Below are positions 1-64,000 of a DNA stretch of 64,000 bases, piece by piece. A program made the translations under genes and the position numbers. The DNA comes from Flavobacteriia bacterium (GTDB lineage Bacteria; Bacteroidota; Bacteroidia; Flavobacteriales; Schleiferiaceae). How positions within the stretch are numbered: the stretch's first letter is position 1; each line of letters begins with the position of its first letter. The DNA lies in assembly GCA_013373425.1 (NCBI GenBank), contig JABXHW010000050.1, positions 25,916 to 89,915 of the forward strand, written 5' to 3'. The notes beneath the pieces are model-generated. The model did no database searches and was not told where the DNA came from. It worked only from the letters and a program-made list of their open reading frames with translations.

Positions 1-1335
1 TCGGATATCAACAAGGAAATTTCAGCACTTGGATTGGCCACCCTTCTTTCATGCTCTATTGGCGGATTGAACGTGAGTGCTACAGTGGCTCAGAGCTCTA
101 CTAATGCTCAATTGAAGGCGCATACACGATGGAGTGGGGTATTGTCGGCTATAATGTTGCTCTTGATCGTAATCTTCCTGAAACCTTGGTTGGAGCAATT
201 GCTGATTCCAATTCTTTCAGCAATGATGTTGTACATCGGCTACAGAATGGCGGCACCTTCGCATTTAAGAAGTATTGCCGAAATCGGATGGGAAGACTTT
301 GTGGCATTTGCTGCGGCCTTCTTCATCGCATGGGAGTATGGAATCTTATACGGACTCCTTTCTGGTATCGTCATCATTTTCGTACTCCAGTTGATTGTAT
401 CTGGGAAGCCCGGTTTCATATTGCGCTATGCTTTCCGTCCTAATACCTTGCTCTACGAAGAGGAGAATAGTGGGTATCTACTCAGTATCAAGCACTACGG
501 TAGCTTCATCAATCTAGGCCGTATCCGAGAGCAAATCGATAGCGTCCCATCGTCATCGGATATGGTTGTTGATTTCAGCTTGGCCAAGTATGTAGACCAA
601 AACGTGCTCATTCAACTTGAGTATTACGAGGAGATATTCACGCGGAGAGGCGGACGGTTTGAGATTGTTGGAGTAGACGATTTGCCGATTCGGGTGCATC
701 ACCCATTTGCTTCATGGATGCCCTTTGGTAGTGCACCTTCGGAAGAAGGACCTTTGTCGAGCCGACAAGAAGCGCTGGCAGAATGGGCGGAGGAGGAAGG
801 TTATACTTTCAGACCGGCTGCGTGGTATTCGGGCCATCCTTTTTATGCGTTCCAGTATTTCCGAGTGGTTCGAATCGAAGGTCAGCGAAACCGCATTCAC
901 GGGAAGTTGAATGGCTTGAGTTTCATCCTAGCGGATATTGATTATCACGAAGGTGAGTTTATCGCAAGGGGGAATACCCATTCTACCATGATTTACATGA
1001 AGTCTGAGAAGAAGCTTCCACAGTTTGTATTGGACAAAGAGCGACTTCTAGATAAAGTAGCTGCATTTGCCGGTTTTAGTGATATCAATTTTGAAAATCA
1101 TCCGAAGTTCAGTGCAAAGCATCGACTACAAGGGGTGAATGAGAAAGCGATACGCGACTTCTTTACGGATGACTTCATCAGCTTGATTGAGAAAAGTGAA
1201 GACTACCACATTGAAGCCCGTGGAAATCAGATCATGATTTTTGAGAAAGAGCGCTTGGCAACAACCAATGAGATAAAAGATATGGTTAGCTTTGCCGCAG
1301 AATTAGCAGCATTTCTCAAAATCACTGAAGAATGA
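1..1335 (+). CDS. SulP-family anion permease, 3' part (cut by window start)
   Basis: The reading frame is open from base 1, so the ORF-track start at 34 (a TTG) is only where the window lets it begin; the true start lies outside. The first residues (DINKEISALGLA, then SIGGLNVSATVAQSS) match the conserved core of SulP/SLC26 transporters, inner-membrane carriers of sulfate, bicarbonate or other anions. Two or three further membrane segments follow, then a STAS-like domain around residues 155-235. About 190 residues follow the STAS region, including a hydrophilic C-terminal block (FSDINFENHPKF...) that ordinary SulP proteins lack. The stop overlaps the miaE start (ATGA), so the two are translationally coupled. 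Substrate cannot be told from sequence. The family call is firm; the C-terminal domain is not identified. Confidence 0.85.
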   Translation, partial: SDINKEISALGLATLLSCSIGGLNVSATVAQSSTNAQLKAHTRWSGVLSAIMLLLIVIFLKPWLEQLLIPILSAMMLYIGYRMAAPSHLRSIAEIGWEDFVAFAAAFFIAWEYGILYGLLSGIVIIFVLQLIVSGKPGFILRYAFRPNTLLYEEENSGYLLSIKHYGSFINLGRIREQIDSVPSSSDMVVDFSLAKYVDQNVLIQLEYYEEIFTRRGGRFEIVGVDDLPIRVHHPFASWMPFGSAPSEEGPLSSRQEALAEWAEEEGYTFRPAAWYSGHPFYAFQYFRVVRIEGQRNRIHGKLNGLSFILADIDYHEGEFIARGNTHSTMIYMKSEKKLPQFVLDKERLLDKVAAFAGFSDINFENHPKFSAKHRLQGVNEKAIRDFFTDDFISLIEKSEDYHIEARGNQIMIFEKERLATTNEIKDMVSFAAELAAFLKITEE

Positions 1336-1919
1336 GCATGTTAGGTCTGAAATTGCCGACCGACCCACGATGGGCCAATATCGCTGAAAAGAACGTAGAA
1401 GAGATTCTTACGGACCACGCCTATTGCGAGCAGAAAGCCGCATCCACAGCGATTTCCTTGATCATTGGATATCCAGATTACCCCGATTTGGTGGAGGAGA
1501 TGGCAGCCTTAGCCAGAGAAGAGATGAGCCACTTTGAAATGGTTCATAAGAAGATTCGCGAGCGCAATCTATCCCTAGGAAAAGAGCGCAAGGACGCATA
1601 TGTCCATAGAATCATGGAGTTCTTTCCAAAGACCGGCAATCGTGTAGAGCGATTAGTGAATCGCTTGTTGATTGCTGCGCTCATCGAAGCTAGATCCTGT
1701 GAGCGATTTAAGGTGCTTTCAGAGAATATTGAAGATCAAGACTTGGCCGAGTTTTACCGCAAATTGATGGTGAGTGAAGCCAATCACTATACCATGTTCT
1801 TGAAGTTCGCCAGAGAAATCGGTGGAAGAGAACAGGTAGATCCAAAGTGGCAGGAGTTGCTCGAATACGAAGCAACGGTAATGTCAACCCTAGGTACAAA
1901 AGAACACATCCACGGCTAA
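1332..1919 (+). CDS. miaE: tRNA-(ms2io6A)-hydroxylase MiaE
   Basis: Predicted non-haem diiron monooxygenase that hydroxylates the isopentenyl group of ms2i6A37 in tRNAs reading U-starting codons. The 195-residue length and ferritin-like four-helix pattern fit the family. Likely diiron ligands are visible in EEMSHFEMV (about residues 62-70), in the EARSCERF helix and in EANHYTMF. It starts on the ATG that overlaps the stop of the upstream transporter and is followed 23 nt later by gcvT, so the three probably share a transcript. The association with an anion carrier is not obviously functional. Confidence 0.9.
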
Positions 1920-1942
1920 GCCGAAACTCAAACTATACGACT

Positions 1943-3025
1943 ATGAAGAATACAGCTCTAACCGCTGTTCACGAGGCTTTGGGAGCTAAGATGGTCCCAT
2001 TTGCAGGCTATAACATGCCCGTTCAATACGAAGGCGTAATTGCAGAACACAACAACGTTCGCGAGCACGTTGGTGTATTTGACGTAAGTCACATGGGCGA
2101 ATTTTGGGTTCGTGGTCCTCAAGCACTCGACTTGATTCAGAAAGTGACTTCAAATGATGCAAGCAAGCTTGTTCCTGGAAAGGTGCAGTACAGCTGTTTG
2201 CCAAATGATAAAGGTGGCATAGTTGATGACTTGTTGGTGTACTGTGAAGATGAGCAGAACTTCTTGCTCGTAGTGAATGCATCGAATATCGAGAAAGATT
2301 GGAACTGGATCAGCAGTCACAATTCCTTCGACTGTGTGATGGAGAATGATTCCGATACTATTTCATTATTGGCCATTCAAGGTCCGAAAGCTGTTGAAGC
2401 ACTTCAGAGCTTGACCGATATCAACTTGGCGGAGATGAAGTACTACACTTTTGAGAAGGGAACTTTCGCAGGTGTGGATAACGTGATTGTGTCGGCTACT
2501 GGTTATACCGGTGCAGGCGGATTTGAGATTTACTTCCCGAATGCCGATGCACAGAAAATTTGGGATGCTGTATTTGCAGCGGGTGCCGATTCAAACATCA
2601 AGCCTATCGGCCTTGCAGCTCGCGATACCCTTCGTTTGGAAATGGGCTTTTGCTTGTACGGAAACGATATTGATGATACTACCTCTCCGTTAGAAGCAGG
2701 CTTGGGATGGATTACCAAGTTCACCAAGGAATTCATCAACTCTGAGGCATTGAAAGCACAGAAGGAGGAAGGGGTTTCGAAGAAGCTCGTTGGATTTGAG
2801 CTTATCGACAGAGGAATTCCTCGTCACGATTATCCTATCGTTGACTCAGAAGGAAATGAAGTGGGTCGCGTAACTAGCGGAACCATGTCGCCAAGCACAG
2901 GCAAGGCGATTGGTTTGGGGTATGTACCTACAGGCCTAAGTGCAGCGGATTCCGAAATCGGAATTCAGGTTCGCAATAAAGTATTGAAAGCAAAAGTGGT
3001 GAAGTTGCCTTTTTATAAGGGGTGA
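1943..3025 (+). CDS. gcvT: Aminomethyltransferase, glycine cleavage T protein
   Basis: T protein of the glycine cleavage system: it transfers the methylene group from aminomethylated H protein to tetrahydrofolate and releases ammonia in the cytoplasm. The start chosen is the ATG giving [14 protein letters not shown], the usual N-terminus, because the longer ORF reaching back to 1847 lies inside miaE. The resulting 360 residues match family length. Typical features are the N-terminal [14 protein letters not shown] and VSHMGEF segments, the folate-site region [12 protein letters not shown], and the C-terminal [10 protein letters not shown] and IGLGYV motifs. The other gcv genes are not in the window. 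A strong rho-independent terminator follows 20 nt after the stop. Confidence 0.95.
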
Positions 3026-3045
3026 TTGAACTGAGATAAAGATGG

Positions 3046-3080
3046 GAAGCCCTCGCTGATGTTTTCGGTGGGGGCTTTTT
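3046..3080 (+). terminator. Rho-independent terminator after gcvT
   Basis: GC-rich hairpin (AAGCCCTCGC ... GGTGGGGGCTT) followed by a T run, 20 nt after gcvT. It is nearly the same sequence as the terminator at 3980-4012 read on the other strand. Confidence 0.85.
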
Positions 3081-3110
3081 GTATTCAGCACCTAGCTCTT
3101 TGCAAGTGGT

Positions 3111-3608
3111 TTATACCCAAAGCCTCCATAGATCTCCGAAAGTTGCAATTAAAGACAACAAGGCTAGGAATACAGCAACGATAGTGAGAGCTAGATTTCC
3201 CTTTTGTTTAAAAGAGAGCAGAGCGGCGAGGAGTGCGGCAAATCCGATGGTGGAGTAGCTGAACCGATAGAGGTGAGATATCCCATAAAGCGCTTGCGTC
3301 TTGCCAACAGCTGTGGCGTATTCTTTGGCCATTTTCCATCCGATGTAGAATGCAATTGCGGTACATAGTAGGCTGAGCACAATAGCAAGCCAGGCTAAAC
3401 TATTCTTTGACATGGATGCCTTGGAATCTTGCTTCAACGACTTGCTCAGTATGGCGATGCTGGAGACCAAGAGTACAATTGAAGTGAGTACGGATACAAA
3501 ATCAATAAACTCGAACTCCTCTGAGGAAACAGCATTGATGAGTATGATCAAGCCTAGCAAGAGAAATGATATGGCGGGAATCCTTGAATTGAATTGGCTT
3601 TTTGACAT
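3111..3608 (-). CDS. Small four-helix membrane protein of unknown function
   Basis: Not recognised. The 165-residue product has a basic N-terminus and about four hydrophobic segments: near residues 10-25, 37-55, 70-90 and two close-spaced ones between 117 and 160. This is the pattern of an integral inner-membrane protein without large soluble parts. No catalytic motif is visible. It is a lone gene on the minus strand, convergent with gcvT, with transposase debris on its upstream side. It could be a Bacteroidota-specific hypothetical or recently acquired cargo. The reading frame looks intact. Confidence 0.55.
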   Translation of the reverse strand: MSKSQFNSRIPAISFLLLGLIILINAVSSEEFEFIDFVSVLTSIVLLVSSIAILSKSLKQDSKASMSKNSLAWLAIVLSLLCTAIAFYIGWKMAKEYATAVGKTQALYGISHLYRFSYSTIGFAALLAALLSFKQKGNLALTIVAVFLALLSLIATFGDLWRLWV

Positions 3609-3696
3609 CAGTGAGAAGAGAGAATTTATCGTGAGAGGTGAATATAAGGATTCTTAGAACCGGCTCCTGGATGGAATCTCGGGCCGGGGTAGAATT

Positions 3697-3711
3697 GTCA
3701 CCTCTGGCGAC
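3697..3711. repeat. Small imperfect palindrome downstream of transposase remnant
   Basis: GTCACCTCTGGCGAC forms a 6-bp stem with one G-T pair and a three-base loop, flanked by AATT on both sides. It lies 26 nt beyond the stop codon of the Y1-transposase remnant, the place where IS200-like elements carry their right-end subterminal hairpin. Assignment as an element end is inference. Confidence 0.35.
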
Positions 3712-3736
3712 AAAGAATTGTTGTGAATAGAACGGG

Positions 3737-3946
3737 TTAGTCGAAAACGTAGCGCATGTCATATTCTACTTGATGAGTGTCGATCCACTTGAGGTATTCT
3801 TCTTCAAACATTTTGTTATTGTGGTGAGCAGCCTGGTTTTTTATGTAGTAGCGAACCCATCCGATGTGTGTTCTTGAAATTGAGAATGCGGCGTAGCCAT
3901 TTTGCCAATAGAGTTTATCCCCAGATGATTCGAGCGAAGTGAGTCA
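3737..3946 (-). pseudogene. 3' remnant of an IS200/REP-associated (Y1) transposase
   Basis: Absent from the ORF track. Reading the minus strand from the TGA at 3944-3946 to the TAA at 3737-3739 gives 68 open codons ending in WQNGYAAFSIS, then YYIKNQAAHH, then FEEEYLKWI and YDMRYVFD. This is the characteristic C-terminus of the single-strand Y1 (HUH) transposases of IS200-like and REP-associated type. YIKNQ carries the catalytic-tyrosine helix of the family. The N-terminal two thirds, including the HUH motif, is missing; upstream of the fragment the frame closes at once and a palindrome occupies the junction. It is therefore a truncated, dead copy. Confidence 0.85.
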
Positions 3947-3954
3947 TCTTCTGG
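3921..3954. repeat. REP-like palindrome at truncated edge of transposase
   Basis: CCAGATGATTCG and TGAGTCATCTTCTGG pair across a 7-base loop with a three-base bulge and one or two G-T pairs. It overlaps the broken 5' edge of the transposase remnant. Such palindromes are used as recognition hairpins by Y1 transposases, so it may mark a deletion junction or an element end. Confidence 0.45.
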
Positions 3955-3979
3955 CGTTGTTTCAAAGAATCAAAATCAA

Positions 3980-4012
3980 AAAGCCCCCACTGAAATCATC
4001 AGCAGGGGCTTT
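3980..4012 (-). terminator. gap: Rho-independent terminator of the GAPDH gene
   Basis: On the minus strand AAAGCCCCTGCTGATGATTT then CAGTGGGGGCTTTTT forms a GC-rich stem with a U tract, 38 nt beyond the GAPDH stop. Confidence 0.85.
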
Positions 4013-4049
4013 ATATTAAAATTGAATTTCAGATGAAATTCGCTTCTCT

Positions 4050-5495
4050 CTAGTAGTAACGCTTTCTGCGAACTTGAGCGATGTACTTGCTCAAGCGCAT
4101 TACTTGGCGAGTGTAACCGTACTCGTTGTCGTACCACACGTACAATACCAATGAACGGTTGTCGGTGTGAACGATGGTAGCCTTACTGTCGAAAATTGAT
4201 GGGCAAGAGTTACCGATGATATCGCTAGAAACAAGCTCGTTGCTGATGCTGAACATGATTTGCTCAACCAAGTTGCCTTTCAAGGCTGCATCGCGCATGA
4301 TTTCGTTTACGTCTTCTACAGAAGTGTCTTTGCCTACAGTGAGGTTCAAAATCGCCAAAGAACCATCTGGAACAGGAACACGAATCGCGTTTGAGCTCAA
4401 CTTCGCGCCCAAACCTGGGATGGCTTTGTCAACTGCTTTTCCCGCACCTGTCTCAGTGATAACCATGTTCAAAGCAGCAGCGCGACCACGACGGTATTTG
4501 CTGTGCATGTTATCTACCAAGTTCTGGTCGTTCGTGTACGCGTGGATGGTTTCAATATGACCTTTCTCAATGCCCAACTTGTCGTTGATCACCTTCAATA
4601 CTGGAACGATAGCGTTCGTAGTACAAGAAGCTGCAGAGAAGATGTCTACTGTATTTGGATCGTAATCCATTTGATTCACACCGTGAACGATGTTTGGAAC
4701 ACCTTTACCTGGAGCAGTCAAGAGAACTTTAGAAGCTCCTTTAGCCTTGAGGTGGCGACCCAATGCTTCATCATCGCGGAAAGCACCGGTGTTATCGATG
4801 ATCAATGCATCATTGATACCGTATGAAGTATAGTCGATGTCTTCTGGTGCGTTAGCAGCAATCATGTTGATGCGACGGCCATTGATTACCAATGCCATGT
4901 TCTCAACGTCCGCTTCCACTGTGCCAGGGAACTGACCGTGAACTGAATCAACGCGGAGTAGGGAAGCACGTTTTTCAAGCGACTCAGCTGTTTCACCGCG
5001 AGATACGATGGCGCGCAAACGAAGCTGCTGACCACGACCTTCTTGAGCGATGAGCTCGCGAGCTACCAAACGTCCAATACGACCAAAACCGTAGAGAACA
5101 ACGTCCTTAGGCTCAACTTTAGAATCAGATGATCCGATGAAGTCACCCATTTTAGCTGCTACGAAAGCTGCTTTTGAATCGAAAGAAGAACCTTCTTCCA
5201 ACCATTCTGCTGCCAATCTACCGATGTCGAAACGCGCTGGACAAATGTCGGCGTTCAATACTTCGGTTGCCAAACTCAAAGTGTCGGCAATGGTGATGTT
5301 CTTTCCAACTACTTTCTCAGCGTAGTTGTGGAGATTCAAAATCTCACTCGGACGCTGGTCGATAAGTGTGTTTCGGAACAATACAGTTTCAACGCCTTTG
5401 TCGTAAAAGAGGTCGCTGATAACTTTGATGAACTCTGTGGCGGATTTCTCCATACCAATCCGTTCTTGAACGGAATTTTCATAAGAGATTGACAT
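4050..5495 (-). CDS. gap: Glyceraldehyde-3-phosphate dehydrogenase, long form
   Basis: Cytoplasmic glycolytic/gluconeogenic enzyme that interconverts glyceraldehyde 3-phosphate and 1,3-bisphosphoglycerate. The core runs from the Rossmann motif YGFGRIGR (about residues 135-142) through the catalytic SAASCTTN (Cys291) to WYDNEYGYT near the C-terminus. At 481 residues it is about 140 longer than standard GAPDH. The extra part is an N-terminal helical extension (residues 1-130) seen in the long GAPDH class of Bacteroidota and some other bacteria. Cofactor preference cannot be read safely. A second in-frame Met at residue 15 is an alternative start. It is monocistronic, with its own promoter (5532-5562) and terminator. 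Confidence 0.93.
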   Translation of the reverse strand: MSISYENSVQERIGMEKSATEFIKVISDLFYDKGVETVLFRNTLIDQRPSEILNLHNYAEKVVGKNITIADTLSLATEVLNADICPARFDIGRLAAEWLEEGSSFDSKAAFVAAKMGDFIGSSDSKVEPKDVVLYGFGRIGRLVARELIAQEGRGQQLRLRAIVSRGETAESLEKRASLLRVDSVHGQFPGTVEADVENMALVINGRRINMIAANAPEDIDYTSYGINDALIIDNTGAFRDDEALGRHLKAKGASKVLLTAPGKGVPNIVHGVNQMDYDPNTVDIFSAASCTTNAIVPVLKVINDKLGIEKGHIETIHAYTNDQNLVDNMHSKYRRGRAAALNMVITETGAGKAVDKAIPGLGAKLSSNAIRVPVPDGSLAILNLTVGKDTSVEDVNEIMRDAALKGNLVEQIMFSISNELVSSDIIGNSCPSIFDSKATIVHTDNRSLVLYVWYDNEYGYTRQVMRLSKYIAQVRRKRYY

Positions 5496-5531
5496 GCTTG
5501 GAAGGATTTAATTGGGCATGAAAAACTGCCG

Positions 5532-5562
5532 CAAAAATAGTTCGACCAATCGGTTCGGGCAA
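5532..5562 (-). promoter_or_regulatory. gap: Promoter of the GAPDH gene (Bacteroidota type)
   Basis: On the minus strand a TTG is followed after 20 nt by TATTTTTG, matching the Bacteroidota pattern TTTG-N(17-23)-TAnnTTTG. It ends 37 nt before the GAPDH start. Confidence 0.65.
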
Positions 5563-5578
5563 TTAATAACAAATAAAT

Positions 5579-5602
5579 AAACCCCTCAAAAAGAGGGGTT
5601 TA
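5579..5602 (-). terminator. Terminator of the HtrA protease gene
   Basis: Perfect hairpin AAACCCCTC-TTTTT-GAGGGGTTT with A/T tracts on both sides, 40 nt after the protease stop. It is symmetrical enough to work in both directions. Confidence 0.8.
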
Positions 5603-5642
5603 CAAAATATTCAAAGGTGTAAATCTTACACTTACTTGTCAA

Positions 5643-7082
5643 TTATAATCCGAAGGCAAAGAAGTCGGGTTGACCATTGGTTCTGTAGCCTTGAATTAAG
5701 ATGCCATCGCCTGGACCTAATTTGCTGATAATGGCGGTGATGTCTTCTTCAGAATCCACTCGCTCATTGTTGATTTTGCTAATGATGAAACCGCGTGGAA
5801 CGCCTGCTTTAGCAAGTTGACCATTTCCTGGATCTCGAACGACCACCCCATTGCGAAGTTTCAATTGCATTTTCTGTTGATCGGTTAGGCCTTCAAATTG
5901 GGCACCTAGATTGGACGAAATCATTTCGCCTTCTGCTCGAACGAGATCGGTGTTACCGCGCTCATTGGTCAAGGTTAAACTGAACACGTTTGCTTCTCCA
6001 TCTCTGTCGACGGTCAGCTGCACATCATCTCCAGGACGTTTACTACCCACTACTTCGAGCAATTCACTTGTGCGTGAAACCGTTCTGTTATTGATTCGAG
6101 TGATTATGTCACCTCGCTCCAATCCAGCGTCTTGTGCGGCACTACCTTCAACAACATCTGCAATATATACACCGGAGGTAGCTTCCAAACCGAGTTGAGC
6201 GGATAGTTCAGGAGTCACATTTGTGATGTTAACTCCGAGATACGCGCGCTGTACTCTACCGTATTCGATGATGTCACTTACCACTTTCTGAGCTAGGTTT
6301 GAAGGGATGGCAAATGAGTATCCTTCGAATGATCCTGTATGCGTACTGATGGCAGTATTGATTCCCACTAAGTCGCCATTCACATTCACCAATGCACCTC
6401 CAGAGTTACCTGGGTTCACGGCTGCATCTGTTTGAATGAAAGATTCGATGGCGCTCTTCTCATCAATGATGTTGATGTTTCGTCCCTTAGCGGATACGAT
6501 TCCCGCAGTTACTGTTGAAGTAAGATTGAAAGGGTTGCCCACTGCGAGCACCCATTGTCCCAATCGGATATCGTCTGAATTGGCGAAAGGGAGGGGAGTA
6601 AGGTCGTCTGCTTCAATCTTTAGTACTGCGATATCTGTAGTTGGATCGGTACCTACCACTTCAGCGGTGAACTCACGATTGTCGTTGAGCATCACTTTGA
6701 CAGATCGAGCATTTTGAACGACGTGGTTGTTAGTGACGATATACCCATCTTCGGATAGAATGACCCCGGATCCGGCGCCTTCGACGATACGTGGAGTCAT
6801 GTTTCCGCGACCAAAATTGAATCCCCTAAACGGACTCATATAATAGCCTTGCTCAACTGAAGTTTTAACGTGAACTACTGAGTTTACTGCTGATTCAGCA
6901 GCGTCAGAGAAACTATCCCATTGGAGGGGAGCGCCATTTGCCGTTCGGATAGAAGGTGTTGTATTGCTCTCTTGGATGAGCACTTGAGGTGTATGTTCGG
7001 TGAATTGTTCGTAGCCTACAACAGCCATTACACCACCGGCTGCTGCTATGGCGAATGTGGCTAAGATTTGCTTCGTATTCAT
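5643..7082 (-). CDS. htrA: Periplasmic HtrA/DegP-type serine protease with two PDZ domains
   Basis: Envelope quality-control protease that degrades misfolded periplasmic proteins. The start is placed at MNTKQILATF, the ATG at 7080-7082, because this leaves a proper N-terminal membrane/signal helix; the longer ORF adds a 19-residue stretch with no signal character. The resulting 479 residues contain a trypsin-like domain with the full triad: His120 in TNNHVV, Asp150 in TTDIAVL and Ser227 in NPGNSGGA. PDZ1 lies around residues 270-370 and PDZ2 at the C-terminus. The gene stands alone, divergent from dapF, with a terminator downstream. No LA loop length can be assigned, so DegP, DegQ and DegS cannot be separated. 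Confidence 0.93.
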   Translation of the reverse strand: MNTKQILATFAIAAAGGVMAVVGYEQFTEHTPQVLIQESNTTPSIRTANGAPLQWDSFSDAAESAVNSVVHVKTSVEQGYYMSPFRGFNFGRGNMTPRIVEGAGSGVILSEDGYIVTNNHVVQNARSVKVMLNDNREFTAEVVGTDPTTDIAVLKIEADDLTPLPFANSDDIRLGQWVLAVGNPFNLTSTVTAGIVSAKGRNINIIDEKSAIESFIQTDAAVNPGNSGGALVNVNGDLVGINTAISTHTGSFEGYSFAIPSNLAQKVVSDIIEYGRVQRAYLGVNITNVTPELSAQLGLEATSGVYIADVVEGSAAQDAGLERGDIITRINNRTVSRTSELLEVVGSKRPGDDVQLTVDRDGEANVFSLTLTNERGNTDLVRAEGEMISSNLGAQFEGLTDQQKMQLKLRNGVVVRDPGNGQLAKAGVPRGFIISKINNERVDSEEDITAIISKLGPGDGILIQGYRTNGQPDFFAFGL

Positions 7083-7195
7083 CTTTATTTGCGTTTTATT
7101 GATGTGGATTCCTCTGCAATTTGCACACCAAGTTAACACCTGTCATGCCGCTTTGATTGTGGGTTAACAACATTTTAACCTAGCTTCACAATGAC

Positions 7196-7203
7196 TACCT
7201 TCG
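7196..7203 (+). promoter_or_regulatory. dapF: -7-like box just before dapF
   Basis: TACCTTCG, one base off TAnnTTTG, lies only 4 nt before the dapF ATG, so transcription would begin at or next to the start codon. No convincing -33 box was seen. Confidence 0.4.
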
Positions 7204-7207
7204 CATT

Positions 7208-7981
7208 ATGAAATTCAAGTTCGAGAAATACCAAGGTACGGGAAATGATTTCGTGATGATTGACCATCGTGAGCCTTTCTTGTTGCACCTGACACGGGAA
7301 GATATCGCCCTCATCTGTCACCGTCGATTTGGCATTGGCGCAGATGGTTTTATCCTCATCGAGAAGGATGAATCCACCGATTTCAAGATGGTCTATTTCA
7401 ATAGTGATGGACGTGAATCAACCATGTGCGGAAACGGTGGACGTTGTTCGGTAATGTTCGCTAAATCCCTTGGAATGATTGGCGATAAGGACATTCGTTT
7501 TCAAGCTATAGACGGTGTTCACACTGCGAGTATCGATGGAGAAACCGTGAACTTGGGTATGAACGATGTTCGTCAAATCACCAGCGCGGAGTCTGGAGTT
7601 TTCCTTGATACTGGGTCTCCTCATCACGTTCAATCTGTTCCCGACTTGACGGACTTTGAAGTAGATTCAGAAGGACGAAGGATTCGCGAACAGGTGTATG
7701 GCGAAGAAGGATCTAATGTGAATTTCATCGAATGGGATGGAGCGACGCTAAAGGTTAGAACCTATGAGCGAGGAGTAGAAGGAGAGACCTATAGCTGCGG
7801 TACCGGAGTTACGGCGAGCGCGATTGCACTTCACCACCTCAATCAAACTAAAGAAGAGAAAGTGAGCATCTCAACTCCAGGAGGAGAGCTCAGCGTTTCG
7901 TTCTCCCACAACGACGGCGTATATTCGAATGTAATTCTAAGCGGACCCGCAAAGAAAGTTTTTGAAGGAGAGTGGAAGTAA
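7208..7981 (+). CDS. dapF: Diaminopimelate epimerase
   Basis: Cofactor-independent racemase converting LL- to meso-diaminopimelate for lysine and peptidoglycan synthesis. The 257-residue product has the N-terminal GNDFVMID motif and the two catalytic cysteines: Cys74 in TMCGNGGRC and Cys197 in YSCGTGVTAS. FNSDGRES and GEEGSNVNF are also typical substrate-binding segments. The stop overlaps the GTG start of the acetyltransferase by 10 bp. With mltG three genes downstream, the operon has a cell-wall theme. Confidence 0.97.
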   Translation: MKFKFEKYQGTGNDFVMIDHREPFLLHLTREDIALICHRRFGIGADGFILIEKDESTDFKMVYFNSDGRESTMCGNGGRCSVMFAKSLGMIGDKDIRFQAIDGVHTASIDGETVNLGMNDVRQITSAESGVFLDTGSPHHVQSVPDLTDFEVDSEGRRIREQVYGEEGSNVNFIEWDGATLKVRTYERGVEGETYSCGTGVTASAIALHHLNQTKEEKVSISTPGGELSVSFSHNDGVYSNVILSGPAKKVFEGEWK

Positions 7982-8502
7982 TCCCAAGTAATACTACACA
8001 ACGTCTTAAGTTCAGGGCTCTGGAGCCTGAGGATTTGTCGTGGTTGATGGAGCTTGAAAATGATCCGTCGCATTGGATGGTGGGCGACCGCCAGTTGCCT
8101 TTGTCGAGAGCCGCGTTCCGCGCATACATTGAAAACGCATCTGAAACGCTGGAACAAGCGGGACAATTTCGTTGGGTAATCGAGTGTACAGAACAAAACA
8201 CACAGGTTGGTCTACTCGATTTATATGCCTTCAGCGAGCGTCATCAGCGCGCATCCGTTGGCATATTGATTCAACCCATTCACCGCGGACATGGATATGC
8301 TAAGGAAGCTTTGAATTGGTTGATTGATTATGCTTCGAATGTTGGACATCTCCATCAAATACATGCAGAAGTAGATGCTGAGAACACCCAAAGCATAGAG
8401 CTTTTCAAATCATGTGGTTTTGAGAATTCGGGAGTTTTGAAAGATTGGTTGCGCAGAGGAGGAAGGTTCGTAGACGTTTGGCAAATGCAAAGAGTTTTAT
8501 GA
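7972..8502 (+). CDS. GNAT-family N-acetyltransferase (RimJ/SpeG-like)
   Basis: Cytoplasmic acetyl-CoA-dependent transferase; acceptor unknown. The 176 residues begin with LKFRALEPEDL and show the acetyl-CoA loop as HRGHGYAKEAL (about residues 104-114), followed by ENTQSIELFKSCGF, the hallmark of ribosomal-protein/antibiotic/polyamine acetyltransferases. The start is a GTG inside the end of dapF. The stop overlaps the ATG of the cytochrome gene (ATGA), so it is the middle of a tightly coupled unit. Confidence 0.85.
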   Translation: MEVIPSNTTQRLKFRALEPEDLSWLMELENDPSHWMVGDRQLPLSRAAFRAYIENASETLEQAGQFRWVIECTEQNTQVGLLDLYAFSERHQRASVGILIQPIHRGHGYAKEALNWLIDYASNVGHLHQIHAEVDAENTQSIELFKSCGFENSGVLKDWLRRGGRFVDVWQMQRVL

Positions 8503-10460
8503 GGAAGTCGCTTCTCGTTCTATTTCTTTTCGTCGGACTCACCGTAGTACTCGTTCAATGCAATGATCCGCAAGAATCGAGTGATTCGTCTCAAGAGTTA
8601 GCTTGGCGAAACCATCACGACACGGTTTCTTATGTGGGAATGAATGCCTGCTTGAGCTGTCACGGCGAGATCCATCATACTTTCCAGCACACTGGCATGG
8701 GCCAGTCCTTTGGTCGGGCTACCTTGGAAAAGTCGCATTATGACTGGAATGGGAGCGAAGTAATCTACGATGAAGATCTCAATTTATATTATCAACCAAT
8801 CTTTCGAGATAGCCTGCTTTTCGTTCGCGAGTTTCGATTAGAGGATGGCGATACAATACACAAGAGAATTCAACAGATTCAATATATCATTGGATCCGGT
8901 CAGCATACGAATAGTCACATCTACAATGTCAATGGCTATCTCTATCAAGCTCCATTCACTTATTACACACAAGATGGAAAGGCAGATTTACCTCCTGGTT
9001 TTGAGGATGGTGCTAATAGTCGTTTTTCCAGAATCATTGGATTGGAATGCATGAGTTGCCACAATGCCATGCCTACAAACTTCCAATTAGGGTCCGATAA
9101 CAAGTTCAACTCTGTTCCGATGGGGATCGACTGTGAGCGTTGTCATGGGCCTGGAGAATTGCACGTTTCCGAAAAGCTGAAGGGAATTGTCGTGGATACA
9201 GCATTGGAGGCCGACAATAGCATCGTCAATCCGCGTAGGCTTTCATCTGAACTTCAAATGGAGCTCTGCCAACGTTGCCACTTGCAAGGAAACGCAGTCT
9301 TGAAGCCAGGAATGAGCTTTTTCGACTTCAAACCGGGAATGCACCTTTCAGAAGTTATGGATGTTTACCTCCCTAGATATGATGATAGTGAGCATTCTTT
9401 CATAATGGCTAGTCACGCTGATCGACTAAAGCTGTCCGAGTGTTACATAGCAGGTGAGGGGAGCTTCAACTGCATATCTTGTCACAATCCGCATGTGAGT
9501 GTTCGAGAAACGAATACCTTGAGGTTTAATCAGACCTGTACTTCTTGTCATGGCGGCGCGGATCAATCATTCTGCACAGAGGATGAATCGGTTCGAATGA
9601 GCACAGATAATAACTGTGTGTCATGCCATATGCCGTCGAGTTCTTCCAACGATATACCTCACGTAAGTGTGCACGATCACTGGATTAGAGTTCCTCAAGA
9701 GCCCACAGTGCAAGTTTCAGAGAATAAAACCCTTCGAGCTTTGGTTGCGATCAACAATCCGAACCCTTCAACAAGGAGTAAGGCTCGCGCTTTCCTTCGG
9801 CAATTTGAGCAGTTTGAAGGCGACTTGACCCTTCTAGATTCCGCTTGGAAGTATATTCAGAAGCTGCCGAGAGAGGAGAGTATGACTGAGCGTGTTCATC
9901 TCTTCCACTTGAGAGGCACTCCAGCATTGTTGAGGAATTATGTAAATCAGGAAGGGCCATCGAATATCTTGCAGCGACTCACAGAAAGGAGCTTTGACAA
10001 TCGCCATGCTTGGACCGCTTACCGAATTGGTGAAGCGTACAACTCACTTCAGGAATATGAGAATGCACGTGCCTACTATCAAAAGGCGGTAGAGCTGGCT
10101 CCATTGGTACTGGATTTTAGAAATAAGCTTGGTGCTGCGGCATTGAAGATTGGAGATATTGAATCGGCTCGTACCGAATACACATTTATGCTTGAATCGA
10201 ATCCGTACTTATCGGAAGCGCATAACAATCTTGGATACTTGGAGTTGTTCTACGGAGATACGGCGTCGGCGACGCGTTATTTCGAGAATGCGCTGGAGCT
10301 CGACCCCGATTACCACACTGCTCGATTGAACTTGGTTTCAACATATGCAGCTCAGGGTGAGTATGCTAAGGCTAGAACATTGTTCCGTCCACTGATTCAA
10401 AGGTATCCTGATAATCGTGAATATCTTCTGTTTTGGGAGGAGCTCCAACGCATAGATTGA
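8499..10460 (+). CDS. Seven-haem cytochrome c lipoprotein with C-terminal TPR domain
   Basis: Predicted periplasm-facing lipoprotein (653 residues) carrying seven CxxCH haem sites: CLSCH, CMSCH, CERCH, CQRCH, CISCH, CTSCH and CVSCH, spread over residues 51-380. The start is the ATG overlapping the preceding stop; it gives a signal peptide ending in a lipobox (VLVQC, Cys21). The ORF-track start at 8445 would add an untypical leader. From about residue 490 there are tandem TPR units (NSLQEYENARAYYQKAVELAP, then LGYLELFYGDTASATRYF). Fold and haem spacing recall cytochrome c554-like electron carriers, but partner and substrate are unknown. Location between dapF and mltG is unexpected for a redox protein. 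Confidence 0.88.
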   Translation: MRKSLLVLFLFVGLTVVLVQCNDPQESSDSSQELAWRNHHDTVSYVGMNACLSCHGEIHHTFQHTGMGQSFGRATLEKSHYDWNGSEVIYDEDLNLYYQPIFRDSLLFVREFRLEDGDTIHKRIQQIQYIIGSGQHTNSHIYNVNGYLYQAPFTYYTQDGKADLPPGFEDGANSRFSRIIGLECMSCHNAMPTNFQLGSDNKFNSVPMGIDCERCHGPGELHVSEKLKGIVVDTALEADNSIVNPRRLSSELQMELCQRCHLQGNAVLKPGMSFFDFKPGMHLSEVMDVYLPRYDDSEHSFIMASHADRLKLSECYIAGEGSFNCISCHNPHVSVRETNTLRFNQTCTSCHGGADQSFCTEDESVRMSTDNNCVSCHMPSSSSNDIPHVSVHDHWIRVPQEPTVQVSENKTLRALVAINNPNPSTRSKARAFLRQFEQFEGDLTLLDSAWKYIQKLPREESMTERVHLFHLRGTPALLRNYVNQEGPSNILQRLTERSFDNRHAWTAYRIGEAYNSLQEYENARAYYQKAVELAPLVLDFRNKLGAAALKIGDIESARTEYTFMLESNPYLSEAHNNLGYLELFYGDTASATRYFENALELDPDYHTARLNLVSTYAAQGEYAKARTLFRPLIQRYPDNREYLLFWEELQRID

Positions 10461-10462
10461 CT

Positions 10463-10470
10463 TAAGTTTG
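10463..10470 (+). promoter_or_regulatory. mltG: Possible -7 box before mltG
   Basis: TAAGTTTG fits TAnnTTTG and lies in the 29-nt gap between the cytochrome stop and the mltG ATG. No -33 element was found, so this is tentative. Confidence 0.3.
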
Positions 10471-10489
10471 TGCCGAATTCACATTGATT

Positions 10490-11518
10490 ATGCGCAGAAG
10501 AATATTTCTCTTTCTTTTCATCTTCCTCATCTTGGGCGGTTCGGCTATTGCCTATTTTGGATATGGAATGGTGATGGCTTCAAACTTCAAGGGTGAGCCC
10601 ATCGCATTTGTTGTGAAGGAGGAAACAACCGTTGATGACATTGTTCACGAGTTGGGCAACGGCCTGATAGACCCTGAGACCTTCAAGACTTGGGCAGATA
10701 TGCGCAATTTAGAGTCGAGCTTGAAAATTGGCCGCTATGAATTCAGAGAAGGAATGTCCAATCGCCAAATGGTAAATTACCTGAAGGCTGGATTGCAGGC
10801 GCCTCATAGAATTCAGTTTCACAATGTGAAGAACTTCCAAGAACTAGCTGAGGAGCTCGCTTTGGACATGGATCAAGATTCAGTCGACTACTACGAGGTA
10901 TTGGTTGACGATAGCTTCTGGGAGCATAGAGATGTGCTGGACAAGAATGCGCGTTGGGCCTACATCATTCCAAACACCTACGAAATCTACTATACCAACA
11001 CTCCAAGAGAAGTGCTGGATCGTTTAGTAGAAGAACGCAATCGATTCTGGAATGAGGAAAGAAGAGCGCAAGCAGAAGAGTTGGGACTAACACCAGTGGA
11101 AGTGAGTATTCTCGCATCGATTGTTTCTGGTGAGACTTACATGGTGGATGAAATGCCAACTGTTGCTGGTCTTTACTTAAACCGCCTTGAGCGGGGTATT
11201 CGACTTCAATGTGATGCGACATCAAAGTTTGCATGGGAGATGGAGCACCCGGAAGATCGACCTGTCCGTACGGTGTTGAATCCGATGGTTGAGTTTATAC
11301 ATCCTTATAACACATACACTTTCGAAGGACTTCCTCCAGGGCCAATTTCTATTCCTGAGATTCAAGCCATCGAAGCGGTGTTGGACTATGAGGAGCACGA
11401 CTACCTCTTCATGATGGTAGACCCGGATAGGGTAGGGTATCACAAGTTTGCTCGAACAAATGCCGAGCACGAGAGAAATGTGAACTATTACAGAAGAGTT
11501 CGCGCATCAAGACGGTAA
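10490..11518 (+). CDS. mltG: Endolytic murein transglycosylase MltG
   Basis: Inner-membrane enzyme that cleaves nascent glycan strands and is thought to end peptidoglycan polymerisation. The start at ATG 10490 (MRRRIFLFLF) is preferred over the TTG at 10484. One N-terminal membrane helix (residues 4-24) precedes the YceG-like domain, with LysM-like features in the first 100 residues. The catalytic Glu is near residue 215 in ASIVSGETY. PTVAGLYLNRL and LPPGPISIP are conserved family segments. The 342-residue length is normal. Together with dapF at the head of the operon it supports a cell-wall role for the cluster. Confidence 0.95.
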   Translation: MRRRIFLFLFIFLILGGSAIAYFGYGMVMASNFKGEPIAFVVKEETTVDDIVHELGNGLIDPETFKTWADMRNLESSLKIGRYEFREGMSNRQMVNYLKAGLQAPHRIQFHNVKNFQELAEELALDMDQDSVDYYEVLVDDSFWEHRDVLDKNARWAYIIPNTYEIYYTNTPREVLDRLVEERNRFWNEERRAQAEELGLTPVEVSILASIVSGETYMVDEMPTVAGLYLNRLERGIRLQCDATSKFAWEMEHPEDRPVRTVLNPMVEFIHPYNTYTFEGLPPGPISIPEIQAIEAVLDYEEHDYLFMMVDPDRVGYHKFARTNAEHERNVNYYRRVRASRR

Positions 11519-11520
11519 AC

Positions 11521-11552
11521 AAAAAAAGCGACTCCATTTGGAATCGCCTTCT
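11521..11552 (-). terminator. Terminator between mltG and T9SS gene
   Basis: GCGATTCCAAATGGAGTCGC hairpin followed on the minus strand by TTTTTTT. It serves the minus-strand gene ending at 11576 and may also slow transcription from mltG. Confidence 0.75.
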
Positions 11553-11575
11553 CATAAATCTTTGTTGGTGGACTT

Positions 11576-12373
11576 CTACTGGAGCACAACACGTGAACTT
11601 CTCAATACTTCGTTGTCTCTTGTAAACTGAAGGAGATAAACGCCAGGATGCAGATTAGAAAGTGCCAATCTACTTTGTCCAGCATCAACTCTACGGTTAA
11701 GTACAACTTTTCCACTCATGTCAATCATTCTAGCCGTGTAATCTTCGCTCAACTGTGGGAGAGTGATAAAACTAGTTGCAGGGTTTGGATGAGGTGTCCA
11801 GTTCTCTAACAAGTTTTCATCCAGAGAAACACTATATACCATATTCAATGTGAAATATGGAAAGATGAGGTCGGGGTCAACAGGTTGATCTACCATACCT
11901 GTTAATTCGGTTGTATTAATTTCAATCGGACCGTTGTCGATTGGTCTCCACGGGAATGAGCTGTTTGAATATACTGTAACATCAACTTGAGTCAAATCAA
12001 ACTCTAATGTGTAGCTTTCATTTGTTTCAAACACGACAGTGCTTGCATCAAAGCCATGGGTGCTGGCTCCTAATTCTTCAGGGTACCCCGACCAAAGCAC
12101 ACTGCCGTCCGTATCCAAAATTCGTAGATAAGCACTGCCTGAAGTGGTGCTTGCAGGATTCTGCCATTTGATGACATCAATGCGGCTAGGAAGCCCCGTC
12201 CAAGTAAAGTTCATACTGAACGTTCCGTCTACTTCAACATCGGTTGGTGTGCTATTAGACGGGTATAGTGGATACGATTCTGTCTCACTCTGTGCAAGAG
12301 CAAGGAACGGAATCACCCCCATGAGGAGTGTGGCAATTACGCCTCGTAAGTTGAAGGTGTGCGACTTCTTCAT
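11576..12373 (-). CDS. Secreted protein with T9SS C-terminal sorting domain
   Basis: No enzyme family recognised. The 265-residue product has a signal peptide (MKKSHTFNLRGVIATLLMGVIP... cut near FLALAQ), a beta-rich middle (residues 35-190) and a C-terminal T9SS sorting domain: PHPNPATSFITL, then MIDMSGKVV, then LHPGVYLLQ. It should cross the outer membrane by the type IX system and be released or attached to the surface. It is a single gene between convergent mltG and the clpB terminus. What it binds is unknown. Confidence 0.8.
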   Translation of the reverse strand: MKKSHTFNLRGVIATLLMGVIPFLALAQSETESYPLYPSNSTPTDVEVDGTFSMNFTWTGLPSRIDVIKWQNPASTTSGSAYLRILDTDGSVLWSGYPEELGASTHGFDASTVVFETNESYTLEFDLTQVDVTVYSNSSFPWRPIDNGPIEINTTELTGMVDQPVDPDLIFPYFTLNMVYSVSLDENLLENWTPHPNPATSFITLPQLSEDYTARMIDMSGKVVLNRRVDAGQSRLALSNLHPGVYLLQFTRDNEVLRSSRVVLQ

Positions 12374-12487
12374 ACGACTTGTTAATTAGGCTTTGGATTA
12401 GAAAGTTACAAATAAAATCTTTCCTTAGCCCCTCTGTATGAAGAAGTCACACACACCGAATTTGTTAATAACCTCTGTAACTTAGAA

Positions 12488-15082
12488 TCAGTCTATGTTT
12501 CGGAAAACAACTTCTCCTTCAAATTCATCAACAAGAATGACGCTATCGGCGGTAATCTCTTGGGAAATGATGCTTTTTGATAGTGGGTTCAGCACTTCTC
12601 GTTGGATGACACGCTTCACAGGACGGGCTCCAAACTGAGGATCGTATCCCACCGTTGCAATGTGTTTGATAGCTTCTCGGGAGAAGTCCAGAGTGATATC
12701 TTGTTTCGCCAATGTCTTCTTCAACAGCTGTAGCTGAATCTTTACCACCCCTGAGATTTGCTTCGAAGTGAGTGGAGTGAAAGTCACTACTTCATCAATA
12801 CGATTCAAGAATTCTGGTCGCAATTGCGACTTCAACATGGTGAATAGGTCATCCTTTAAGCCAGACATCAATTCTGTATCCGAACGCTCATCGTACTCCG
12901 AGAGTCGTTCTTGGATGAGTTGTGATCCTAAATTGGATGTCATGATGATGATTGTATTCTTAAAGTTGACCACTCGACCTTTGTTGTCGGTTAGTCTACC
13001 ATCATCTAGAACTTGCAAGAGGATATTAAAGACATCTGGATGCGCTTTCTCGATCTCATCGAGGAGAACTACGCTGTAAGGTCGACGTCGTACTGCTTCT
13101 GTGAGCTGCCCACCTTCATCGTATCCAACATATCCCGGAGGCGCGCCGACCAATCTGCTTACGGAATGGCGTTCTTGATACTCACTCATGTCGATGCGCT
13201 GAAGAGCTGCTTCATCATCGAATAAGAACTGGGCGAGTGTCTTCGCAAGTTCAGTTTTACCAACACCGGTAGATCCAATGAAAATGAATGAGCCTATTGG
13301 ACGTTTATCATCTCCTAGACCTGCACGATTCCTACGAATGGCATCAGCAACAGCTTGAATCGCTTCATCCTGACCAACAACTCGATGATGCAACTCATCT
13401 TCAAGTCGAAGGAGTTTAGATCGCTCTGATTCGAGCATTTTATTCACCGGAATTCCGGTCCATTTTGACACTACTTCAGCAATGTCCTCGCTGGTAACTT
13501 CTTCTTTGATAAGGCTATCCTGCGACTCTCTCGACTCGAGTTCAGCTTCGCTAGCGCGTAGCGTCTGTTCTGCCTCCTGAATTCGACCGTATCGCAATTC
13601 GGCAACTCTTCCGTAGTCACCAGCGCGCTCAGATTGGTCTGCTTCGAGCTTGAACTTCTCTATGTCTTCCTTTGCCTTTTGGATGCGCTCAACAATTTCA
13701 ACTTCGCCTTCCCATTTGGCGGCAAGTGAATTGCGTTCATCTCTCAGGTTAGCTAGCTCCTCTTTTATGACGGCTAACTTCTTCGCGTCATCTTCCCGTT
13801 TAATTGCTTCCTGTTCAATTTCGAGCTGCATGATTTTACGATCTAGAACATCGATTTCCTCGGGCTTTGAATTTATCTCCATTCTCAATTTCGACGCTGC
13901 TTCATCCACGAGGTCGATGGCTTTATCTGGAAGGAATCGATCGGTAATGTATCGCTGAGATAGCTCTACAGCTGATATAATCGCTTCGTCCTTGATTCTA
14001 ACCTTGTGGTGGGTTTCATATTTGTCCTTAATCCCACGGAGGATTGAAATTGAGCTTTCGGTATCGGGTTCGTCGACAAATACTTTTTGAAAGCGTCGTT
14101 CAAGAGCTTTGTCCTTCTCAAAAAATTTCTGGAACTCGTTGAGAGTTGTTGCACCAATAGCTCGAAGTTCTCCTCTAGCTAGAGCTGGTTTTAGGATATT
14201 TGCGGCATCCATCGCTCCTTCTCCGCCACCGGCACCTACCAAGGTGTGTATCTCATCTATAAAGAGAATGACCTCACCATCACTTTGACTGACTTCTTTC
14301 ACCACTGCTTTGAGTCGCTCTTCAAATTCACCTTTGTATTTCGCTCCGGCGATTAGAGAAGCCATGTCCAAGGAGTGAATCACTTTGGATTTGAGGTTTT
14401 CAGGCACGTCTCCCTTTACGATTCTATGCGCCAATCCTTCAGCGATAGCCGTTTTACCGACACCTGGTTCTCCAACGAGTATGGGATTGTTTTTGGTTCT
14501 TCGTGAGAGTATTTGCAGAACTCGACGAATCTCCTCGTCTCGTCCAATTACGGGATCCAACTTTCCGGAATCCGCCATTTCATTGAGGTTCATGGCGTAT
14601 TTACCCAGGGCGTTGTAGGAGTTCTCGGCAGATGCTGTTGTTGCTTTGTCTCCCTTTCTCAACTCTTCAATGGCCGCATTCAGGTCTTTATCACGGATTC
14701 CCGCATCTTTCAACATTCGAGCAACGGGTCCGCTTGCATTTAGCAATCCGCGAACGAGGTGCTCTATAGACACAAAGTCATCACCATTCTTAGTTGCAAA
14801 AGTCTGCGCTTTTTGAATGGCTTCTGATGCCTCTCGAGAGAAGTATTGCTGACCGCCCTCTACTTTGGGAATACCTTCCAGTTGGGCGCGAACTGCTGAA
14901 ACAATTGAATCCGCATTCACCCCAAGCTTCTTGAAGAGGAAGGGTAGGACCTGCTCATCTGCTTCGTGTATTCCCTCGAAGAGATGTAAGTCTGTGATAT
15001 TCTGATGGCCTTTCTCCAATGCAACAGATTGTGCTGCCTGGATGGCCTCTTGTGATTTTATAGTGAACTTATCTAGTTTCAT
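12488..15082 (-). CDS. clpB: ClpB disaggregase
   Basis: Cytoplasmic AAA+ chaperone that, with DnaK, pulls polypeptides out of aggregates. The 864-residue length and architecture are standard: a double Clp-N repeat (about 1-145), NBD1 with Walker [10 protein letters not shown], the coiled-coil middle domain (about 400-525, Glu/Lys-rich, with KWEGEVE), NBD2 with Walker [10 protein letters not shown], and a C-terminal domain with GARPVKR. No ClpP-binding tripeptide loop was noticed, consistent with ClpB. Upstream, TAAAGTTG about 25 nt before the ATG is a weak -7 candidate. No CIRCE-type inverted repeat was seen. Confidence 0.97.
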
Positions 15083-15200
15083 GATGATCTGGTTTACGTC
15101 GAAGCATCATCAACTTTAGCACCAAGGCGAAAAGGGAAGAAGCTGAATGTCTAATTGGCGTGTATCTCCTATGTGTACTGACTTCCCGACAGGTGGAAAC

Positions 15201-15229
15201 AAAAAAAGGGCGCCAAAATGACGCCCTTT
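15201..15229 (-). terminator. Terminator of the 1586-residue T9SS gene
   Basis: AAAGGGCGTCATTTTGGCGCCC then TTTTTTT on the minus strand, 24 nt beyond the stop. Confidence 0.85.
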
Positions 15230-15252
15230 CCGTGTTGAAAAATGAGAACGAT

Positions 15253-18200
15253 TTACTCGTGAGTTACGATGAACTTCAGTGTACGTTGTTCTCCATTAAT
15301 GGTAACATTCGCGATGTACATACCATTTGTGAAGCTCTCAGTGTTCACGCTTACAGCGTTCTTACCAATTGAGAGTTTTTCATTCGTTGAGAAGATAACC
15401 TGACCAAGCAAGTTGGTGATTGAAATCTCCGCATCACCGTTCACAGAAGACAGGATGTTGATATCCGTGTAGCTATCTGCTGGGTTAGGGAAGATCTGAA
15501 GATCACCAATAGCGCTAGGCTCTAGTTCTTCGATACTAATTGGACCTGTAGAAGGTGGATTTCCAGTAATTGTGAAACAGAAATCATCTACAGTCCATCC
15601 CGCACTTTCAACGGTGTAATCTGAAGCGAATCTCCAACGGAATACCACCGTACCAATAGTGTCTACAGAGAATGTAGCTACTGATTTGGTCCATGGGAAC
15701 TGACCACTCCAGCCACCAGAAAGGCGGTTGAGTGAAGTTACGTGAGTAGTATTGTACCAAGTACCGTTAGGATTCACAGAACCCAAGGTGTACCAGTTGA
15801 TACCCCCGTTGAAGCTGAATTCGATAGCGCCACCGTCGTGATACTGCTCGCCGTTCATCTGGTGCCAGAAGCTGAATTCATAAACAGAATCAGGAACCAA
15901 GTTGAAGAATGGCGTGTGCAGTGCACTCTCATTCAGGTTTTCATAATTGGAGTCGAGATCGACACTCCATGCATTTGACCCTGAGTAAGTACCCGGTAGA
16001 GTAGGTTGAGTTGGGTTACCAAACTCCCACTCGTGTTGCAACTGCTTATCGTAAGAGTGGAGTGCAACCAATGGAATAGCATTCGGATCCTCAAAGTCAT
16101 TACAGTAGTTGCTAGAGTCACGTGTTGGAGTAACCTCAGGCAATACTGAGAATGTGAAGCTGAACAGGTCATCCGCTGGACGGTTATCCGCCTTTGGAAT
16201 ACTGTCGAATGCAGATTCAGGGCGAGACGTTTGAATGTCTACGGTATGTGGTCCTGGTGCCATAGGGCCAGTAGGAGTAGTGAAGTTATAACGAACCACT
16301 TTACCTTTGAAGAAATTAGGTTCGCTCACTGTCTCCCAATTCGACCATGTACCATTGTCGATTCGATATCTGATCTTGTAACCGCGCAAAACTTTCTCAC
16401 CTGTGTTCTGAACGCGAGCCCAGATATTCGCTGGTTGATTAGGTACTACCAAGTACTCTTTAGTATCACCAAAGATTGGGCTTACAGAGTTCTGTGGAGG
16501 AACGATTATGTTGAAGTCATCGATGCTCCAACCACGTCCACCTGAAGTGGTACCCGTAGTTTGCAATTGATAACGAAGACGAAGTGGGTTAGGGTTGAAG
16601 TTCCAAATCAATAATGGGAACTCCGCCAATTTCCAGCCGGCACTGCTGCCAGTCCAACCCTCACCACCGTTGAAGGCAGGTACACCTGCAACGTCGTACC
16701 AGTTTACACCTACTTGAGTAGAGTTGAAACCGAATTGGTTCCAGCTACCGTTCAAGAAGTATTCTACACGGCCACCATCACCACCACTAAAGTCGAAACG
16801 GTGACGGAAGCGTAGAATAGCACCAACTACGGTGTCAAATCCAACAAGTGGTGGAACACGAAGACCTTCGTTGAGGTTCTGGTAATCAAAGTTATTTGCA
16901 ACGTTCCAAGAGCTAGGTGCAGAGAACGCAGCGTTCCAAGAACCTTTCTGAGGAGTACCGTGCTCCCATGCTTTCAAACCACCTTGTGAGAACCAGCCCT
17001 TAGTGTCATATGAACAGCTGTCGAAGTTCTCATTCAAGTAAGGAATATTGATCTCCTTGAAGGCAGTAGGGTAGTAGTCGACGGTATCATTCCAAGTATT
17101 AGCGTCACTAGCCATTCCCGTGTACGCTTGGATGTGCATCACGCCCGTGTAATAAGCAGGATTGTTTGGCAATGTCACTTCTGTAGATGCGTGAGCGGCA
17201 ATCGGACCAGGAACTGTGTAGTTTACAGTATTGGTCTTGCTTGGGTCACAGGCATCTGTTACGATTACAGTAAGAGGAACGTTTGAAACTGCAGCCTCAC
17301 CGTAGTTTTGAACGATAACCTTTGTAGCAGGTTGATTCACTGCATCCATGTTTACAACATTTGGACTAGTGATAATTGCTGCACCTACGTCAGTCTGACC
17401 ATCTTCGTCCCAAATCATGATGTTATCGATAGCAGCATCTGTAGCATTGCCCGTACCTCCTGATTGTACGATGATTCTCAAGCGAACCAATCCGCCTACA
17501 TAAGCACTAAGATCAGCGCGCTTCCATCTCCAATCATCTGTAGTTGATGTCTGTTGAGGAGAAGTCACTGCGCTTCCAGGTACATCCAGCCACTGTGTGG
17601 TTCCATCTAGCTGGTACTGCACTTTGATGAAGTTCACGTTTGCACCATACATGTGGTACCAGTAAGAGATACTTGGGTTGGTCATGTTGGTCAAATCCAC
17701 ACAACGATCCAACTCGTAACGTGCGAAGTTGGTACCTGTAGCACGACTGTCGGTGTAGAGGTAGTTTCCGTCTCCTTTGAAGTCGCGACGTGGACCTGTG
17801 TTGAAGTCTTCTGTCACTTCACGGCCTACAACGAAAGCCAAATCGGCTTGGTTTACCGGAGGAAGAACCAACCAGTCAGGGTTACCATAAGTACCCGGGT
17901 TATTAATGGTACCGTTTCCGTATACCCAACCTGCACCGTCGAAGTCCTCTACATAAGGGAAGCTGTTAACTGGTTGAATGTGCTCGATGAGGAGTGGGCC
18001 AATGGTATCATTGGTATTATCACCATCACCTGGCATATCTACCCAAGCGTAAATTTCAAATACGCCGTATTGGCTCAAGTCGGCCTTAGGAACAGGAATG
18101 TAATTCATGACATCACCCAACTCCATAGTATCAGTAATCACGTCTGTGAGAATTACTGGCGTTCCGCCGTTCAAGCTAACGCTGAATCCAACTGGAATAC

Positions 18201-20013
18201 TGTCTTGAGTAGCACATCCTTTAGATCGGATTACAAATTCAACGTCCTCTGCGTTGGAGTAAGAACAAAGACCATTGACTGGATTTTCGAAATTCACCAA
18301 TTCCATATCGATTGGATTTGGCTCGTAGATAGAGATATCATCGATTGCGATATCCTGCATATCACCGGAAGTACGCTTAACCCCCAAGAAGCGGAAGTTA
18401 ATGGTCTGACCTGCGTAATCCTCTAAAGGAACAATAGCAGTAGACCATGCATCATTCGAAGAAGTGTGCTGTGAACCTACATACTGAGATACGCCTTGAA
18501 CAAACTGTCCGGGTGTACCACCCGTACTTGTATCGATATCCACACGGATAAGACCACGTGGTGTATTGTTGAAGCTATTTCCATACATGTGATACTTGAA
18601 CTCTAGTACGGCACAAGTATTCGCTGGAAGGTCGAAACAAGGAGTGATGAGTGGTGAAGTATTTACACCGCTTCCACCTTGTGATGATTCTGTGTAGAGG
18701 TAGTTGCCTGAACCTGTGGTCGCATCTCCACTAGGTCCTGTATTCGCTGTACCCGTAGGTCCATTGATCACACTCCAGCCGTAACCAGCTTGCGCTGGTA
18801 GTGGTGTTACCTGCCAGTTTCTTCCAGAAGGAGGGTTACCCAATGGGAAGTTACCTCTGTGTGCAGAACCCGTATTTCCCGATCCTGAACCTGCCGTCCA
18901 AAGACCTGGGTTCTCGAAGCTTTCCGTGAATGGGAAATTCGCCACGATATACGGGAAACTGTTTGTAGATGTAGGTCCGCACTTCGCTGGTGGCGAAGGG
19001 TCAATCCAGAACTTTGCATATGGATCGGCAGCTGCCTGATCTGGGAAGCGCGCAATATTCGGACATGCACAGTCTTCAACATATACTTTCCATTCTACAG
19101 TGTCACCAACCACAAGGCCTGGGATAATGTAGAAATATTGAGATACCGCTGGACAAGTCGCACTCACAGCCGCAGTCATGAGTAGCGTAGTATCTGGCGC
19201 ACCATTGATGCTGTATGTAAGAAGTACGCTATCTACACCGGCACCTGCGTCACTCGCTTCAAGGCGAATTTCTTGGTTGCTCTGGTAGCGCGGCCCAACG
19301 GGTTGTCTTGCTGTAGAGAAACTCCAATCGATTTGTGGCGGTTGAAGTTCACAGGTAGAACCGATGATGTCGATGTTGTCCACATACCATCCTGCATAAG
19401 AAGCAGCGATATTCGGGTTAACATCCACCACTGCAAAACGAATCTGGCAGTGTGTGTAAGGATTCGTGGCGTTCACCATCAAGTTCGACAAGTCGAACGT
19501 TTCGTGCGCCCACCAGTTTGATGAAGGCGAGCTGTTGTTGAACGGATCCCAGTATGGGGATGCTGATGGGTTCGGGTAAGATCCTCCGTTGAAGTACACC
19601 GTAGAGTTGTAGCCTGGACTGGCACCCAAGTAAGCGCTGCCTGGGATAGATGTCCATGTGGCTCCACTATCTACCGAATACTGAACACGACCTTGTTGTA
19701 CGAGGTTCAACTTACAGATGTGGTCGAACTCCAAACGAACGTTGGTCAAGTTTACAGTGGAGAAGAAGTCGGTGTACAGATACTTGGTCTTGTTGATGGT
19801 ACGAACTCCGCGCATACTGTTCGGAGATGATACGCTCAAGTTTGAAGCCAAGTTCCAACCGCCCGTAATTACGTTTTGGTTGAGATTGTCCATTGTCGTC
19901 GTGGTGGTCTGGACAACCGTCGAATCGAAATTCTCGATGAATAAGTCGACCAACTGTGCGTGCGAAAAGTTAGCGACCAATAATAACCCAAGGGTGGGTA
20001 TCCATTTTCTCAT
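15253..20013 (-). CDS. Giant T9SS-secreted surface protein with repeated jelly-roll modules
   Basis: A 1586-residue secreted protein with an N-terminal signal peptide (cut after NFSHAQ) and a C-terminal sorting domain (QIFPNPADSYTDI, then ITNLLGQVI, then FTNGMYIANV). Between them are at least five repeats of a roughly 200-residue module. Each has a FEN or NFDS start, a YLYTDS or YLYTES strand, a FKYHMYG, YWYHMYG or FWHQMNG strand and a DIAIDDISI-type end. These are the choice-of-anchor-J/MAM-like jelly rolls common in Bacteroidota surface proteins. Spacer segments resemble CARDB-type domains (VNQPATKVIVQNYGEA). No catalytic residues are evident, so adhesion or carbohydrate binding is likelier than hydrolysis. 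It is monocistronic. Confidence 0.85.
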   Translation of the reverse strand: MRKWIPTLGLLLVANFSHAQLVDLFIENFDSTVVQTTTTTMDNLNQNVITGGWNLASNLSVSSPNSMRGVRTINKTKYLYTDFFSTVNLTNVRLEFDHICKLNLVQQGRVQYSVDSGATWTSIPGSAYLGASPGYNSTVYFNGGSYPNPSASPYWDPFNNSSPSSNWWAHETFDLSNLMVNATNPYTHCQIRFAVVDVNPNIAASYAGWYVDNIDIIGSTCELQPPQIDWSFSTARQPVGPRYQSNQEIRLEASDAGAGVDSVLLTYSINGAPDTTLLMTAAVSATCPAVSQYFYIIPGLVVGDTVEWKVYVEDCACPNIARFPDQAAADPYAKFWIDPSPPAKCGPTSTNSFPYIVANFPFTESFENPGLWTAGSGSGNTGSAHRGNFPLGNPPSGRNWQVTPLPAQAGYGWSVINGPTGTANTGPSGDATTGSGNYLYTESSQGGSGVNTSPLITPCFDLPANTCAVLEFKYHMYGNSFNNTPRGLIRVDIDTSTGGTPGQFVQGVSQYVGSQHTSSNDAWSTAIVPLEDYAGQTINFRFLGVKRTSGDMQDIAIDDISIYEPNPIDMELVNFENPVNGLCSYSNAEDVEFVIRSKGCATQDSIPVGFSVSLNGGTPVILTDVITDTMELGDVMNYIPVPKADLSQYGVFEIYAWVDMPGDGDNTNDTIGPLLIEHIQPVNSFPYVEDFDGAGWVYGNGTINNPGTYGNPDWLVLPPVNQADLAFVVGREVTEDFNTGPRRDFKGDGNYLYTDSRATGTNFARYELDRCVDLTNMTNPSISYWYHMYGANVNFIKVQYQLDGTTQWLDVPGSAVTSPQQTSTTDDWRWKRADLSAYVGGLVRLRIIVQSGGTGNATDAAIDNIMIWDEDGQTDVGAAIITSPNVVNMDAVNQPATKVIVQNYGEAAVSNVPLTVIVTDACDPSKTNTVNYTVPGPIAAHASTEVTLPNNPAYYTGVMHIQAYTGMASDANTWNDTVDYYPTAFKEINIPYLNENFDSCSYDTKGWFSQGGLKAWEHGTPQKGSWNAAFSAPSSWNVANNFDYQNLNEGLRVPPLVGFDTVVGAILRFRHRFDFSGGDGGRVEYFLNGSWNQFGFNSTQVGVNWYDVAGVPAFNGGEGWTGSSAGWKLAEFPLLIWNFNPNPLRLRYQLQTTGTTSGGRGWSIDDFNIIVPPQNSVSPIFGDTKEYLVVPNQPANIWARVQNTGEKVLRGYKIRYRIDNGTWSNWETVSEPNFFKGKVVRYNFTTPTGPMAPGPHTVDIQTSRPESAFDSIPKADNRPADDLFSFTFSVLPEVTPTRDSSNYCNDFEDPNAIPLVALHSYDKQLQHEWEFGNPTQPTLPGTYSGSNAWSVDLDSNYENLNESALHTPFFNLVPDSVYEFSFWHQMNGEQYHDGGAIEFSFNGGINWYTLGSVNPNGTWYNTTHVTSLNRLSGGWSGQFPWTKSVATFSVDTIGTVVFRWRFASDYTVESAGWTVDDFCFTITGNPPSTGPISIEELEPSAIGDLQIFPNPADSYTDINILSSVNGDAEISITNLLGQVIFSTNEKLSIGKNAVSVNTESFTNGMYIANVTINGEQRTLKFIVTHE

Positions 20014-20048
20014 ACTTAGTGTTTTAATGCGAGATACACTACGGGTAA

Positions 20049-20056
20049 CAAATATA
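20049..20056 (-). promoter_or_regulatory. -7 box upstream of the giant T9SS gene
   Basis: TATATTTG on the minus strand, a full match to TAnnTTTG, 35 nt before the ATG at 20013. No TTTG lies at the expected distance. Confidence 0.45.
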
Positions 20057-20074
20057 ACTATCTCATTGAGTCAG

Positions 20075-20096
20075 ACACTCACTTTTTTCTGAGTGT
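20075..20096. repeat. Inverted repeat between FAH gene and T9SS gene
   Basis: ACACTCA-CTTTTTTC-TGAGTGT is a perfect 7-bp stem with an 8-base loop. It lies between the stop of the FAH-family gene and the -7 box of the next gene. It lacks a U tract on the minus strand, so it may be a weak terminator or an operator. Confidence 0.5.
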
Positions 20097-20106
20097 TACT
20101 AAGAGT

Positions 20107-20721
20107 TTATTTAACGTCCACCGCGAACGCTTTTTTGCCTTCGATAAAGCCGACCAATTTGTCGTCTCTATTCACTCTTGCAACACCGGCTGGAGTACCT
20201 GTAAAAATAAGATCGCCTTGTCTTAATGTATAGTACGCAGAGAGATGTGAAATGAGGTCATTGACCGAGAAAATCATTTCACTGGTATTTCCAGATTGAC
20301 GAAGTGTGTCATTGACATCGAGTTGAATGTCAATATCTTGGATGCCTTTTCCCAAGCTCTCAAGCGTAAAGAATTTCCCTACAACAGCCGATCCATCGAA
20401 GCCTTTGGCCTTTTCCCAAGGGAGTCCTTTTGCCTTCAATTGTGATTGAACATCGCGTGCCGTGAAGTCGATTCCGACAGTAACTTCGTCGTAATACTTG
20501 TGTGCGAATTTTGGCGCAATGTGTTTACCAAGTCGATTGATTCTGACTACCAATTCCAACTCGTGATGAACATCTTCACTGAAATCTGGGATGAAAAAAG
20601 GTCGCCTCGGAACGAGAATAGAAGAGTCTGGCTTACTAAAGACCACCGGTTCGGTAGGAACCTCGTTCTTCAACTCTTTGGCGTGGTCGGCGTAATTACG
20701 ACCAATACATAAAATCTTCAT
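20107..20721 (-). CDS. Fumarylacetoacetate hydrolase family protein
   Basis: FAH-superfamily enzyme acting on acyl-pyruvate or oxaloacetate-like C-C bonds. The small 204-residue form with MKILCIGRNYADHAKEL at the N-terminus resembles FAHD1/YcgM acylpyruvases. Metal-binding acidic residues lie in HHELELVV (about residues 51-58). FTARDVQ, LPWEKAKGFD and IFTGTPAGV are conserved. Downstream comes the T9SS gene; upstream is the exonuclease gene 49 nt away. Natural substrate cannot be decided. Confidence 0.9.
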   Translation of the reverse strand: MKILCIGRNYADHAKELKNEVPTEPVVFSKPDSSILVPRRPFFIPDFSEDVHHELELVVRINRLGKHIAPKFAHKYYDEVTVGIDFTARDVQSQLKAKGLPWEKAKGFDGSAVVGKFFTLESLGKGIQDIDIQLDVNDTLRQSGNTSEMIFSVNDLISHLSAYYTLRQGDLIFTGTPAGVARVNRDDKLVGFIEGKKAFAVDVK

Positions 20722-20769
20722 GAAAGCCCTGTTTTAGCGGGCTGAAGATACACAATGGAGATTCACATC

Positions 20770-21534
20770 TCAAGACTTAAGTCCCTTGAGTTTGATGTTG
20801 GTGAGAATCTTCTTGGTATAAAGAGGAAAATCTGAATTCAAAATCCATCCGAAATACCCTGGATCCTTTGCGAGTACTTCTGCGACAAGCGTTCCCTTGT
20901 ATTTCCCGAAAGTGAAGAACTCACTTCCATTTTCATCATAGGCGATAAACCCGGCAAAGTCGGCTACTTTCTGGCGATTAGAGAATTCACTCAACCATTC
21001 GATATCGTTTTCCAGCTCCTCGTATTTCTCGATCTGAGCTAACAGAACTTCATACGTCGCTTCCACATCAGCCTCGGCACTGTGCGCATTTTCTAGGCTC
21101 TTGCCGCAGTAGAATTTGTAAGCTGCACTCAGTGTGCGCTGTTCCATTCTGTGGAAGATATTCTGAACGTCAACCGCCACGCGTTTCTGCATTTCGAAGT
21201 CGATGTCCACACGGAGGAACTCTTCAGCCAAAAGTGGGATGTCGAACTTGTTCGAATTGTAGCCACCTAGGTCACTATCCTTAATCATGTCGTACACACG
21301 ATGGGCGATGTCCTTGAAGAGGGGTGCATCCTTCACTTTTTCATCTGTAATTCCATGAATGGCTGAAGTCTCTGCTGGAATTGGAACTCCCGGATTTACG
21401 ATCCAGGTTCTGCTCTCTCTCTCGCCGTGCGGGTGAATCTTGAGTATCGAGATTTCAACGATTCTGTCTTTCACAACATTGGTGCCGGTGGTTTCAAGAT
21501 CGAAGAAGCAAATAGGGCGTTTGAGGTTGAGCAT
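20770..21534 (-). CDS. DEDD-type 3'-5' exonuclease (DnaQ-like)
   Basis: The 254-residue product begins with the ExoI motif FFDLETTGT (DxE), has ExoII GYNSNKFDIPLL and ExoIII HSAEADVEAT, so the metal-binding acidic residues of the DnaQ/DEDDh group are present. After the nuclease domain (1-175) comes a short C-terminal module (FGKYKGTLVAEV ... GYFGWIL) of the type found fused to exonucleases in Bacteroidota. It may proofread for DNA polymerase III or trim RNA/DNA ends independently; no polymerase contact motif was identified. Confidence 0.88.
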   Translation of the reverse strand: MLNLKRPICFFDLETTGTNVVKDRIVEISILKIHPHGERESRTWIVNPGVPIPAETSAIHGITDEKVKDAPLFKDIAHRVYDMIKDSDLGGYNSNKFDIPLLAEEFLRVDIDFEMQKRVAVDVQNIFHRMEQRTLSAAYKFYCGKSLENAHSAEADVEATYEVLLAQIEKYEELENDIEWLSEFSNRQKVADFAGFIAYDENGSEFFTFGKYKGTLVAEVLAKDPGYFGWILNSDFPLYTKKILTNIKLKGLKS

Positions 21535-21568
21535 AGTTGAGATTTGTTATCTGGAAGGATGTAAGTTC

Positions 21569-21598
21569 AAAAAAAAAGGGAGCATCAAGCCCCCTTTT
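21569..21598 (-). terminator. Terminator of the E2 acyltransferase gene
   Basis: On the minus strand AAAAGGGGGCTTGATGCTCCC followed by TTTTTTTT, just after the E2 stop. Confidence 0.8.
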
Positions 21599-21604
21599 GG
21601 TATA

Positions 21605-22948
21605 TTAAAACTCGCGGTTCGGATCCCACTGTTCGAGATAGTCGGCTACCCGTCTTACAAACATTCCTCCGAGCGCACCATCTACAACACGGTGGTCGTA
21701 GCTGTGTGAGAGGAACATCTTGTGACGAATCGCGATCACATCTCCGTCTGGTGTTTCTAAAACGGATGGTTTCTTTTGAATAGAACCTACTGCCATAATT
21801 GCCACTTGTGGCTGGTTGATGATAGGTGTTCCAAGTACGTTACCGAATGAACCAACATTGGTTAGAGTATAGGTGCCGTCTTTGATTTCATCTGGAGACA
21901 ACTTGTTCGCTCTCGCCCGGTTGGCCAAGTCGTTTACTTGCTTGGTCAATCCTACCAAATTCAATTGATCGGCATTCTTAATTACAGGAACAATCAAGTT
22001 GCCTGATGGAAGGGCTGCTGCCATTCCAATGTTGATTGGCTTGTGCTTGATAAGCTTGTCGCCATCTACAGAAACATTGATGTTCGGGAAATCTTTAATC
22101 GCTTTAACCAAGGCTTCGATGAAGATAGGAGTGAAGGTGATTTTCTCGCCTTCGCGGTCCATGAATTCTTTCTTCACCTTGTTTCTCCAATTCACGATGT
22201 TGGTTACATCGGCTTCAACAAAGCTTGTTACGTGAGGGGACACGTGCTTACTCATCACCATGTGGTCGGAGATAAGCTTACGCATGCGGTCCATTTCAAC
22301 GATCTCGTCACCTGGGAAGACAGGAATAGTACCTGTGTATTTCGGCATTCCTCCGCCTTGCGCAGGTGCAGCAGCAGCCGCTGGCTTGGCCGCAGGAGCA
22401 GCTGCCGGCTTTGCTGGAGCACTACCACGATTCTCGAGGTAGTTCAAAATATCATGCTTGGTAACGCGGCCTTCAGAACCTGATCCGTCGATAGAATCGA
22501 GTTCGGCCTGACCAATACCTTCTTTTTCTGCAATGCTTCGAACGAGTGGTGAGTAGAAGCGACCGTTGCTTTCACGGGAAATACTTCCAGCAGCTTCCAT
22601 TGCATCATCTACGCGTTGCGCAGCTTCAGCTGCAGCCTCTTTAACAGCAGGCTCTGACTTTGCAGGAGCTTCTGTCTTTGGAGCCTCACTCGCAGGAGCG
22701 TCGCCACCCTCTGTTTCAATGATAGCAATTACTTCGCCTACTTGCACTACGTCGTTCTCACCGAATTTCTTCTCAACAAGCTTTCCTTCTACTGGAGAAG
22801 GAACTTCGCTGTCGACTTTGTCAGTGGCGATTTCGAGTACCGATTCCTCGATATCAATCGAGTCGCCCTCGTCTTTAAGCCAATTGATGATTGTAGCTTC
22901 TGCTACACTTTCGCCCATCTTGGGCATGATCAATTCATACTGAGCCAT
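21605..22948 (-). CDS. Dihydrolipoamide acyltransferase (E2) of a 2-oxo acid dehydrogenase complex
   Basis: Core subunit passing acyl groups from lipoyl to CoA. Residues 1-76 form a lipoyl domain with the modified lysine Lys44 in ATDKVDSEVP. An Ala/Pro/Lys-rich linker (about 80-115) follows, then a peripheral subunit-binding domain (SPLVRSIAEKEGI, about 135-170) and a second Ala/Pro linker. The catalytic domain (about 205-447) carries DHRVVDGALGG (His419). The E2 is probably of pyruvate, branched-chain or 2-oxoglutarate type. The single lipoyl domain and the FVEADVTNI segment fit branched-chain/2-oxoglutarate-like enzymes best, but E1 and E3 are not adjacent. CGAAGGTA (TACCTTCG on the minus strand) at 22973-22980 may be the promoter -7 box. 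Confidence 0.92.
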   Translation of the reverse strand: MAQYELIMPKMGESVAEATIINWLKDEGDSIDIEESVLEIATDKVDSEVPSPVEGKLVEKKFGENDVVQVGEVIAIIETEGGDAPASEAPKTEAPAKSEPAVKEAAAEAAQRVDDAMEAAGSISRESNGRFYSPLVRSIAEKEGIGQAELDSIDGSGSEGRVTKHDILNYLENRGSAPAKPAAAPAAKPAAAAAPAQGGGMPKYTGTIPVFPGDEIVEMDRMRKLISDHMVMSKHVSPHVTSFVEADVTNIVNWRNKVKKEFMDREGEKITFTPIFIEALVKAIKDFPNINVSVDGDKLIKHKPINIGMAAALPSGNLIVPVIKNADQLNLVGLTKQVNDLANRARANKLSPDEIKDGTYTLTNVGSFGNVLGTPIINQPQVAIMAVGSIQKKPSVLETPDGDVIAIRHKMFLSHSYDHRVVDGALGGMFVRRVADYLEQWDPNREF

Positions 22949-23032
22949 AGGATGCGTTCTTTTTCGCGACTGCGAAGGTAATAAAAAGGTAGCCTTGAAG
23001 TATGGCTTTTTACAACGACTTCAATTCTCGGT

Positions 23033-24925
23033 TCAACGTTTAACACCAAAACGAAGATATCGAATAAGTGTTCGTGCATCGAGGTTTACGTCGGAGGTAG
23101 CCGCATAGGTTTTGTCGACCTTCGGGGCTAAGGAATTGTCCGATAAGTGTTTAATGGGAACAACAGCTTTTCGGATTTGGGGTAAGTCGCGCCCATCTCC
23201 TGAGTATCCTATCCACGTTTTAAGTCCGGCCAGCACGGCAAATGAATTCCACCAAAGCAGATTAAATCGTGGAGCCCAAATCGCGAATGGGGTTAGAATC
23301 CAAAGAAACACGACCACAACAACGTCGAATGTGCGCTTACTTCTGCGTACATCCCCTTTACTCAATTCGAATACTTCCTGGGCCGTAGCTTTTCCTTGAG
23401 TGTGAATGCTACTGCTTCCTATCATCCAGCCTTCACTTGGATAAGCAATTTGAAACTTAATCCCCTTGTGTGAATTGTGAGTGATGCATTCGATAATCTC
23501 CTTGTAGGAAAGTTGCTCAGCATCAAAAATGAGCTCGTTTATGTCCAATAGCTCACATTGCGATTCAATTGCGCCTGCATTCAATTTTTCAAACAGGTTG
23601 AGTTTACTTTCTTCCTTGGCCATTGAGCGGATAGCGGAAGCGCCCTCTTGACTGCCGATATATCCCACACGCCTTTGTCCAGATCGCCAGAAGCCCAAGC
23701 CAAGTGTAGGGAAGAAGCTCAACACTAATCGAATGAAGAAAACTCCGAAAGTCATCCAAACTCCACCGAGGACAATCAGTGCGCGAGAGAATCTGTATTC
23801 TTCAGGACTAAGTGCGTATGCTCCGAAGATGATACTGATACCGAGTAGTAATCCGGTTATAATGCGATTGAGCTGAATGGGTTTGCGATAGCCACCGATT
23901 ACAGTGATGCCCAATAAATAGAGTAGGCCGTAAATGGGAGTAATCCCCAATTTGTAGAACTCAGGGTAACTACCTCCTTCAATAAACCTATGGTTGGACT
24001 CCCAATAGCCAATCAACAGCTGCATGCCGCCGACGAAAAGTGCTAAATCGAGGAGAGGGAGCGTGGTTCGCTTGATGATGCGCTTGACAACGCTGAGACC
24101 TGCTCTCAGGTAAATGGCGAATCGGATGAGTAAACTAAATACACGTGCATAGCCTTTGGACAAATGCTTTTTTGCAAAGATGAGCATGGCGTTGTAGAAC
24201 ATGAACACGTAGTTCAAGCTCCCCTTCTTAGTACTCTCGCCTTTGTAGTGAATAATCGGTGAGTCGGCTAGATAATGAACTTCATACCCCGCCTTTTCAA
24301 CGGAATAGCTGAGGTCGATATCTTCTCCATACATAAAGTACGTCTCATCCAAGCCACCGGCTTTCTCCCAAGCTTCTCGCTTCATCAGCATATATGCACC
24401 GGCGAGAATCTCAACTCGGTGGCTCGACTGTGCATCGAGGTGCCCCATGTGATACTTGGCGAACTTCTTCGACTTAGGGAAGAGGCTGCTTAATCCGAAA
24501 ATCTTATAAAAAGCCACCCAAGGAGTGGGCAATCCACGTTTCGATTCTGGAAGATATTCCCCCGATCCATCGTGCATCTTGATACCAAGTGCTCCACACT
24601 TCGGGTGTGTAGTCATGTATTCCAAAGCCACCTTCAGATTGTCTTCAGGCAAAATGGTGTCTGGGTTGAGAAGTAAAACGTAATCGCTCTTAGAATCATT
24701 AGCAGCTTGGTTATTCGCGGTTGCGAAGCCAACATTTTTCTTGTTCTCGATGGTTTTCACCCATGGGAATCGATCGGCAACCATGGCCATCGAATCGTCG
24801 GACGAATCATTATCCACTACCCAAACTTCAGCGTCCAATCCATCAATAGCCTTCTCCACTGAGCGCAAGCATTGCTCAAGGAAGTAGCGAACATTGTAAT
24901 TGACAATGATGATGGACAGTTTCAA
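23033..24925 (-). CDS. Family 2 glycosyltransferase fused to a membrane and sugar-transferase-like region
   Basis: Residues 1-260 are a GT2 (rhamnosyl/galactofuranosyl-like) domain: SIIIVNYNVRYFLEQCL, VDNDSSDDS, LLLNPDTIL (DxD-like) and GEDIDLSYSVEKAG. Residues about 265-420 hold four to five membrane segments. Residues 425-630 look like a worn-down polyprenyl-phosphate sugar transferase: a soluble Rossmann-like part (RRVGYIGSQE), then KRTFDVVVVVFLWIL and KTWIGYSG, but without the catalytic loop of that family. It likely adds a sugar to a lipid-linked glycan at the inner membrane. Its start overlaps the stop of the next gene (24922) by 4 bp, so the pair is coupled. Confidence 0.8.
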   Translation of the reverse strand: MKLSIIIVNYNVRYFLEQCLRSVEKAIDGLDAEVWVVDNDSSDDSMAMVADRFPWVKTIENKKNVGFATANNQAANDSKSDYVLLLNPDTILPEDNLKVALEYMTTHPKCGALGIKMHDGSGEYLPESKRGLPTPWVAFYKIFGLSSLFPKSKKFAKYHMGHLDAQSSHRVEILAGAYMLMKREAWEKAGGLDETYFMYGEDIDLSYSVEKAGYEVHYLADSPIIHYKGESTKKGSLNYVFMFYNAMLIFAKKHLSKGYARVFSLLIRFAIYLRAGLSVVKRIIKRTTLPLLDLALFVGGMQLLIGYWESNHRFIEGGSYPEFYKLGITPIYGLLYLLGITVIGGYRKPIQLNRIITGLLLGISIIFGAYALSPEEYRFSRALIVLGGVWMTFGVFFIRLVLSFFPTLGLGFWRSGQRRVGYIGSQEGASAIRSMAKEESKLNLFEKLNAGAIESQCELLDINELIFDAEQLSYKEIIECITHNSHKGIKFQIAYPSEGWMIGSSSIHTQGKATAQEVFELSKGDVRRSKRTFDVVVVVFLWILTPFAIWAPRFNLLWWNSFAVLAGLKTWIGYSGDGRDLPQIRKAVVPIKHLSDNSLAPKVDKTYAATSDVNLDARTLIRYLRFGVKR

Positions 24926-26298
24926 GGCGCTGTATTGATGAGTGGTTTACCGTAACGTGCAAGCAGGTCGTGACCGTATCTCTGCTCGTTGAATATCTCC
25001 GCTTCAGGGGTGAAAAATATGGACTTTCCTTCACGCAGCGCAGTCATGATCTGATTTTCATCCGCATAGTACACATACTCGATGTTCATCGTCAACCGAT
25101 CTAATGGATACTTGAAGTGCGCCATTTGAAGAAAGGGATACCACCAGCCTGTAACCACAAACGCCTCTCCTTCAATTTGATGCATTTCCCCCATTAGCTT
25201 CAAAACCGTTGCTTCCTTATTGTCCATTTTGGCTGCAACGTCAGGGAAGAAAAGTTGAATTCCTAAAGTCTGACCACCTGCTGGAATCGAAATGTCTACT
25301 TGTTCATCTGGAATGCCTCTGTATTCATCTACTAAGTCGGTTCCTAAGAATAGAGGATTCAAAAACAGAAGCGCAAAGCTTAACTTCAGGAATAGTGGTC
25401 GGCCGTTCACGATAACTAAACCGACTATCAGAACAGTGAACGGTAGGAGGAAAGCTGATTTTTCCGGCAATGCAATGAACAATCCGAGGGAGAAGAGGAA
25501 AGCAAGTGCATAGGCGGCGAATGGTAGGTCGATTCTTTTAATAACCCTCGACCAATGTACTCCCAAAAGCCCAATGCAAATTCCTAACAATCCAAGGATT
25601 CCCCAAACGCCAATAGTCCCCTTGTAAATGATCTTTAATAGAGGTGGATAAGGCAGTTCGTAGGTGTCGAAGAACTCAAATCCTAATAATTGATATACAG
25701 GGATATACGCTACTGCACTTAATGCAAAAGTGAATAAAGAGAAGTAGATGGATTGAAGGAGAGAGTTTCGATCCCAAATCAGCAAGAAAATGGGAAGTCC
25801 AAAGATGAGATTGGGAATTCGCAATCCAGTGGATATGGCAAGGAATACAGCACCGAGTAGCCAGTTTCCCTTTTGACCAAAATTCCATGCGGCCACGAGT
25901 GTTCCAAGCGACAATGTGTACTCCATCGTTTCACCCAGTGAAAAGCGCATTACTGGAATCATGAGAGCGCCCAAGAACAGGAATGAATTCTCCGGACTAA
26001 CTCCATGACGTTCGAGAATCTGTCGGCCAAATATACCTGTCAATACCATTCCGAGTCCGACGAAAATAGGCCACATCAATTGACGGATGGGCCAGGTGGT
26101 TCCAAGTAAAAATTCGAAAATAGGATGACCTGGAAGTCGGGAGATATGATACTCTCCCGAACTGTAGATTTCGTAGGCAGTATACGCGGCCGTCAGACTG
26201 TCTTCTTCAACTCCATAACCATTGCGGAAGATGCCAAAGACGTGCAGGCCGACCCATAGCAGGAGTAGAGGGATATAGAATTTCGAAATCGCTTTCAC
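24922..26298 (-). CDS. Polytopic membrane protein, GT-C glycosyltransferase-like
   Basis: 458 residues with about ten to eleven hydrophobic segments. The first periplasmic loop is acidic (GYGVEEDSLTAAY), followed by an aromatic/Pro stretch GHPIFEFLLG. This resembles the position and composition of the catalytic loop in GT-C (dolichyl-phosphate-sugar dependent) transferases. A soluble C-terminal part from about residue 340 has no recognisable motif. It is coupled to the GT2 gene, and its own start overlaps the recR stop by 1 bp. A joint role in surface glycan or glycoprotein building is inferred from the pairing. Confidence 0.6.
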   Translation of the reverse strand: MKAISKFYIPLLLLWVGLHVFGIFRNGYGVEEDSLTAAYTAYEIYSSGEYHISRLPGHPIFEFLLGTTWPIRQLMWPIFVGLGMVLTGIFGRQILERHGVSPENSFLFLGALMIPVMRFSLGETMEYTLSLGTLVAAWNFGQKGNWLLGAVFLAISTGLRIPNLIFGLPIFLLIWDRNSLLQSIYFSLFTFALSAVAYIPVYQLLGFEFFDTYELPYPPLLKIIYKGTIGVWGILGLLGICIGLLGVHWSRVIKRIDLPFAAYALAFLFSLGLFIALPEKSAFLLPFTVLIVGLVIVNGRPLFLKLSFALLFLNPLFLGTDLVDEYRGIPDEQVDISIPAGGQTLGIQLFFPDVAAKMDNKEATVLKLMGEMHQIEGEAFVVTGWWYPFLQMAHFKYPLDRLTMNIEYVYYADENQIMTALREGKSIFFTPEAEIFNEQRYGHDLLARYGKPLINTAP

Positions 26299-26915
26299 TA
26301 CGACTTCAAGCTTTGTTCATAAGGCACGCGCTGTTGGAGCGACCTACCCAATGTGATTTCATCGGCGTACTCAAGGGCATCACCCACAGCAAGTCCGCGT
26401 GCAATGGTGGATACGTTCATTTCCAAGCCTTCAAGTTTCTTGTAGATGTAGAATGTTGTGGTATCGCCTTCCATGTTTGAGCTCAAGGCGAAGATTACTT
26501 CCTTGACCTCATCACCCTGAATTCTCCCGACTAAATCGGAAATATTGAGATCTGTTGGTCCAATTCCCTCCATTGGGGAAATGAGTCCTCCAAGAACATG
26601 GTACAATCCTCTATACTGACTGGTCTGTTCGATGGCCAGAACATCTCTAATGTCTTCAACAATGCACAGGAGTGAAGCATCTCGCTTTGGATCTGCGCAA
26701 ATCTGGCAGATCTCTGTGTCACTGATGTTATGGCACTTAGAGCAATAGATCACATCGTCCACCAAGTGGTTTACTGCCTCTGTGAATTGATGGATATCTT
26801 CTTTTTCCTGTCTGAGCATGTGAAGAGCCAGACGAAGCGCCGTACGCTGACCGATTCCCGGTAGCTTGGCGATTTCACGAATGGCATTCTCAAGAACTTT
26901 TGAGGAGTGTTGCAT
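26298..26915 (-). CDS. recR: Recombination mediator RecR
   Basis: Part of the RecFOR system that loads RecA at single-strand gaps. The 205 residues contain the helix-hairpin-helix (LPGIGQRTALRLALH), the four-cysteine zinc finger (CSKCHNISDTEICQIC) and the Toprim region (CIVEDIRDVLAIE, then GVGDALEYADE-like). recF is also in this window at 52709. It leads a three-gene run with the two glycosyltransferase genes. TATCTTTG ends 4 nt before its ATG. Confidence 0.96.
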   Translation of the reverse strand: MQHSSKVLENAIREIAKLPGIGQRTALRLALHMLRQEKEDIHQFTEAVNHLVDDVIYCSKCHNISDTEICQICADPKRDASLLCIVEDIRDVLAIEQTSQYRGLYHVLGGLISPMEGIGPTDLNISDLVGRIQGDEVKEVIFALSSNMEGDTTTFYIYKKLEGLEMNVSTIARGLAVGDALEYADEITLGRSLQQRVPYEQSLKS

Positions 26916-26919
26916 GAAG

Positions 26920-26927
26920 CAAAGATA
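26920..26927 (-). promoter_or_regulatory. recR: -7 box just before recR
   Basis: TATCTTTG on the minus strand fully matches TAnnTTTG and ends 4 nt before the ATG, predicting a leaderless transcript. Confidence 0.45.
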
Positions 26928-26948
26928 GGTGGGTAAACAGCACAGTGC

Positions 26949-27386
26949 CTAATGCGTTCTGCGGTTTTCTGTACGCGCTCGATAGAGTGTGGCCATGAAC
27001 AACGCTCGTTCTTTCCACAGCTTCATTCGTTCACGCGCTTCAATCACGCGATACATGCGCGCACTGTACGATTCATAGTGCTCCCGGTTCATTTGAATTT
27101 GAGTCTGAATGTATGCCTCCCAAGCCGTTTGATTTGCCTCCAATGTTTCCCTCATGCCCTCGGGATAGTTGGATATCAATTCGGAGTAGGAGGTATCTAC
27201 AACACGTTCATACCTGCGATGTGCGCGGAATATACACTCCAGCATGATCCTGCTTTCAAGCTGACTCGAATCGTCGATGCAGCGTTGCATATCTATTTCA
27301 ATCTGATGAATGTCTGACAAGCCATTCTGAGCATTGCTCGTCAGACTGGATCCTAGGATGAGTGCAATGATAAGGGTGTATTTCAT
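26949..27386 (-). CDS. Secreted LprI-like (DUF1311) small protein
   Basis: The start is taken at ATG 27384-27386 (MKYTLIIALILG), which gives a clean signal peptide ending near TSNAQ; the longer ORF overlaps the promoter of the divergent symporter. The mature part of about 125 residues has the pattern of lysozyme-inhibitor LprI-like proteins: a pair of cysteines (MQRCID ... LECIFRA), a YSEL segment and a LEANQTAWEAYIQ helix. It is probably periplasmic. Lysozyme inhibition is known for some family members only. Confidence 0.7.
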   Translation of the reverse strand: MKYTLIIALILGSSLTSNAQNGLSDIHQIEIDMQRCIDDSSQLESRIMLECIFRAHRRYERVVDTSYSELISNYPEGMRETLEANQTAWEAYIQTQIQMNREHYESYSARMYRVIEARERMKLWKERALFMATLYRARTENRRTH

Positions 27387-27461
27387 AGGCAGGGCTTTAT
27401 GCAAGTTTAACGATTTCAGAAAGAGCTGGAAGGAAGGACACCATCTAAACGGGACCGTTCT

Positions 27462-27469
27462 TATATTCG
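27462..27469 (+). promoter_or_regulatory. -7-like box just before the first symporter gene
   Basis: TATATTCG ends 4 nt before the ATG at 27474. It is one base off TAnnTTTG and has the same layout as dapF, recR and the ion-channel gene. Confidence 0.4.
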
Positions 27470-27473
27470 TCTT

Positions 27474-28991
27474 ATGAATCCCATGCACATCCTTCTGCTC
27501 GTTGCAGGATATTTTGCCATTCTATTATTGATTGCTCGAGTTACGGGTAAAAACGACTCGAATGCAACATTCTTCACTGGGAACAGAAGCTCCCCTTGGT
27601 TTGTGGTCGCTTTCGGCATGATTGGCGCGTCGCTGAGTGGGGTAACCTTTATTTCGGTTCCTGGTTGGGTGGAGACTTCCAACTTTGCCTACATGCAGAT
27701 GGTGTTGGGCTATTTTGCTGGATATGTGGTAATCGCACATGTTCTTTTACCATTGTACTATCGCTTAAACCTCACGTCCATCTATACCTATTTGGAAGGG
27801 CGGTTTGGCGTCGCGACATACAAGACGGGCTCGTCATTCTTCCTGCTTTCGCGAATTATCGGTGCGAGCTTCCGACTTTATCTAGTAGCCATCGTACTTC
27901 AACTGGCGGTGTTCGACGCACTGGATGTGCCTTTCTGGGCGACGGTTTTAGGAACGATACTGTTGATATGGGTTTACACGTTCAGGGGTGGAATTAAAAC
28001 GATCGTTTACACCGATACGCTTCAGACCTTGTTTATGTTGTTAGCCGCTGGTATGTCGGTCTACTACTTGGCCGATGAAGTAATTCCAGAAGGGGTTTCA
28101 CTTACCGAGTACATCCGATCTCACCCTATGAGCAAGACCTGGTTCTTCGGAGAGGGACAAGGTGGATTCTGGAAATCGCTATTCAACGGAGCATCTGCTC
28201 AGCACTTCTTTAAGCAGTTCTTAGGAGGGATGTTTATCACAATCTGCATGACTGGTCTCGATCAAGACATGATGCAGAAGAACCTCACGTGTAGGTCAAT
28301 TGGCGATGCTCAAAAGAACATGTACGGCTTCAGCTTATCCTTGATTGTCGTTAACCTTCTGTTCCTCAGCTTGGGAATCCTCCTCGTCGATTTCGCTGAA
28401 CTCAACGGCATTGTAGAACGCGGAGATAAGCTCTTTCCAGCGGTGGCTCTTGAAGGTGGGTTGCCTTCGGTGATAACGATCATGTTCATTATTGGCTTGA
28501 TTGCCTCTGCATATTCAAGCGCGGACAGTGCGCTCACTTCTCTGACCACTTCGTTTTCTGTGGATATTTTGGGTGTTGACACTCAGAATGAAGATCGCTC
28601 TTCGAGAGTTTTGAGAAGGAAGGTCCACATAGGGATGTCAGCGGTGATATTCCTGGTTATCATCGCCTTTAAGTACCTCGTAAAAGACAGTGTCATCAAA
28701 GAGTTATTCACCGTCGCGGGATACACATATGGACCGCTTCTTGGATTGTATGCTTATGGGTTGATGACGAAACGACACACGTTAGATCGAGGGGTGCCAT
28801 TCGCGGCCGTATTAAGTCCGATTTTAACTTACATCATCAATTTGAATTCCGTGGAATGGTTCAACTACAAGATAGGGTTTGAACTGCTCTTGTTGAATGG
28901 TGTAATCATGTTCACCTTCTTGTATCTCCTCAGCTTTGTAAAGAGATCAAACGATAATCAATCTTTGGATTCGTCGATGATTCGCGAGTAA
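27474..28991 (+). CDS. Sodium:solute symporter (SSS family)
   Basis: Inner-membrane Na+-coupled carrier, 505 residues with about 13 membrane segments. The family core is visible: GNRSSPWFVVAFGMIGASLSGVTF, then YTFRGGIKTIVYTD, the GLDQDMMQKNL loop and the SAYSSADSALTSL sodium-site helix. The charged C-terminus extends past the stop of the facing gene, giving a 34-bp tail-to-tail overlap. Substrate is not predictable; sugars, sialic acid and amino acids are all known for SSS proteins. The TATATTCG box lies 4 nt upstream of the ATG. Confidence 0.92.
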   Translation: MNPMHILLLVAGYFAILLLIARVTGKNDSNATFFTGNRSSPWFVVAFGMIGASLSGVTFISVPGWVETSNFAYMQMVLGYFAGYVVIAHVLLPLYYRLNLTSIYTYLEGRFGVATYKTGSSFFLLSRIIGASFRLYLVAIVLQLAVFDALDVPFWATVLGTILLIWVYTFRGGIKTIVYTDTLQTLFMLLAAGMSVYYLADEVIPEGVSLTEYIRSHPMSKTWFFGEGQGGFWKSLFNGASAQHFFKQFLGGMFITICMTGLDQDMMQKNLTCRSIGDAQKNMYGFSLSLIVVNLLFLSLGILLVDFAELNGIVERGDKLFPAVALEGGLPSVITIMFIIGLIASAYSSADSALTSLTTSFSVDILGVDTQNEDRSSRVLRRKVHIGMSAVIFLVIIAFKYLVKDSVIKELFTVAGYTYGPLLGLYAYGLMTKRHTLDRGVPFAAVLSPILTYIINLNSVEWFNYKIGFELLLLNGVIMFTFLYLLSFVKRSNDNQSLDSSMIRE

Positions 28992-29323
28992 ACTGTATCT
29001 GTTCCGCTCACCACAAATTTCAACTCTACCACGTTCTCATTCAATCCAAACCAGCTTTTTGCCGGGTAATAGAAGATTTGAACCGTGTGCATTTGGGATA
29101 GGGTATGTGCTTTAGAAGAATCTACTTCTTCTAAATAGTAGCGACGCTCATCATTGTCGAGCTCAATCCAGTAGTCCTCAATACCGGAATAGTAGTAGGC
29201 TGTATCAATAACTCCATCGACTTTTATTAATTCATCGTTTGAGCCTGGAGCATTAGAGATAGAGTAGAAGGCATAGAGCAAGATTAGCCCTAGTGCGATG
29301 GTGATATACGTTTTGGTAGACAT
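28958..29323 (-). CDS. Membrane-anchored small protein of unknown function
   Basis: Not recognised. 121 residues with one N-terminal hydrophobic helix (ITIALGLILLYAFYSI) followed by an acidic beta-rich domain containing YYYSGIEDYWIELDNDERRYYLEE. It is likely anchored in the inner membrane with the domain outside. Its ATG overlaps the MarC stop by 1 bp, so it is co-translated with MarC. Its 3' end overlaps the symporter gene in the opposite direction by 34 bp. Confidence 0.65.
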   Translation of the reverse strand: MSTKTYITIALGLILLYAFYSISNAPGSNDELIKVDGVIDTAYYYSGIEDYWIELDNDERRYYLEEVDSSKAHTLSQMHTVQIFYYPAKSWFGLNENVVELKFVVSGTDTVYSRIIDESKD

Positions 29324-29973
29324 TATCCGACAGCTTGAATGGGGAACAAATCAGCAATGATAGGGCGTAATCCCGATAGGAAGAACTCCACTGCAATCAC
29401 CATTACGATCAATCCCATAATTCTCATCATCACGTTGTTGCCCGTTTCTCCCAAGAGTTTGATGATGCGAGAAGAGGAGTAGAGCACGAGGTAAACGAGA
29501 AGCATCACAACGGCAATGACTGCAATCAAAATGATTTTCTTCATTTCCGTATCTGCATCCTTCATCATTACGATGGCATTGGTCATTGCACCTGGACCAC
29601 AGATCATGGGGATGGCAAGTGGAGTGATAGAGATGTCATTCACGTAACTCTTCGCTTGCTCGTCAGTGTCCACCTTGGTTCTGGCTAGACGAGCTTGTAG
29701 CATATCCATACCCATTAGGAAGAAGATGATACCACCAACAATGCGGAAGCTATGCTCTGAAATTCCGAAAAAGCTGAAGAGCAACTGTCCAGAGAAGGCA
29801 AACGCTATGATGGTAAAGAATGCTACAATCGAAGCCTTCCTAGCCGTGCGCGTTCGGTGTTGAGCATCTAAATCAGCCGTCATAGTCATGAAAATCGGCA
29901 TAGTACCCAACGGATTAATCAAAGTGAAGAATGAGGTGAATACCACCAGAGCATACGATAGCGTCTCATCCAT
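29323..29973 (-). CDS. MarC-family membrane protein
   Basis: 216-residue protein with six predicted membrane helices. It begins with ETLSYALVVFTSFFTLINPLGTMPIFMTMT and has TPLAIPMICGPGAMTNAIV, the two half-repeats of the MarC/YhgN family. Family members were once linked to multiple antibiotic resistance, but the role is unproven. TAATTTCG on the minus strand at 30000-30007 is a plausible -7 box 26 nt upstream. Confidence 0.9.
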   Translation of the reverse strand: MDETLSYALVVFTSFFTLINPLGTMPIFMTMTADLDAQHRTRTARKASIVAFFTIIAFAFSGQLLFSFFGISEHSFRIVGGIIFFLMGMDMLQARLARTKVDTDEQAKSYVNDISITPLAIPMICGPGAMTNAIVMMKDADTEMKKIILIAVIAVVMLLVYLVLYSSSRIIKLLGETGNNVMMRIMGLIVMVIAVEFFLSGLRPIIADLFPIQAVG

Positions 29974-30028
29974 GGTCGGTCAGTTAGCGTTTAAGAATTC
30001 GAAATTAGTCATACGCCCTGAAATGAAG

Positions 30029-30057
30029 AAAGCCATCCTCAGAAGAAGATGGCTTTT
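30029..30057 (-). terminator. Terminator of the subtilisin gene
   Basis: AAAAGCCATC-TTCTTCTGAG-GATGGCTTT hairpin with a short pyrimidine tract, 23 nt past the protease stop. Confidence 0.65.
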
Positions 30058-30079
30058 CATTCAAATTGAATCTATTCGA

Positions 30080-33000
30080 TTAACGCTGCACGGCGAATCG
30101 CATAGTATAGCTCTCATTATCACCGTATGTTCTCAAGAGATAAACTCCCGCAGGTAGGTCGGTAATATCGAAATTAACGTGTGCCTTACCGTCCAGGCTA
30201 TTCTGAACAGCGAGTTGTTTTCCATTTATCGTGAAAATTTGTGCACTCTGGATGCCCAAATCTCCTTCTACGGTGAACAGCGAAATCTGAGACGACGCTG
30301 GGTTAGGAGCCAGGATCCAAGAAGATGGTGCATCTTCTGGAAGGTTTATGTTACCAATAACAACGGACGATGTATCTGGGCCACAACGGTTGGAAGTGAT
30401 CAACATTACTGTAGTTGCACCTCCAGTGGAGTACAAATACAGCGGGTTTGGATCATTGGAAGTACTTCCATCTCCAAAGTCCCAGAAGTATGTGTCTATG
30501 GAACCCGAGCTAGGGCCGGAACTAAATTGCACTTCATACCCGTTGCTACCCGGTACAAATGCATAGGTCAATCCAGCGCGAGGCTTTTGACTAATTGGGA
30601 ATACCACGTTAGAAGTGCTTGTTCCACCGCCATTAACTGCAGTCATTTCAACCAACTTAGATCCGCCAAAGGTGTATGTCACATTGTGCGGACCGTTTCC
30701 TGTGGCAGATGCAGGTGAAGCACCTGAGCCAAAGTCCCAAGTAACCGTAGTACCTGCAGCACCTGGATAAGTGAAGGTGAAGGTTCTCGCCAAACATGAA
30801 TCGGCCAAGTTACTAGTGAAGGCGCTAGAAGGAGGAGTGATACTCAAATCGTACAATTGAACATTATCCAAATACAGTGCATTACCGCCATCGGTGATGT
30901 TCACGAAGCGGATTTTCACGCTTGAGCCTGCATAGGCTGTCAAGTCGATAGTGTCTCTTCTCCAGTGGCCCGCTCCGGTTGGGATGTACTCATTATTCTG
31001 ATTGATGTTCAAAGTAGTGAGAGCTCCTGTGGTTCTATCGTACACGGCAGGATCCCAAGTATTTCCACAGTCAGATGAAATCTGAATCTGCAGACGATCA
31101 TTCTTGTTTGATGTAGTTCCAACATAGGCAACGTCAAACACGAGGGATGGAGAGGTAGCCGTGCTGAGGTCGATGCTTGGAGAATTCAGGTAGTCACGCT
31201 GACCAGTTGATCCGTAACTAAAGTTGTTTACTCGGAATGCACGTCCAGCTGAGCCATTGTACTCGATACAGGTCTGCGATTCCCAAGTGTTCAATCCATC
31301 AGGATTCTCTACAAACCAACCAGAAGGAACGAATACAGAAGGGAAGTCCTCGATGATTGGAAGTGGAAGACCATTACCCGCAATAACAGCATTTGTGGTT
31401 GTAATCGTGTCGGCCCCATTGGAATTCGAAGCCACCAAAGTGATAGTGTAGTTGCCTAAAGCATTGAATACCACTTGTGGATTCTGACTTGTAGACGATG
31501 TGCCGTTTACAAAGTTGTATGTGTTCGGAGTGATGCTCCATGTCCAAGTCGAAGGCACATTTGTGCTCTGATCAATGAGATCTACGACTTCGCCTGTACA
31601 AGGTGTTGGATTGCTTACGCCGAAGCCTGCAATTGGAGCAGTGCTCGCTTGGGTGATACTGAAGTCGTCAATAGCAATATCTCCCTGATAATCAGAGCCA
31701 GTACTGGCACGGAATCGGATGCTAACGATCTGACCTGCCCATGGCACTAAGCTCAAATTTTCGTTCATCCAAATGGATCCTTGAGGACCAACCTTTGCTG
31801 GTACGATATCCAAGAACCATTCACCATTACTGAACAAATCAACATGTAATTCTCCGATGTGTGAACCTTGCATGTGGTATGCGAACTCTAGCTGAGGTAG
31901 AGTTGTATTAGTCAGGTCTATACATGGTGAAACCAAAAGTGCTTCTTGGAAATTACATCCTCCACTGGCTTCCAAATACAAATACTTACCAGCACTTGTT
32001 CCTAGGGTGTTGTCGTTCGATGGTCCCGTTCCTGATGAAGGAGTAGAACCACTGTTTGTACGGAAATCAATATCATCGAACGTACCATTTGATAGGTTGT
32101 TCCAGTCATCAAAAAGTCCACAAACGGTAGCACCACAGTCGGTAGTAGTCGGACAATTAGAGAATCCATCGAAGTTCTGAGTGTACGGGGCTGTTTTAGC
32201 TGTGCCGCCTGAAGCCACAGTGAATGTCACTTCGCTGGTATCGTTGTAGATGTTTCCATCATTCATAGCATTCGACCAAACCTTCACAGTGTAAGAGCCC
32301 AAGGATGAAGCATTCACAGTTGTTGGGAAAGTGAAGTCGAGGGAAGCACCCGAGGCTAGCGTGTTGTAGAGGGTATCTAATACCACAGTTCCATTGAACT
32401 CATATCCGATTGGAATACTGTCCTGACCATTCAATCCAGTGTTGCGGAATCGCGCCTTGATTGGCATGGCGGTAAGGTCGTGGCATGCTGCAACTTCTCC
32501 CGGTTGAGGCGAAGTGAGTTCAACTATTCCAATGTCGTTTACAACCACACAACCCTGAAGGCCCGAACCTTTTAGGCGAGCAATCGCACGCTTTCCAGGC
32601 TGACCGTTCTGTGACGGTACTGCAGCCACAGACCACCAAACTTCTTGTGTAGATGGTATATTTCTGAATACGTGGAATGTGTCGACAGTTCGTGCGATAC
32701 TGTCCATGTACTTCGCGCCGAGTGCATAAACTTCATATTCGAAGGCTCCTGGTAATGGGTCCCAAGCAACAACGAAGCTATCCGGACAAGATTGAACGAG
32801 ACGAAGCCCGTTAGGCTGATTGATCAAAGTTACAGGCGCATCTACCATGTCGGTCTGTGTGCCGCGGGTAATTCGAATCAACAAATCATTTGTTGGAGTC
32901 GTAGGAACGCTCGTCCAAGTGTAAGTTCTAGCACCAGCCGCAGCGTTGCCAATATTACTCCAGCTTGTGCCATTGTTGGTGCTGTATTCAAGTGTGAAAC

Positions 33001-34972
33001 CCTGAGTTCCATCTGAAGCATCCCAGTAAATTCTAGTTGAACCCGAAGTGGTGATTGCTTCACCACCATAAGGATAAGTGAGCTCAACATCATCGGGTAC
33101 AAATGAATAGACGAGGTAATATTTCTGAGGTCCAACTGGAATATTGGTTCCGCCAATGCGAACCGTATAATTTCCTTGAGCAGGATTAGCAAGCGTAACC
33201 TGTTCTGCGTTATTCATTGTATCGGTGGCGCGAACTGCATTGGAGTTCAATGCAGTGGCGTTAGGAGTAGGATCGAGCACCCATGGTTGAAGAACAGAGG
33301 TGTCAGTAATCTTCAAGGTCAAGTCCAGATCATTCACCAAAACACGGCCGGCAGCTGGAGACGCGGCTGGATCGGTCCAGTAGAGCATTACTCTCAGCTC
33401 CGCTGTGTTGGCAGGAACTGAAATCTGGAAGCTATCCATTTGCGCTGTTGTGATCGAGTCGGTGATGAACTGACCCGCTTCGATGTCTCGAATACCGCGA
33501 AGAATATTCATTCGACCGTATCCATAGATGAAGTCCGGACCTGGGTTTCCAAGGTCATCCGCCGTATTCATCAAAATGGCTTTTAGCAATCCGCCATCTG
33601 GTTCGTCGCTATGGTTCTCTTCGTAGGCTTGGAACATTTGAGCCATAGCGCCGGCAACACCTGGAGCGGCCATACTTGTTCCGGTCTTGAATCCGTACGT
33701 GTGCGGATCGATAGTGGAAAATACACTTGAACCCACACTAGAAATGTCTGGCTTCAATCGTCCGTCTGCAGATGGTCCTCTAGAGCTAGATGGAGCAATC
33801 ACATCATTTGCATCGATGTTGGCAGTAGCGATAACATTCTTACCGATTTTATGTCCACCAGTGACATTACCCCAACCAGCTCCAGCGCCATAGTTACAGT
33901 TATTCGAACCGGCGTTACCCGCACTAAATACGTGCATCAAGTGATCGTTGTCGTAAATATCCTCATCCATTTGCTGTGAGTAGGAGGTATATCCCGCGTT
34001 ACAGCCATTGGAATAACTCGAGTTTGTGATGCGGACGGCGTGAGAAACGTAGTCGGCATCTACATCGTTCAAGTTTCTTGGGTAACGGTAGTAGAACATA
34101 TCAGCTCCAGGAGCCATTCCTTCTCCTTCCGGATTAATGTTTCCTGCACCGAAAATGGTTCCGGCCACGTGATCGCCGTGATCACCTGAACTGGCATTGG
34201 TGTTTCTAGCAATGATTCTTCCTTGGTAATCCGCGTGAGGTCCGATGTCACCATCATCACCTAAGCCAACAACTACTCCTGATCCGTCGTAATTACGGCC
34301 ACCGGTGAATCTGTTCTTTACGGATAGTGAGCGTGCGCTGCGAATCGCGTTGAAGTTTTCAGGCTCCCCTGGATCTTCACCTACCTGCAAGAAGGCAATG
34401 GCGCGATCAGAAGCCAATTCGAAACGGTCTTCGAGATCAATTTCTATCGTGAGCTTCTCATGATATGGGTCGTACTCTGTTACGTCATAGCCCATCTCGT
34501 TGAGTCGGTAAGCCACCATTTCAGTATTGCTGTGGGGAATGAGCCCTGCTACTACTTCAATGCGATTGGCCCCTCGTACTGCATATTCAGGAATATCGAG
34601 ATCGGTCAATCGACGGGTCATCTTCATTTCAGGTGACAAAACATCCACCGCGAAGAGTGGAAGGTTTCCGAAATCTCCTGCATTTAAATCTGAAGGGAGC
34701 ACCATGGTATAGGCATAGTCGGGAAGGTAATTGATTACTTCACCAACATTCTCAGCCAACCATTCTTGCTCATTCTGAGTAAGGGGTCGAGTAAATTGAA
34801 CAACTCTGAACAAGGACATCCCTTCATCGTTTAGAGCTGTTAGAGCGAGCTCATTCGATGATGGAGTTAGTGTATAAGTACCACTGTTCAGAAGTAATCG
34901 TGGAGCGTCTTGTGCGACCAATGCGCCCCCGATTGTAAGGGAAAGTAGCAGTGTGTAAAGCTTCTTCATCAA
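30080..34972 (-). CDS. Giant T9SS-secreted subtilisin-like (S8) protease
   Basis: 1630 residues. Signal peptide ends near ALVAQ; residues 25-200 look like a propeptide. The S8 domain (about 215-500) has the Asp motif VVVGLGDDGD (Asp239/240), the His motif GDHGDHVAGT (His265) and the Ser motif GTSMAAPG (Ser433). A jelly-roll domain (DSFQISVPANTAELRVMLYW) follows. Further on are fibronectin-like and CARDB-like modules, two choice-of-anchor-J modules, PKD domains (FVNGTSSTSQNPQVVF and YFWDFGDGSTSN) and the T9SS sorting domain (ILAPNPASSQISL ... GVYLLRT). It is predicted to be an exported or surface-bound protease for protein digestion. It is divergent from the PIG-L gene. Confidence 0.92.
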   Translation of the reverse strand: MMKKLYTLLLSLTIGGALVAQDAPRLLLNSGTYTLTPSSNELALTALNDEGMSLFRVVQFTRPLTQNEQEWLAENVGEVINYLPDYAYTMVLPSDLNAGDFGNLPLFAVDVLSPEMKMTRRLTDLDIPEYAVRGANRIEVVAGLIPHSNTEMVAYRLNEMGYDVTEYDPYHEKLTIEIDLEDRFELASDRAIAFLQVGEDPGEPENFNAIRSARSLSVKNRFTGGRNYDGSGVVVGLGDDGDIGPHADYQGRIIARNTNASSGDHGDHVAGTIFGAGNINPEGEGMAPGADMFYYRYPRNLNDVDADYVSHAVRITNSSYSNGCNAGYTSYSQQMDEDIYDNDHLMHVFSAGNAGSNNCNYGAGAGWGNVTGGHKIGKNVIATANIDANDVIAPSSSRGPSADGRLKPDISSVGSSVFSTIDPHTYGFKTGTSMAAPGVAGAMAQMFQAYEENHSDEPDGGLLKAILMNTADDLGNPGPDFIYGYGRMNILRGIRDIEAGQFITDSITTAQMDSFQISVPANTAELRVMLYWTDPAASPAAGRVLVNDLDLTLKITDTSVLQPWVLDPTPNATALNSNAVRATDTMNNAEQVTLANPAQGNYTVRIGGTNIPVGPQKYYLVYSFVPDDVELTYPYGGEAITTSGSTRIYWDASDGTQGFTLEYSTNNGTSWSNIGNAAAGARTYTWTSVPTTPTNDLLIRITRGTQTDMVDAPVTLINQPNGLRLVQSCPDSFVVAWDPLPGAFEYEVYALGAKYMDSIARTVDTFHVFRNIPSTQEVWWSVAAVPSQNGQPGKRAIARLKGSGLQGCVVVNDIGIVELTSPQPGEVAACHDLTAMPIKARFRNTGLNGQDSIPIGYEFNGTVVLDTLYNTLASGASLDFTFPTTVNASSLGSYTVKVWSNAMNDGNIYNDTSEVTFTVASGGTAKTAPYTQNFDGFSNCPTTTDCGATVCGLFDDWNNLSNGTFDDIDFRTNSGSTPSSGTGPSNDNTLGTSAGKYLYLEASGGCNFQEALLVSPCIDLTNTTLPQLEFAYHMQGSHIGELHVDLFSNGEWFLDIVPAKVGPQGSIWMNENLSLVPWAGQIVSIRFRASTGSDYQGDIAIDDFSITQASTAPIAGFGVSNPTPCTGEVVDLIDQSTNVPSTWTWSITPNTYNFVNGTSSTSQNPQVVFNALGNYTITLVASNSNGADTITTTNAVIAGNGLPLPIIEDFPSVFVPSGWFVENPDGLNTWESQTCIEYNGSAGRAFRVNNFSYGSTGQRDYLNSPSIDLSTATSPSLVFDVAYVGTTSNKNDRLQIQISSDCGNTWDPAVYDRTTGALTTLNINQNNEYIPTGAGHWRRDTIDLTAYAGSSVKIRFVNITDGGNALYLDNVQLYDLSITPPSSAFTSNLADSCLARTFTFTYPGAAGTTVTWDFGSGASPASATGNGPHNVTYTFGGSKLVEMTAVNGGGTSTSNVVFPISQKPRAGLTYAFVPGSNGYEVQFSSGPSSGSIDTYFWDFGDGSTSNDPNPLYLYSTGGATTVMLITSNRCGPDTSSVVIGNINLPEDAPSSWILAPNPASSQISLFTVEGDLGIQSAQIFTINGKQLAVQNSLDGKAHVNFDITDLPAGVYLLRTYGDNESYTMRFAVQR

Positions 34973-35069
34973 TACAATTTGTACAGTTAAACGTGCGTGC
35001 GAACTGGCTAATTTAACGATTAGACGGTACGAGTTGTTCTACTTTACAGATAGTTTGATTCGCCTTTGG

Positions 35070-35077
35070 TATATTCG
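35070..35077 (+). promoter_or_regulatory. -7-like box before the PIG-L gene
   Basis: TATATTCG, 23 nt before the ATG at 35101. TTTA lies 23 nt upstream of the box as a weak -33 candidate. Confidence 0.3.
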
Positions 35078-35100
35078 AGACTTAAACCGCAGAGACTACT

Positions 35101-37563
35101 ATGCGTATTACACCAATCATTGCAGCGCTTGCGTTGCTTTTTTCGTATTCGGCTCAAGCTCAATCCTCTTCTGAAATTCAGAAGAAACTTCAACGACTTA
35201 ATTCATTCGGTAGGGTGATGTATATCGCGGCTCACCCCGACGATGAAAATACAAGAGTGATATCATGGCTATCAAATGGTCTGAACGCAGAGGTTCGATA
35301 TCTATCGCTTACTAGAGGTTCAGGCGGACAGAACATGATCGGGACAGAATTAGGACCGGAATTGGGAGTTTTAAGAACAGAAGAGCTTCTCGCAGCTCGT
35401 TCTATCGACGGTGGTACGCAGAGATTTACCCAGGCTGTCGACTTCGGTTATTCAAAGACCGCAGAGGAGTCGATGGAGATATGGGACAAGGAAGAAGTGC
35501 TCAACGATGTAGTTCGTGCCATTCGCGAATTCCGTCCAGATATCATTCTAACCCGTTTCCCCCCAGACAGCAGAGGCGGACACGGTCACCACACAGCATC
35601 GGCTATACTTGCTTTGGAAGCTTTTGAGCTAGCTGGAGACCCGGATTACCTGAGAGAAATGAATGGTGGAATTCCGCATCAACCTAAAGCCATTTATTGG
35701 AATACATACAGCTGGAGATGGGATCCAAACCTAGATTCCTTGGCTACCAATGATCCAAAGTATTTCAAGGCCAATGTGGGGGGATTCGATCCAGTCCTAG
35801 GAATGTCCTACAATGAAATTGGCTCTCATGCGAGAAGTCAGCACCGTTGTCAGGGTTTTGGAGTGAGCATTTCGCGAGGCGATGCGTGGGAATTCTTTGC
35901 ACACATGAATGGGGATATCATTGAAAATGACATGACTGAACTCTTTCCAAGCAATTGGGAGGATTTCGGTGTTTCTAGTGAAGTAGGCGCTTTAGCTTTG
36001 GAGGTAGAGGAGAACTTCGACGCTTCTATTCCTGCGGCTTCAGTAGGTCCACTAATGAATCTTTATGAAGCTCTTTATCAAGAGTCGATGTACAGAAGCG
36101 ATATCAATGTGATTAGAGCCGATCGTGAGAAACTGGCACTCATTCGCGATTTGATTCTCGATTGCATGGGGCTGTATGCGGAGTGCATTACTAGCGACTG
36201 GTCGTATCCTTATAATTCGGGTGGAAACGTTATGGTACCCGCTCAACTTCGGATGATTGCCCGAAATGTTGAAGGATTGTCTGTGGCCACGGAAGATGTC
36301 CGATTCGACAACCCAGTTCTTCCACTTAATGAGTTCGCAGAGTATGATATTGATGTGAATTTAGGATCTGGAATTTCCCAACCTTATTGGCTGAAGGATG
36401 TCGCACCAAGCGCCGTTCAAGACCAGCGACTTCGCTCGGCCAATGCAGGATATGCAGGCTGGGTGAACCTTCAGCTTACCTACGAAGGTAAGTCGATTAA
36501 GATGGAAGTGCCAGTTACGCATCGTTGGAGCGACAGAGTGGATGGTGAGCAGCGTAGACCTACGGTGGTTGCACCTTTGGCTACTGCTACCTTCGACAGA
36601 GATGTGGCGATATTCTCTGATAATCTAGCTCAAACCGTTCAGCTCCGAGTAAAGAACTTTCAAGAAGACCTTCGCACAAGTGTGAGCTTGGATGTGCCGG
36701 AAGGATGGACGTATGCACCGGCGCGGATCGATCTAAACTTTGGTGCCACACACGAAGAGCGCGTGGTTACTTTTACCGTAACGCCGCCTTCCAACGCAAG
36801 TGAAGCCTATATTCGTCCAAAGCTTTCGGGTGTAAACGGTACTATTCAACAGTTCTCAGAGATCGCATATCCTCATATTCCAACTCAAGTTGTTTTTGGT
36901 GAATCGAAAACCAAGGTGGTACGATTGGATATGCAGCTCAATCGGGGCACCATTGGATATATTCAAGGTGCAGGCGATGAAGTCGACGTGGCCATTGAAC
37001 AAATGGGCTTTGATGTCACACGCCTCGAAGAGTCAGACTTAGCTTCAATCGACCTAAATCAATTCCAAGCCATCGTCGTAGGTATTCGCGCTTACAATGT
37101 GCATCCATGGCTGTTGAATTACCGAGAGAAGCTCTTCAACTACGTGGAAGAAGGGGGGCACTTAGTCGTTCAATACAATACGGCTACACGCGACTTGCTT
37201 ACATCAGAATTGGGACCTTATCCTTTCACCTTAAGTCGAAATAGAGTTACGGAGGAAGATGCTGATGTGACATTGCTCAATGAATCTCACCCATTCTTCA
37301 CATCACCAAATCGTATCAATACCAATGATTTTGAAAATTGGGTTCAAGAGCGTGGACTGTATTTCGCGAGTGAATGGAGTAGTGATTACGAAGCTTTGAT
37401 TTCATGGCATGATGAAGGTGAAGAACCTCAAAATGGGGGATTGCTCTATGCAGAGTATGGCGACGGTCATTTCACCTATACCGGCATTAGCTTTTTCCGT
37501 GAACTCCCTGCCGGAGTGCCAGGAGCATTTAAATTACTCGCTAACATTCTATCTCATGAGTAG
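35101..37563 (+). CDS. Secreted PIG-L/LmbE-family deacetylase with GATase-like C-terminus
   Basis: 820 residues with a signal peptide (cut near AQAQS). The N-terminal domain (35-300) has the PIG-L zinc motif AAHPDDE, then RFPPDSRGGHGHHTASA, which supplies further metal-binding histidines. Family members remove acetyl groups from N-acetylglucosamine-type substrates. Residues about 330-600 are beta-rich (NPCBM/immunoglobulin-like). From about 620 a class-I-glutamine-amidotransferase-like fold appears (IGYIQGAGDEVDVAIEQMGFDVTRLEE, then FQAIVVGIRAYNVH, then EEGGHLVVQYN) of the kind seen in ThuA-like proteins. The stop overlaps the start of a 35-codon ORF that in turn overlaps the symporter gene, so the three proteins are translationally coupled. 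Confidence 0.87.
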   Translation: MRITPIIAALALLFSYSAQAQSSSEIQKKLQRLNSFGRVMYIAAHPDDENTRVISWLSNGLNAEVRYLSLTRGSGGQNMIGTELGPELGVLRTEELLAARSIDGGTQRFTQAVDFGYSKTAEESMEIWDKEEVLNDVVRAIREFRPDIILTRFPPDSRGGHGHHTASAILALEAFELAGDPDYLREMNGGIPHQPKAIYWNTYSWRWDPNLDSLATNDPKYFKANVGGFDPVLGMSYNEIGSHARSQHRCQGFGVSISRGDAWEFFAHMNGDIIENDMTELFPSNWEDFGVSSEVGALALEVEENFDASIPAASVGPLMNLYEALYQESMYRSDINVIRADREKLALIRDLILDCMGLYAECITSDWSYPYNSGGNVMVPAQLRMIARNVEGLSVATEDVRFDNPVLPLNEFAEYDIDVNLGSGISQPYWLKDVAPSAVQDQRLRSANAGYAGWVNLQLTYEGKSIKMEVPVTHRWSDRVDGEQRRPTVVAPLATATFDRDVAIFSDNLAQTVQLRVKNFQEDLRTSVSLDVPEGWTYAPARIDLNFGATHEERVVTFTVTPPSNASEAYIRPKLSGVNGTIQQFSEIAYPHIPTQVVFGESKTKVVRLDMQLNRGTIGYIQGAGDEVDVAIEQMGFDVTRLEESDLASIDLNQFQAIVVGIRAYNVHPWLLNYREKLFNYVEEGGHLVVQYNTATRDLLTSELGPYPFTLSRNRVTEEDADVTLLNESHPFFTSPNRINTNDFENWVQERGLYFASEWSSDYEALISWHDEGEEPQNGGLLYAEYGDGHFTYTGISFFRELPAGVPGAFKLLANILSHE

Positions 37564-37663
37564 GCCGATTTTCAAGAAGTGGAGTCAGCTCTACACGGTT
37601 GTCGTGTTAGCGCTCGCAGCAGAGATTGTTTTGTTTGGAGTCCTTACCAATATCTTTAACTGA
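37556..37663 (+). CDS. 35-residue single-helix membrane microprotein
   Basis: Present in the ORF track only as the tail of an off-frame ORF. The ATG at 37556 overlaps the PIG-L stop, and the TGA at 37661-37663 overlaps the symporter ATG (TGATG). The peptide MSRPIFKKWSQLYTVVVLAL continues with AAEIVLFGVLTNIFN. It has a basic head (RxxxKKW) and one hydrophobic helix of about 23 residues, the look of a type-II small membrane protein. Position directly before a symporter suggests a small partner subunit, as known for other SSS transporters that need short accessory proteins. That function is inference. Confidence 0.7.
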   Translation: MSRPIFKKWSQLYTVVVLALAAEIVLFGVLTNIFN

Positions 37664-39405
37664 TGCATTTAGTCGACTGGATTGTATTGGGAGGAACCCT
37701 TCTCTTCATCGTGATGTTTGGCATCTGGAAGAGTCGCAATCAGAGTATTACTGGATTTTTAAGAGGTGAGAAGCTCTCATGGAGTACCATCGGGCTATCC
37801 ATTATGGCTACACAAGCCAGTGCGATTACTTTTTTGAGTACTCCAGGGCAAGCGTATGAAGATGGAATGGGCTTCGTTCAGTTCTACTTCGGTTTGCCGA
37901 TTGCCATCATAATTATCTGCGCTTTCTTTCTGCCAATTTATTACCGACTGAATGTTGTTACAGCCTACGAATACCTAGAGTCACGCTTTGATCTACGCAC
38001 GCGACTATTCACCGCGTTACTCTTCTTGGTATCCCGCGGCTTGGCTGCAGGAATTACCATATATGCTCCAGCCATCATCTTGTCGAAGATTATGAACTGG
38101 AACCTTCAGATGACCATCTTGGTGGTGGGAATTCTGGTGATTCTCTACACGGTTAGTGGCGGAACAAAGGCCGTGAGCATGACCCAACGTTGGCAGATGA
38201 CCATCATTCTTTTCGGAATGTTTTTGGCTTTTTTCATCATTGTAGATCAACTTCCAGATTCCATGAGCTTTGTGGAGAGCCTTGAGTTGGCGGGGGTGAT
38301 GGATAGAATGAATATCATCGATACCAACCTCGATTTATCGAATAGGTATACGATATGGTCGGGTCTCACCGGTGGTTTGTTCTTAGCCTTGAGTTATTTC
38401 GGAACCGATCAAAGTCAGGTTCAGAGGTATTTGGGTGGTCGATCATTGAAGGAGAGTAGAATGGGTTTGATTTTCAATGCCCTATTGAAAGTTCCAATGC
38501 AGTTCTTCATTCTTCTCGTGGGAATCATGGTATTCGTTTTCTACCAAGTGAATGAACCACCGATGTTCTTCAATTCAGCTGGAATTGCAAAAGCAGAAGA
38601 ATTGGGTTTTGGTGGACAAGTTCAGATTTATCAAGAGCAATACAGTCGCACTCAAATTGAGAAACAAGCCATCGTTGGTCATTGGATGGATGCTCCTGCC
38701 GCAGAGCGCCCTGCTTTGGAAACTCAGATCAGAAACTTGAACGAAGAGGCTGAGCTTCAACGGGATCAATTGAAGGAGTTTTTAGAGAACGATCAATTGA
38801 ATGTTGAAACCAAGGACGGTGACTATATCTTCATCACCTTCATTATGGATCACATGCCCATTGGAATAGTCGGCCTCCTGTTGGCTGTTATTATGTCCGC
38901 CGCGATGTCGTCAACTGCAGGTGAGCTGAATGCCCTGGCGAGTACGACGGTTCATGATTTCTATTGGCGATTGAGAGGGAAAGAGGAGGAAGATGAATTG
39001 GATACAGAACTCAAGGAAGAGTCAGATTCTGCTAAGCTTTCTACTTCAAAGCTGTTCACGGCCATATGGGGCCTTTTAGCAATCATTATCGCGTTGTCGG
39101 CAAATATGGTTGACAACCTTATAGAGTTGGTAAACATTCTAGGATCGATTTTCTACGGAACCATCTTGGGCATTTTCCTCGTAGCCTTCTTCTTTAAGCG
39201 CATTAAAGCGAGAGCTGTTTTCATTGCAGCGGTCATAGCCCAGTCTACCGTTCTCATTGCTCATGCACTGAATGTTGCTGAGGTGATTGAGTTGGGATAC
39301 CTGATGTACAATGCAATAGGATGTGGTGTATTAGTGGGTATGGCCCTCTTACTTCAATTGATGATGGGGTCTAATCATCAGGATGACCTGATTGACAACG
39401 ACTAA
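37663..39405 (+). CDS. Sodium:solute symporter with a 90-residue extramembrane insert
   Basis: 580-residue SSS-family carrier. Core motifs: LSWSTIGLSIMATQASAITFLSTPGQ, YTVSGGTKAVSMT, SYFGTDQSQVQRYL and MSAAMSSTAGELNALA (sodium site). Between two helices, residues 298-388 form a hydrophilic, partly coiled-coil insert (MFFNSAGIAKAEELGF ... AELQRDQLKEFL) lacking in the other symporter at 27474. Coupling to a secreted PIG-L deacetylase suggests uptake of the product released outside, for example an amino or N-acetyl sugar; this is inference from context. Confidence 0.9.
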   Translation: MHLVDWIVLGGTLLFIVMFGIWKSRNQSITGFLRGEKLSWSTIGLSIMATQASAITFLSTPGQAYEDGMGFVQFYFGLPIAIIIICAFFLPIYYRLNVVTAYEYLESRFDLRTRLFTALLFLVSRGLAAGITIYAPAIILSKIMNWNLQMTILVVGILVILYTVSGGTKAVSMTQRWQMTIILFGMFLAFFIIVDQLPDSMSFVESLELAGVMDRMNIIDTNLDLSNRYTIWSGLTGGLFLALSYFGTDQSQVQRYLGGRSLKESRMGLIFNALLKVPMQFFILLVGIMVFVFYQVNEPPMFFNSAGIAKAEELGFGGQVQIYQEQYSRTQIEKQAIVGHWMDAPAAERPALETQIRNLNEEAELQRDQLKEFLENDQLNVETKDGDYIFITFIMDHMPIGIVGLLLAVIMSAAMSSTAGELNALASTTVHDFYWRLRGKEEEDELDTELKEESDSAKLSTSKLFTAIWGLLAIIIALSANMVDNLIELVNILGSIFYGTILGIFLVAFFFKRIKARAVFIAAVIAQSTVLIAHALNVAEVIELGYLMYNAIGCGVLVGMALLLQLMMGSNHQDDLIDND

Positions 39406-39495
39406 GGAAGGTGACAATCTGCTACATGTCCGACATAAGGGCATGACTCCATGACTGAATTCCTTGATTTTCATGGCATTTCAGGGTATTGGCCT

Positions 39496-39503
39496 TACCT
39501 TTG
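39496..39503 (+). promoter_or_regulatory. -7 box upstream of the FKBP gene
   Basis: TACCTTTG fully matches TAnnTTTG and lies 29 nt before the FKBP ATG; no -33 box was evident. Confidence 0.4.
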
Positions 39504-39532
39504 CGACTTCATTTGAAAAAAGAAAACGGATT

Positions 39533-39961
39533 ATGTCCACAGTAAAAGCAAATGACACCGTACGTGTCCACTACACAGGAAAATTGAATGACGGCGAGAT
39601 CTTCGACTCAAGCGTTGATCGCGACCCATTGCAGTTCACAGTTGGAGCAGGTCAGATGATTCCTGGTTTCGACAAAGCAGTGGAAGGTATGGAGCTTAAC
39701 GAGAAGAAGACCGTAACTCTAGCACCAGCTGATGCTTACGGCGACGTAAATAAAGATCTCTTCCACAAGGTAGAGCGCACTCAGCTTCCAGAAGATTTGA
39801 AGCCTGAAGTAGGCCAGATGTTGGTGGCAGGCTCACCTGACGGTCGTGAAATGCAAGTTCGTGTTGCTGAAGTAGCCGACGATGCGATCACAATCGATGC
39901 TAACCACCCACTTGCTGGCAGAGATCTCACTTTTGATATCCAGTTGGTAGAGATTCTCTAA
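39533..39961 (+). CDS. FKBP-type peptidyl-prolyl isomerase, SlyD-like
   Basis: Folding catalyst for X-Pro bonds, probably cytoplasmic. The start is ATG 39533 (MSTVKANDTVRVHYTGKL) because the longer ORF runs through the promoter. At 142 residues it contains the FKBP core (FDSSVDRDPLQFTVGAGQMIPGFDKAVEGM) with an inserted flap (about residues 70-125: APADAYGDVN ... HPLAGRDLTFDI), which is the SlyD/FkpB two-domain arrangement. The His-rich metal-binding tail of E. coli SlyD is absent. A strong terminator follows. Confidence 0.93.
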   Translation: MSTVKANDTVRVHYTGKLNDGEIFDSSVDRDPLQFTVGAGQMIPGFDKAVEGMELNEKKTVTLAPADAYGDVNKDLFHKVERTQLPEDLKPEVGQMLVAGSPDGREMQVRVAEVADDAITIDANHPLAGRDLTFDIQLVEIL

Positions 39962-39982
39962 TCAGAACCACCTGAAACAATG

Positions 39983-40017
39983 AAACCCCGTTGGCGTAAT
40001 GCTGGCGGGGTTTTTTT
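39983..40017 (+). terminator. Terminator of the FKBP gene
   Basis: AAACCCCG-TTGGCGTAATGCTGG-CGGGGTTT followed by a T run. Confidence 0.88.
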
Positions 40018-40028
40018 GTGGGAAGGAG

Positions 40029-40077
40029 CGCAGAACGCAGAACGCAGAACGCAGAACGCAGAACGCAGAACGCAGAA
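40029..40077. repeat. Tandem array, 7 copies of CGCAGAA
   Basis: Seven perfect 7-bp units, followed to about 40100 by decayed copies (GGAGCGCAGGAACGCAGG). It begins 12 nt after the FKBP terminator and is the outer part of composite element A. Confidence 0.97.
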
Positions 40078-40136
40078 CGCAGGAGCGCAGGAACGCAGGA
40101 ATACAGGTGGCACGAACACGAAAGCACGCAGCTACC

Positions 40137-40164
40137 AGTATTAAGTATCCAGTATCCAGTATTG
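40137..40164. repeat. Heptamer array AGTATYN (element A)
   Basis: Four 7-bp units AGTATTA, AGTATCC, AGTATCC, AGTATTG. Between it and the CGCAGAA array is a GCACGNNN-like octamer stretch (40110-40132). The same array recurs at 63851 and, inverted, at 60811. Confidence 0.9.
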
Positions 40165-40192
40165 ATTCAGAACTAAAACACCCCTGAAGGTC

Positions 40193-40238
40193 AGCATACC
40201 CCAATCCGTGCTAAATTGTACCCAGTACCCAGTACCCA
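40193..40238. repeat. Conserved core plus heptamer array GTACCCA (element A)
   Basis: GCATACCCCAATCCGTGCTA, then AATT, then three GTACCCA units. The core matches 63908-63930 (GCTTACCTCAATCCGTGCTA) at 18 of 20 positions, and an inverted, more diverged copy lies near 60751-60780. The array ends 7 nt from the menB stop. Confidence 0.85.
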
Positions 40239-40244
40239 TTTCAA

Positions 40245-41084
40245 TCACGGTATCCACTTAATATCATCAAAGTTCGGCTTGCGTTTTTCGAGGAACGCAT
40301 TACGTCCTTCCTTTGCTTCGTCTGTCATGTAGGCAAGGCGAGTAGCTTCACCAGCGAATACCTGTTGTCCAACCATTCCATCGTCGGTGAGGTTGAAGGC
40401 AAACTTGAGCATCTTGATAGAGGTAGGTGATTTCTCAAGAATCTCTTGAGCCCATTCGTATGCAGTATCCTCTAATTCGTCGTGCGGGATAGACGCATTG
40501 GCCATTCCCATAGCAACTGCGTCGTCTGCGCTGTAGTTTCTACCGAGGAAGAAGATTTCACGAGCTTTCTTTTGTCCGACCATCTTAGCGAGGTAAGCCG
40601 ATCCGTAACCGCCATCAAAGCTAGTTACATCGGCATCGGTTTGCTTGAAGATAGCGTGCTCCTTACTCGCCAAAGTGAGGTCGCACACCACGTGCAAACT
40701 GTGACCGCCACCTACAGCCCATCCAGGAACAACTGCGATGACAACCTTAGGCATAAAGCGAATCAATCGCTGCACCTCGAGGATGTTCAAGCGAGGCATT
40801 CCGTCGTCGTCTACATACCCTTGATGTCCGCGAGCATTCTGATCGCCACCAGAACAGAAGCTGTATACACCGTCCTTCGGACTAGGTCCTTCGGCACTGA
40901 ACAGAACAACACCGATGTTCGTATCTTCTCTAGCGTCGAGAAATGCTTGATACAATTCAGCTACCGTCTTGGGACGGAATGCGTTTCTCACGTGTGGTCG
41001 GTTGAAGGCAATACGCGCCACTTTACCCGACTTCTTATAGGTAATGTCTTCGAACTCTCTAACGGTCGTCCAATTCGCTTTCAT
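40245..41084 (-). CDS. menB: 1,4-Dihydroxy-2-naphthoyl-CoA synthase
   Basis: Crotonase-fold enzyme closing the second ring in menaquinone synthesis. The 279-residue product contains the naphthoate-synthase signature: FSAEGPSPKDGVYSFCSGGDQ, PGWAVGGGHSLHVVCDL, TDADVTSFDGGYGSAYLA and the C-terminal YMTDEAKEGRNAFLEKRKPNF. It is the last gene of a six-gene minus-strand run. The other men genes are not in the window. Repeat element A abuts its 3' end. Confidence 0.96.
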   Translation of the reverse strand: MKANWTTVREFEDITYKKSGKVARIAFNRPHVRNAFRPKTVAELYQAFLDAREDTNIGVVLFSAEGPSPKDGVYSFCSGGDQNARGHQGYVDDDGMPRLNILEVQRLIRFMPKVVIAVVPGWAVGGGHSLHVVCDLTLASKEHAIFKQTDADVTSFDGGYGSAYLAKMVGQKKAREIFFLGRNYSADDAVAMGMANASIPHDELEDTAYEWAQEILEKSPTSIKMLKFAFNLTDDGMVGQQVFAGEATRLAYMTDEAKEGRNAFLEKRKPNFDDIKWIP

Positions 41085-41091
41085 GTGTTAC

Positions 41092-41664
41092 TCATTTTGG
41101 AAAGTAAGCTTTACTATTCCGAGTTAATAGGAGAACAATCTGCTCTAACATCAAAATTACATTATCCGTTGCGTCCATGTAGTATTTTAGAGATTTATTC
41201 ACCTTGTCAAGACGCTCTTTATTCAGTGCGGATGTTGAATAGCAGTCTGTTTTTTCCTTCCCTCGAGATATCACATGTTGAGTGATATGCTCGAAGTAAT
41301 TTTTAGTGTGAATTTGAACCTGATTAAGTGGGAAACCAGCTTTTTTGTCTCCAACGCAAGCTAATATTCTCAATAATATGGCATCACTGAGAGTTTGGTT
41401 GCCACTGAAAGATTTCTTGGGAGGGATTCTCAATGGTTCTTTGATTTTTTCACGATCTGCATTGATTAGTTCTTCAATGATGCCTCTTCCTGTCTTAACC
41501 TCCTCGAGAAGGGCATTAATCCGCACTACGCCTAGTTTGCTTTGATTTCTTCTTTCCCTTATTTGGCTGAGGAAACTTGTTAAGTAAAAAGTTAGAGAAC
41601 CAATGACGATCGGAAGTATGAACTTTTCAGCAAAATCTAGAAATTCTGAAGTTGTTAAGTTCAT
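41092..41664 (-). CDS. Membrane-anchored protein of unknown function
   Basis: Not recognised. 190 residues: an N-terminal hydrophobic helix (FILPIVIGSLTFYLTSFL, about 14-32) and a long, charged, largely helical cytoplasmic part with KLGVVRINALLEEVKTG and a leucine-rich C-terminus (NVILMLEQIVLLLT). Its start overlaps the DUF1801 stop by 1 bp and menB follows after 7 nt. The base composition looks slightly richer in AT than its neighbours, so it may be a lineage-specific insertion into the operon. Confidence 0.6.
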   Translation of the reverse strand: MNLTTSEFLDFAEKFILPIVIGSLTFYLTSFLSQIRERRNQSKLGVVRINALLEEVKTGRGIIEELINADREKIKEPLRIPPKKSFSGNQTLSDAILLRILACVGDKKAGFPLNQVQIHTKNYFEHITQHVISRGKEKTDCYSTSALNKERLDKVNKSLKYYMDATDNVILMLEQIVLLLTRNSKAYFPK

Positions 41665-42119
41665 TATCGCTTGATGTTCGTTTCGTAAATATCAATCCAA
41701 CGTTCAGGAGTGATCTTTGTGCACAACTCACCAATCAAATCATAGGGAATGTGTTTTGGATTCTTCAATCGCAAACAGCTCTTGCCCATATCTAATTTCG
41801 TTGGCACTTGCTTGGTGTACTCGTCTTGAAACCACTTATACAACACATTATCAGCATAAACCCCCATGTGGTAAAATGCGATGAAGTTCTTTTGAGAAGC
41901 TAGGCTCAGGAAGGGGAGTGGCTCTGAAGGCTTGCAGTGGTATCCAGCCGGATACGTGCTGTGAGGGACGACCCATCCTGGCATGCCGTAAGAGAGGGCT
42001 TCTTCAAATCCCTTAGGAATGTTTGCATTGATAACCTCGCGCAATTTGAGCATCGGTTCTTTTCGGTCTTCTGGAATCAGTTCGTAGTATTCGTCTACGG
42101 TGGCAGCTTTGTAATTCAT
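41664..42119 (-). CDS. DUF1801-domain protein
   Basis: 151 residues with the DUF1801/YdhG-like pattern: YYELIPEDRKEPMLKLREVI, then EEALSYGMPGWVVP, then LASQKNFIAFYHMG and MGKSCLRLKNPKHIPYDLI. These are small cytoplasmic alpha/beta proteins related to frataxin-like and YjbR folds; function unproven. The reading frame is coupled on both sides within the operon. Confidence 0.8.
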   Translation of the reverse strand: MNYKAATVDEYYELIPEDRKEPMLKLREVINANIPKGFEEALSYGMPGWVVPHSTYPAGYHCKPSEPLPFLSLASQKNFIAFYHMGVYADNVLYKWFQDEYTKQVPTKLDMGKSCLRLKNPKHIPYDLIGELCTKITPERWIDIYETNIKR

Positions 42120-42121
42120 AA

Positions 42122-42361
42122 TCAGATATCGTCAAGTAGTTCTTCGTTTTGCTCTTTGCGCCGTACTTTCTTAGGCACATAAAGGTCGTAAAGATTGTAA
42201 AACAATAGTCCTAGAAAGGGGATCAACGTCACTATTATCATCCAGATACCCATCGCAAGTCCACTCAGGTATTTCGACTTGAAGATGCTGTGAATGTTTA
42301 TGGCCCACACCACTAAATAAAGGATGAGGAAGATGAGCAGACTTAGTGAGACGATGTCCAT
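42122..42361 (-). CDS. Small two-helix membrane protein, PLDc_N-like
   Basis: 79 residues with two membrane helices (residues 5-25 and 35-58) around a short loop, then FYNLYDLYVPKKVRRKEQ. The pattern resembles the phospholipase-D-nuclease N-terminal (PLDc_N) module that precedes cardiolipin synthases. No catalytic domain follows. The start overlaps the pseudouridine synthase stop by 1 bp. Confidence 0.65.
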   Translation of the reverse strand: MDIVSLSLLIFLILYLVVWAINIHSIFKSKYLSGLAMGIWMIIVTLIPFLGLLFYNLYDLYVPKKVRRKEQNEELLDDI

Positions 42362-43014
42362 CAGTTGCCGTAGTTATTGGATGTAATCGTCATCTTTTCA
42401 CCGCTCTTAGGATGTGTGAAAGTATAGGAAAACGAGTGTAGTGCAATGCTGTTGCCCGTATAGGAGTGGGTACTTCCGTAGCTTGTGTCTCCAACAATAG
42501 GGTGGCCGTTAAAGGCGCAGTGAGCGCGGATTTGATGAAATCTTCCCGTCTTTAAATCAAGCTCTAGCATCGTTCTGTTACCCTCGAAATTAAGCACCTT
42601 CCAGAATGTAGTTGCGGCTTTCAGCTCTAAACCTTCTTTGCTCGCTCTTTTTCTATCGAAGGACCGTCCCAAAGGCATATCCCACTTTCCACTTTTTCCT
42701 TCGAGTTGACCTTCAACCCAAGCGTGATAGATTTTCTTCACCTTACGATTGGCAATCTGCTCATTCAATGACTTCAACGCCATTGGCGTCTTTGCAAAAA
42801 CAATGACACCAGAAACCACCCGATCTAGCCGGTGAACTACACCCAGGCCGCTTTTAATTTTTGGCTTGTGCTGCATAATCCGCTCAATCTCTTGAACAAG
42901 GTTAGGGTGGCCATGTGCATCTGGCTCCACCATTAGACCGGCGGGCTTATCTACCGCGATGATGTATGCATCCTCGTATAGGATTTGTTCCTTGGTGAGC
43001 CTTTCACTGCTCAT
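42361..43014 (-). CDS. RluA-family pseudouridine synthase
   Basis: 217-residue RNA modification enzyme without an S4 domain. The catalytic motif is HRLDRVVSGVIVFAKT with Asp near residue 64. DKPAGLMV at the N-terminus, KIYHAWVEG, LELDLKTGRFHQIRAH and HPIVGDTSYG complete the family pattern. Target RNA (23S or tRNA) is unknown. Its start overlaps the WYL regulator by 11 bp. Confidence 0.92.
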   Translation of the reverse strand: MSSERLTKEQILYEDAYIIAVDKPAGLMVEPDAHGHPNLVQEIERIMQHKPKIKSGLGVVHRLDRVVSGVIVFAKTPMALKSLNEQIANRKVKKIYHAWVEGQLEGKSGKWDMPLGRSFDRKRASKEGLELKAATTFWKVLNFEGNRTMLELDLKTGRFHQIRAHCAFNGHPIVGDTSYGSTHSYTGNSIALHSFSYTFTHPKSGEKMTITSNNYGN

Positions 43015-43903
43015 ATTGCTTGGCGGCTTCTATCAAGTGACTATACACTTCTGTTGCGAGACTCTTGGGTTGAAGCACCTTCACCTTGGCGCCTAGCATG
43101 AGTATTCGCTGAATGAACTCGTAATTGGGAATCACTTTCACTTCAAACACAGTTTCATGCGTGCTGTCACGAATAATACGCTGACTCTTATGGAGGGGAA
43201 GTGTTTTGATGTATTGAGCTTGAACGGGTTCGCAGGAGAACCGCACAGTCTCCACTTTTCCACGACTGTGATCTAGTCCAACAACATTGGCGAATCGGTC
43301 ACGTGGATCTCCTGGAGGAGGAGTGAATCCTTGATCTCTAATCTTTAATTCTTCTATTCTGTCGATTCCAAATGTTCGGTCCTCGCCGTTCTGTTGCTGA
43401 CCAATGAGGTACCATCTACCTTGATATTGCTTGAGTAGAAGCGGCATTAGTGAGTAATGCTTGGTTTGATCCGACTCAAACTTGCGATAGTCGAATCCAA
43501 TCCACTTATGACTCTTCACTGCCGTTACCAAAGTGGGTAACCAACGCGTTCCCGCCCACAGGCCTTCATTCTCAAAATTGACATAGGGAGATACCTCTTT
43601 CTGCTCCTGAAGTGCTTGTCCGATAATATCAGAAACACGGGACATGCCCAGAAAATCTAGGAATTCATCCGATGCGATTTTTCCTTCCTCAGAGATGAAG
43701 TATCCGTCCTTTCCTCTGTGATAGAGGATGTCAATTCCGAAAGTGTCACGCAGATTGGTGATATCGCCTTGAACGGTTTTGGGTGTCGCTTCAAAGCCTT
43801 TGTCAATCAGCGTTCTACTCAATTGGATGGCTGACGGATACTCCTGTTCTCGAAGTGCCTCTGCGAGAGTGCCCAAGCGGGGAAGTGACAGTTGGATGTT
43901 CAT
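43004..43903 (-). CDS. WYL-domain transcriptional regulator
   Basis: 299 residues: an N-terminal winged helix-turn-helix (SAIQLSRTLIDKGFEATPKTVQGDITNLRDTF, about 24-55) and a WYL domain (about 130-215) with KWIGFDYRKF, MPLLLKQYQGRWYLIGQ and FGIDRIEEL. A C-terminal extension (residues 230-295) follows. WYL regulators sense ligands such as nucleic acids or small molecules and often control stress or defence genes. Here it heads the operon ending in menB. The divergent ion-channel gene shares the intergenic region, which contains a perfect 7-bp inverted repeat. Confidence 0.87.
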   Translation of the reverse strand: MNIQLSLPRLGTLAEALREQEYPSAIQLSRTLIDKGFEATPKTVQGDITNLRDTFGIDILYHRGKDGYFISEEGKIASDEFLDFLGMSRVSDIIGQALQEQKEVSPYVNFENEGLWAGTRWLPTLVTAVKSHKWIGFDYRKFESDQTKHYSLMPLLLKQYQGRWYLIGQQQNGEDRTFGIDRIEELKIRDQGFTPPPGDPRDRFANVVGLDHSRGKVETVRFSCEPVQAQYIKTLPLHKSQRIIRDSTHETVFEVKVIPNYEFIQRILMLGAKVKVLQPKSLATEVYSHLIEAAKQYEQ

Positions 43904-43939
43904 GGTAGCTAAGGTAAGAACTACGCCGAAGCTTCACAC

Positions 43940-43958
43940 ATTCTGCGAAAGGCAGAAT
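43940..43958. promoter_or_regulatory. Inverted repeat between WYL regulator and ion-channel gene
   Basis: ATTCTGC-GAAAG-GCAGAAT, a perfect 7-bp dyad 37 nt before the regulator start and 35 nt before the ion-channel start. Possible operator for the adjacent WYL protein (inference). Confidence 0.45.
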
Positions 43959-43981
43959 CGCCAGAGCCTCATCAAAATACC

Positions 43982-43989
43982 TATATTCG
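43982..43989 (+). promoter_or_regulatory. -7-like box just before the ion-channel gene
   Basis: TATATTCG ends 3 nt before the ATG at 43993; same layout as at dapF, recR and the symporter gene. Confidence 0.4.
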
Positions 43990-43992
43990 AGT

Positions 43993-44805
43993 ATGAGTTG
44001 GAAACCCCGTCTACGCCGAATTATTTTTGAGTCCGACACTCCTTCAGGAAAGGCCTTTGATGTCATTTTAATTTGGGCGATTGTAGCCAGTATTCTCATC
44101 GTACTTCTAGATAGTGTGGAGCATCTGCACTCCAAGTATGGACTCCTTTTTAAGTGGTTAGAGTGGGGATTCACCATCCTATTTACCATCGAGTATCTCC
44201 TTCGCATCATCATCACTCCAAAGCCGAAGTCTTATACACTTTCATTTTTGGGGATTATCGATCTAATCTCGATTCTCCCTACCTATATGAGCATTTTCAT
44301 TGGCGGTCCGCAGTACCTCATAGTGATACGCGGATTACGCATTCTGCGCGTATTTCGAGTTCTTAAGTTGTACCATTACAGTAGAGATGGAGTCATTATG
44401 CTTCGTGCGCTTATCGAGAGCTCGCGCAAGATTTCCGTGTTCATTCTATCCATTGTAATACTCGTTACTATACTCGGTTCCTTGATGTATGTTATTGAAG
44501 GAGCTGATAGTGGTTTCAAGGATATTCCCAATTCTATCTATTGGGCAATTGTAACCTTATCAACTGTGGGTTATGGCGATATCTCTCCTGAAACGCCACT
44601 TGGAAAAATGCTCGCCAGTTTAATAATGTTGTTGGGCTATGGGATCATCGCTGTGCCTACCGGAATAGTGACATCTGAGTTTGTTCACGCTCGAAAAAAT
44701 CAGAAATCTGAAGATTCAGGAGTGAAGTGTGAAAATTGCGGAGCGGAGCAACACCCTGATAAGGCAGTTCATTGCTATAATTGTGGTAGAAGATTATCAA
44801 GCTAA
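43993..44805 (+). CDS. Voltage-gated potassium-channel-like protein with zinc ribbon
   Basis: 270 residues with six membrane segments. S4 carries regularly spaced arginines (VIRGLRILRVFRVLKL, about 115-131). The pore helix has the K+ selectivity filter TLSTVGYGD (about 189-197). At the extreme C-terminus is a soluble zinc ribbon with two CxxC pairs: CENCGAEQHPDKAVHCYNCG. The channel part fits the Kv/KvAP-like family. The ribbon is an unusual ending that could sense metal or bind a partner. It is followed 16 nt later by ybjQ. Confidence 0.9.
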   Translation: MSWKPRLRRIIFESDTPSGKAFDVILIWAIVASILIVLLDSVEHLHSKYGLLFKWLEWGFTILFTIEYLLRIIITPKPKSYTLSFLGIIDLISILPTYMSIFIGGPQYLIVIRGLRILRVFRVLKLYHYSRDGVIMLRALIESSRKISVFILSIVILVTILGSLMYVIEGADSGFKDIPNSIYWAIVTLSTVGYGDISPETPLGKMLASLIMLLGYGIIAVPTGIVTSEFVHARKNQKSEDSGVKCENCGAEQHPDKAVHCYNCGRRLSS

Positions 44806-44821
44806 CTAAAACACACAAAAG

Positions 44822-45142
44822 ATGATTCTCACAACAACGAATTCAATTGAAGGTCAGAAGATTATCAGTTACAAAGGAGTAATTGCCGGTGAAACCATCA
44901 TTGGTGCAAACCTTTTTAAAGACCTGTTTGCTGGCATTCGCGATATCGTAGGAGGTCGCTCGGGCTCTTATGAACAAGTCTTGCTCGAAGCAAGGGAGAC
45001 CGCGATGATGGAACTCGAACAACGTGCTCGTCAACTCGGCGCTAATGCAGTAGTTGCGATTGACATCGACTATGAAGTGATCGGTTCGAATGGTAGCATG
45101 CTTATGGTGAGCGCCAGCGGAACGGCTGTGGTTGTCGAGTAA
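44822..45142 (+). CDS. YbjQ/UPF0145 family protein
   Basis: 106-residue cytoplasmic protein with the family pattern [50 protein letters not shown] and [13 protein letters not shown]. Family members form pentameric beta rings; older names call them heavy-metal-binding, which is not proven. It is likely co-transcribed with the channel gene. The stop meets the stop of csaA head-on (45142/45143) with no gap. Confidence 0.9.
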
Positions 45143-45493
45143 TTACGAAACTCGAGTGCCGTTTGCAACCGGTCTTTCAGGTTGAAGCAGTGTGACCGCC
45201 GTGTTCGGCTCATCTGAGGCGGGAAGACCGAGAACTAAGCATTCACTTCGAACACTTCCAATCTGACGAACAGGTAGATTTACAACCGCGATGATTTGTT
45301 TACCCAGCAAGTCGTTCTCAGCATAAAGCTTCGTTATTCTAGCGGAGCTTTTTTTAATTCCCAGCGGACCAAAGTCGATTTCTAGTACCCATGCTGGAAT
45401 GCGAGCGCTTTTCAAAGCTTCAACCCCGATGATCGTCCCAGCGCGAAGCTCAGATTCAAAGAATGTATTAATATCAATCTCAGAATTGCTCAT
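45143..45493 (-). CDS. CsaA-like tRNA-binding chaperone
   Basis: 116 residues forming a single EMAP/tRNA-binding OB fold: ELRAGTIIGVEALKSARIPAWVLEIDFG, then KKSSARITKLY, then QIIAVVNLPVRQIGSVRSECLVLGLP. This is the CsaA pattern, a dimeric protein that binds tRNA and has chaperone-like activity. It overlaps the upstream cysteine-cluster gene by 14 bp. Confidence 0.9.
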   Translation of the reverse strand: MSNSEIDINTFFESELRAGTIIGVEALKSARIPAWVLEIDFGPLGIKKSSARITKLYAENDLLGKQIIAVVNLPVRQIGSVRSECLVLGLPASDEPNTAVTLLQPERPVANGTRVS

Positions 45494-45971
45494 TTAGCTT
45501 TTCTAGTATCGTGAATACTGCTGGGCAAACCGTGGCATTTTTTCGTGTCAGATTGAGGATTTGTTGCTGCTTGATGCGATCGGTATGCGGATACTCCCTG
45601 CAGGCCTTTGGTCGAACTTCGTAAATGCTGCACTTGTTGTCGGCTTCTAAAAATCGACAAGGCACGCTTTGAAGCACAAAGTCATTATCCTCATCAACAC
45701 GGAGATACTCTGCTTCAAATTCGGCGGGCTTAATCCGAAGATGTTTGCTGATGCGGTCGATATCCTTTCGAGTAAACAAAGGTCCTGTGGTCGTACAACA
45801 GTTCGCGCAGTGCAGACAATCCGTACAATCGAATACCTCTTCGTGTAGGTCGTGGATCACCCTGTCCACCTTCTTTCCATCGGCTTTAGCCAATCGACGA
45901 ACTAGCTTTTGGTGCGACTTTTTCTTCGCGCTGGAAAGTTCTTTAAGATCGGGTAGGAGCTCGTGAGACAT
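45480..45971 (-). CDS. YkgJ-family cysteine-cluster protein
   Basis: 163 residues. Eight or more cysteines in the arrangement CTDCLHCANCC and, further on, CRFLEADNKCSIYEVRPKACREYP match the YkgJ/FliB-like zinc- or iron-sulfur-binding family. The N-terminal 45 residues are basic (SSAKKKSHQKLVRRLAKADGKK). Exact role is unknown; some relatives act in methylation or metal handling. It overlaps csaA and lies 4 nt downstream of the thioredoxin-lipoprotein gene. Confidence 0.85.
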   Translation of the reverse strand: MSHELLPDLKELSSAKKKSHQKLVRRLAKADGKKVDRVIHDLHEEVFDCTDCLHCANCCTTTGPLFTRKDIDRISKHLRIKPAEFEAEYLRVDEDNDFVLQSVPCRFLEADNKCSIYEVRPKACREYPHTDRIKQQQILNLTRKNATVCPAVFTILEKLNEQF

Positions 45972-45975
45972 GGGC

Positions 45976-47205
45976 TTACTCCGCTAATAATTCCTGAATG
46001 AAAGCGTCTGTCTCTTCCGTATACGGGATGTACTCGTTCGTTCCAGGGCCATTAAATCCAGTGTGAATCAATCTTACATTTCCATTCTTATCGATGAAGA
46101 TGGAAGTGGGGTAAGACATAAAGTTGTCAATCATAGGAAGCACTTCAGCGATGCGATCACCAGAGGCTCTTCCACCGAAAACAACAGGGTAAGGTATTTC
46201 CAAGTCTTCAATCATCTTGTTGATGCTTGGACGAGCTTCTTCTAATTCACTCTTGTATTCAAAGGTCACTCCAATGAAGTTCAAGCCACGATCCGCATAT
46301 CTCGCGTGCAATTGGTTGAAATACTGGGTTTCATCCATACAATTCGGACACCAGGAGCCCATAATTTGAATGATGGTCGGTCCTGACTCCGATTGGCCGT
46401 TGAATGTGAACAGTTCTCCATTTGGAAGAGGCAGAGTAAACTCTACACCATCATATCCATCTTTGAGGAAGGTAAGCTGCGTAGGATCGCGAAGCTCAAA
46501 AGTCTCGCTCGGAATTCCCATCCACGGCTCGGCATAACCTTTACCGCTGTAGTGATAGCCTCTCAAGGTATCATTCACCAACTCTGCAGTAAAAACGTAC
46601 GCATGTGTTCCGTCAAATGTGGAGAGGTTTAGCGTGTTCCCGCACATGCTTCCTGCGAGGAAGCGGTAATCGCCGGTTTCGCGAGCGAAAGAGCCGGTAA
46701 CATTACCAGCCTCGTCCGTTTGAAACTGACCAATAGCTGGCAAGGGCTTTTCTGACGTAACCTTCGTGTGAACTTCCCAGCGCGGAGCAAGATTGTCGAA
46801 TGCATCGCATCCATCTGAGAATCGAAAATCGAGACCTTTTTCAGCTTTGAATGGAAGTCTGTAATTGTCTTGATCGAGACGAATCCAGTATCCATTCCAC
46901 AGATCCTCCGTTCTATGAACGACAAATGCGGTGGGGAAAACAGGGAGATAGAAATAGGTTGAATCTCCTTCCACTCGCGAAGAATCAACTTCAATGATTT
47001 CCTCGCCATTTTCTATGAGCAGAAGTTCGCCCCCATTCATACTGGTAAACGTGAAAGGGAGTTTGATACTGTCAACAATGGTGATTTCGGCTCTCCATAC
47101 CTCTTCAAAATTTTCCGGTGTCTCAACAACCGCGTCATCCGATTCGGAAGGAGATTGACATGCGAAGAGGGTAAGAAGAGGGAGGAAGTAAACGTATTTC
47201 TTCAT
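45976..47205 (-). CDS. Thioredoxin-like (TlpA/ResA) lipoprotein
   Basis: 409-residue envelope lipoprotein: lipobox LTLFACQS (Cys16), a beta-rich N-terminal domain (about 40-265) of the kind preceding thioredoxin folds in Bacteroidota, and a TlpA-like domain from about 275. That domain has active site GSWCPNCMDE (CPNC) and the cis-proline segment SYPTSIFIDKNG. It probably keeps cysteines of secreted or haem-binding proteins reduced. Its start overlaps the stop of the GT39 gene by 1 bp. Confidence 0.9.
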   Translation of the reverse strand: MKKYVYFLPLLTLFACQSPSESDDAVVETPENFEEVWRAEITIVDSIKLPFTFTSMNGGELLLIENGEEIIEVDSSRVEGDSTYFYLPVFPTAFVVHRTEDLWNGYWIRLDQDNYRLPFKAEKGLDFRFSDGCDAFDNLAPRWEVHTKVTSEKPLPAIGQFQTDEAGNVTGSFARETGDYRFLAGSMCGNTLNLSTFDGTHAYVFTAELVNDTLRGYHYSGKGYAEPWMGIPSETFELRDPTQLTFLKDGYDGVEFTLPLPNGELFTFNGQSESGPTIIQIMGSWCPNCMDETQYFNQLHARYADRGLNFIGVTFEYKSELEEARPSINKMIEDLEIPYPVVFGGRASGDRIAEVLPMIDNFMSYPTSIFIDKNGNVRLIHTGFNGPGTNEYIPYTEETDAFIQELLAE

Positions 47206-48908
47206 CAGTCTGGAATTAGAATCCTTACTAAGTACGTCATTTCCACAGCATCCTTACGCGTTTCATGATTCATGAACTCCCAAGTTGGCATGGTGACGGG
47301 GTAGTATGGATAGCTCTTCACAACTTCAACGGAAACTCTACTATCGTCGATAAGCTCCATGCCTTTCTCATCAATATATGCATAGGTGTTCGGATAGAAG
47401 ATTGTCGTGTCGAGCATGGTTCTGTTGATTCGATTCAATTCGAATCCCGTGCGATACGCCAAGCTGAACATGCCACGAGGTGGATGTACGTAAAGATGAT
47501 CCTCGTCGATATTCAAGGCTCTAATCTCTCTTACAACATCATCGGAAGGTTGGTATTCTGTAATTCTAGGGAAGTACAAGCCATTGATGAACACATACAT
47601 CGCCAATGCACCGAACATACTTGAAACCACCAATCGATTCAAGTTTGATCCACGCATGAATACGTATGAGCTGATAGCCATAGCAACTCCACTTATTACC
47701 CAGAGCGACCAAGATCCGTCTGGGAACACGTAAGTTCCAATGAAGATTACAATGGCGGCGGCAAGGATCACATTCAGGATTTGCAAGCTGAGTGCTATTC
47801 TGTACCACGACTTTGGCTTTTCAAATGCGATTCGCAATGTGAATTCGGAGGTGAATATGGCGGCGAAAGGCATGACTACATAGATGTAGTGTGGGAGTTT
47901 GTAATTGGACAAACTCAAAGAGAAAAACGTGAGTAAGAATCCGCCAAGCGTGAGCCATTCTTGTTTCTTTTCGCCGCGAACCACGTCCTTAATAGCTGTG
48001 ATGATTCTCCAGAATATGGCCCAAAATGCCAATAGAGACCAAGGGAAGAAACTCCAAATAAAGGTGTGCACAAAGAATAGTGGCCCCGCGTCATTCTGCC
48101 ATGGGTTATCGCCAGTAATGCGACCAAAACTCTGATCCCAATAGAAGAACTTCAGTCCACTAACTGAATCTTCTTTAACAACACCATCAGGGGTTACAAT
48201 ATTCACCACTTTTTCAGGATGAGCGTCAAATTGCTGATAGAGACCATAGCTCATCGGAATCAGTAAAATCGCTACAATTGCAATTCCCCAAAGCCATTGA
48301 GCTCTGAACAGGTCGTTGTAACGCTTACGTCCTAAGGTATAACTCACCAAAGCAAAGAGTGGTATCAGCATTCCAATAGGCCCTTTCGTCATCATCGCGA
48401 TAGCCATTGCCACAAATCCGTATATCAGATCTGAGCGCTTCTTGTAGTACAGATATGCTGTGAGTTTCCAGACCGAAATTACCACTGCTGATGTGAGAAT
48501 GGTATCCGTCCGAACATCGTTGTTCATCAATACCATAGAAAAACTGGTCATCAGCATCAGCGCCGCTACGAATCCTATTCGCTTGTTATACAGCAGGTTG
48601 CCCAACTTATAGGTGGCAATAACACCTACAGCACTAAAAAGGACACTTCCAATCTTGAAACTCCAGTTGAAGTAGCCGAAAATCCAGAAAAAGAATGAGT
48701 TCAGCCAGAATAGGAAAGGGGGCTTATCTAGATAATCTTGGCCTTGTTGAAAGACTTCTAAATACGACCCAGTCTCCACCATTTCTTTACTGATGGCGGC
48801 GTATTGAGCAGAATCGATATCGAGAATCTCAACAAATAAGCCGAGGATATACACCAATGCGGCAAAGGCGAATATCAAATTGATTGACCATCGCTTGAAT
48901 AATCCCAT
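47205..48908 (-). CDS. GT39/ArnT-like membrane glycosyltransferase
   Basis: 567 residues with about eleven membrane segments and a periplasmic C-terminal domain. The first periplasmic loop has EILDIDSAQYAAISKEM (catalytic-type acidic residues) and DKPPFLFWLNSFFFWIFG, the hallmark of dolichyl/undecaprenyl-phosphate-sugar transferases such as ArnT and PMT. NNDVRTDTIL and MTKGPIGMLIPL follow. It transfers a sugar from a lipid carrier to lipid A, a protein or a glycan outside the inner membrane; the acceptor is not predictable. TATCTTCG (minus, 48934-48941) is a candidate -7 box. Confidence 0.88.
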   Translation of the reverse strand: MGLFKRWSINLIFAFAALVYILGLFVEILDIDSAQYAAISKEMVETGSYLEVFQQGQDYLDKPPFLFWLNSFFFWIFGYFNWSFKIGSVLFSAVGVIATYKLGNLLYNKRIGFVAALMLMTSFSMVLMNNDVRTDTILTSAVVISVWKLTAYLYYKKRSDLIYGFVAMAIAMMTKGPIGMLIPLFALVSYTLGRKRYNDLFRAQWLWGIAIVAILLIPMSYGLYQQFDAHPEKVVNIVTPDGVVKEDSVSGLKFFYWDQSFGRITGDNPWQNDAGPLFFVHTFIWSFFPWSLLAFWAIFWRIITAIKDVVRGEKKQEWLTLGGFLLTFFSLSLSNYKLPHYIYVVMPFAAIFTSEFTLRIAFEKPKSWYRIALSLQILNVILAAAIVIFIGTYVFPDGSWSLWVISGVAMAISSYVFMRGSNLNRLVVSSMFGALAMYVFINGLYFPRITEYQPSDDVVREIRALNIDEDHLYVHPPRGMFSLAYRTGFELNRINRTMLDTTIFYPNTYAYIDEKGMELIDDSRVSVEVVKSYPYYPVTMPTWEFMNHETRKDAVEMTYLVRILIPD

Positions 48909-48943
48909 AGGGTAGTTGGATGTGGGTTCGATTCGAAGATAAC

Positions 48944-50665
48944 CTAGATGGCTAAATCTTCAATCATCTGTTGGATAATCTCACGTAAACTTTTCTCCAT
49001 CTCATCGTAATCGCCCGACTTCCATTCTCTATTCACAGAAAAGTAGAACTTAATCTTCGGCTCTGTGCCAGAAGGTCTAGCAGTGGTAATATCCCCATTC
49101 TCATTGACGAGTTGAATCACATTACTAGATGGTAAATTCGTAGGACGCTTTTCTCCAGTGTGTAGGTCGGTAATCTCGCCTAACTTGAAATCTCTAAGCT
49201 CAACCACTTTCTTGGATGCCAATGTTTGTGGAGGGTTTGAACGTAAGTTCTCCATAATTGCAGCAATTTCCTCAGCTCCAGAGCGACCTTTCTTCACGAT
49301 TGAAATCAAGTGTTCTTGATAGAAGCCGTACTTCTTTTGAATGTCGGCTAGATATTCAAAGAAGGAAGAGCCTTGCGATTTGGCGTATGCGGCAGCTTCA
49401 GCAATCATAAGTGCACCCGAGATTGCATCCTTATCGCGCACGAAGTCGCCGATCATATAGCCGTAACTTTCTTCAGCACCAACGATGAACTTCTTAGTTC
49501 CTTCGTAGCGATGGATTAGTTCTGCAATCCACTTGAAACCCGTGAGACAGCGCATGGATTCTACCCCGTAATTCAAGGAGATCTGTTCCATGAGATTGCT
49601 AGTAACAATGGTAGTGGCGGTAAACGACTTACTAAGGTCTACGCCTTTCTCGGCCATCTTGCTCAGCATGTATTCAAAGACAACCGCTCCGGTTTGGTTT
49701 CCGTTGAGCAATCGCATTTGCCCCTTGTGGTCGCGTACAGCAATACCGACACGGTCTGTATCTGGGTCGCATCCAATCACCAAATCGGCATTATCACGCT
49801 CAGCTTGATCTACGGCCATTTTAAGGGCCGCCGCTTCTTCTGGGTTTGGAGAATCGACGGTTGGAAAGTTTCCATCTGGATTTGATTGCTCTTTAACTAG
49901 GGATATAGAACTGAATCCAGCGGTATTAAAGGCATCCTCCATCAAAACAACGCTGGTTCCATGCAACGGGGTAAATACCACCTTTATATCATCCTTACCT
50001 TCATTTCCTAAAGAGATTCGGGCTACTTGCTGAAGGTATGCACGGTCTACATCCCGACCTATCTCTTCGATGAAGTCGTCGTTTCCATTGAACTTCACTT
50101 CGTTCAACTTAACCTTTCGAACTTCTTCGATGATAGCTTTATCGTGTGGTGGAACGAGCTGTCCTCCATCTTGCCAGTACACTTTATATCCGTTGTACTC
50201 CTTCGGATTGTGGGATGCTGTGAGAACAATTCCCGCCTGGCAGCCCAAGTGTCGGATAGTGAAGGAAAGCTCAGGAGTAGGGCGCAGGTTCTCAAATAGG
50301 AACACCTTGATTCCATTAGCTGAGAACACCTCAGCTACGCTGCTGGCTAAAGCCTGACTGTTGTTTCTTGAGTCGAATGCAATGGCCACCTTAATCGCCT
50401 CATCTCCTAATTGCTGATGCAAGTAATTCGATAGACCTTGCGTGGCTAATCCCAAAGTGTATTTGTTTACACGATTGGTACCGACGCCCATAATGCCTCT
50501 CATTCCTCCTGTGCCAAAATCGAGGTCCTTATAAAACGACTCGGTCAATTCTTCAGGCTCATTGCTCAACATTTGCTGAACCTTAGCTTGGGAATCCTTA
50601 TCAATAGGGTCTTGTAACCATTCATTTGCCTTTTGGACAATGGCAGTATCGAGGTTATGACTCAT
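48944..50665 (-). CDS. Phosphohexomutase (phosphoglucomutase/phosphomannomutase family)
   Basis: 573 residues, cytoplasmic. The catalytic phosphoserine is Ser151 in LTASHNPKEYNGYK; the metal loop is CDPDTDRVGIAV; the sugar-binding loop GAEESYGYM and the phosphate-binding loop RPSGTEPKIKFY follow. Length and the N-terminal FGTGGMRGIMG fit the PgcA/PGM2-like class (glucose-1-/glucose-1,6-bisphosphate or phosphopentomutase). It feeds nucleotide-sugar synthesis. It is 35 nt upstream of the GT39 gene start on the opposite side and 25 nt after the head-GIN gene. Confidence 0.93.
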   Translation of the reverse strand: MSHNLDTAIVQKANEWLQDPIDKDSQAKVQQMLSNEPEELTESFYKDLDFGTGGMRGIMGVGTNRVNKYTLGLATQGLSNYLHQQLGDEAIKVAIAFDSRNNSQALASSVAEVFSANGIKVFLFENLRPTPELSFTIRHLGCQAGIVLTASHNPKEYNGYKVYWQDGGQLVPPHDKAIIEEVRKVKLNEVKFNGNDDFIEEIGRDVDRAYLQQVARISLGNEGKDDIKVVFTPLHGTSVVLMEDAFNTAGFSSISLVKEQSNPDGNFPTVDSPNPEEAAALKMAVDQAERDNADLVIGCDPDTDRVGIAVRDHKGQMRLLNGNQTGAVVFEYMLSKMAEKGVDLSKSFTATTIVTSNLMEQISLNYGVESMRCLTGFKWIAELIHRYEGTKKFIVGAEESYGYMIGDFVRDKDAISGALMIAEAAAYAKSQGSSFFEYLADIQKKYGFYQEHLISIVKKGRSGAEEIAAIMENLRSNPPQTLASKKVVELRDFKLGEITDLHTGEKRPTNLPSSNVIQLVNENGDITTARPSGTEPKIKFYFSVNREWKSGDYDEMEKSLREIIQQMIEDLAI

Positions 50666-50690
50666 AGGTATGTCTTGTAAGTATTGTCAA

Positions 50691-51377
50691 TTAGTTCTTA
50701 TCCGCTCTGGTGATGTCAGCGGCTCCTGATGTGGTTCCTTCAACTTCAGGATCACCTGAAATGTAGATATCAGAAGAGCCGCTCGCTGATGCACTCACAC
50801 TTGAAGTGGCATGAATGGAGGCGTTGCTTGAGCCAGAAGAGCGCACTTCGGAAATTTGGCTTATCAAATCGAAAGCGTGTAAGTCGCTGCTACCGCTTGT
50901 TCTAACTTTTGACACCGTTGAGGTCCCAAATACCGTGGCGCTAGAAGCACCGGAACAGCGGATATTCAATCTGTCTGAAACGTCTACACCCACCTCCATT
51001 CGGCTACTTCCGCTGGAGTGTAAGTATATGTTCGTGGCATGTAACGAATTGAAGCTTTCGAGATTAACTACACCGCTAATGTCGATTTCCTCGATTTCCA
51101 CCATTGTAATGTACAGCGTGGCTTCACGGTCGAAGTCCATATCCCAATCGTCATCCCAAGAAATGGTAACACGATTGCCGTCAAAGTCGAGCTCAATATC
51201 GCCTAGGTCGTCAGAAGCAGCAATAATTTCTGGATGATCTCCCTGGCGAAGCATGACCTCGAAATTTCCATGTACTTCGAGTTCTGTGAAATCACGATCA
51301 CTGAGAGTTCTTCTCTCTTGCGCATGTAGCGTAGGGAAGAGGAAGAGAAGTCCGACTAAGGCTAGTAGGTTTTTCAT
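50691..51377 (-). CDS. Secreted head-GIN (DUF2807) domain protein
   Basis: 228 residues with a signal peptide (cut near TLHAQE). The rest is a right-handed beta-helix-like DUF2807 domain rich in Ser/Gly turns (ISGVVNLESF, SSGSSRMEVG, RSSGSSNASIHA, SASGSSDIYISG). The repeated SGSS steps are the family hallmark. It is likely periplasmic or outer-membrane attached; function unknown. Confidence 0.88.
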   Translation of the reverse strand: MKNLLALVGLLFLFPTLHAQERRTLSDRDFTELEVHGNFEVMLRQGDHPEIIAASDDLGDIELDFDGNRVTISWDDDWDMDFDREATLYITMVEIEEIDISGVVNLESFNSLHATNIYLHSSGSSRMEVGVDVSDRLNIRCSGASSATVFGTSTVSKVRTSGSSDLHAFDLISQISEVRSSGSSNASIHATSSVSASASGSSDIYISGDPEVEGTTSGAADITRADKN

Positions 51378-51426
51378 GACGGTCGATGTTTTGCACTAAT
51401 TTAAGGAAGAACAGTGCTAAACCGAC

Positions 51427-51921
51427 CTATCTGAGGCGTCTTCTGCGTAGATCGGCCATTTTTACCGCCGCAACCGCTGCTTCAACGCCCTTGTTTCCGT
51501 GTTCACCACCCGAGCGCGCACGGCTTTGCTCGATATTCATATCGGTCAATACACAGAAGATGGTTGGAGCATTATAGGTGTGATTCAACTGCACCAAGCC
51601 TTGAGTAACGCCATCACATACAAAGTCGAAATGACGCGTTTCCCCCTGAATAACTACGCCGATTGTGATAACGGCATCAACTGCTTCCGACTCAAGTATG
51701 CACCTTGCACCGAATGGTAGCTCGAAAGAGCCAGGCACATTCTCACGAATGATATTGTCTGGTGTAACTCCTAAGTCGAGCAATGTCTCGTAAGCACCGT
51801 TGAAGAGACCTTCGGTGATTTCTTCGTTCCATTCAGAAACGACAATGCCGAAGCGCATGCTGGATGCGTTCGGCATTGTGTTCTTATCGTAGTTCGATAA
51901 ATTCTTGTTGGCTGTGGCCAT
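51427..51921 (-). CDS. ribH: 6,7-Dimethyl-8-ribityllumazine synthase
   Basis: Penultimate step of riboflavin synthesis. The 164 residues show the conserved FGIVVSEWNEEIT, NVPGSFELPFGAR, GVVIQGETRHFDFVCDGV (catalytic His in the RHFDFV segment) and an SRARSGGEHGNKGVEAA end. Its start overlaps the TPR gene stop by 1 bp, so the two are coupled. No FMN riboswitch was noticed upstream, and none is expected inside an operon. Confidence 0.95.
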   Translation of the reverse strand: MATANKNLSNYDKNTMPNASSMRFGIVVSEWNEEITEGLFNGAYETLLDLGVTPDNIIRENVPGSFELPFGARCILESEAVDAVITIGVVIQGETRHFDFVCDGVTQGLVQLNHTYNAPTIFCVLTDMNIEQSRARSGGEHGNKGVEAAVAAVKMADLRRRRLR

Positions 51922-52619
51922 TAGCTATTCGCTGCTTTTGCTTCGCAGTATGCGATGAATTTATCAACGTCTTTTGATTGGCGAGCGTCTGGGAACTCGT
52001 TCTTGAGGCGGTTGTAGAAACCAAGCGCTTTGTCCCAATTCTGAAGCATTTCAGCAGTTTGAGCCGCTTTCTCAAGAGCGATAGGTGTAGAGAACTCATT
52101 TCCTTCGGCATTCGCTGCCTTGGTGTAGTAGTCCAATGCATCCTCTGGCTGGTTCAACTCGTGGAATGCATCTCCAATAGCCTTCTTGGCTAGAACATTG
52201 AATACTCCATCACTTCCAGAGTACTTGTCCAAGTAAGCAATTGCATTGGTGAAATCGCCCAACTGCAAGTAGCAAAGACCTGCATAGTAGTTAGCGAGGT
52301 TTCCCGCATCTGTGCTTCCGAACTCATCAGCTACGTCCAAGAAACCCAAGTTACCGCCAGCACCATTCAATGCTTGTGTAAGTGAGTCTTGCTCGAAATA
52401 CTGCTGAGCTTCGTACATGGCCACTTGAGCTTCCTTTTCAGCAGGCTCAACCACATATTTCAAGTATCCAACGTATGCAGCGACAACTGCACCAGCAATA
52501 CCGATTACGTATAATATCTTGTTCCAGTTACCTTCAACATACTGCTCTGCTCTTGAGAGAGTCTGATCTACGTTATCAACTGGGCTAATTACGTCTTGTT
52601 GTTTCTTCTTTTTGGCCAT
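51921..52619 (-). CDS. TPR membrane protein (YfgM-like)
   Basis: 232 residues: a short lysine-rich cytoplasmic head, one membrane helix (WNKILYVIGIAGAVVAAYVGYL, about 32-53) and a periplasmic part with at least three TPR units (NYYAGLCYLQLGDFTNAIAYLDKY, IGDAFHELNQPEDALDYYTKA, WDKALGFYNRLKNEFP). Topology and length resemble YfgM, a partner of the Sec translocon and periplasmic chaperones. It is divergent from recF with a well-formed promoter. Coupling with ribH seems to be an operon habit of the phylum rather than a functional link. Confidence 0.85.
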   Translation of the reverse strand: MAKKKKQQDVISPVDNVDQTLSRAEQYVEGNWNKILYVIGIAGAVVAAYVGYLKYVVEPAEKEAQVAMYEAQQYFEQDSLTQALNGAGGNLGFLDVADEFGSTDAGNLANYYAGLCYLQLGDFTNAIAYLDKYSGSDGVFNVLAKKAIGDAFHELNQPEDALDYYTKAANAEGNEFSTPIALEKAAQTAEMLQNWDKALGFYNRLKNEFPDARQSKDVDKFIAYCEAKAANS

Positions 52620-52640
52620 TGTAGTCTATTTGACAGACGG

Positions 52641-52670
52641 CAAAAATACCATTTTTATCATACGCTCCAA
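52641..52670 (-). promoter_or_regulatory. Promoter of the TPR-ribH operon
   Basis: TTG-N19-TATTTTTG on the minus strand, the best promoter match in the window; the -7 box ends 21 nt before the ATG at 52619. Confidence 0.7.
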
Positions 52671-52674
52671 GTTC

Positions 52675-52703
52675 TTTGTGAGTCGGTCTTTCTTGTACTT
52701 TTG
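52675..52703 (+). promoter_or_regulatory. recF: Promoter of recF, leaderless layout
   Basis: TTTG-N17-TACTTTTG, with the -7 box ending 5 nt before the recF ATG. It sits 4 bp from the divergent TPR promoter. Confidence 0.65.
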
Positions 52704-52708
52704 AAGAC

Positions 52709-53830
52709 ATGAAAAAAGCCGTTGTTCGCAACCTCCATCTGCTTGATTTTAAGAATTATCCCGAAGCGAGCTTGGAATTCTCGCCGAAGGTGAATGTTTT
52801 TGTCGGCAATAATGGTGTGGGTAAAACGAACGTTTTGGATGCCATTCACTATCTATCGGTAACCAAAAGCTATTTCAATCCTATTGATTCACAGAACATC
52901 CGACACGACCAACCTTTTATGGTAATTGAAGGAGAATTTGAATCTGAGGGCGGGACCGACAAGATTTATTGTGGTCTCAAGCGAGGACAGAAAAAGGTTT
53001 TTTCAAAGAACAAGAAGGAGTATGAAAAGCTCGCTGACCATATTGGAGAGATTCCCCTTGTGATGATTTCCCCTTCCGACCGCGACCTAATTTTAGAGGG
53101 GTCTGAAACTCGCCGTAAATTCATGGATGGGGTTATCTCTCAGAGCGATAGGGTTTATTTGGATGATCTTCTGAATTACAACAAGGCCTTGACCCAACGC
53201 AATAGCCTGCTGAAGTACTTTGCAAAGAACAACACCTTCGATTCAGATCAACTGTCCATTTATGATGAGCAGCTCATCGAACGTGGCACCAGAATCCATG
53301 ACCGAAGAAAGCAATTCATGGATCAACTGGCTCCTATCATGCTTTCGGCGTACTCTAGCATAGCCCAGACGGATGAGCCCGTTTCAGTTGAATATGCTTC
53401 TAAGTTGAATGAAATGGATATGCGACAAGCTTTGCAAGATGCATTACAGAAAGATCGCGTGTTGCAATATTCTTCAACGGGTATCCATAAAGATGATTTG
53501 GCGTTCAAGCTCAGAGATTATCCTTTGAAGAAGGTGGGTTCCCAAGGACAGCAGAAGACCTTTACCATTGCATTGAAGCTCGCTCAGTTTGAATTTCTCA
53601 AAGAGGTGACCGGTAGAAAGCCAATCTTGCTTTTGGATGATATTTTCGATAAACTCGATGAAACCCGAGTGGAAGCCATTGTGAGTATGGTGAATGATCA
53701 CCGGTTCGGTCAGATTTTCATCACCGATACACACGAAGAGCGAACGGGGGGAATTGTGAAGCGCATTGCCGAAGAGAGCAAAGTGTTCAGCGTAGAAGCA
53801 GGAGGGAAGATAACAGAACTAGAAGGATGA
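52709..53830 (+). CDS. recF: DNA replication and repair protein RecF
   Basis: SMC-like ATPase that binds gapped DNA and acts with RecO and RecR. The 373 residues have the Walker A NNGVGKTNVLDAI (about 33-45), signature VGSQGQQKTFTIALKLAQ and Walker B PILLLDDIFDKLD, followed by D-loop FITDTHEER. The N-terminus begins with LHLLDFKNY as usual. Its stop overlaps the DUF721 start by 4 bp. Confidence 0.97.
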   Translation: MKKAVVRNLHLLDFKNYPEASLEFSPKVNVFVGNNGVGKTNVLDAIHYLSVTKSYFNPIDSQNIRHDQPFMVIEGEFESEGGTDKIYCGLKRGQKKVFSKNKKEYEKLADHIGEIPLVMISPSDRDLILEGSETRRKFMDGVISQSDRVYLDDLLNYNKALTQRNSLLKYFAKNNTFDSDQLSIYDEQLIERGTRIHDRRKQFMDQLAPIMLSAYSSIAQTDEPVSVEYASKLNEMDMRQALQDALQKDRVLQYSSTGIHKDDLAFKLRDYPLKKVGSQGQQKTFTIALKLAQFEFLKEVTGRKPILLLDDIFDKLDETRVEAIVSMVNDHRFGQIFITDTHEERTGGIVKRIAEESKVFSVEAGGKITELEG

Positions 53831-54120
53831 AGAATTCAAACGAGCAGAGTTTAGGAGATGCAATCCGACAGTTTTTGAAGCATCATGAGCTGAACGGCAA
53901 ACTGGCTGAAGCGGAAATTGTGGCGGCATGGTCGAAAGTTCTTGGACCTGCAATTGATCGACGTACAACTAAAATCAAACTTGAATCTGGTGGCGTGGTA
54001 TACGTTACTCTTGATTCATCCTCCCTTCGTCAGGAGTTGTCTATGCAGCGCACTAAACTTGTCGATGCCCTAAACGAGTCCATTGGTAAAGTGCTGGTTA
54101 AAGAAGTAATTCTATCTTGA
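53827..54120 (+). CDS. DUF721 (DciA-like) protein
   Basis: 97 residues with the DUF721 core: LGDAIRQFLKHHELNGKLAEAEIVAAWSKVLGPAI, then VTLDSSSLRQELSMQRTKLVDALNESIG. DUF721 includes DciA, the ancestral loader of the DnaB helicase, and is a common neighbour of recF, dnaN and gyrB. Translationally coupled to recF. A helicase-loading role is inferred from the family. Confidence 0.87.
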   Translation: MKNSNEQSLGDAIRQFLKHHELNGKLAEAEIVAAWSKVLGPAIDRRTTKIKLESGGVVYVTLDSSSLRQELSMQRTKLVDALNESIGKVLVKEVILS

Positions 54121-54124
54121 ATTC

Positions 54125-55144
54125 GTGAACCGACTCACCTTCCTATTTTTCTTCAACCTCATTACCATTTTCTCCTTCGCACAGGACGTGAAGGATACAC
54201 TTTGGCTTCGCGATGGGCAGGTGCTGTATGGTTCAATTACAGAATTAGATGTAGGTGTATTAAAGTTTGATGCTCAATCGATTGGAGATATTGAAGTGAA
54301 GCATTTCGACATTCTATCAATGTACTCCACTTCTAAGTTTTACCGACTCCGTTCCTTTAAGGGCTTCGAATATTATGGCTGGCTATTTCGAGGGGATACC
54401 GGAGAAGTTCGGATCTACAATTTGATGGATACAACAAGCGTGCAGCTCATAGAAATATCTACACTCAACTCGTACGAAGATGGCTTTCCTCAGCGCTGGT
54501 CTGGATTGATTGGCGCGGGCTATTCTTTCACAAGAAGCAGCAATATTGGTCGATTTAATATCGATGCGAGTGCACATTATAAAGGGGAAAGAGTGGAATA
54601 CGATTTCTCAGCAAATTCAATTCTCACTTCTGTAGATGAAGTGGTTTCCCGGGAGCGTGAGATTGGCTCTTTTGTAGGCAATCGCTTTGTTTCGCAACGC
54701 TGGTCGATTTTCTCTGCATTGAGTTATCAGCGAAATCAAACATTGGGATTGTTGTATCGTACTCAGGCGGGTGCGGGTATGACGTACAGGAGGTATTTGA
54801 ACAATCGTACACGTTTTGCGATTGGTGCCGGCGCTTTTTACAACTATGAAGAGAACTTTGAGAATGTGGCACTTTCATCGACAGAAGCGCCTATTCTGTT
54901 CAGTTTTCGATTCTTTAAGTATAGAGGAGCAAAGGTTTCATTGATTATAGAGCAACAGCTATTCATTGGGATTACCGAATCAGGACGTATCAGAAATGAT
55001 GGAGAAGTAAGCTTGAATTGGGAGTTGATAAACGATTTATCCCTGAACTTGAGCTTATATAACAACTACGACTCACAATCGCCATCCAATGGTGAAGCCT
55101 TGTTTGATTACGGTGTGGTGACTGGGATTTCTTATTCATTCTAA
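54125..55144 (+). CDS. DUF481 outer-membrane protein
   Basis: 339 residues starting at GTG 54125, 4 nt after the DUF721 stop. A signal peptide ends near SFAQD. A beta-sandwich-like domain (residues 20-115: LWLRDGQVLYGSITELDVGVLKFD) is followed by a beta-barrel of amphipathic strands ending in aromatic GVVTGISYSF, as in outer-membrane barrels. This is the DUF481 family architecture. Function is not known. It is placed in an operon with recF by position only. Confidence 0.75.
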   Translation: MNRLTFLFFFNLITIFSFAQDVKDTLWLRDGQVLYGSITELDVGVLKFDAQSIGDIEVKHFDILSMYSTSKFYRLRSFKGFEYYGWLFRGDTGEVRIYNLMDTTSVQLIEISTLNSYEDGFPQRWSGLIGAGYSFTRSSNIGRFNIDASAHYKGERVEYDFSANSILTSVDEVVSREREIGSFVGNRFVSQRWSIFSALSYQRNQTLGLLYRTQAGAGMTYRRYLNNRTRFAIGAGAFYNYEENFENVALSSTEAPILFSFRFFKYRGAKVSLIIEQQLFIGITESGRIRNDGEVSLNWELINDLSLNLSLYNNYDSQSPSNGEALFDYGVVTGISYSF

Positions 55145-55146
55145 CA

Positions 55147-55839
55147 ATGAACAGAAAAGGTCTCGTTTTTATCGCGATATTCTTTGCTCTGAGTGCTGTC
55201 GTCTCTGGTCAGATTCGAAGGGAATACTGGACTGACATTATGGGTGAGACGAGTGCAAGTGGACGCTCAGAAATCTTATTTGAGTTGAGCACGCGTGCGA
55301 ATTCTGAAACGCAAAATATCCATCAAGTGCTAGCAAGAGCTACGGTCGACTATCAATGGACAGATTCATGGAAAGCAGTTGGCGGTCTGGCTTTCGCACA
55401 GACACTTTTATTGGCGCCCTCCGATTTTCTTTTTGAGGCTCGTCCATTTATCGGACTCGAGTATGTCTACGTTGAATTTGGATGGATTGAACTCTCTGTA
55501 CTCGCTCGAAACGAGCTTAGAATGAACTATTTACGAGCGGGAGGGGACTTACAGGAATCTTACGCCAATCGACTTAGAGTTCGCCCGGGTTTACAGATTC
55601 GACCTTTTAGGCAAGGGAATCTTGAGGGATTGGTTCTTTTTGGTGATGCAGAGCTGCTATCAGAAAAGGTATTTGACTTCCCTACATCCCAGGCAACAGG
55701 CCGATATCGTATGGGATTGCAGTATGCCTTGAACGAAAGATGGACATTGGAAGGAAGCTACTTTATGGAGAGAGGTCTGTCTACCTGGGGCAGCTTTTAC
55801 AGAGATGTGTATCGCCTTTCTGCTACATACACTTGGTAA
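55147..55839 (+). CDS. DUF2490-like outer-membrane beta-barrel
   Basis: 230 residues; signal peptide cut near VVSGQ. The mature part has alternating amphipathic strands, among them RRYYWTDIMG-like start IRREYWTDIMG, RLRVRPGLQIRPF and the final YRLSATYTW with C-terminal aromatic. This matches the DUF2490 type of small barrels. The gene starts 2 nt after the DUF481 stop and is followed 20 nt later by an octamer repeat array. Confidence 0.7.
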   Translation: MNRKGLVFIAIFFALSAVVSGQIRREYWTDIMGETSASGRSEILFELSTRANSETQNIHQVLARATVDYQWTDSWKAVGGLAFAQTLLLAPSDFLFEARPFIGLEYVYVEFGWIELSVLARNELRMNYLRAGGDLQESYANRLRVRPGLQIRPFRQGNLEGLVLFGDAELLSEKVFDFPTSQATGRYRMGLQYALNERWTLEGSYFMERGLSTWGSFYRDVYRLSATYTW

Positions 55840-55859
55840 ACCCACACACGCCTCTGCAT

Positions 55860-55899
55860 CCACACTTCCCCACTTCCGCACCTCCGTACGTCCCCACGT
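55860..55899. repeat. Octamer array CCNNACNT
   Basis: Five 8-bp units (CCACACTT, CCCCACTT, CCGCACCT, CCGTACGT, CCCCACGT); decayed units reach back to 55841. It fills the gap between the DUF2490 stop and the ndk terminator. Confidence 0.85.
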
Positions 55900-55936
55900 A
55901 AAAAAAAATCCCCCAGCGCCGAGAAACACTGGGGGA
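55900..55936 (-). terminator. ndk: Terminator of ndk
   Basis: TCCCCCAG-TGTTTCTCGGCG-CTGGGGGA with a run of nine T on the minus strand, 24 nt after the ndk stop. Confidence 0.88.
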
Positions 55937-55960
55937 CTAAAATATCTGTTGTCTTCTACC

Positions 55961-56380
55961 TTAGTAGCGCTCGCGAGCTGAGAAGAAGAAGTTTCCTTCG
56001 ATTTCAGCGTTTTCGTCGCTGTCAGATCCGTGAACCGCGTTAGCAGCGATGCTAGTTGCGAAAAGCTTACGGATAGTTCCTTCGTCAGCTTTTGCTGGGT
56101 CGGTGTTACCGATAAGTGTACGGAAGTCAGCTACAGCGTTGTCCTTTTCAAGGATAGCAGCTACAATGTGACCGCTTGTCATGTATTCAACGAGCTCTCC
56201 GAAGAACGGACGCTCTTTGTGAACAGCGTAGAACTGTCCTGCATCACGACGGCTCAATTGAGTCATTTTCATTGAAACGATACGGAATCCTGCTTCATTG
56301 ATTTTAGCAAGGATAGCACCGATGTGGCCATTTTCAACCGCATCTGGCTTGATCATCGTGAAGGTTCTGTTACCAGCCAT
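55961..56380 (-). CDS. ndk: Nucleoside diphosphate kinase
   Basis: Cytoplasmic enzyme equalising NTP pools through a phosphohistidine. 139 residues: N-terminal [34 protein letters not shown] and the active-site [15 protein letters not shown] with His117. Length is normal. TACTTTCG on the minus strand about 40 nt upstream is a weak promoter candidate. Confidence 0.97.
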
Positions 56381-56470
56381 AATTTCTTGTCGATTAATCG
56401 TAATTCGGCCGCGAAAGTACTTATTTCCGCATAAAATCTCACCCTGTCAAAGTAAACTTTGCGTAAACTT

Positions 56471-57343
56471 TTACATGGAGGCGATGATTTGAAGAGAATG
56501 TTCAATCATCTCATCAACAACGCTTTGCGGATTAGGATGGAATTCCCCGTTCATTCGATTCGCCAAGAGAGCAGAAATGCTGAGTGCGTCGTGGCCCAAG
56601 ATGTCGGCCAACCCGTAGATACCTGCCGTTTCCATTTCGAGATTTGTCAATCTTGAATCATCAGATAAGCGGAAGTTCGCAAATCGATGGAATCGCTCGC
56701 TTGTTGGGTTAGTAAGGCGTAGTGCCCTTCCTTGTGGGGCATAGAACCCTGGCATAGTAAGCGTATGGCCTGTGCGGTACTTTTCAGAGGAGAATGCAGC
56801 TAGCAGTGAGTCAGAAGCGTGCGCGATATAGGGGAGTGGGAGGCCTTCCAAATGCTCTTGTAAACGAATAGCGTCGGTTTGATCCGAAGAGGTGCTGCCA
56901 TAAAAGTGGAGCAAATCGTCGTAACCGAAAGCTGACAATGAAACCAACCATGTCCCTAAGTCAATATCGCTTTGAAGTGCTCCAGATGTTCCTAAGCGTA
57001 TGAATCGCAAAGAGGTATGATCCTGCTTCACTCTTCGCGTCTTCAAATCAATATTGACTAATGCATCGAGCTCGTGCAAGACAATGTCCACATTATCAGT
57101 CCCGATTCCTGTTGAAATGACGGTGAGTCTGGTGCCTTTGTAAGTTCCCGTATGCGTGACAAATTCGCGATGTCCCTTTTTGAATTCAATAGAATCAAAG
57201 TGTTTTGAAACTTCGGAGACACGGTCGGGGTCACCAACGGTGATGATGGTATGTGCTATATCCTCCGGTAGAAGGTGCAAATGATACACGGATCCATCCG
57301 GATTCAATATCAATTCTGAGGGGCCAAGTTGATTTCTTTCCAC
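56471..57343 (-). CDS. Nucleoside phosphorylase (uridine/purine type)
   Basis: 290 residues of the PNP_UDP_1 superfamily, starting at GTG 57343. Motifs: ITVGDPDRVSEVSKHF (phosphate-binding region), VISTGIGTDNVDIVLHELDAL, RLGTSGALQ and LEMETAGIYGLADILG (ribose/base site with MExE). Cleaves nucleosides to base and pentose-1-phosphate; uridine is the likelier substrate but this is not certain. TAATTTCG ends 5 nt before the GTG. Confidence 0.88.
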   Translation of the reverse strand: MERNQLGPSELILNPDGSVYHLHLLPEDIAHTIITVGDPDRVSEVSKHFDSIEFKKGHREFVTHTGTYKGTRLTVISTGIGTDNVDIVLHELDALVNIDLKTRRVKQDHTSLRFIRLGTSGALQSDIDLGTWLVSLSAFGYDDLLHFYGSTSSDQTDAIRLQEHLEGLPLPYIAHASDSLLAAFSSEKYRTGHTLTMPGFYAPQGRALRLTNPTSERFHRFANFRLSDDSRLTNLEMETAGIYGLADILGHDALSISALLANRMNGEFHPNPQSVVDEMIEHSLQIIASM

Positions 57344-57348
57344 GTGTC

Positions 57349-57356
57349 CGAAATTA
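57349..57356 (-). promoter_or_regulatory. -7-like box just before the nucleoside phosphorylase
   Basis: TAATTTCG on the minus strand, 5 nt before the GTG start, again a leaderless layout. Confidence 0.35.
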
Positions 57357-57383
57357 CGTATTAGGAACCACGGGGAAAAGTCC

Positions 57384-57391
57384 TACTTTTG
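57384..57391 (+). promoter_or_regulatory. -7 box of the universal stress gene
   Basis: TACTTTTG fully matches TAnnTTTG; 30 nt before the ATG at 57422. It lies about 28 bp from the divergent box of the phosphorylase. Confidence 0.45.
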
Positions 57392-57421
57392 GTTCAAGTT
57401 GAAATCAACATAAATACACCA

Positions 57422-58297
57422 ATGAGTAAGAACACGAACCGCATTCTAGTGCCAGTTGGCTTCTCTGAGCAGTCGATTACAGCACTGACGCACGCCATTT
57501 CTATTGCACAAAAGACCAACTCTGAGATCACCCTATTATCGGTAATTGAAGATGCTGGCTTGTTCTCTCGACTTTTCGGCAGTGAAGTAGAAAAGCACGA
57601 AGAAAGAATGAAAGAGGAAGCTACCAAGAAGCTCGAAGAGCTCATCGAGGCAAACTCTGGTTCTGGCGTTCGAATGAATCATATGACGGCGAAGGGCACC
57701 GTTTATTCTGAGATTTCAGAAGTAGCGGATATGCTCGACGTTGACTTGGTAGTGATGGGAACTACGGGTAAACCAAATAACGTTCGCGGAAGCGTTGTAG
57801 GTTCGAATACCTATCGCGTGGTTAACAACGTAAAGCCACCAGTAATGACTATCCCAGGCGGCGAAACTCCACGTCCTATTAAGAGAATCATTTTCCCACT
57901 CGTCCTCGACCGTCGCTCTCGTGAGAAGGTCGGACCGGCGCTTCACTATGCGCGCATCTTTGGCGCTGAGATTCGCATCGTAGGTGTGTCTAGGTCTAAA
58001 GAGGAAGCCAAGAAGCTTCAGCTCAATTTGAACCAGACTATGAAATTCATCGCTGACGCTGGAACGAAAGTGGAAGGCGAAATCATTCGCGATGAAGGTA
58101 AAGGGGTGGCAGAAGCTACTTTGGAATACTCACATAAAGAGAATGGAGATCTTCTCATCATCATGGAAGAAGGAGATCAAGGAATCTTCCGCCTTCGCAG
58201 CAGCGATGTGGAGAAAATCCTTTACGGTTCTAAGATGCCGGTGATGTCCGTTACTCCATCCAAAGCGAAATACGAGAATCAATTCTCAAACTTTTAA
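57422..58297 (+). CDS. Tandem universal stress protein
   Basis: 291 residues with two Usp domains. The start at ATG 57422 (MSKNTNRILVPVGFSEQS) is the classic Usp N-terminus; the ORF-track start is upstream in the leader. Domain 1 (1-150) has DVDLVVMGTTG and GSVVGSNTYRVVNN, the ATP-binding loop pattern. Domain 2 (155-291) is degenerate in that loop (GDLLIIMEEGDQG). Usp proteins help survival in starvation and oxidative stress. Followed directly by an octamer array and a bidirectional terminator. Confidence 0.9.
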   Translation: MSKNTNRILVPVGFSEQSITALTHAISIAQKTNSEITLLSVIEDAGLFSRLFGSEVEKHEERMKEEATKKLEELIEANSGSGVRMNHMTAKGTVYSEISEVADMLDVDLVVMGTTGKPNNVRGSVVGSNTYRVVNNVKPPVMTIPGGETPRPIKRIIFPLVLDRRSREKVGPALHYARIFGAEIRIVGVSRSKEEAKKLQLNLNQTMKFIADAGTKVEGEIIRDEGKGVAEATLEYSHKENGDLLIIMEEGDQGIFRLRSSDVEKILYGSKMPVMSVTPSKAKYENQFSNF

Positions 58298-58333
58298 CGT
58301 GGATACGCGCATGCGTGGATACGTGTAAACGTA
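58298..58333. repeat. Octamer array CGTGNNNN starting at the Usp stop codon
   Basis: CGTGGATA, CGCGCATG, CGTGGATA, CGTGTAAA, then CGTAAA. The first unit begins on the base after the TAA stop. Confidence 0.8.
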
Positions 58334-58371
58334 AAAAAAAAAAGCCTCCCGAATTTCAGGAGGCTTTTTTA
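58333..58371. terminator. Bidirectional terminator
   Basis: AAAAGCCTCC-CGAATTTCA-GGAGGCTTTTTT with A and T runs on either side; serves both the Usp gene and the LamG T9SS gene. Confidence 0.9.
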
Positions 58372-58387
58372 TTGGAATTAATCGAAC

Positions 58388-59758
58388 CTATCGACTGAGT
58401 ACCACTTTGCGAACACCGCGCTTCTTCTCGTCGGTGATTTCTACATAGTAAACCCCTTCAGGTTGAGTCAATATGATTTTGGTGGTTCCGGTCACTTGTG
58501 CTCCGTAAACCAGAACACCAGTGCTGGTGAAGATCTTTAGGTCATACGCCCCGTCGGCTGGAATGTCAATAGTAAATGTTCCGTCGGTTGTGGGGTTGGG
58601 ATAGAGGCTGAACTCCATGGGTTCCCATTCGGTTTGACCAATACCTGTAACTGCCTTACAAGCCGAAGTGTCGGTGCAAGCTCCGCTCGTTACTATCACA
58701 GCATAGGAGCCATTTGCGCTGGCGGTGAAGGTGGAGGAGGTCGCTCCATTGATAGGAGTGAAGCCATTGGAGCAATCTACCCATTGCCACGCATCTGCTG
58801 TAGATGCAGCAGTGAGTACAGAGTCCGTGACAGTCACTGAAGTGTCATTTGGTGTAATGGTTACCTGATAGTTAATGATGGAATCACAACCACTGCTGGC
58901 TTGAACGGTATCGGCGTAAGCACCACTCATAGTGACTAATTGTCCAGAGGAAGGAAGGGTAACGCTATTGCAGCCGCTGAGTGTATCATAGGAAGTAACT
59001 CCTCCAGAATTCAAGACTGTGCTTCCGTTCACCCAATTGGATCCAGAACCATTCAGACTGAAGTTGTTCAAGGTTCCGTTGTTGCCAAAGCCATCGTCGA
59101 TAACAGTAGTTAGACCGGCATTATTCCCTCCCGCTGTTCCTTGGTTGAAGCGATAGTAAAGCTTCAAGGCGTTTGGAGCTGCACAGTATTCGTCGTTGGC
59201 TGAAGCCTGAATATCGTTGGCTGAAAGTGCTGTATTCCAAACTCGAACTTCATCGATGTCTCCATCAAAAAAGTTGACTCCATCAATACGACGACCGATG
59301 GTGATGCCTAGACCAGTCCCGGTATTCACTCCTGTAAGCGATCCAGTGGTTTCTAAGCTGCCATCAATATAGAGTCTGGTATTAGGAGAAGCAGATGGAT
59401 CGTATGTAACCGCCACATGGTGCCAGTTTCCATCATTTACAGCTGTCGTTCCGCTAACGCCCATTCCTCCAATCTCTATGCGTATGGAATTGCTCCACAA
59501 AAGATTCAAGGTAAAGCGTTGACCCGTTGTGAAGGTCCCGTAATCTATTATCACTTTTTGAACTCCTCCTGCATTGGGGTTGCAATTTGCAGTTGTCCTG
59601 ATGTGCGCCTCAATAGTACGGGCACCGTTACCTGTAATTGCACCGTATGAGCTTGAGACGAAATCGTCTGCTCCATCAAAGTTCAGAGCTCGCTGTTGAG
59701 CAAATGAAATAGTGGAAATCACCGCTAGCGCTGCGGCGTAGAGTAGTTTTGTCTTCAT
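58388..59758 (-). CDS. LamG-domain protein with T9SS sorting signal
   Basis: 456 residues; start at ATG 59758 (MKTKLLYAAALAVIS) gives a good signal peptide ending near SFAQQ, while the longer ORF adds a non-signal leader. Residues 25-190 form a concanavalin-like LamG domain (FDGADDFVSSS, WHHVAVTYD, LYIDGSLETTG, IGRRIDG, GDIDEVRVWN). An Ig-like region with a Cys pair follows. The end is a T9SS sorting domain (LYPNPTTDGTFTID, GVYYVEITDE). Predicted glycan- or ligand-binding surface protein. Confidence 0.87.
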   Translation of the reverse strand: MKTKLLYAAALAVISTISFAQQRALNFDGADDFVSSSYGAITGNGARTIEAHIRTTANCNPNAGGVQKVIIDYGTFTTGQRFTLNLLWSNSIRIEIGGMGVSGTTAVNDGNWHHVAVTYDPSASPNTRLYIDGSLETTGSLTGVNTGTGLGITIGRRIDGVNFFDGDIDEVRVWNTALSANDIQASANDEYCAAPNALKLYYRFNQGTAGGNNAGLTTVIDDGFGNNGTLNNFSLNGSGSNWVNGSTVLNSGGVTSYDTLSGCNSVTLPSSGQLVTMSGAYADTVQASSGCDSIINYQVTITPNDTSVTVTDSVLTAASTADAWQWVDCSNGFTPINGATSSTFTASANGSYAVIVTSGACTDTSACKAVTGIGQTEWEPMEFSLYPNPTTDGTFTIDIPADGAYDLKIFTSTGVLVYGAQVTGTTKIILTQPEGVYYVEITDEKKRGVRKVVLSR

Positions 59759-59958
59759 AAATCCGTTTCGAAGATGGTTAGTTTCATCAAGTATATGACG
59801 AATGAGAAAATTAGCAATGTTTTTAAACATAGTGTTACAGATTTCAACATTTGTAATGAAGGAGTTTCATCTAATTGAAAATCAGTACATTTAGGCGAAT
59901 CTCACTTGCTCGTTCGAATTGTCAGGATACTCCTTCGCATTAATTGGACGTCTTGATT

Positions 59959-59966
59959 TACCTTCG
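59959..59966 (+). promoter_or_regulatory. kdsB: -7-like box upstream of kdsB
   Basis: TACCTTCG, 20 nt before the kdsB ATG. The next bases read ATGGCTCAACAACCGCTACC, a 7-codon ORF whose TGA overlaps the kdsB ATG. Confidence 0.3.
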
Positions 59967-59986
59967 ATGGCTCAACAACCGCTACC

Positions 59987-60736
59987 ATGAGAACTCTTGC
60001 CATAATCCCCGCCCGTTACGCATCTACGCGCTTTCCGGGAAAACCATTGGTCGATTTAGTAGGTAAATCCATGATTCGTCGTGTGTATGAACGCGCGAGC
60101 ATGGGGTGTGATGAAGTTCTGGTGGCCACCGACGATAATCGAATATTAGAAGAAGTAGAGAGCTTCGGCGGAAATGTGGTAATGACATCAACCAATCATT
60201 CTACAGGAACAAATAGATGTTTAGAGGCCTATGAGATTTGGCGCATCAATGCTGGGGCTGATGTGGATGTGGTTATCAATGTTCAAGGCGATGAACCGAT
60301 GTTGAACCCCACATCACTTCGTACGCTTGTACACCCTTTCGTGAATCCTGATTGCGACATGTCTACTTTGGTGAAACCCGTGAAGAACGCGGAGGATCTG
60401 AAGAACCCGAACAATGTTTTCGTAACGATTAATCAGAACGGACAGGCTTTATATTTCAGTCGACACCCTATCCCATTCGTGCGTGGAGTTGAGATGGAGA
60501 ATTGGCTCTCTAAAGTTGATTTCTTCCAACATATCGGTCTCTACGCATTCCGACCTAAAACACTGCGTGACTTTGCCTCCATGGCCATGGGAGATCTTGA
60601 AAAAGCCGAATCACTAGAACAACTGCGCTGGCTAGAAGGCGGACATGAAATCTACTGCGGATTAGTACAGGAGGTATCGGTGAGTGTTGATACGCCAGAG
60701 GATGCGGAGACGGTGAGGGCGATGTTGGGGGAGTAG
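59987..60736 (+). CDS. kdsB: CMP-KDO synthetase
   Basis: 3-Deoxy-manno-octulosonate cytidylyltransferase: activates KDO for lipopolysaccharide inner core. 249 residues with IIPARYASTRFPGKPL, VLVATDDNRI, MTSTNHSTGTNRCLE, VINVQGDEPML and YFSRHPIPFVRG, all diagnostic. Normal length. It shows the cell has an LPS-type outer membrane. Composite repeat element C begins 5 nt after the stop. Confidence 0.97.
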   Translation: MRTLAIIPARYASTRFPGKPLVDLVGKSMIRRVYERASMGCDEVLVATDDNRILEEVESFGGNVVMTSTNHSTGTNRCLEAYEIWRINAGADVDVVINVQGDEPMLNPTSLRTLVHPFVNPDCDMSTLVKPVKNAEDLKNPNNVFVTINQNGQALYFSRHPIPFVRGVEMENWLSKVDFFQHIGLYAFRPKTLRDFASMAMGDLEKAESLEQLRWLEGGHEIYCGLVQEVSVSVDTPEDAETVRAMLGE

Positions 60737-60740
60737 GGGA

Positions 60741-60780
60741 TTGGTACTGGGTACAACATTTCACAGCTAGGGGTAAGCTC
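60741..60780. repeat. Core and GTACTGG heptamer of composite element C (inverted)
   Basis: TTGGTACTGGGTACAAC, then a diverged core ending GGGGTAAGCTC. It is the reverse complement of the core layout at 40193 and 63906, but the middle of the core is poorly kept. Confidence 0.65.
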
Positions 60781-60810
60781 ATCTAGTGGGGAGAAGCTGT
60801 TCTGAATTAA

Positions 60811-60838
60811 TACTGGATGCTGGATACTGGATACTTGG
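60811..60838. repeat. Heptamer array TACTGGA (element C)
   Basis: TACTGGA, TGCTGGA, TACTGGA, TACTTGG; reverse complement of the AGTATCC arrays. It is preceded by TTCTGAATTAA, which matches the reverse complement of TTGATTCAGAA in element A. Confidence 0.9.
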
Positions 60839-60842
60839 GTTG

Positions 60843-60882
60843 CGTGCTTACGTGCATGCGTGCCCACGTGCCCGCGTTCTTC
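60843..60882. repeat. Octamer array CGTGCNNN (element C)
   Basis: CGTGCTTA, CGTGCATG, CGTGCCCA, CGTGCCCG, CGTTCTTC. Ends 8 nt from the stop of the facing gene. Confidence 0.9.
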
Positions 60883-60890
60883 ACCAAACT

Positions 60891-61514
60891 TCACATCGGT
60901 GGTGGCGGTGGAACGGGAAATTGATTCCAAAATACAATTGGCGACTCATTCGAAATATTGAGTTCTTCACGAATTTCGATGTACTTCAGAAGTGTAGTCC
61001 TTAGCGTGGTCCCATCAAATGAACCTATTTCAAAATTTGTAACGAGTTCGTCAGGTGAAGAGCTCCAATCCTTTAATTTACCATGGTTTGAATAGTCTTT
61101 GGATAGTACATATTCCATACTGTCCAGAGGGTAAACATGTCCAGCTTTCCTAATCCCTTTTCCGGTTATTAGTAGAAAGTTAAATCTTGGAAAATCATAG
61201 ACATCCCGATGGCAAGGATTGGCAGAAATGATTTGGAAGATATGTGTTTCGGATTCAACCTGTAATACTGGTAAAGCACCATTTTCACAAAGTGAGTCCA
61301 TTTGCTCTGCAATATTATCTCTCCCATCTACAAGAATTATCCAATCATGGGGAATAGAATCATTTCCCAAATGCACCGTTCCGTCGTAGACGACAATTTC
61401 TTTTTCAAACTCTGGTGGGCCTTGATATTTCGATTCTTCGGCACAGCTGCCGAGGATGATGAATCCGATCGATAGTATTAAGAGGTTCGACTTTCTAATC
61501 ATCTGCTTAATCAT
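60891..61514 (-). CDS. Lipoprotein of unknown function with polyproline tail
   Basis: Not recognised. 207 residues; the signal peptide ends in a lipobox (IILGSCAEE, Cys near residue 24). The body is acidic with IILVDGRDNIAEQMDSLCENG and a possible disulfide partner (ISANPCHRD). It ends QFPVPPPPPM. Two candidate start Met codons exist five codons apart. The gene lies between composite repeat element C and an octamer array, so its neighbourhood is repeat-rich. Confidence 0.65.
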   Translation of the reverse strand: MIKQMIRKSNLLILSIGFIILGSCAEESKYQGPPEFEKEIVVYDGTVHLGNDSIPHDWIILVDGRDNIAEQMDSLCENGALPVLQVESETHIFQIISANPCHRDVYDFPRFNFLLITGKGIRKAGHVYPLDSMEYVLSKDYSNHGKLKDWSSSPDELVTNFEIGSFDGTTLRTTLLKYIEIREELNISNESPIVFWNQFPVPPPPPM

Positions 61515-61557
61515 TAATCACTTGTCTTCATTAGCCTGTCTAGTTATTTATCCTTGC

Positions 61558-61597
61558 AGCGCGTTCGTGCTCACGTGCAATCGTGCTCACGTTCTCC
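61558..61597. repeat. Octamer array CGTGCNNN
   Basis: AGCGCGTT, CGTGCTCA, CGTGCAAT, CGTGCTCA, CGTTCTCC; ends 2 nt from the stop of the DUF1287 gene. Confidence 0.9.
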
Positions 61598-61599
61598 AT

Positions 61600-62184
61600 T
61601 CACCTTCCATCATATCGGTAATGCCCGATAATTCTGAACTTGAAAAGAACATCTTCCAATACTTGACCTCTTCCGATATTATGGATGATTTTATAGCGTT
61701 GCCCATTGGTGGTGCGCTCATCTGATACTATCCCAATGTGGGTAATACCTCCGCCAAGATTCCAACAAACAATATCCCCAGGACGATAGTCAGCGGAGTT
61801 AGTTGAGTTTGACAATGTCAATCCGTGTCTACTAAAGAAAGTCATCAAGTTTGGAACTCTACGATGATCGATGTTTCGGTCTGGACGTGACAGGCCCCAA
61901 TTCTTTGGGTAGAGTTGAAAATGGTCACGCATATCTTGATGAACATCAACCTGCAAGTCGATTCCCATCTTGCGATAAGCGCGAATCACCACATCAGTGC
62001 ACACCCCTCGATCGGCAGGGACATCGCCGCCGGGATAGTCGATACTGAAGTAGGAGGGGTCATATCTTACACGATCTAGAGTAAGTGTCTCTGCTGAATC
62101 CGCAAGTTCAGAGTAAAATGACGTTTGACCTAAACAAGTGGTACCACTTAAAAGAGAGATAAATAAGAGAGCGATTGTTTTCAT
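61600..62184 (-). CDS. DUF1287-family secreted protein (NlpC/P60-like)
   Basis: 194 residues from ATG 62184 (the track start one codon earlier is a GTG). Signal peptide cut near CLGQT. The domain shows YDPSYFSIDYPGGDVPADRGVCTDVVIRAYR with a likely catalytic Cys, then DHRRVPNLMTFF and GDIVCWNLGGGITHIGIVSD with a likely catalytic His. This is the cysteine-peptidase-like DUF1287 pattern, so a cell-wall amidase or peptidase role in the periplasm is plausible. Confidence 0.85.
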   Translation of the reverse strand: MKTIALLFISLLSGTTCLGQTSFYSELADSAETLTLDRVRYDPSYFSIDYPGGDVPADRGVCTDVVIRAYRKMGIDLQVDVHQDMRDHFQLYPKNWGLSRPDRNIDHRRVPNLMTFFSRHGLTLSNSTNSADYRPGDIVCWNLGGGITHIGIVSDERTTNGQRYKIIHNIGRGQVLEDVLFKFRIIGHYRYDGR

Positions 62185-62235
62185 CACCTAAGATTTATTA
62201 GTAATTCAATCACGTGTAGAGTGGGACTTCCTAAA

Positions 62236-62275
62236 CGTGCTCACATGCCTGCGTGCTTACGTGCATCCCTGCCAT
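62236..62275. repeat. Octamer array CGTGCNNN overlapping a gene end
   Basis: CGTGCTCA, CATGCCTG, CGTGCTTA, CGTGCATC, CCTGCCAT. Bases 62241-62275 also encode the last ten or so residues and stop of the next gene. Confidence 0.85.
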
Positions 62276-62534
62276 AGAGATATAACAACGCAATCACGAG
62301 AACTAGCGCATACCATCTCAAAATACTCAATGAAATGAGATGGTGACGAATAACGAGGAGGGTTAATCCGAAAGATGTTGCTCCCGTAAGCAGAATGAGG
62401 GTTGCTTTTCGAAGATTCGAGCCGTGATATCCCTTCCACATTCGAAGCAAGCCAACATGGAGCGCAGGAATAAAGAATATCAAAAGCATGCTCCACATGA
62501 TGGCATCTCCTAAAGCATCACCAACTCCAATCAT
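62241..62534 (-). CDS. Small membrane protein of unknown function
   Basis: Not recognised. 97 residues with three hydrophobic helices (WSMLLIFFIPALHVGLL, ATLILLTGATSFGLTLLVI and WYALVLVIALLYLYG). The last residues (GRDARKHAGM) and the stop are written in the octamer array, suggesting the original 3' end was replaced. Start lies 2 nt from the acetyltransferase stop, so they are probably co-transcribed. Confidence 0.6.
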   Translation of the reverse strand: MIGVGDALGDAIMWSMLLIFFIPALHVGLLRMWKGYHGSNLRKATLILLTGATSFGLTLLVIRHHLISLSILRWYALVLVIALLYLYGRDARKHAGM

Positions 62535-62536
62535 AA

Positions 62537-62986
62537 TTACTGAAATGTTAATTCCATAAAATATAAATCGAATCCGGGTGCCCAGTAGTCCTTTTCTGTG
62601 CGAACGAGATTGAATCCGTTCTTTTGGTAAAATCGATAGGCCACTTGGGAAGTCCGAACGACAATCGTCTCAATAGAACTCATCGATTTTAGTATTGCTA
62701 ATCGATGCAGCAGCAGTTTAGTGCCCAATCCTTTGGCTTGAAAATCAGGATGGAACATGTCCCAACTGATGATGCCCATCTTTTCTTGCTCATCGAAATT
62801 GATGCCTCCACATCCTACTACTTCACCACCCATTTCCATTACGAAGTATTGCTCAATCTCCGAATCCAGATACGCCTCGAACTCCGCTTCTTCCTCCTCA
62901 GCAAAGTACTCCGGCGTATTCAAACGGATTAACGCAAGGAGGGAGTCGCGGTGGGAGGGGGCGTACACGTGAATTCTTGGAAGCAT
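62537..62986 (-). CDS. GNAT-family N-acetyltransferase
   Basis: 149 residues with the GNAT core: FVMEMGGEVVGCGGINF, ISWDMFHPDFQAKGLGTKLLLHRL (acetyl-CoA loop QAKGLG) and VRTSQVAYRFYQKNGF. Acceptor unknown. The N-terminus LPRIHVYAPSHRDSLLALI fits the family. Confidence 0.88.
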   Translation of the reverse strand: MLPRIHVYAPSHRDSLLALIRLNTPEYFAEEEEAEFEAYLDSEIEQYFVMEMGGEVVGCGGINFDEQEKMGIISWDMFHPDFQAKGLGTKLLLHRLAILKSMSSIETIVVRTSQVAYRFYQKNGFNLVRTEKDYWAPGFDLYFMELTFQ

Positions 62987-63002
62987 GTTATGATTGGTAA
63001 CG

Positions 63003-63047
63003 AGTACAAGGTACTAAGTACTAAGTACTCGGTACTGGGTTACTAGT
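63003..63047. repeat. Heptamer array GGTACTA/AGTACTN
   Basis: AGTACAA, GGTACTA, AGTACTA, AGTACTC, GGTACTG, GGTTACT. The TAG stop of the next gene (63043-63045) lies inside it. Confidence 0.85.
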
Positions 63048-63639
63048 AAGGTCGAAATTCTATTGTCGATTTAAATTTCTGAATTTCATCGTAATCGTGA
63101 ATGCCAAGAATGTCGATTAGGTTGATGAAGTGGAGTACTTCAGATTCGTAATAGTGAATGAATAGATCTCCGGCCTGCGAAAGGTCCGAAGCACTTTTCA
63201 TCTGAAACATGAGGTGAATGGTTTCACCACTTTTCTATTTCAGATTGAAATAATTCTGTACGCCAATGGAATACTTGTGTGAATGACTACCATGCACAAC
63301 CTGTCCTACATAGTCATCCACTGTAATAGATAGATTAAGTATTTCAGAAGGATGAATGTATCTGCTCCCTATGGTTACTGAGTCTTTTTTAAGAACTAGA
63401 CTAGAGTTCAGTGTTCCATGTAGTTTCTCTGTAGCATAAAGTGACCTCACCCTTAGCCCTAATATAAAAGCCAACATGATTCCAATACCTAAGAGATGAT
63501 TGAGTCCAGGATGAGGAAAAAGTTTGAAATACCCAAGGAGCATAAGCAACAAGCATACGCCAATCACTACGACTAAAGCCTTGTCTTCTTGAGTAAGCTC
63601 TTTCTTCCTCTCGTAAATCTTTAACTCAATTTCTTGCAT
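63043..63639 (-). pseudogene. Two-helix membrane protein gene interrupted by an in-frame amber codon
   Basis: The ORF track stops at 63235 after 134 codons, ending VQNYFNLK. Reading on in the same frame past TAG (63235-63237) gives 63 more sense codons: KSGETIHLMFQMKSASDLSQ, later YYESEVLHFINLID, ending EFRPY and TAG. The pattern across the stop (NYFNLK-x-KSGETIHLMFQM) reads as one alternating beta-strand hairpin, so the amber most likely replaced a codon such as CAG or TGG. The N-terminal part has a charged helix, two membrane helices (about 22-60) and a bacterial-PH-like domain. It could be a fresh pseudogene, a suppressed stop or a sequence error. Confidence 0.7.
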
Positions 63640-63645
63640 GGGATA

Positions 63646-63725
63646 GTGAGCTTGTAACCTGGCAACCTAGTGAGCTGGTGAGCTGGTGAGCTGGTGACGT
63701 GGTGACCTAGTGAGTTGGTGAAGTG
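63646..63725. repeat. Octamer array GTGAGCTG
   Basis: Ten 8-bp units: GTGAGCTT, GTAACCTG, GCAACCTA, three GTGAGCTG, GTGACGTG, GTGACCTA, GTGAGTTG, GTGAAGTG. It begins 6 nt before the start codon of the amber-broken gene, where a promoter would be expected. Confidence 0.93.
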
Positions 63726-63755
63726 GTATCTCTATCGAGAAACCTTTACACTGAA

Positions 63756-63787
63756 GCACATGAGCACGCATGCACGCGATCAAGCAT
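63756..63787. repeat. Octamer array GCACNNNN (element D)
   Basis: GCACATGA, GCACGCAT, GCACGCGA, TCAAGCAT; reverse complement of the CGTGC class. Confidence 0.75.
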
Positions 63788-63850
63788 ATGAGTTGTCAGT
63801 TCGCTTCACATGAGTTTCGTTCTTCAAGAGAACCATCATTGTCCAGCCCT

Positions 63851-63878
63851 AGTATTGAGTATCCAGTATTCAGTATCA
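63851..63878. repeat. Heptamer array AGTATYN (element D)
   Basis: AGTATTG, AGTATCC, AGTATTC, AGTATCA; same order and orientation relative to the core as in element A. Confidence 0.9.
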
Positions 63879-63905
63879 CTGTAAAACTTCCTCGCCTCTA
63901 AACAA

Positions 63906-64000
63906 GAGCTTACCTCAATCCGTGCTAGTTTGTACCCTGTACCCTGTACCCTGTACCCTGTACCCTGTACCCTGTACCCTGTACCCTGTACCCTGTACCC
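63906..64000. repeat. Conserved core plus ten TGTACCC units (element D, runs off window)
   Basis: GAGCTTACCTCAATCCGTGC, TAGTT, then exactly ten perfect TGTACCC units to the last base (63931-64000). No gene is visible between 63640 and the window end; the whole stretch is repeat arrays and short unique linkers. Confidence 0.95.

Follow-up and report, generated by a model that had tools for sequence, protein, structure and literature searches.

The space between an FKBP-type isomerase gene and menB is filled by several short tandem arrays, and the question raised by this locus is whether they are independent microsatellites or parts of one dispersed element. The window, that is the whole stretch of 64,000 nucleotides analysed here, covers positions 25916-89915 of contig C35 (89915 bases) in an assembly of 3,094,352 bases and 76 contigs. 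In the initial annotation three pieces of the window, A, C and D, were described as copies of a composite repeat, and all the parts described are present at their positions.

Element A lies between the FKBP-type isomerase gene (39464-39961) and menB (40245-41084, minus strand), a convergent pair, and begins just after the rho-independent terminator of the left gene (39985..40018, plus strand; hairpin CCCCG..CGGGG and T7). On the plus strand, its left outer array consists of CGCAGAA heptamers and then CGCAGGAR octamers (40029..40103; TRF, 93% matches). This is followed by a GCACG-type block (40105..40136, placed by aligning the left-hand contexts of 30 copies), the four AGTATNN units as a fixed block (40137..40164, aligned copies) and the 53-nt core (40165..40217; alignment of 25-30 copies, profile E 1.5e-23). 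The right outer array, (GTACCCA)3 at 40218..40238, stops 6 nt before the menB stop codon. Element C is on the minus strand and has a short right outer array adjoining the kdsB stop codon (60744..60755), the core (60755..60807; profile E 9.9e-21), four AGTATNN units (60808..60835, aligned copies) and a GCACG-type block (60838..60877). In D, on the plus strand, a degenerate GCACG-type block forms the left part (63756..63850), and the four AGTATNN units (63851..63878, aligned copies) and the core (63879..63931; profile E 9.3e-22) lead into a right outer array of the private unit GTACCCT (63931..64000; TRF 100% matches), which reaches the contig end. The ten right-array units read earlier in D are all there, and the count is a lower bound (at least 10) as the contig end cuts D. 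An octamer array of GTGAGCTG is found directly left of D (63670-63721), and a degenerate GTACTAG heptamer array stands beside a gene end at 63004-63046. Elsewhere in the window, two reading frames (15253-20013 and 30080-34972, minus; 1586 and 1630 aa) encode large proteins that are secreted and end in T9SS sorting tails; the 1586-aa protein has MAM domains, and the 1630-aa protein has a choice-of-anchor J domain and matches to subtilisin-like serine peptidases. Together with MenB and KdsB, the proteins that bear T9SS sorting domains point to Bacteroidota.

Within the window, the A core (52 nt) compared in register matched D at 34/52 and C at 33/52 positions, the two best matches found, and shuffled cores (n=200) gave best matches with a mean of 28.2 and a maximum of 33. 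Searches of the whole genome with blastn and a sequence-only profile revealed about 31 dispersed full copies, with E-values from 4e-24 to 6e-8, the low end being one weak, poly-C-flanked copy. The profile was built from 25 copies, for which its E-values are accordingly favourable; blastn with A alone, which is independent of the profile, gave 23 places below 1e-5, and the whole-genome blastn search gave 68 matching places. A 13-base core pattern with 2 mismatches was near noise (67 matches vs 37 for the reversed control). Elements are roughly 100-250 bp long with a fixed centre of about 80 bases. These results confirm that A, C and D are members of one dispersed repeat family in the 3.09 Mb genome; the dispersed and probably non-coding family proposed earlier is thus borne out, with one order genome-wide, and the core occurs in that shared order and neither as chance matches nor among randomly ordered arrays.

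The common order in all copies is (CGCAGGAR)n, the GCACGTAA block, four AGTATNN units, the 53-nt core and (GTACCCA)n. Aligned copies read (CGCAGGAG/CGCAGGAA)n, the GCACGTAAGCACGT block, CCAGCT, the four AGTATNN units, the core and (GTACCCA)n. Most copies carry exactly four AGTATNN units in the order TTG-TCC-TCC-TTT, typically AGTATTG AGTATCC AGTATCC AGTATTT, with the AGTAT letters 90-100% conserved and the two N positions variable. Because both AGTAT and the unit order are kept across copies, this block is part of the body of the element and not the free micro-array that the initial annotation had made of it. Similarly, the core given there as 20 bases is a segment of 53 nt whose length is nearly constant in the alignment of 25-30 copies. 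The proposed variation of array units, in sequence and in number, from copy to copy is confined to the two outer arrays, formed by CGCAGGAR octamers on the left side and by GTACCCA heptamers on the right; the AGTATNN block and the core are fixed. Of A, C and D, A alone has a long CGCAG-type array, in a 7-base form whose unit has turned into CGCAGAA; other copies have CGCAGGAG/CGCAGGAA octamers. On the other strand the right array reads GGGTACT, with one G-run per unit. With regard to a putative G-quadruplex fold, the D array fits G3N4 on the minus strand, and A has only three units. Private right-array units are seen in single arrays, GTACCCT in all units of D and CTACCCA in L009, and point to arrays growing in place after insertion. 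Core-less arrays occur at L025, L027, L029 and L120, some of them shifting from AGTATCC to AGTACCC.

About ten core copies break at a contig end within GTACCCA, and at least a dozen contig ends of the source assembly lie in GTACCCA repeats, a warning that short-read assemblies break in such arrays. At L101:1-235 several inverted, partial element pieces are crowded beside a poly-C contig end, which may be an assembly artefact.

Identity between core copies has a median of 63% and reaches 89% in the best pair, and the copies split into subfamilies. Allowing for rate variation among core sites raised the HKY lnL from -1020.1 to -1004.5 with gamma (alpha 2.06). As the rates differ among core sites, some positions were under constraint, whether from a function in the host or from earlier mobility. 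The consensus folding suggested in the initial annotation was carried out and gave no consensus structure: RNAalifold found no consensus pair on either strand of the core alignment, and the core has no covarying helix, the best helix score being equalled by 20/60 column permutations. Rfam gave no match at gathering score in the window; in the A region the best hit (E 0.48) was far below gathering and lay over the terminator. No inverted-repeat pair joins the A ends or recurs among the five copies examined, and no target-site duplication was seen at A in comparison with G001 and G002, two genomes of the same genus, but old sites have diverged.

Copies adjoin gene ends and favour one orientation. 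Among the 17 copies for which both neighbours were called, nine stand between convergent genes, compared with 12-17% of spaces in a 204-kb background sample (p <0.001; simple longest-ORF gene calls). In 24/29 cases the gene on the left is oriented toward the element (one is the SRP RNA). The right-hand gene is the nearer one for 15/17 core copies, and where that gene is convergent, its stop codon is in most cases no more than about 30 nt away from the right, G-run end. In an unselected sample of G-run arrays from the source genome and G002 (7 independent loci, two array pairs sharing a locus; none scored in the G001 sample), all nine were nearer the ORF on their own 5' side (median 36 vs 490 nt).

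The distribution of the element among relatives was studied next to that of its bare units. No match was obtained in 87 other genomes of the family, under stricter filters that can lose weak matches, nor by DNA search in 59 relatives, and three AGTAYCC units in tandem occur in 0/397 other genomes of the order vs 38 places in the source genome. The family is private to the source species among the genomes searched. Phage (216 bp) and plasmid (131 bp) searches gave no element match and IMG/VR no match to the composite pattern; carriage by phage or plasmid was rejected. Bare GTACCCA x3 is present in two IMG/VR contigs, and a contig pattern scan found the same heptamers, core-less, in Nostoc, Chlorobiaceae, Desulfobacterales and Chloroflexi. 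The FKBP-type isomerase gene and menB are convergent neighbours also in G001 and G002, and, as anticipated, empty sites exist there: the space is about 70 bp with only a terminator in G002, about 95 bp in G001, and 283 bp with A in the source genome. G001 lacks the element at the transketolase locus too, where several hundred bp of different repeats occupy the space in G002; for transaldolase and kdsB, the congener spaces give no clean comparison. On sequence comparison, the congener FKBP-menB spaces and the G001 transketolase space are read as sites without the element, and give no date for the insertion. The copies are old, as their core identities indicate, and for this reason no recent insertion was caught. 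With one genome for the species, the element is possibly ancestral and lost in the congeners.

The two congeners have families of their own. In G002 a module, CCCGAATCGGCTCCGCCTCTCGGGA..., is linked to AACCCTCT octamers and gives 81 matches; the source genome and G001 have none. The G001 module contains CCACGCGAAAGGATTCGCGCGG, is linked to GTCACCC-type heptamers and gives 42 matches in that genome; a single match of 23 nt was found in the source genome. Both modules contain palindromes. The G002 family is dense at, for example, L132:19170-19700 and L133:13700-14200, where 78-93-bp modules with AACCCTCT octamers are accompanied by CACGGGCTAAAGCCCGTGG palindromes and AGGCTTC heptamers. In G001 the CCACGCGAAAGGATTCGCGCGG module stands with GTCACCC/GTCATCC heptamers at L127:18600-18900 and 4120-4760, and a stop codon at the same locus is followed by an array of TGGGTTTGA nonamers. 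Since G001 and G002 hold private families, the genus has seen turnover of composite module-plus-array families. Each of the three genomes has its own short modules joined to 7-9-nt arrays, so that comparisons of close relatives can test how such intergenic repeats originate and turn over fast.

The element is probably a dispersed intergenic repeat that is private to the lineage, non-coding and non-autonomous, and whose G-run ends are prone to slippage. Copies would have inserted into intergenic spaces near stop codons or between convergent genes, gene-end spaces where insertions presumably do little harm. Each outer array would then lengthen and shorten in place by replication slippage, helped by its G runs. 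The core could be lost, and a solo array left behind, when the flanking heptamers AGTATCC and AGTACCC, which are nearly identical, recombine. The core-less arrays would fit such core loss, and they may instead have arisen independently. A mobilising enzyme, a terminal inverted repeat and a target duplication were searched for, and none was found for the element.

Other explanations account for part of these observations. Selection on a host-functional cis element, such as a protein-binding array made of the four AGTATNN units and the core, or a 3'-UTR element that affects the convergent gene, would explain the significantly different rates among core sites, the conservation of AGTAT next to variable N positions and the consistent orientation relative to neighbouring genes. 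However, past mobility can also yield constraint and subfamilies mimic it, no conserved RNA fold or Rfam match was obtained, and the element is undetected in congeners whose orthologous neighbours manage without it; we consider such a function unlikely. That the element is a MITE and depends on a DDE transposase acting in trans is quite improbable: it is indeed short, non-coding, intergenic, multi-copy and missing from orthologous sites, and a MITE with a minisatellite inside is known from Porphyromonas gingivalis (BrickBuilt; PMC4596501), but here no inverted-repeat pair joins the A ends or recurs in the five copies, and target duplication was not seen at A.

The genome has one RAYT gene (PF01797, E 1.9e-19, C61), some copies (L017, L028, L099) have REP palindromes nearby and the G001 and G002 modules have palindromes, so that a REP/REPIN-type element moved by this Y1 transposase could be imagined. 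The RAYT gene is however flanked by a different repeat, CATCGGGTGGTAACCCGATG, and the core is without a conserved palindrome or covarying helix, which makes this mover very improbable. The gene, a Y1_Tnp frame of 162 aa, is the single one of its kind and has its own CATCGGGTGGTAACCCGATG REP palindromes on its flanks (L071:1500-1900; G000:C61, G000 being the source genome). Defining features of the MITE and REP classes were looked for and not found in the element, which is therefore assigned to neither class. An integron attC-like site was considered as a candidate and set aside. Independent microsatellites without common ancestry are hardly conceivable: the same heptamers do stand alone in Nostoc, Chlorobiaceae, Desulfobacterales and Chloroflexi, but those places are core-less, whereas about 31 copies here share a non-repetitive core of near-constant length in a fixed order, and for the copies with a core this explanation is refuted. 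A reverse transcriptase was also rejected as mover, as no link to the element was shown: the only one is part of a type VI retron set, which lies on a different contig and is absent from G001 and G002, and no RT was found in these two congeners. The retron is at L147:1366-2786 (G000:C44, about 19 kb) and comprises an RT (PADLOC RT_VI, E 5.6e-57), HTH_VI (1.4e-30) and the small protein SP_VI (5e-4).

REP/REPIN sequences are short dispersed intergenic repeats that are lineage-private, palindromic and linked to RAYT. The private, non-autonomous repeat favoured here is likewise short, dispersed, intergenic and lineage-private, but its core is not palindromic and the RAYT of the genome has its own REP. 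BrickBuilt of P. gingivalis is a minisatellite in a MITE, with 19 copies in one strain (PMC4596501). It is, similarly, a species-specific intergenic family, with a fixed leader and tail around its tandem array; it has a 23-nt unit and inverted-repeat ends (PMC4596501), whereas the element carries units of 7-8 nt on either outer side, and inverted repeats were not found at its ends. TAACTGA direct repeats occur in Beggiatoaceae, Cyanobacteria and Bacteroidetes and, in the available part of that report, stand mostly just upstream of start codons in a Beggiatoaceae genome (PMC4679880). They too are intergenic heptamer arrays, patchy across phyla, but the unit is another one and the same part of the report describes no core (PMC4679880). 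In the available part of a further report, heptameric repeats that form G-quadruplexes are described in Xanthomonas (GGGAATC) and Nostoc (GGGGA(C/T)T), with the nearest ORF on the 5' side of the array (PMC4692102). The present arrays resemble these in their 7-nt intergenic units with one G run and variable length and sequence, and the polarity of all nine sampled G-run arrays (source genome and G002; 7 independent loci) equals the Xanthomonas/Nostoc rule; they differ in the fixed non-repetitive core joined to the array, for which that part of the report has no counterpart (PMC4692102). One process across several phyla that makes a private module with 7-9-nt G-run arrays, sets their fixed polarity relative to ORF edges and substitutes one such element for another among sister species would cover the source, G001 and G002 families together with the Xanthomonas and Nostoc arrays, and we regard it as distinctly unlikely. 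The arrays of the element belong with the G-run heptameric intergenic repeats, sharing with them the 7-nt unit with a GGG run, the intergenic tandem array and the proximity of an ORF on the 5' side.
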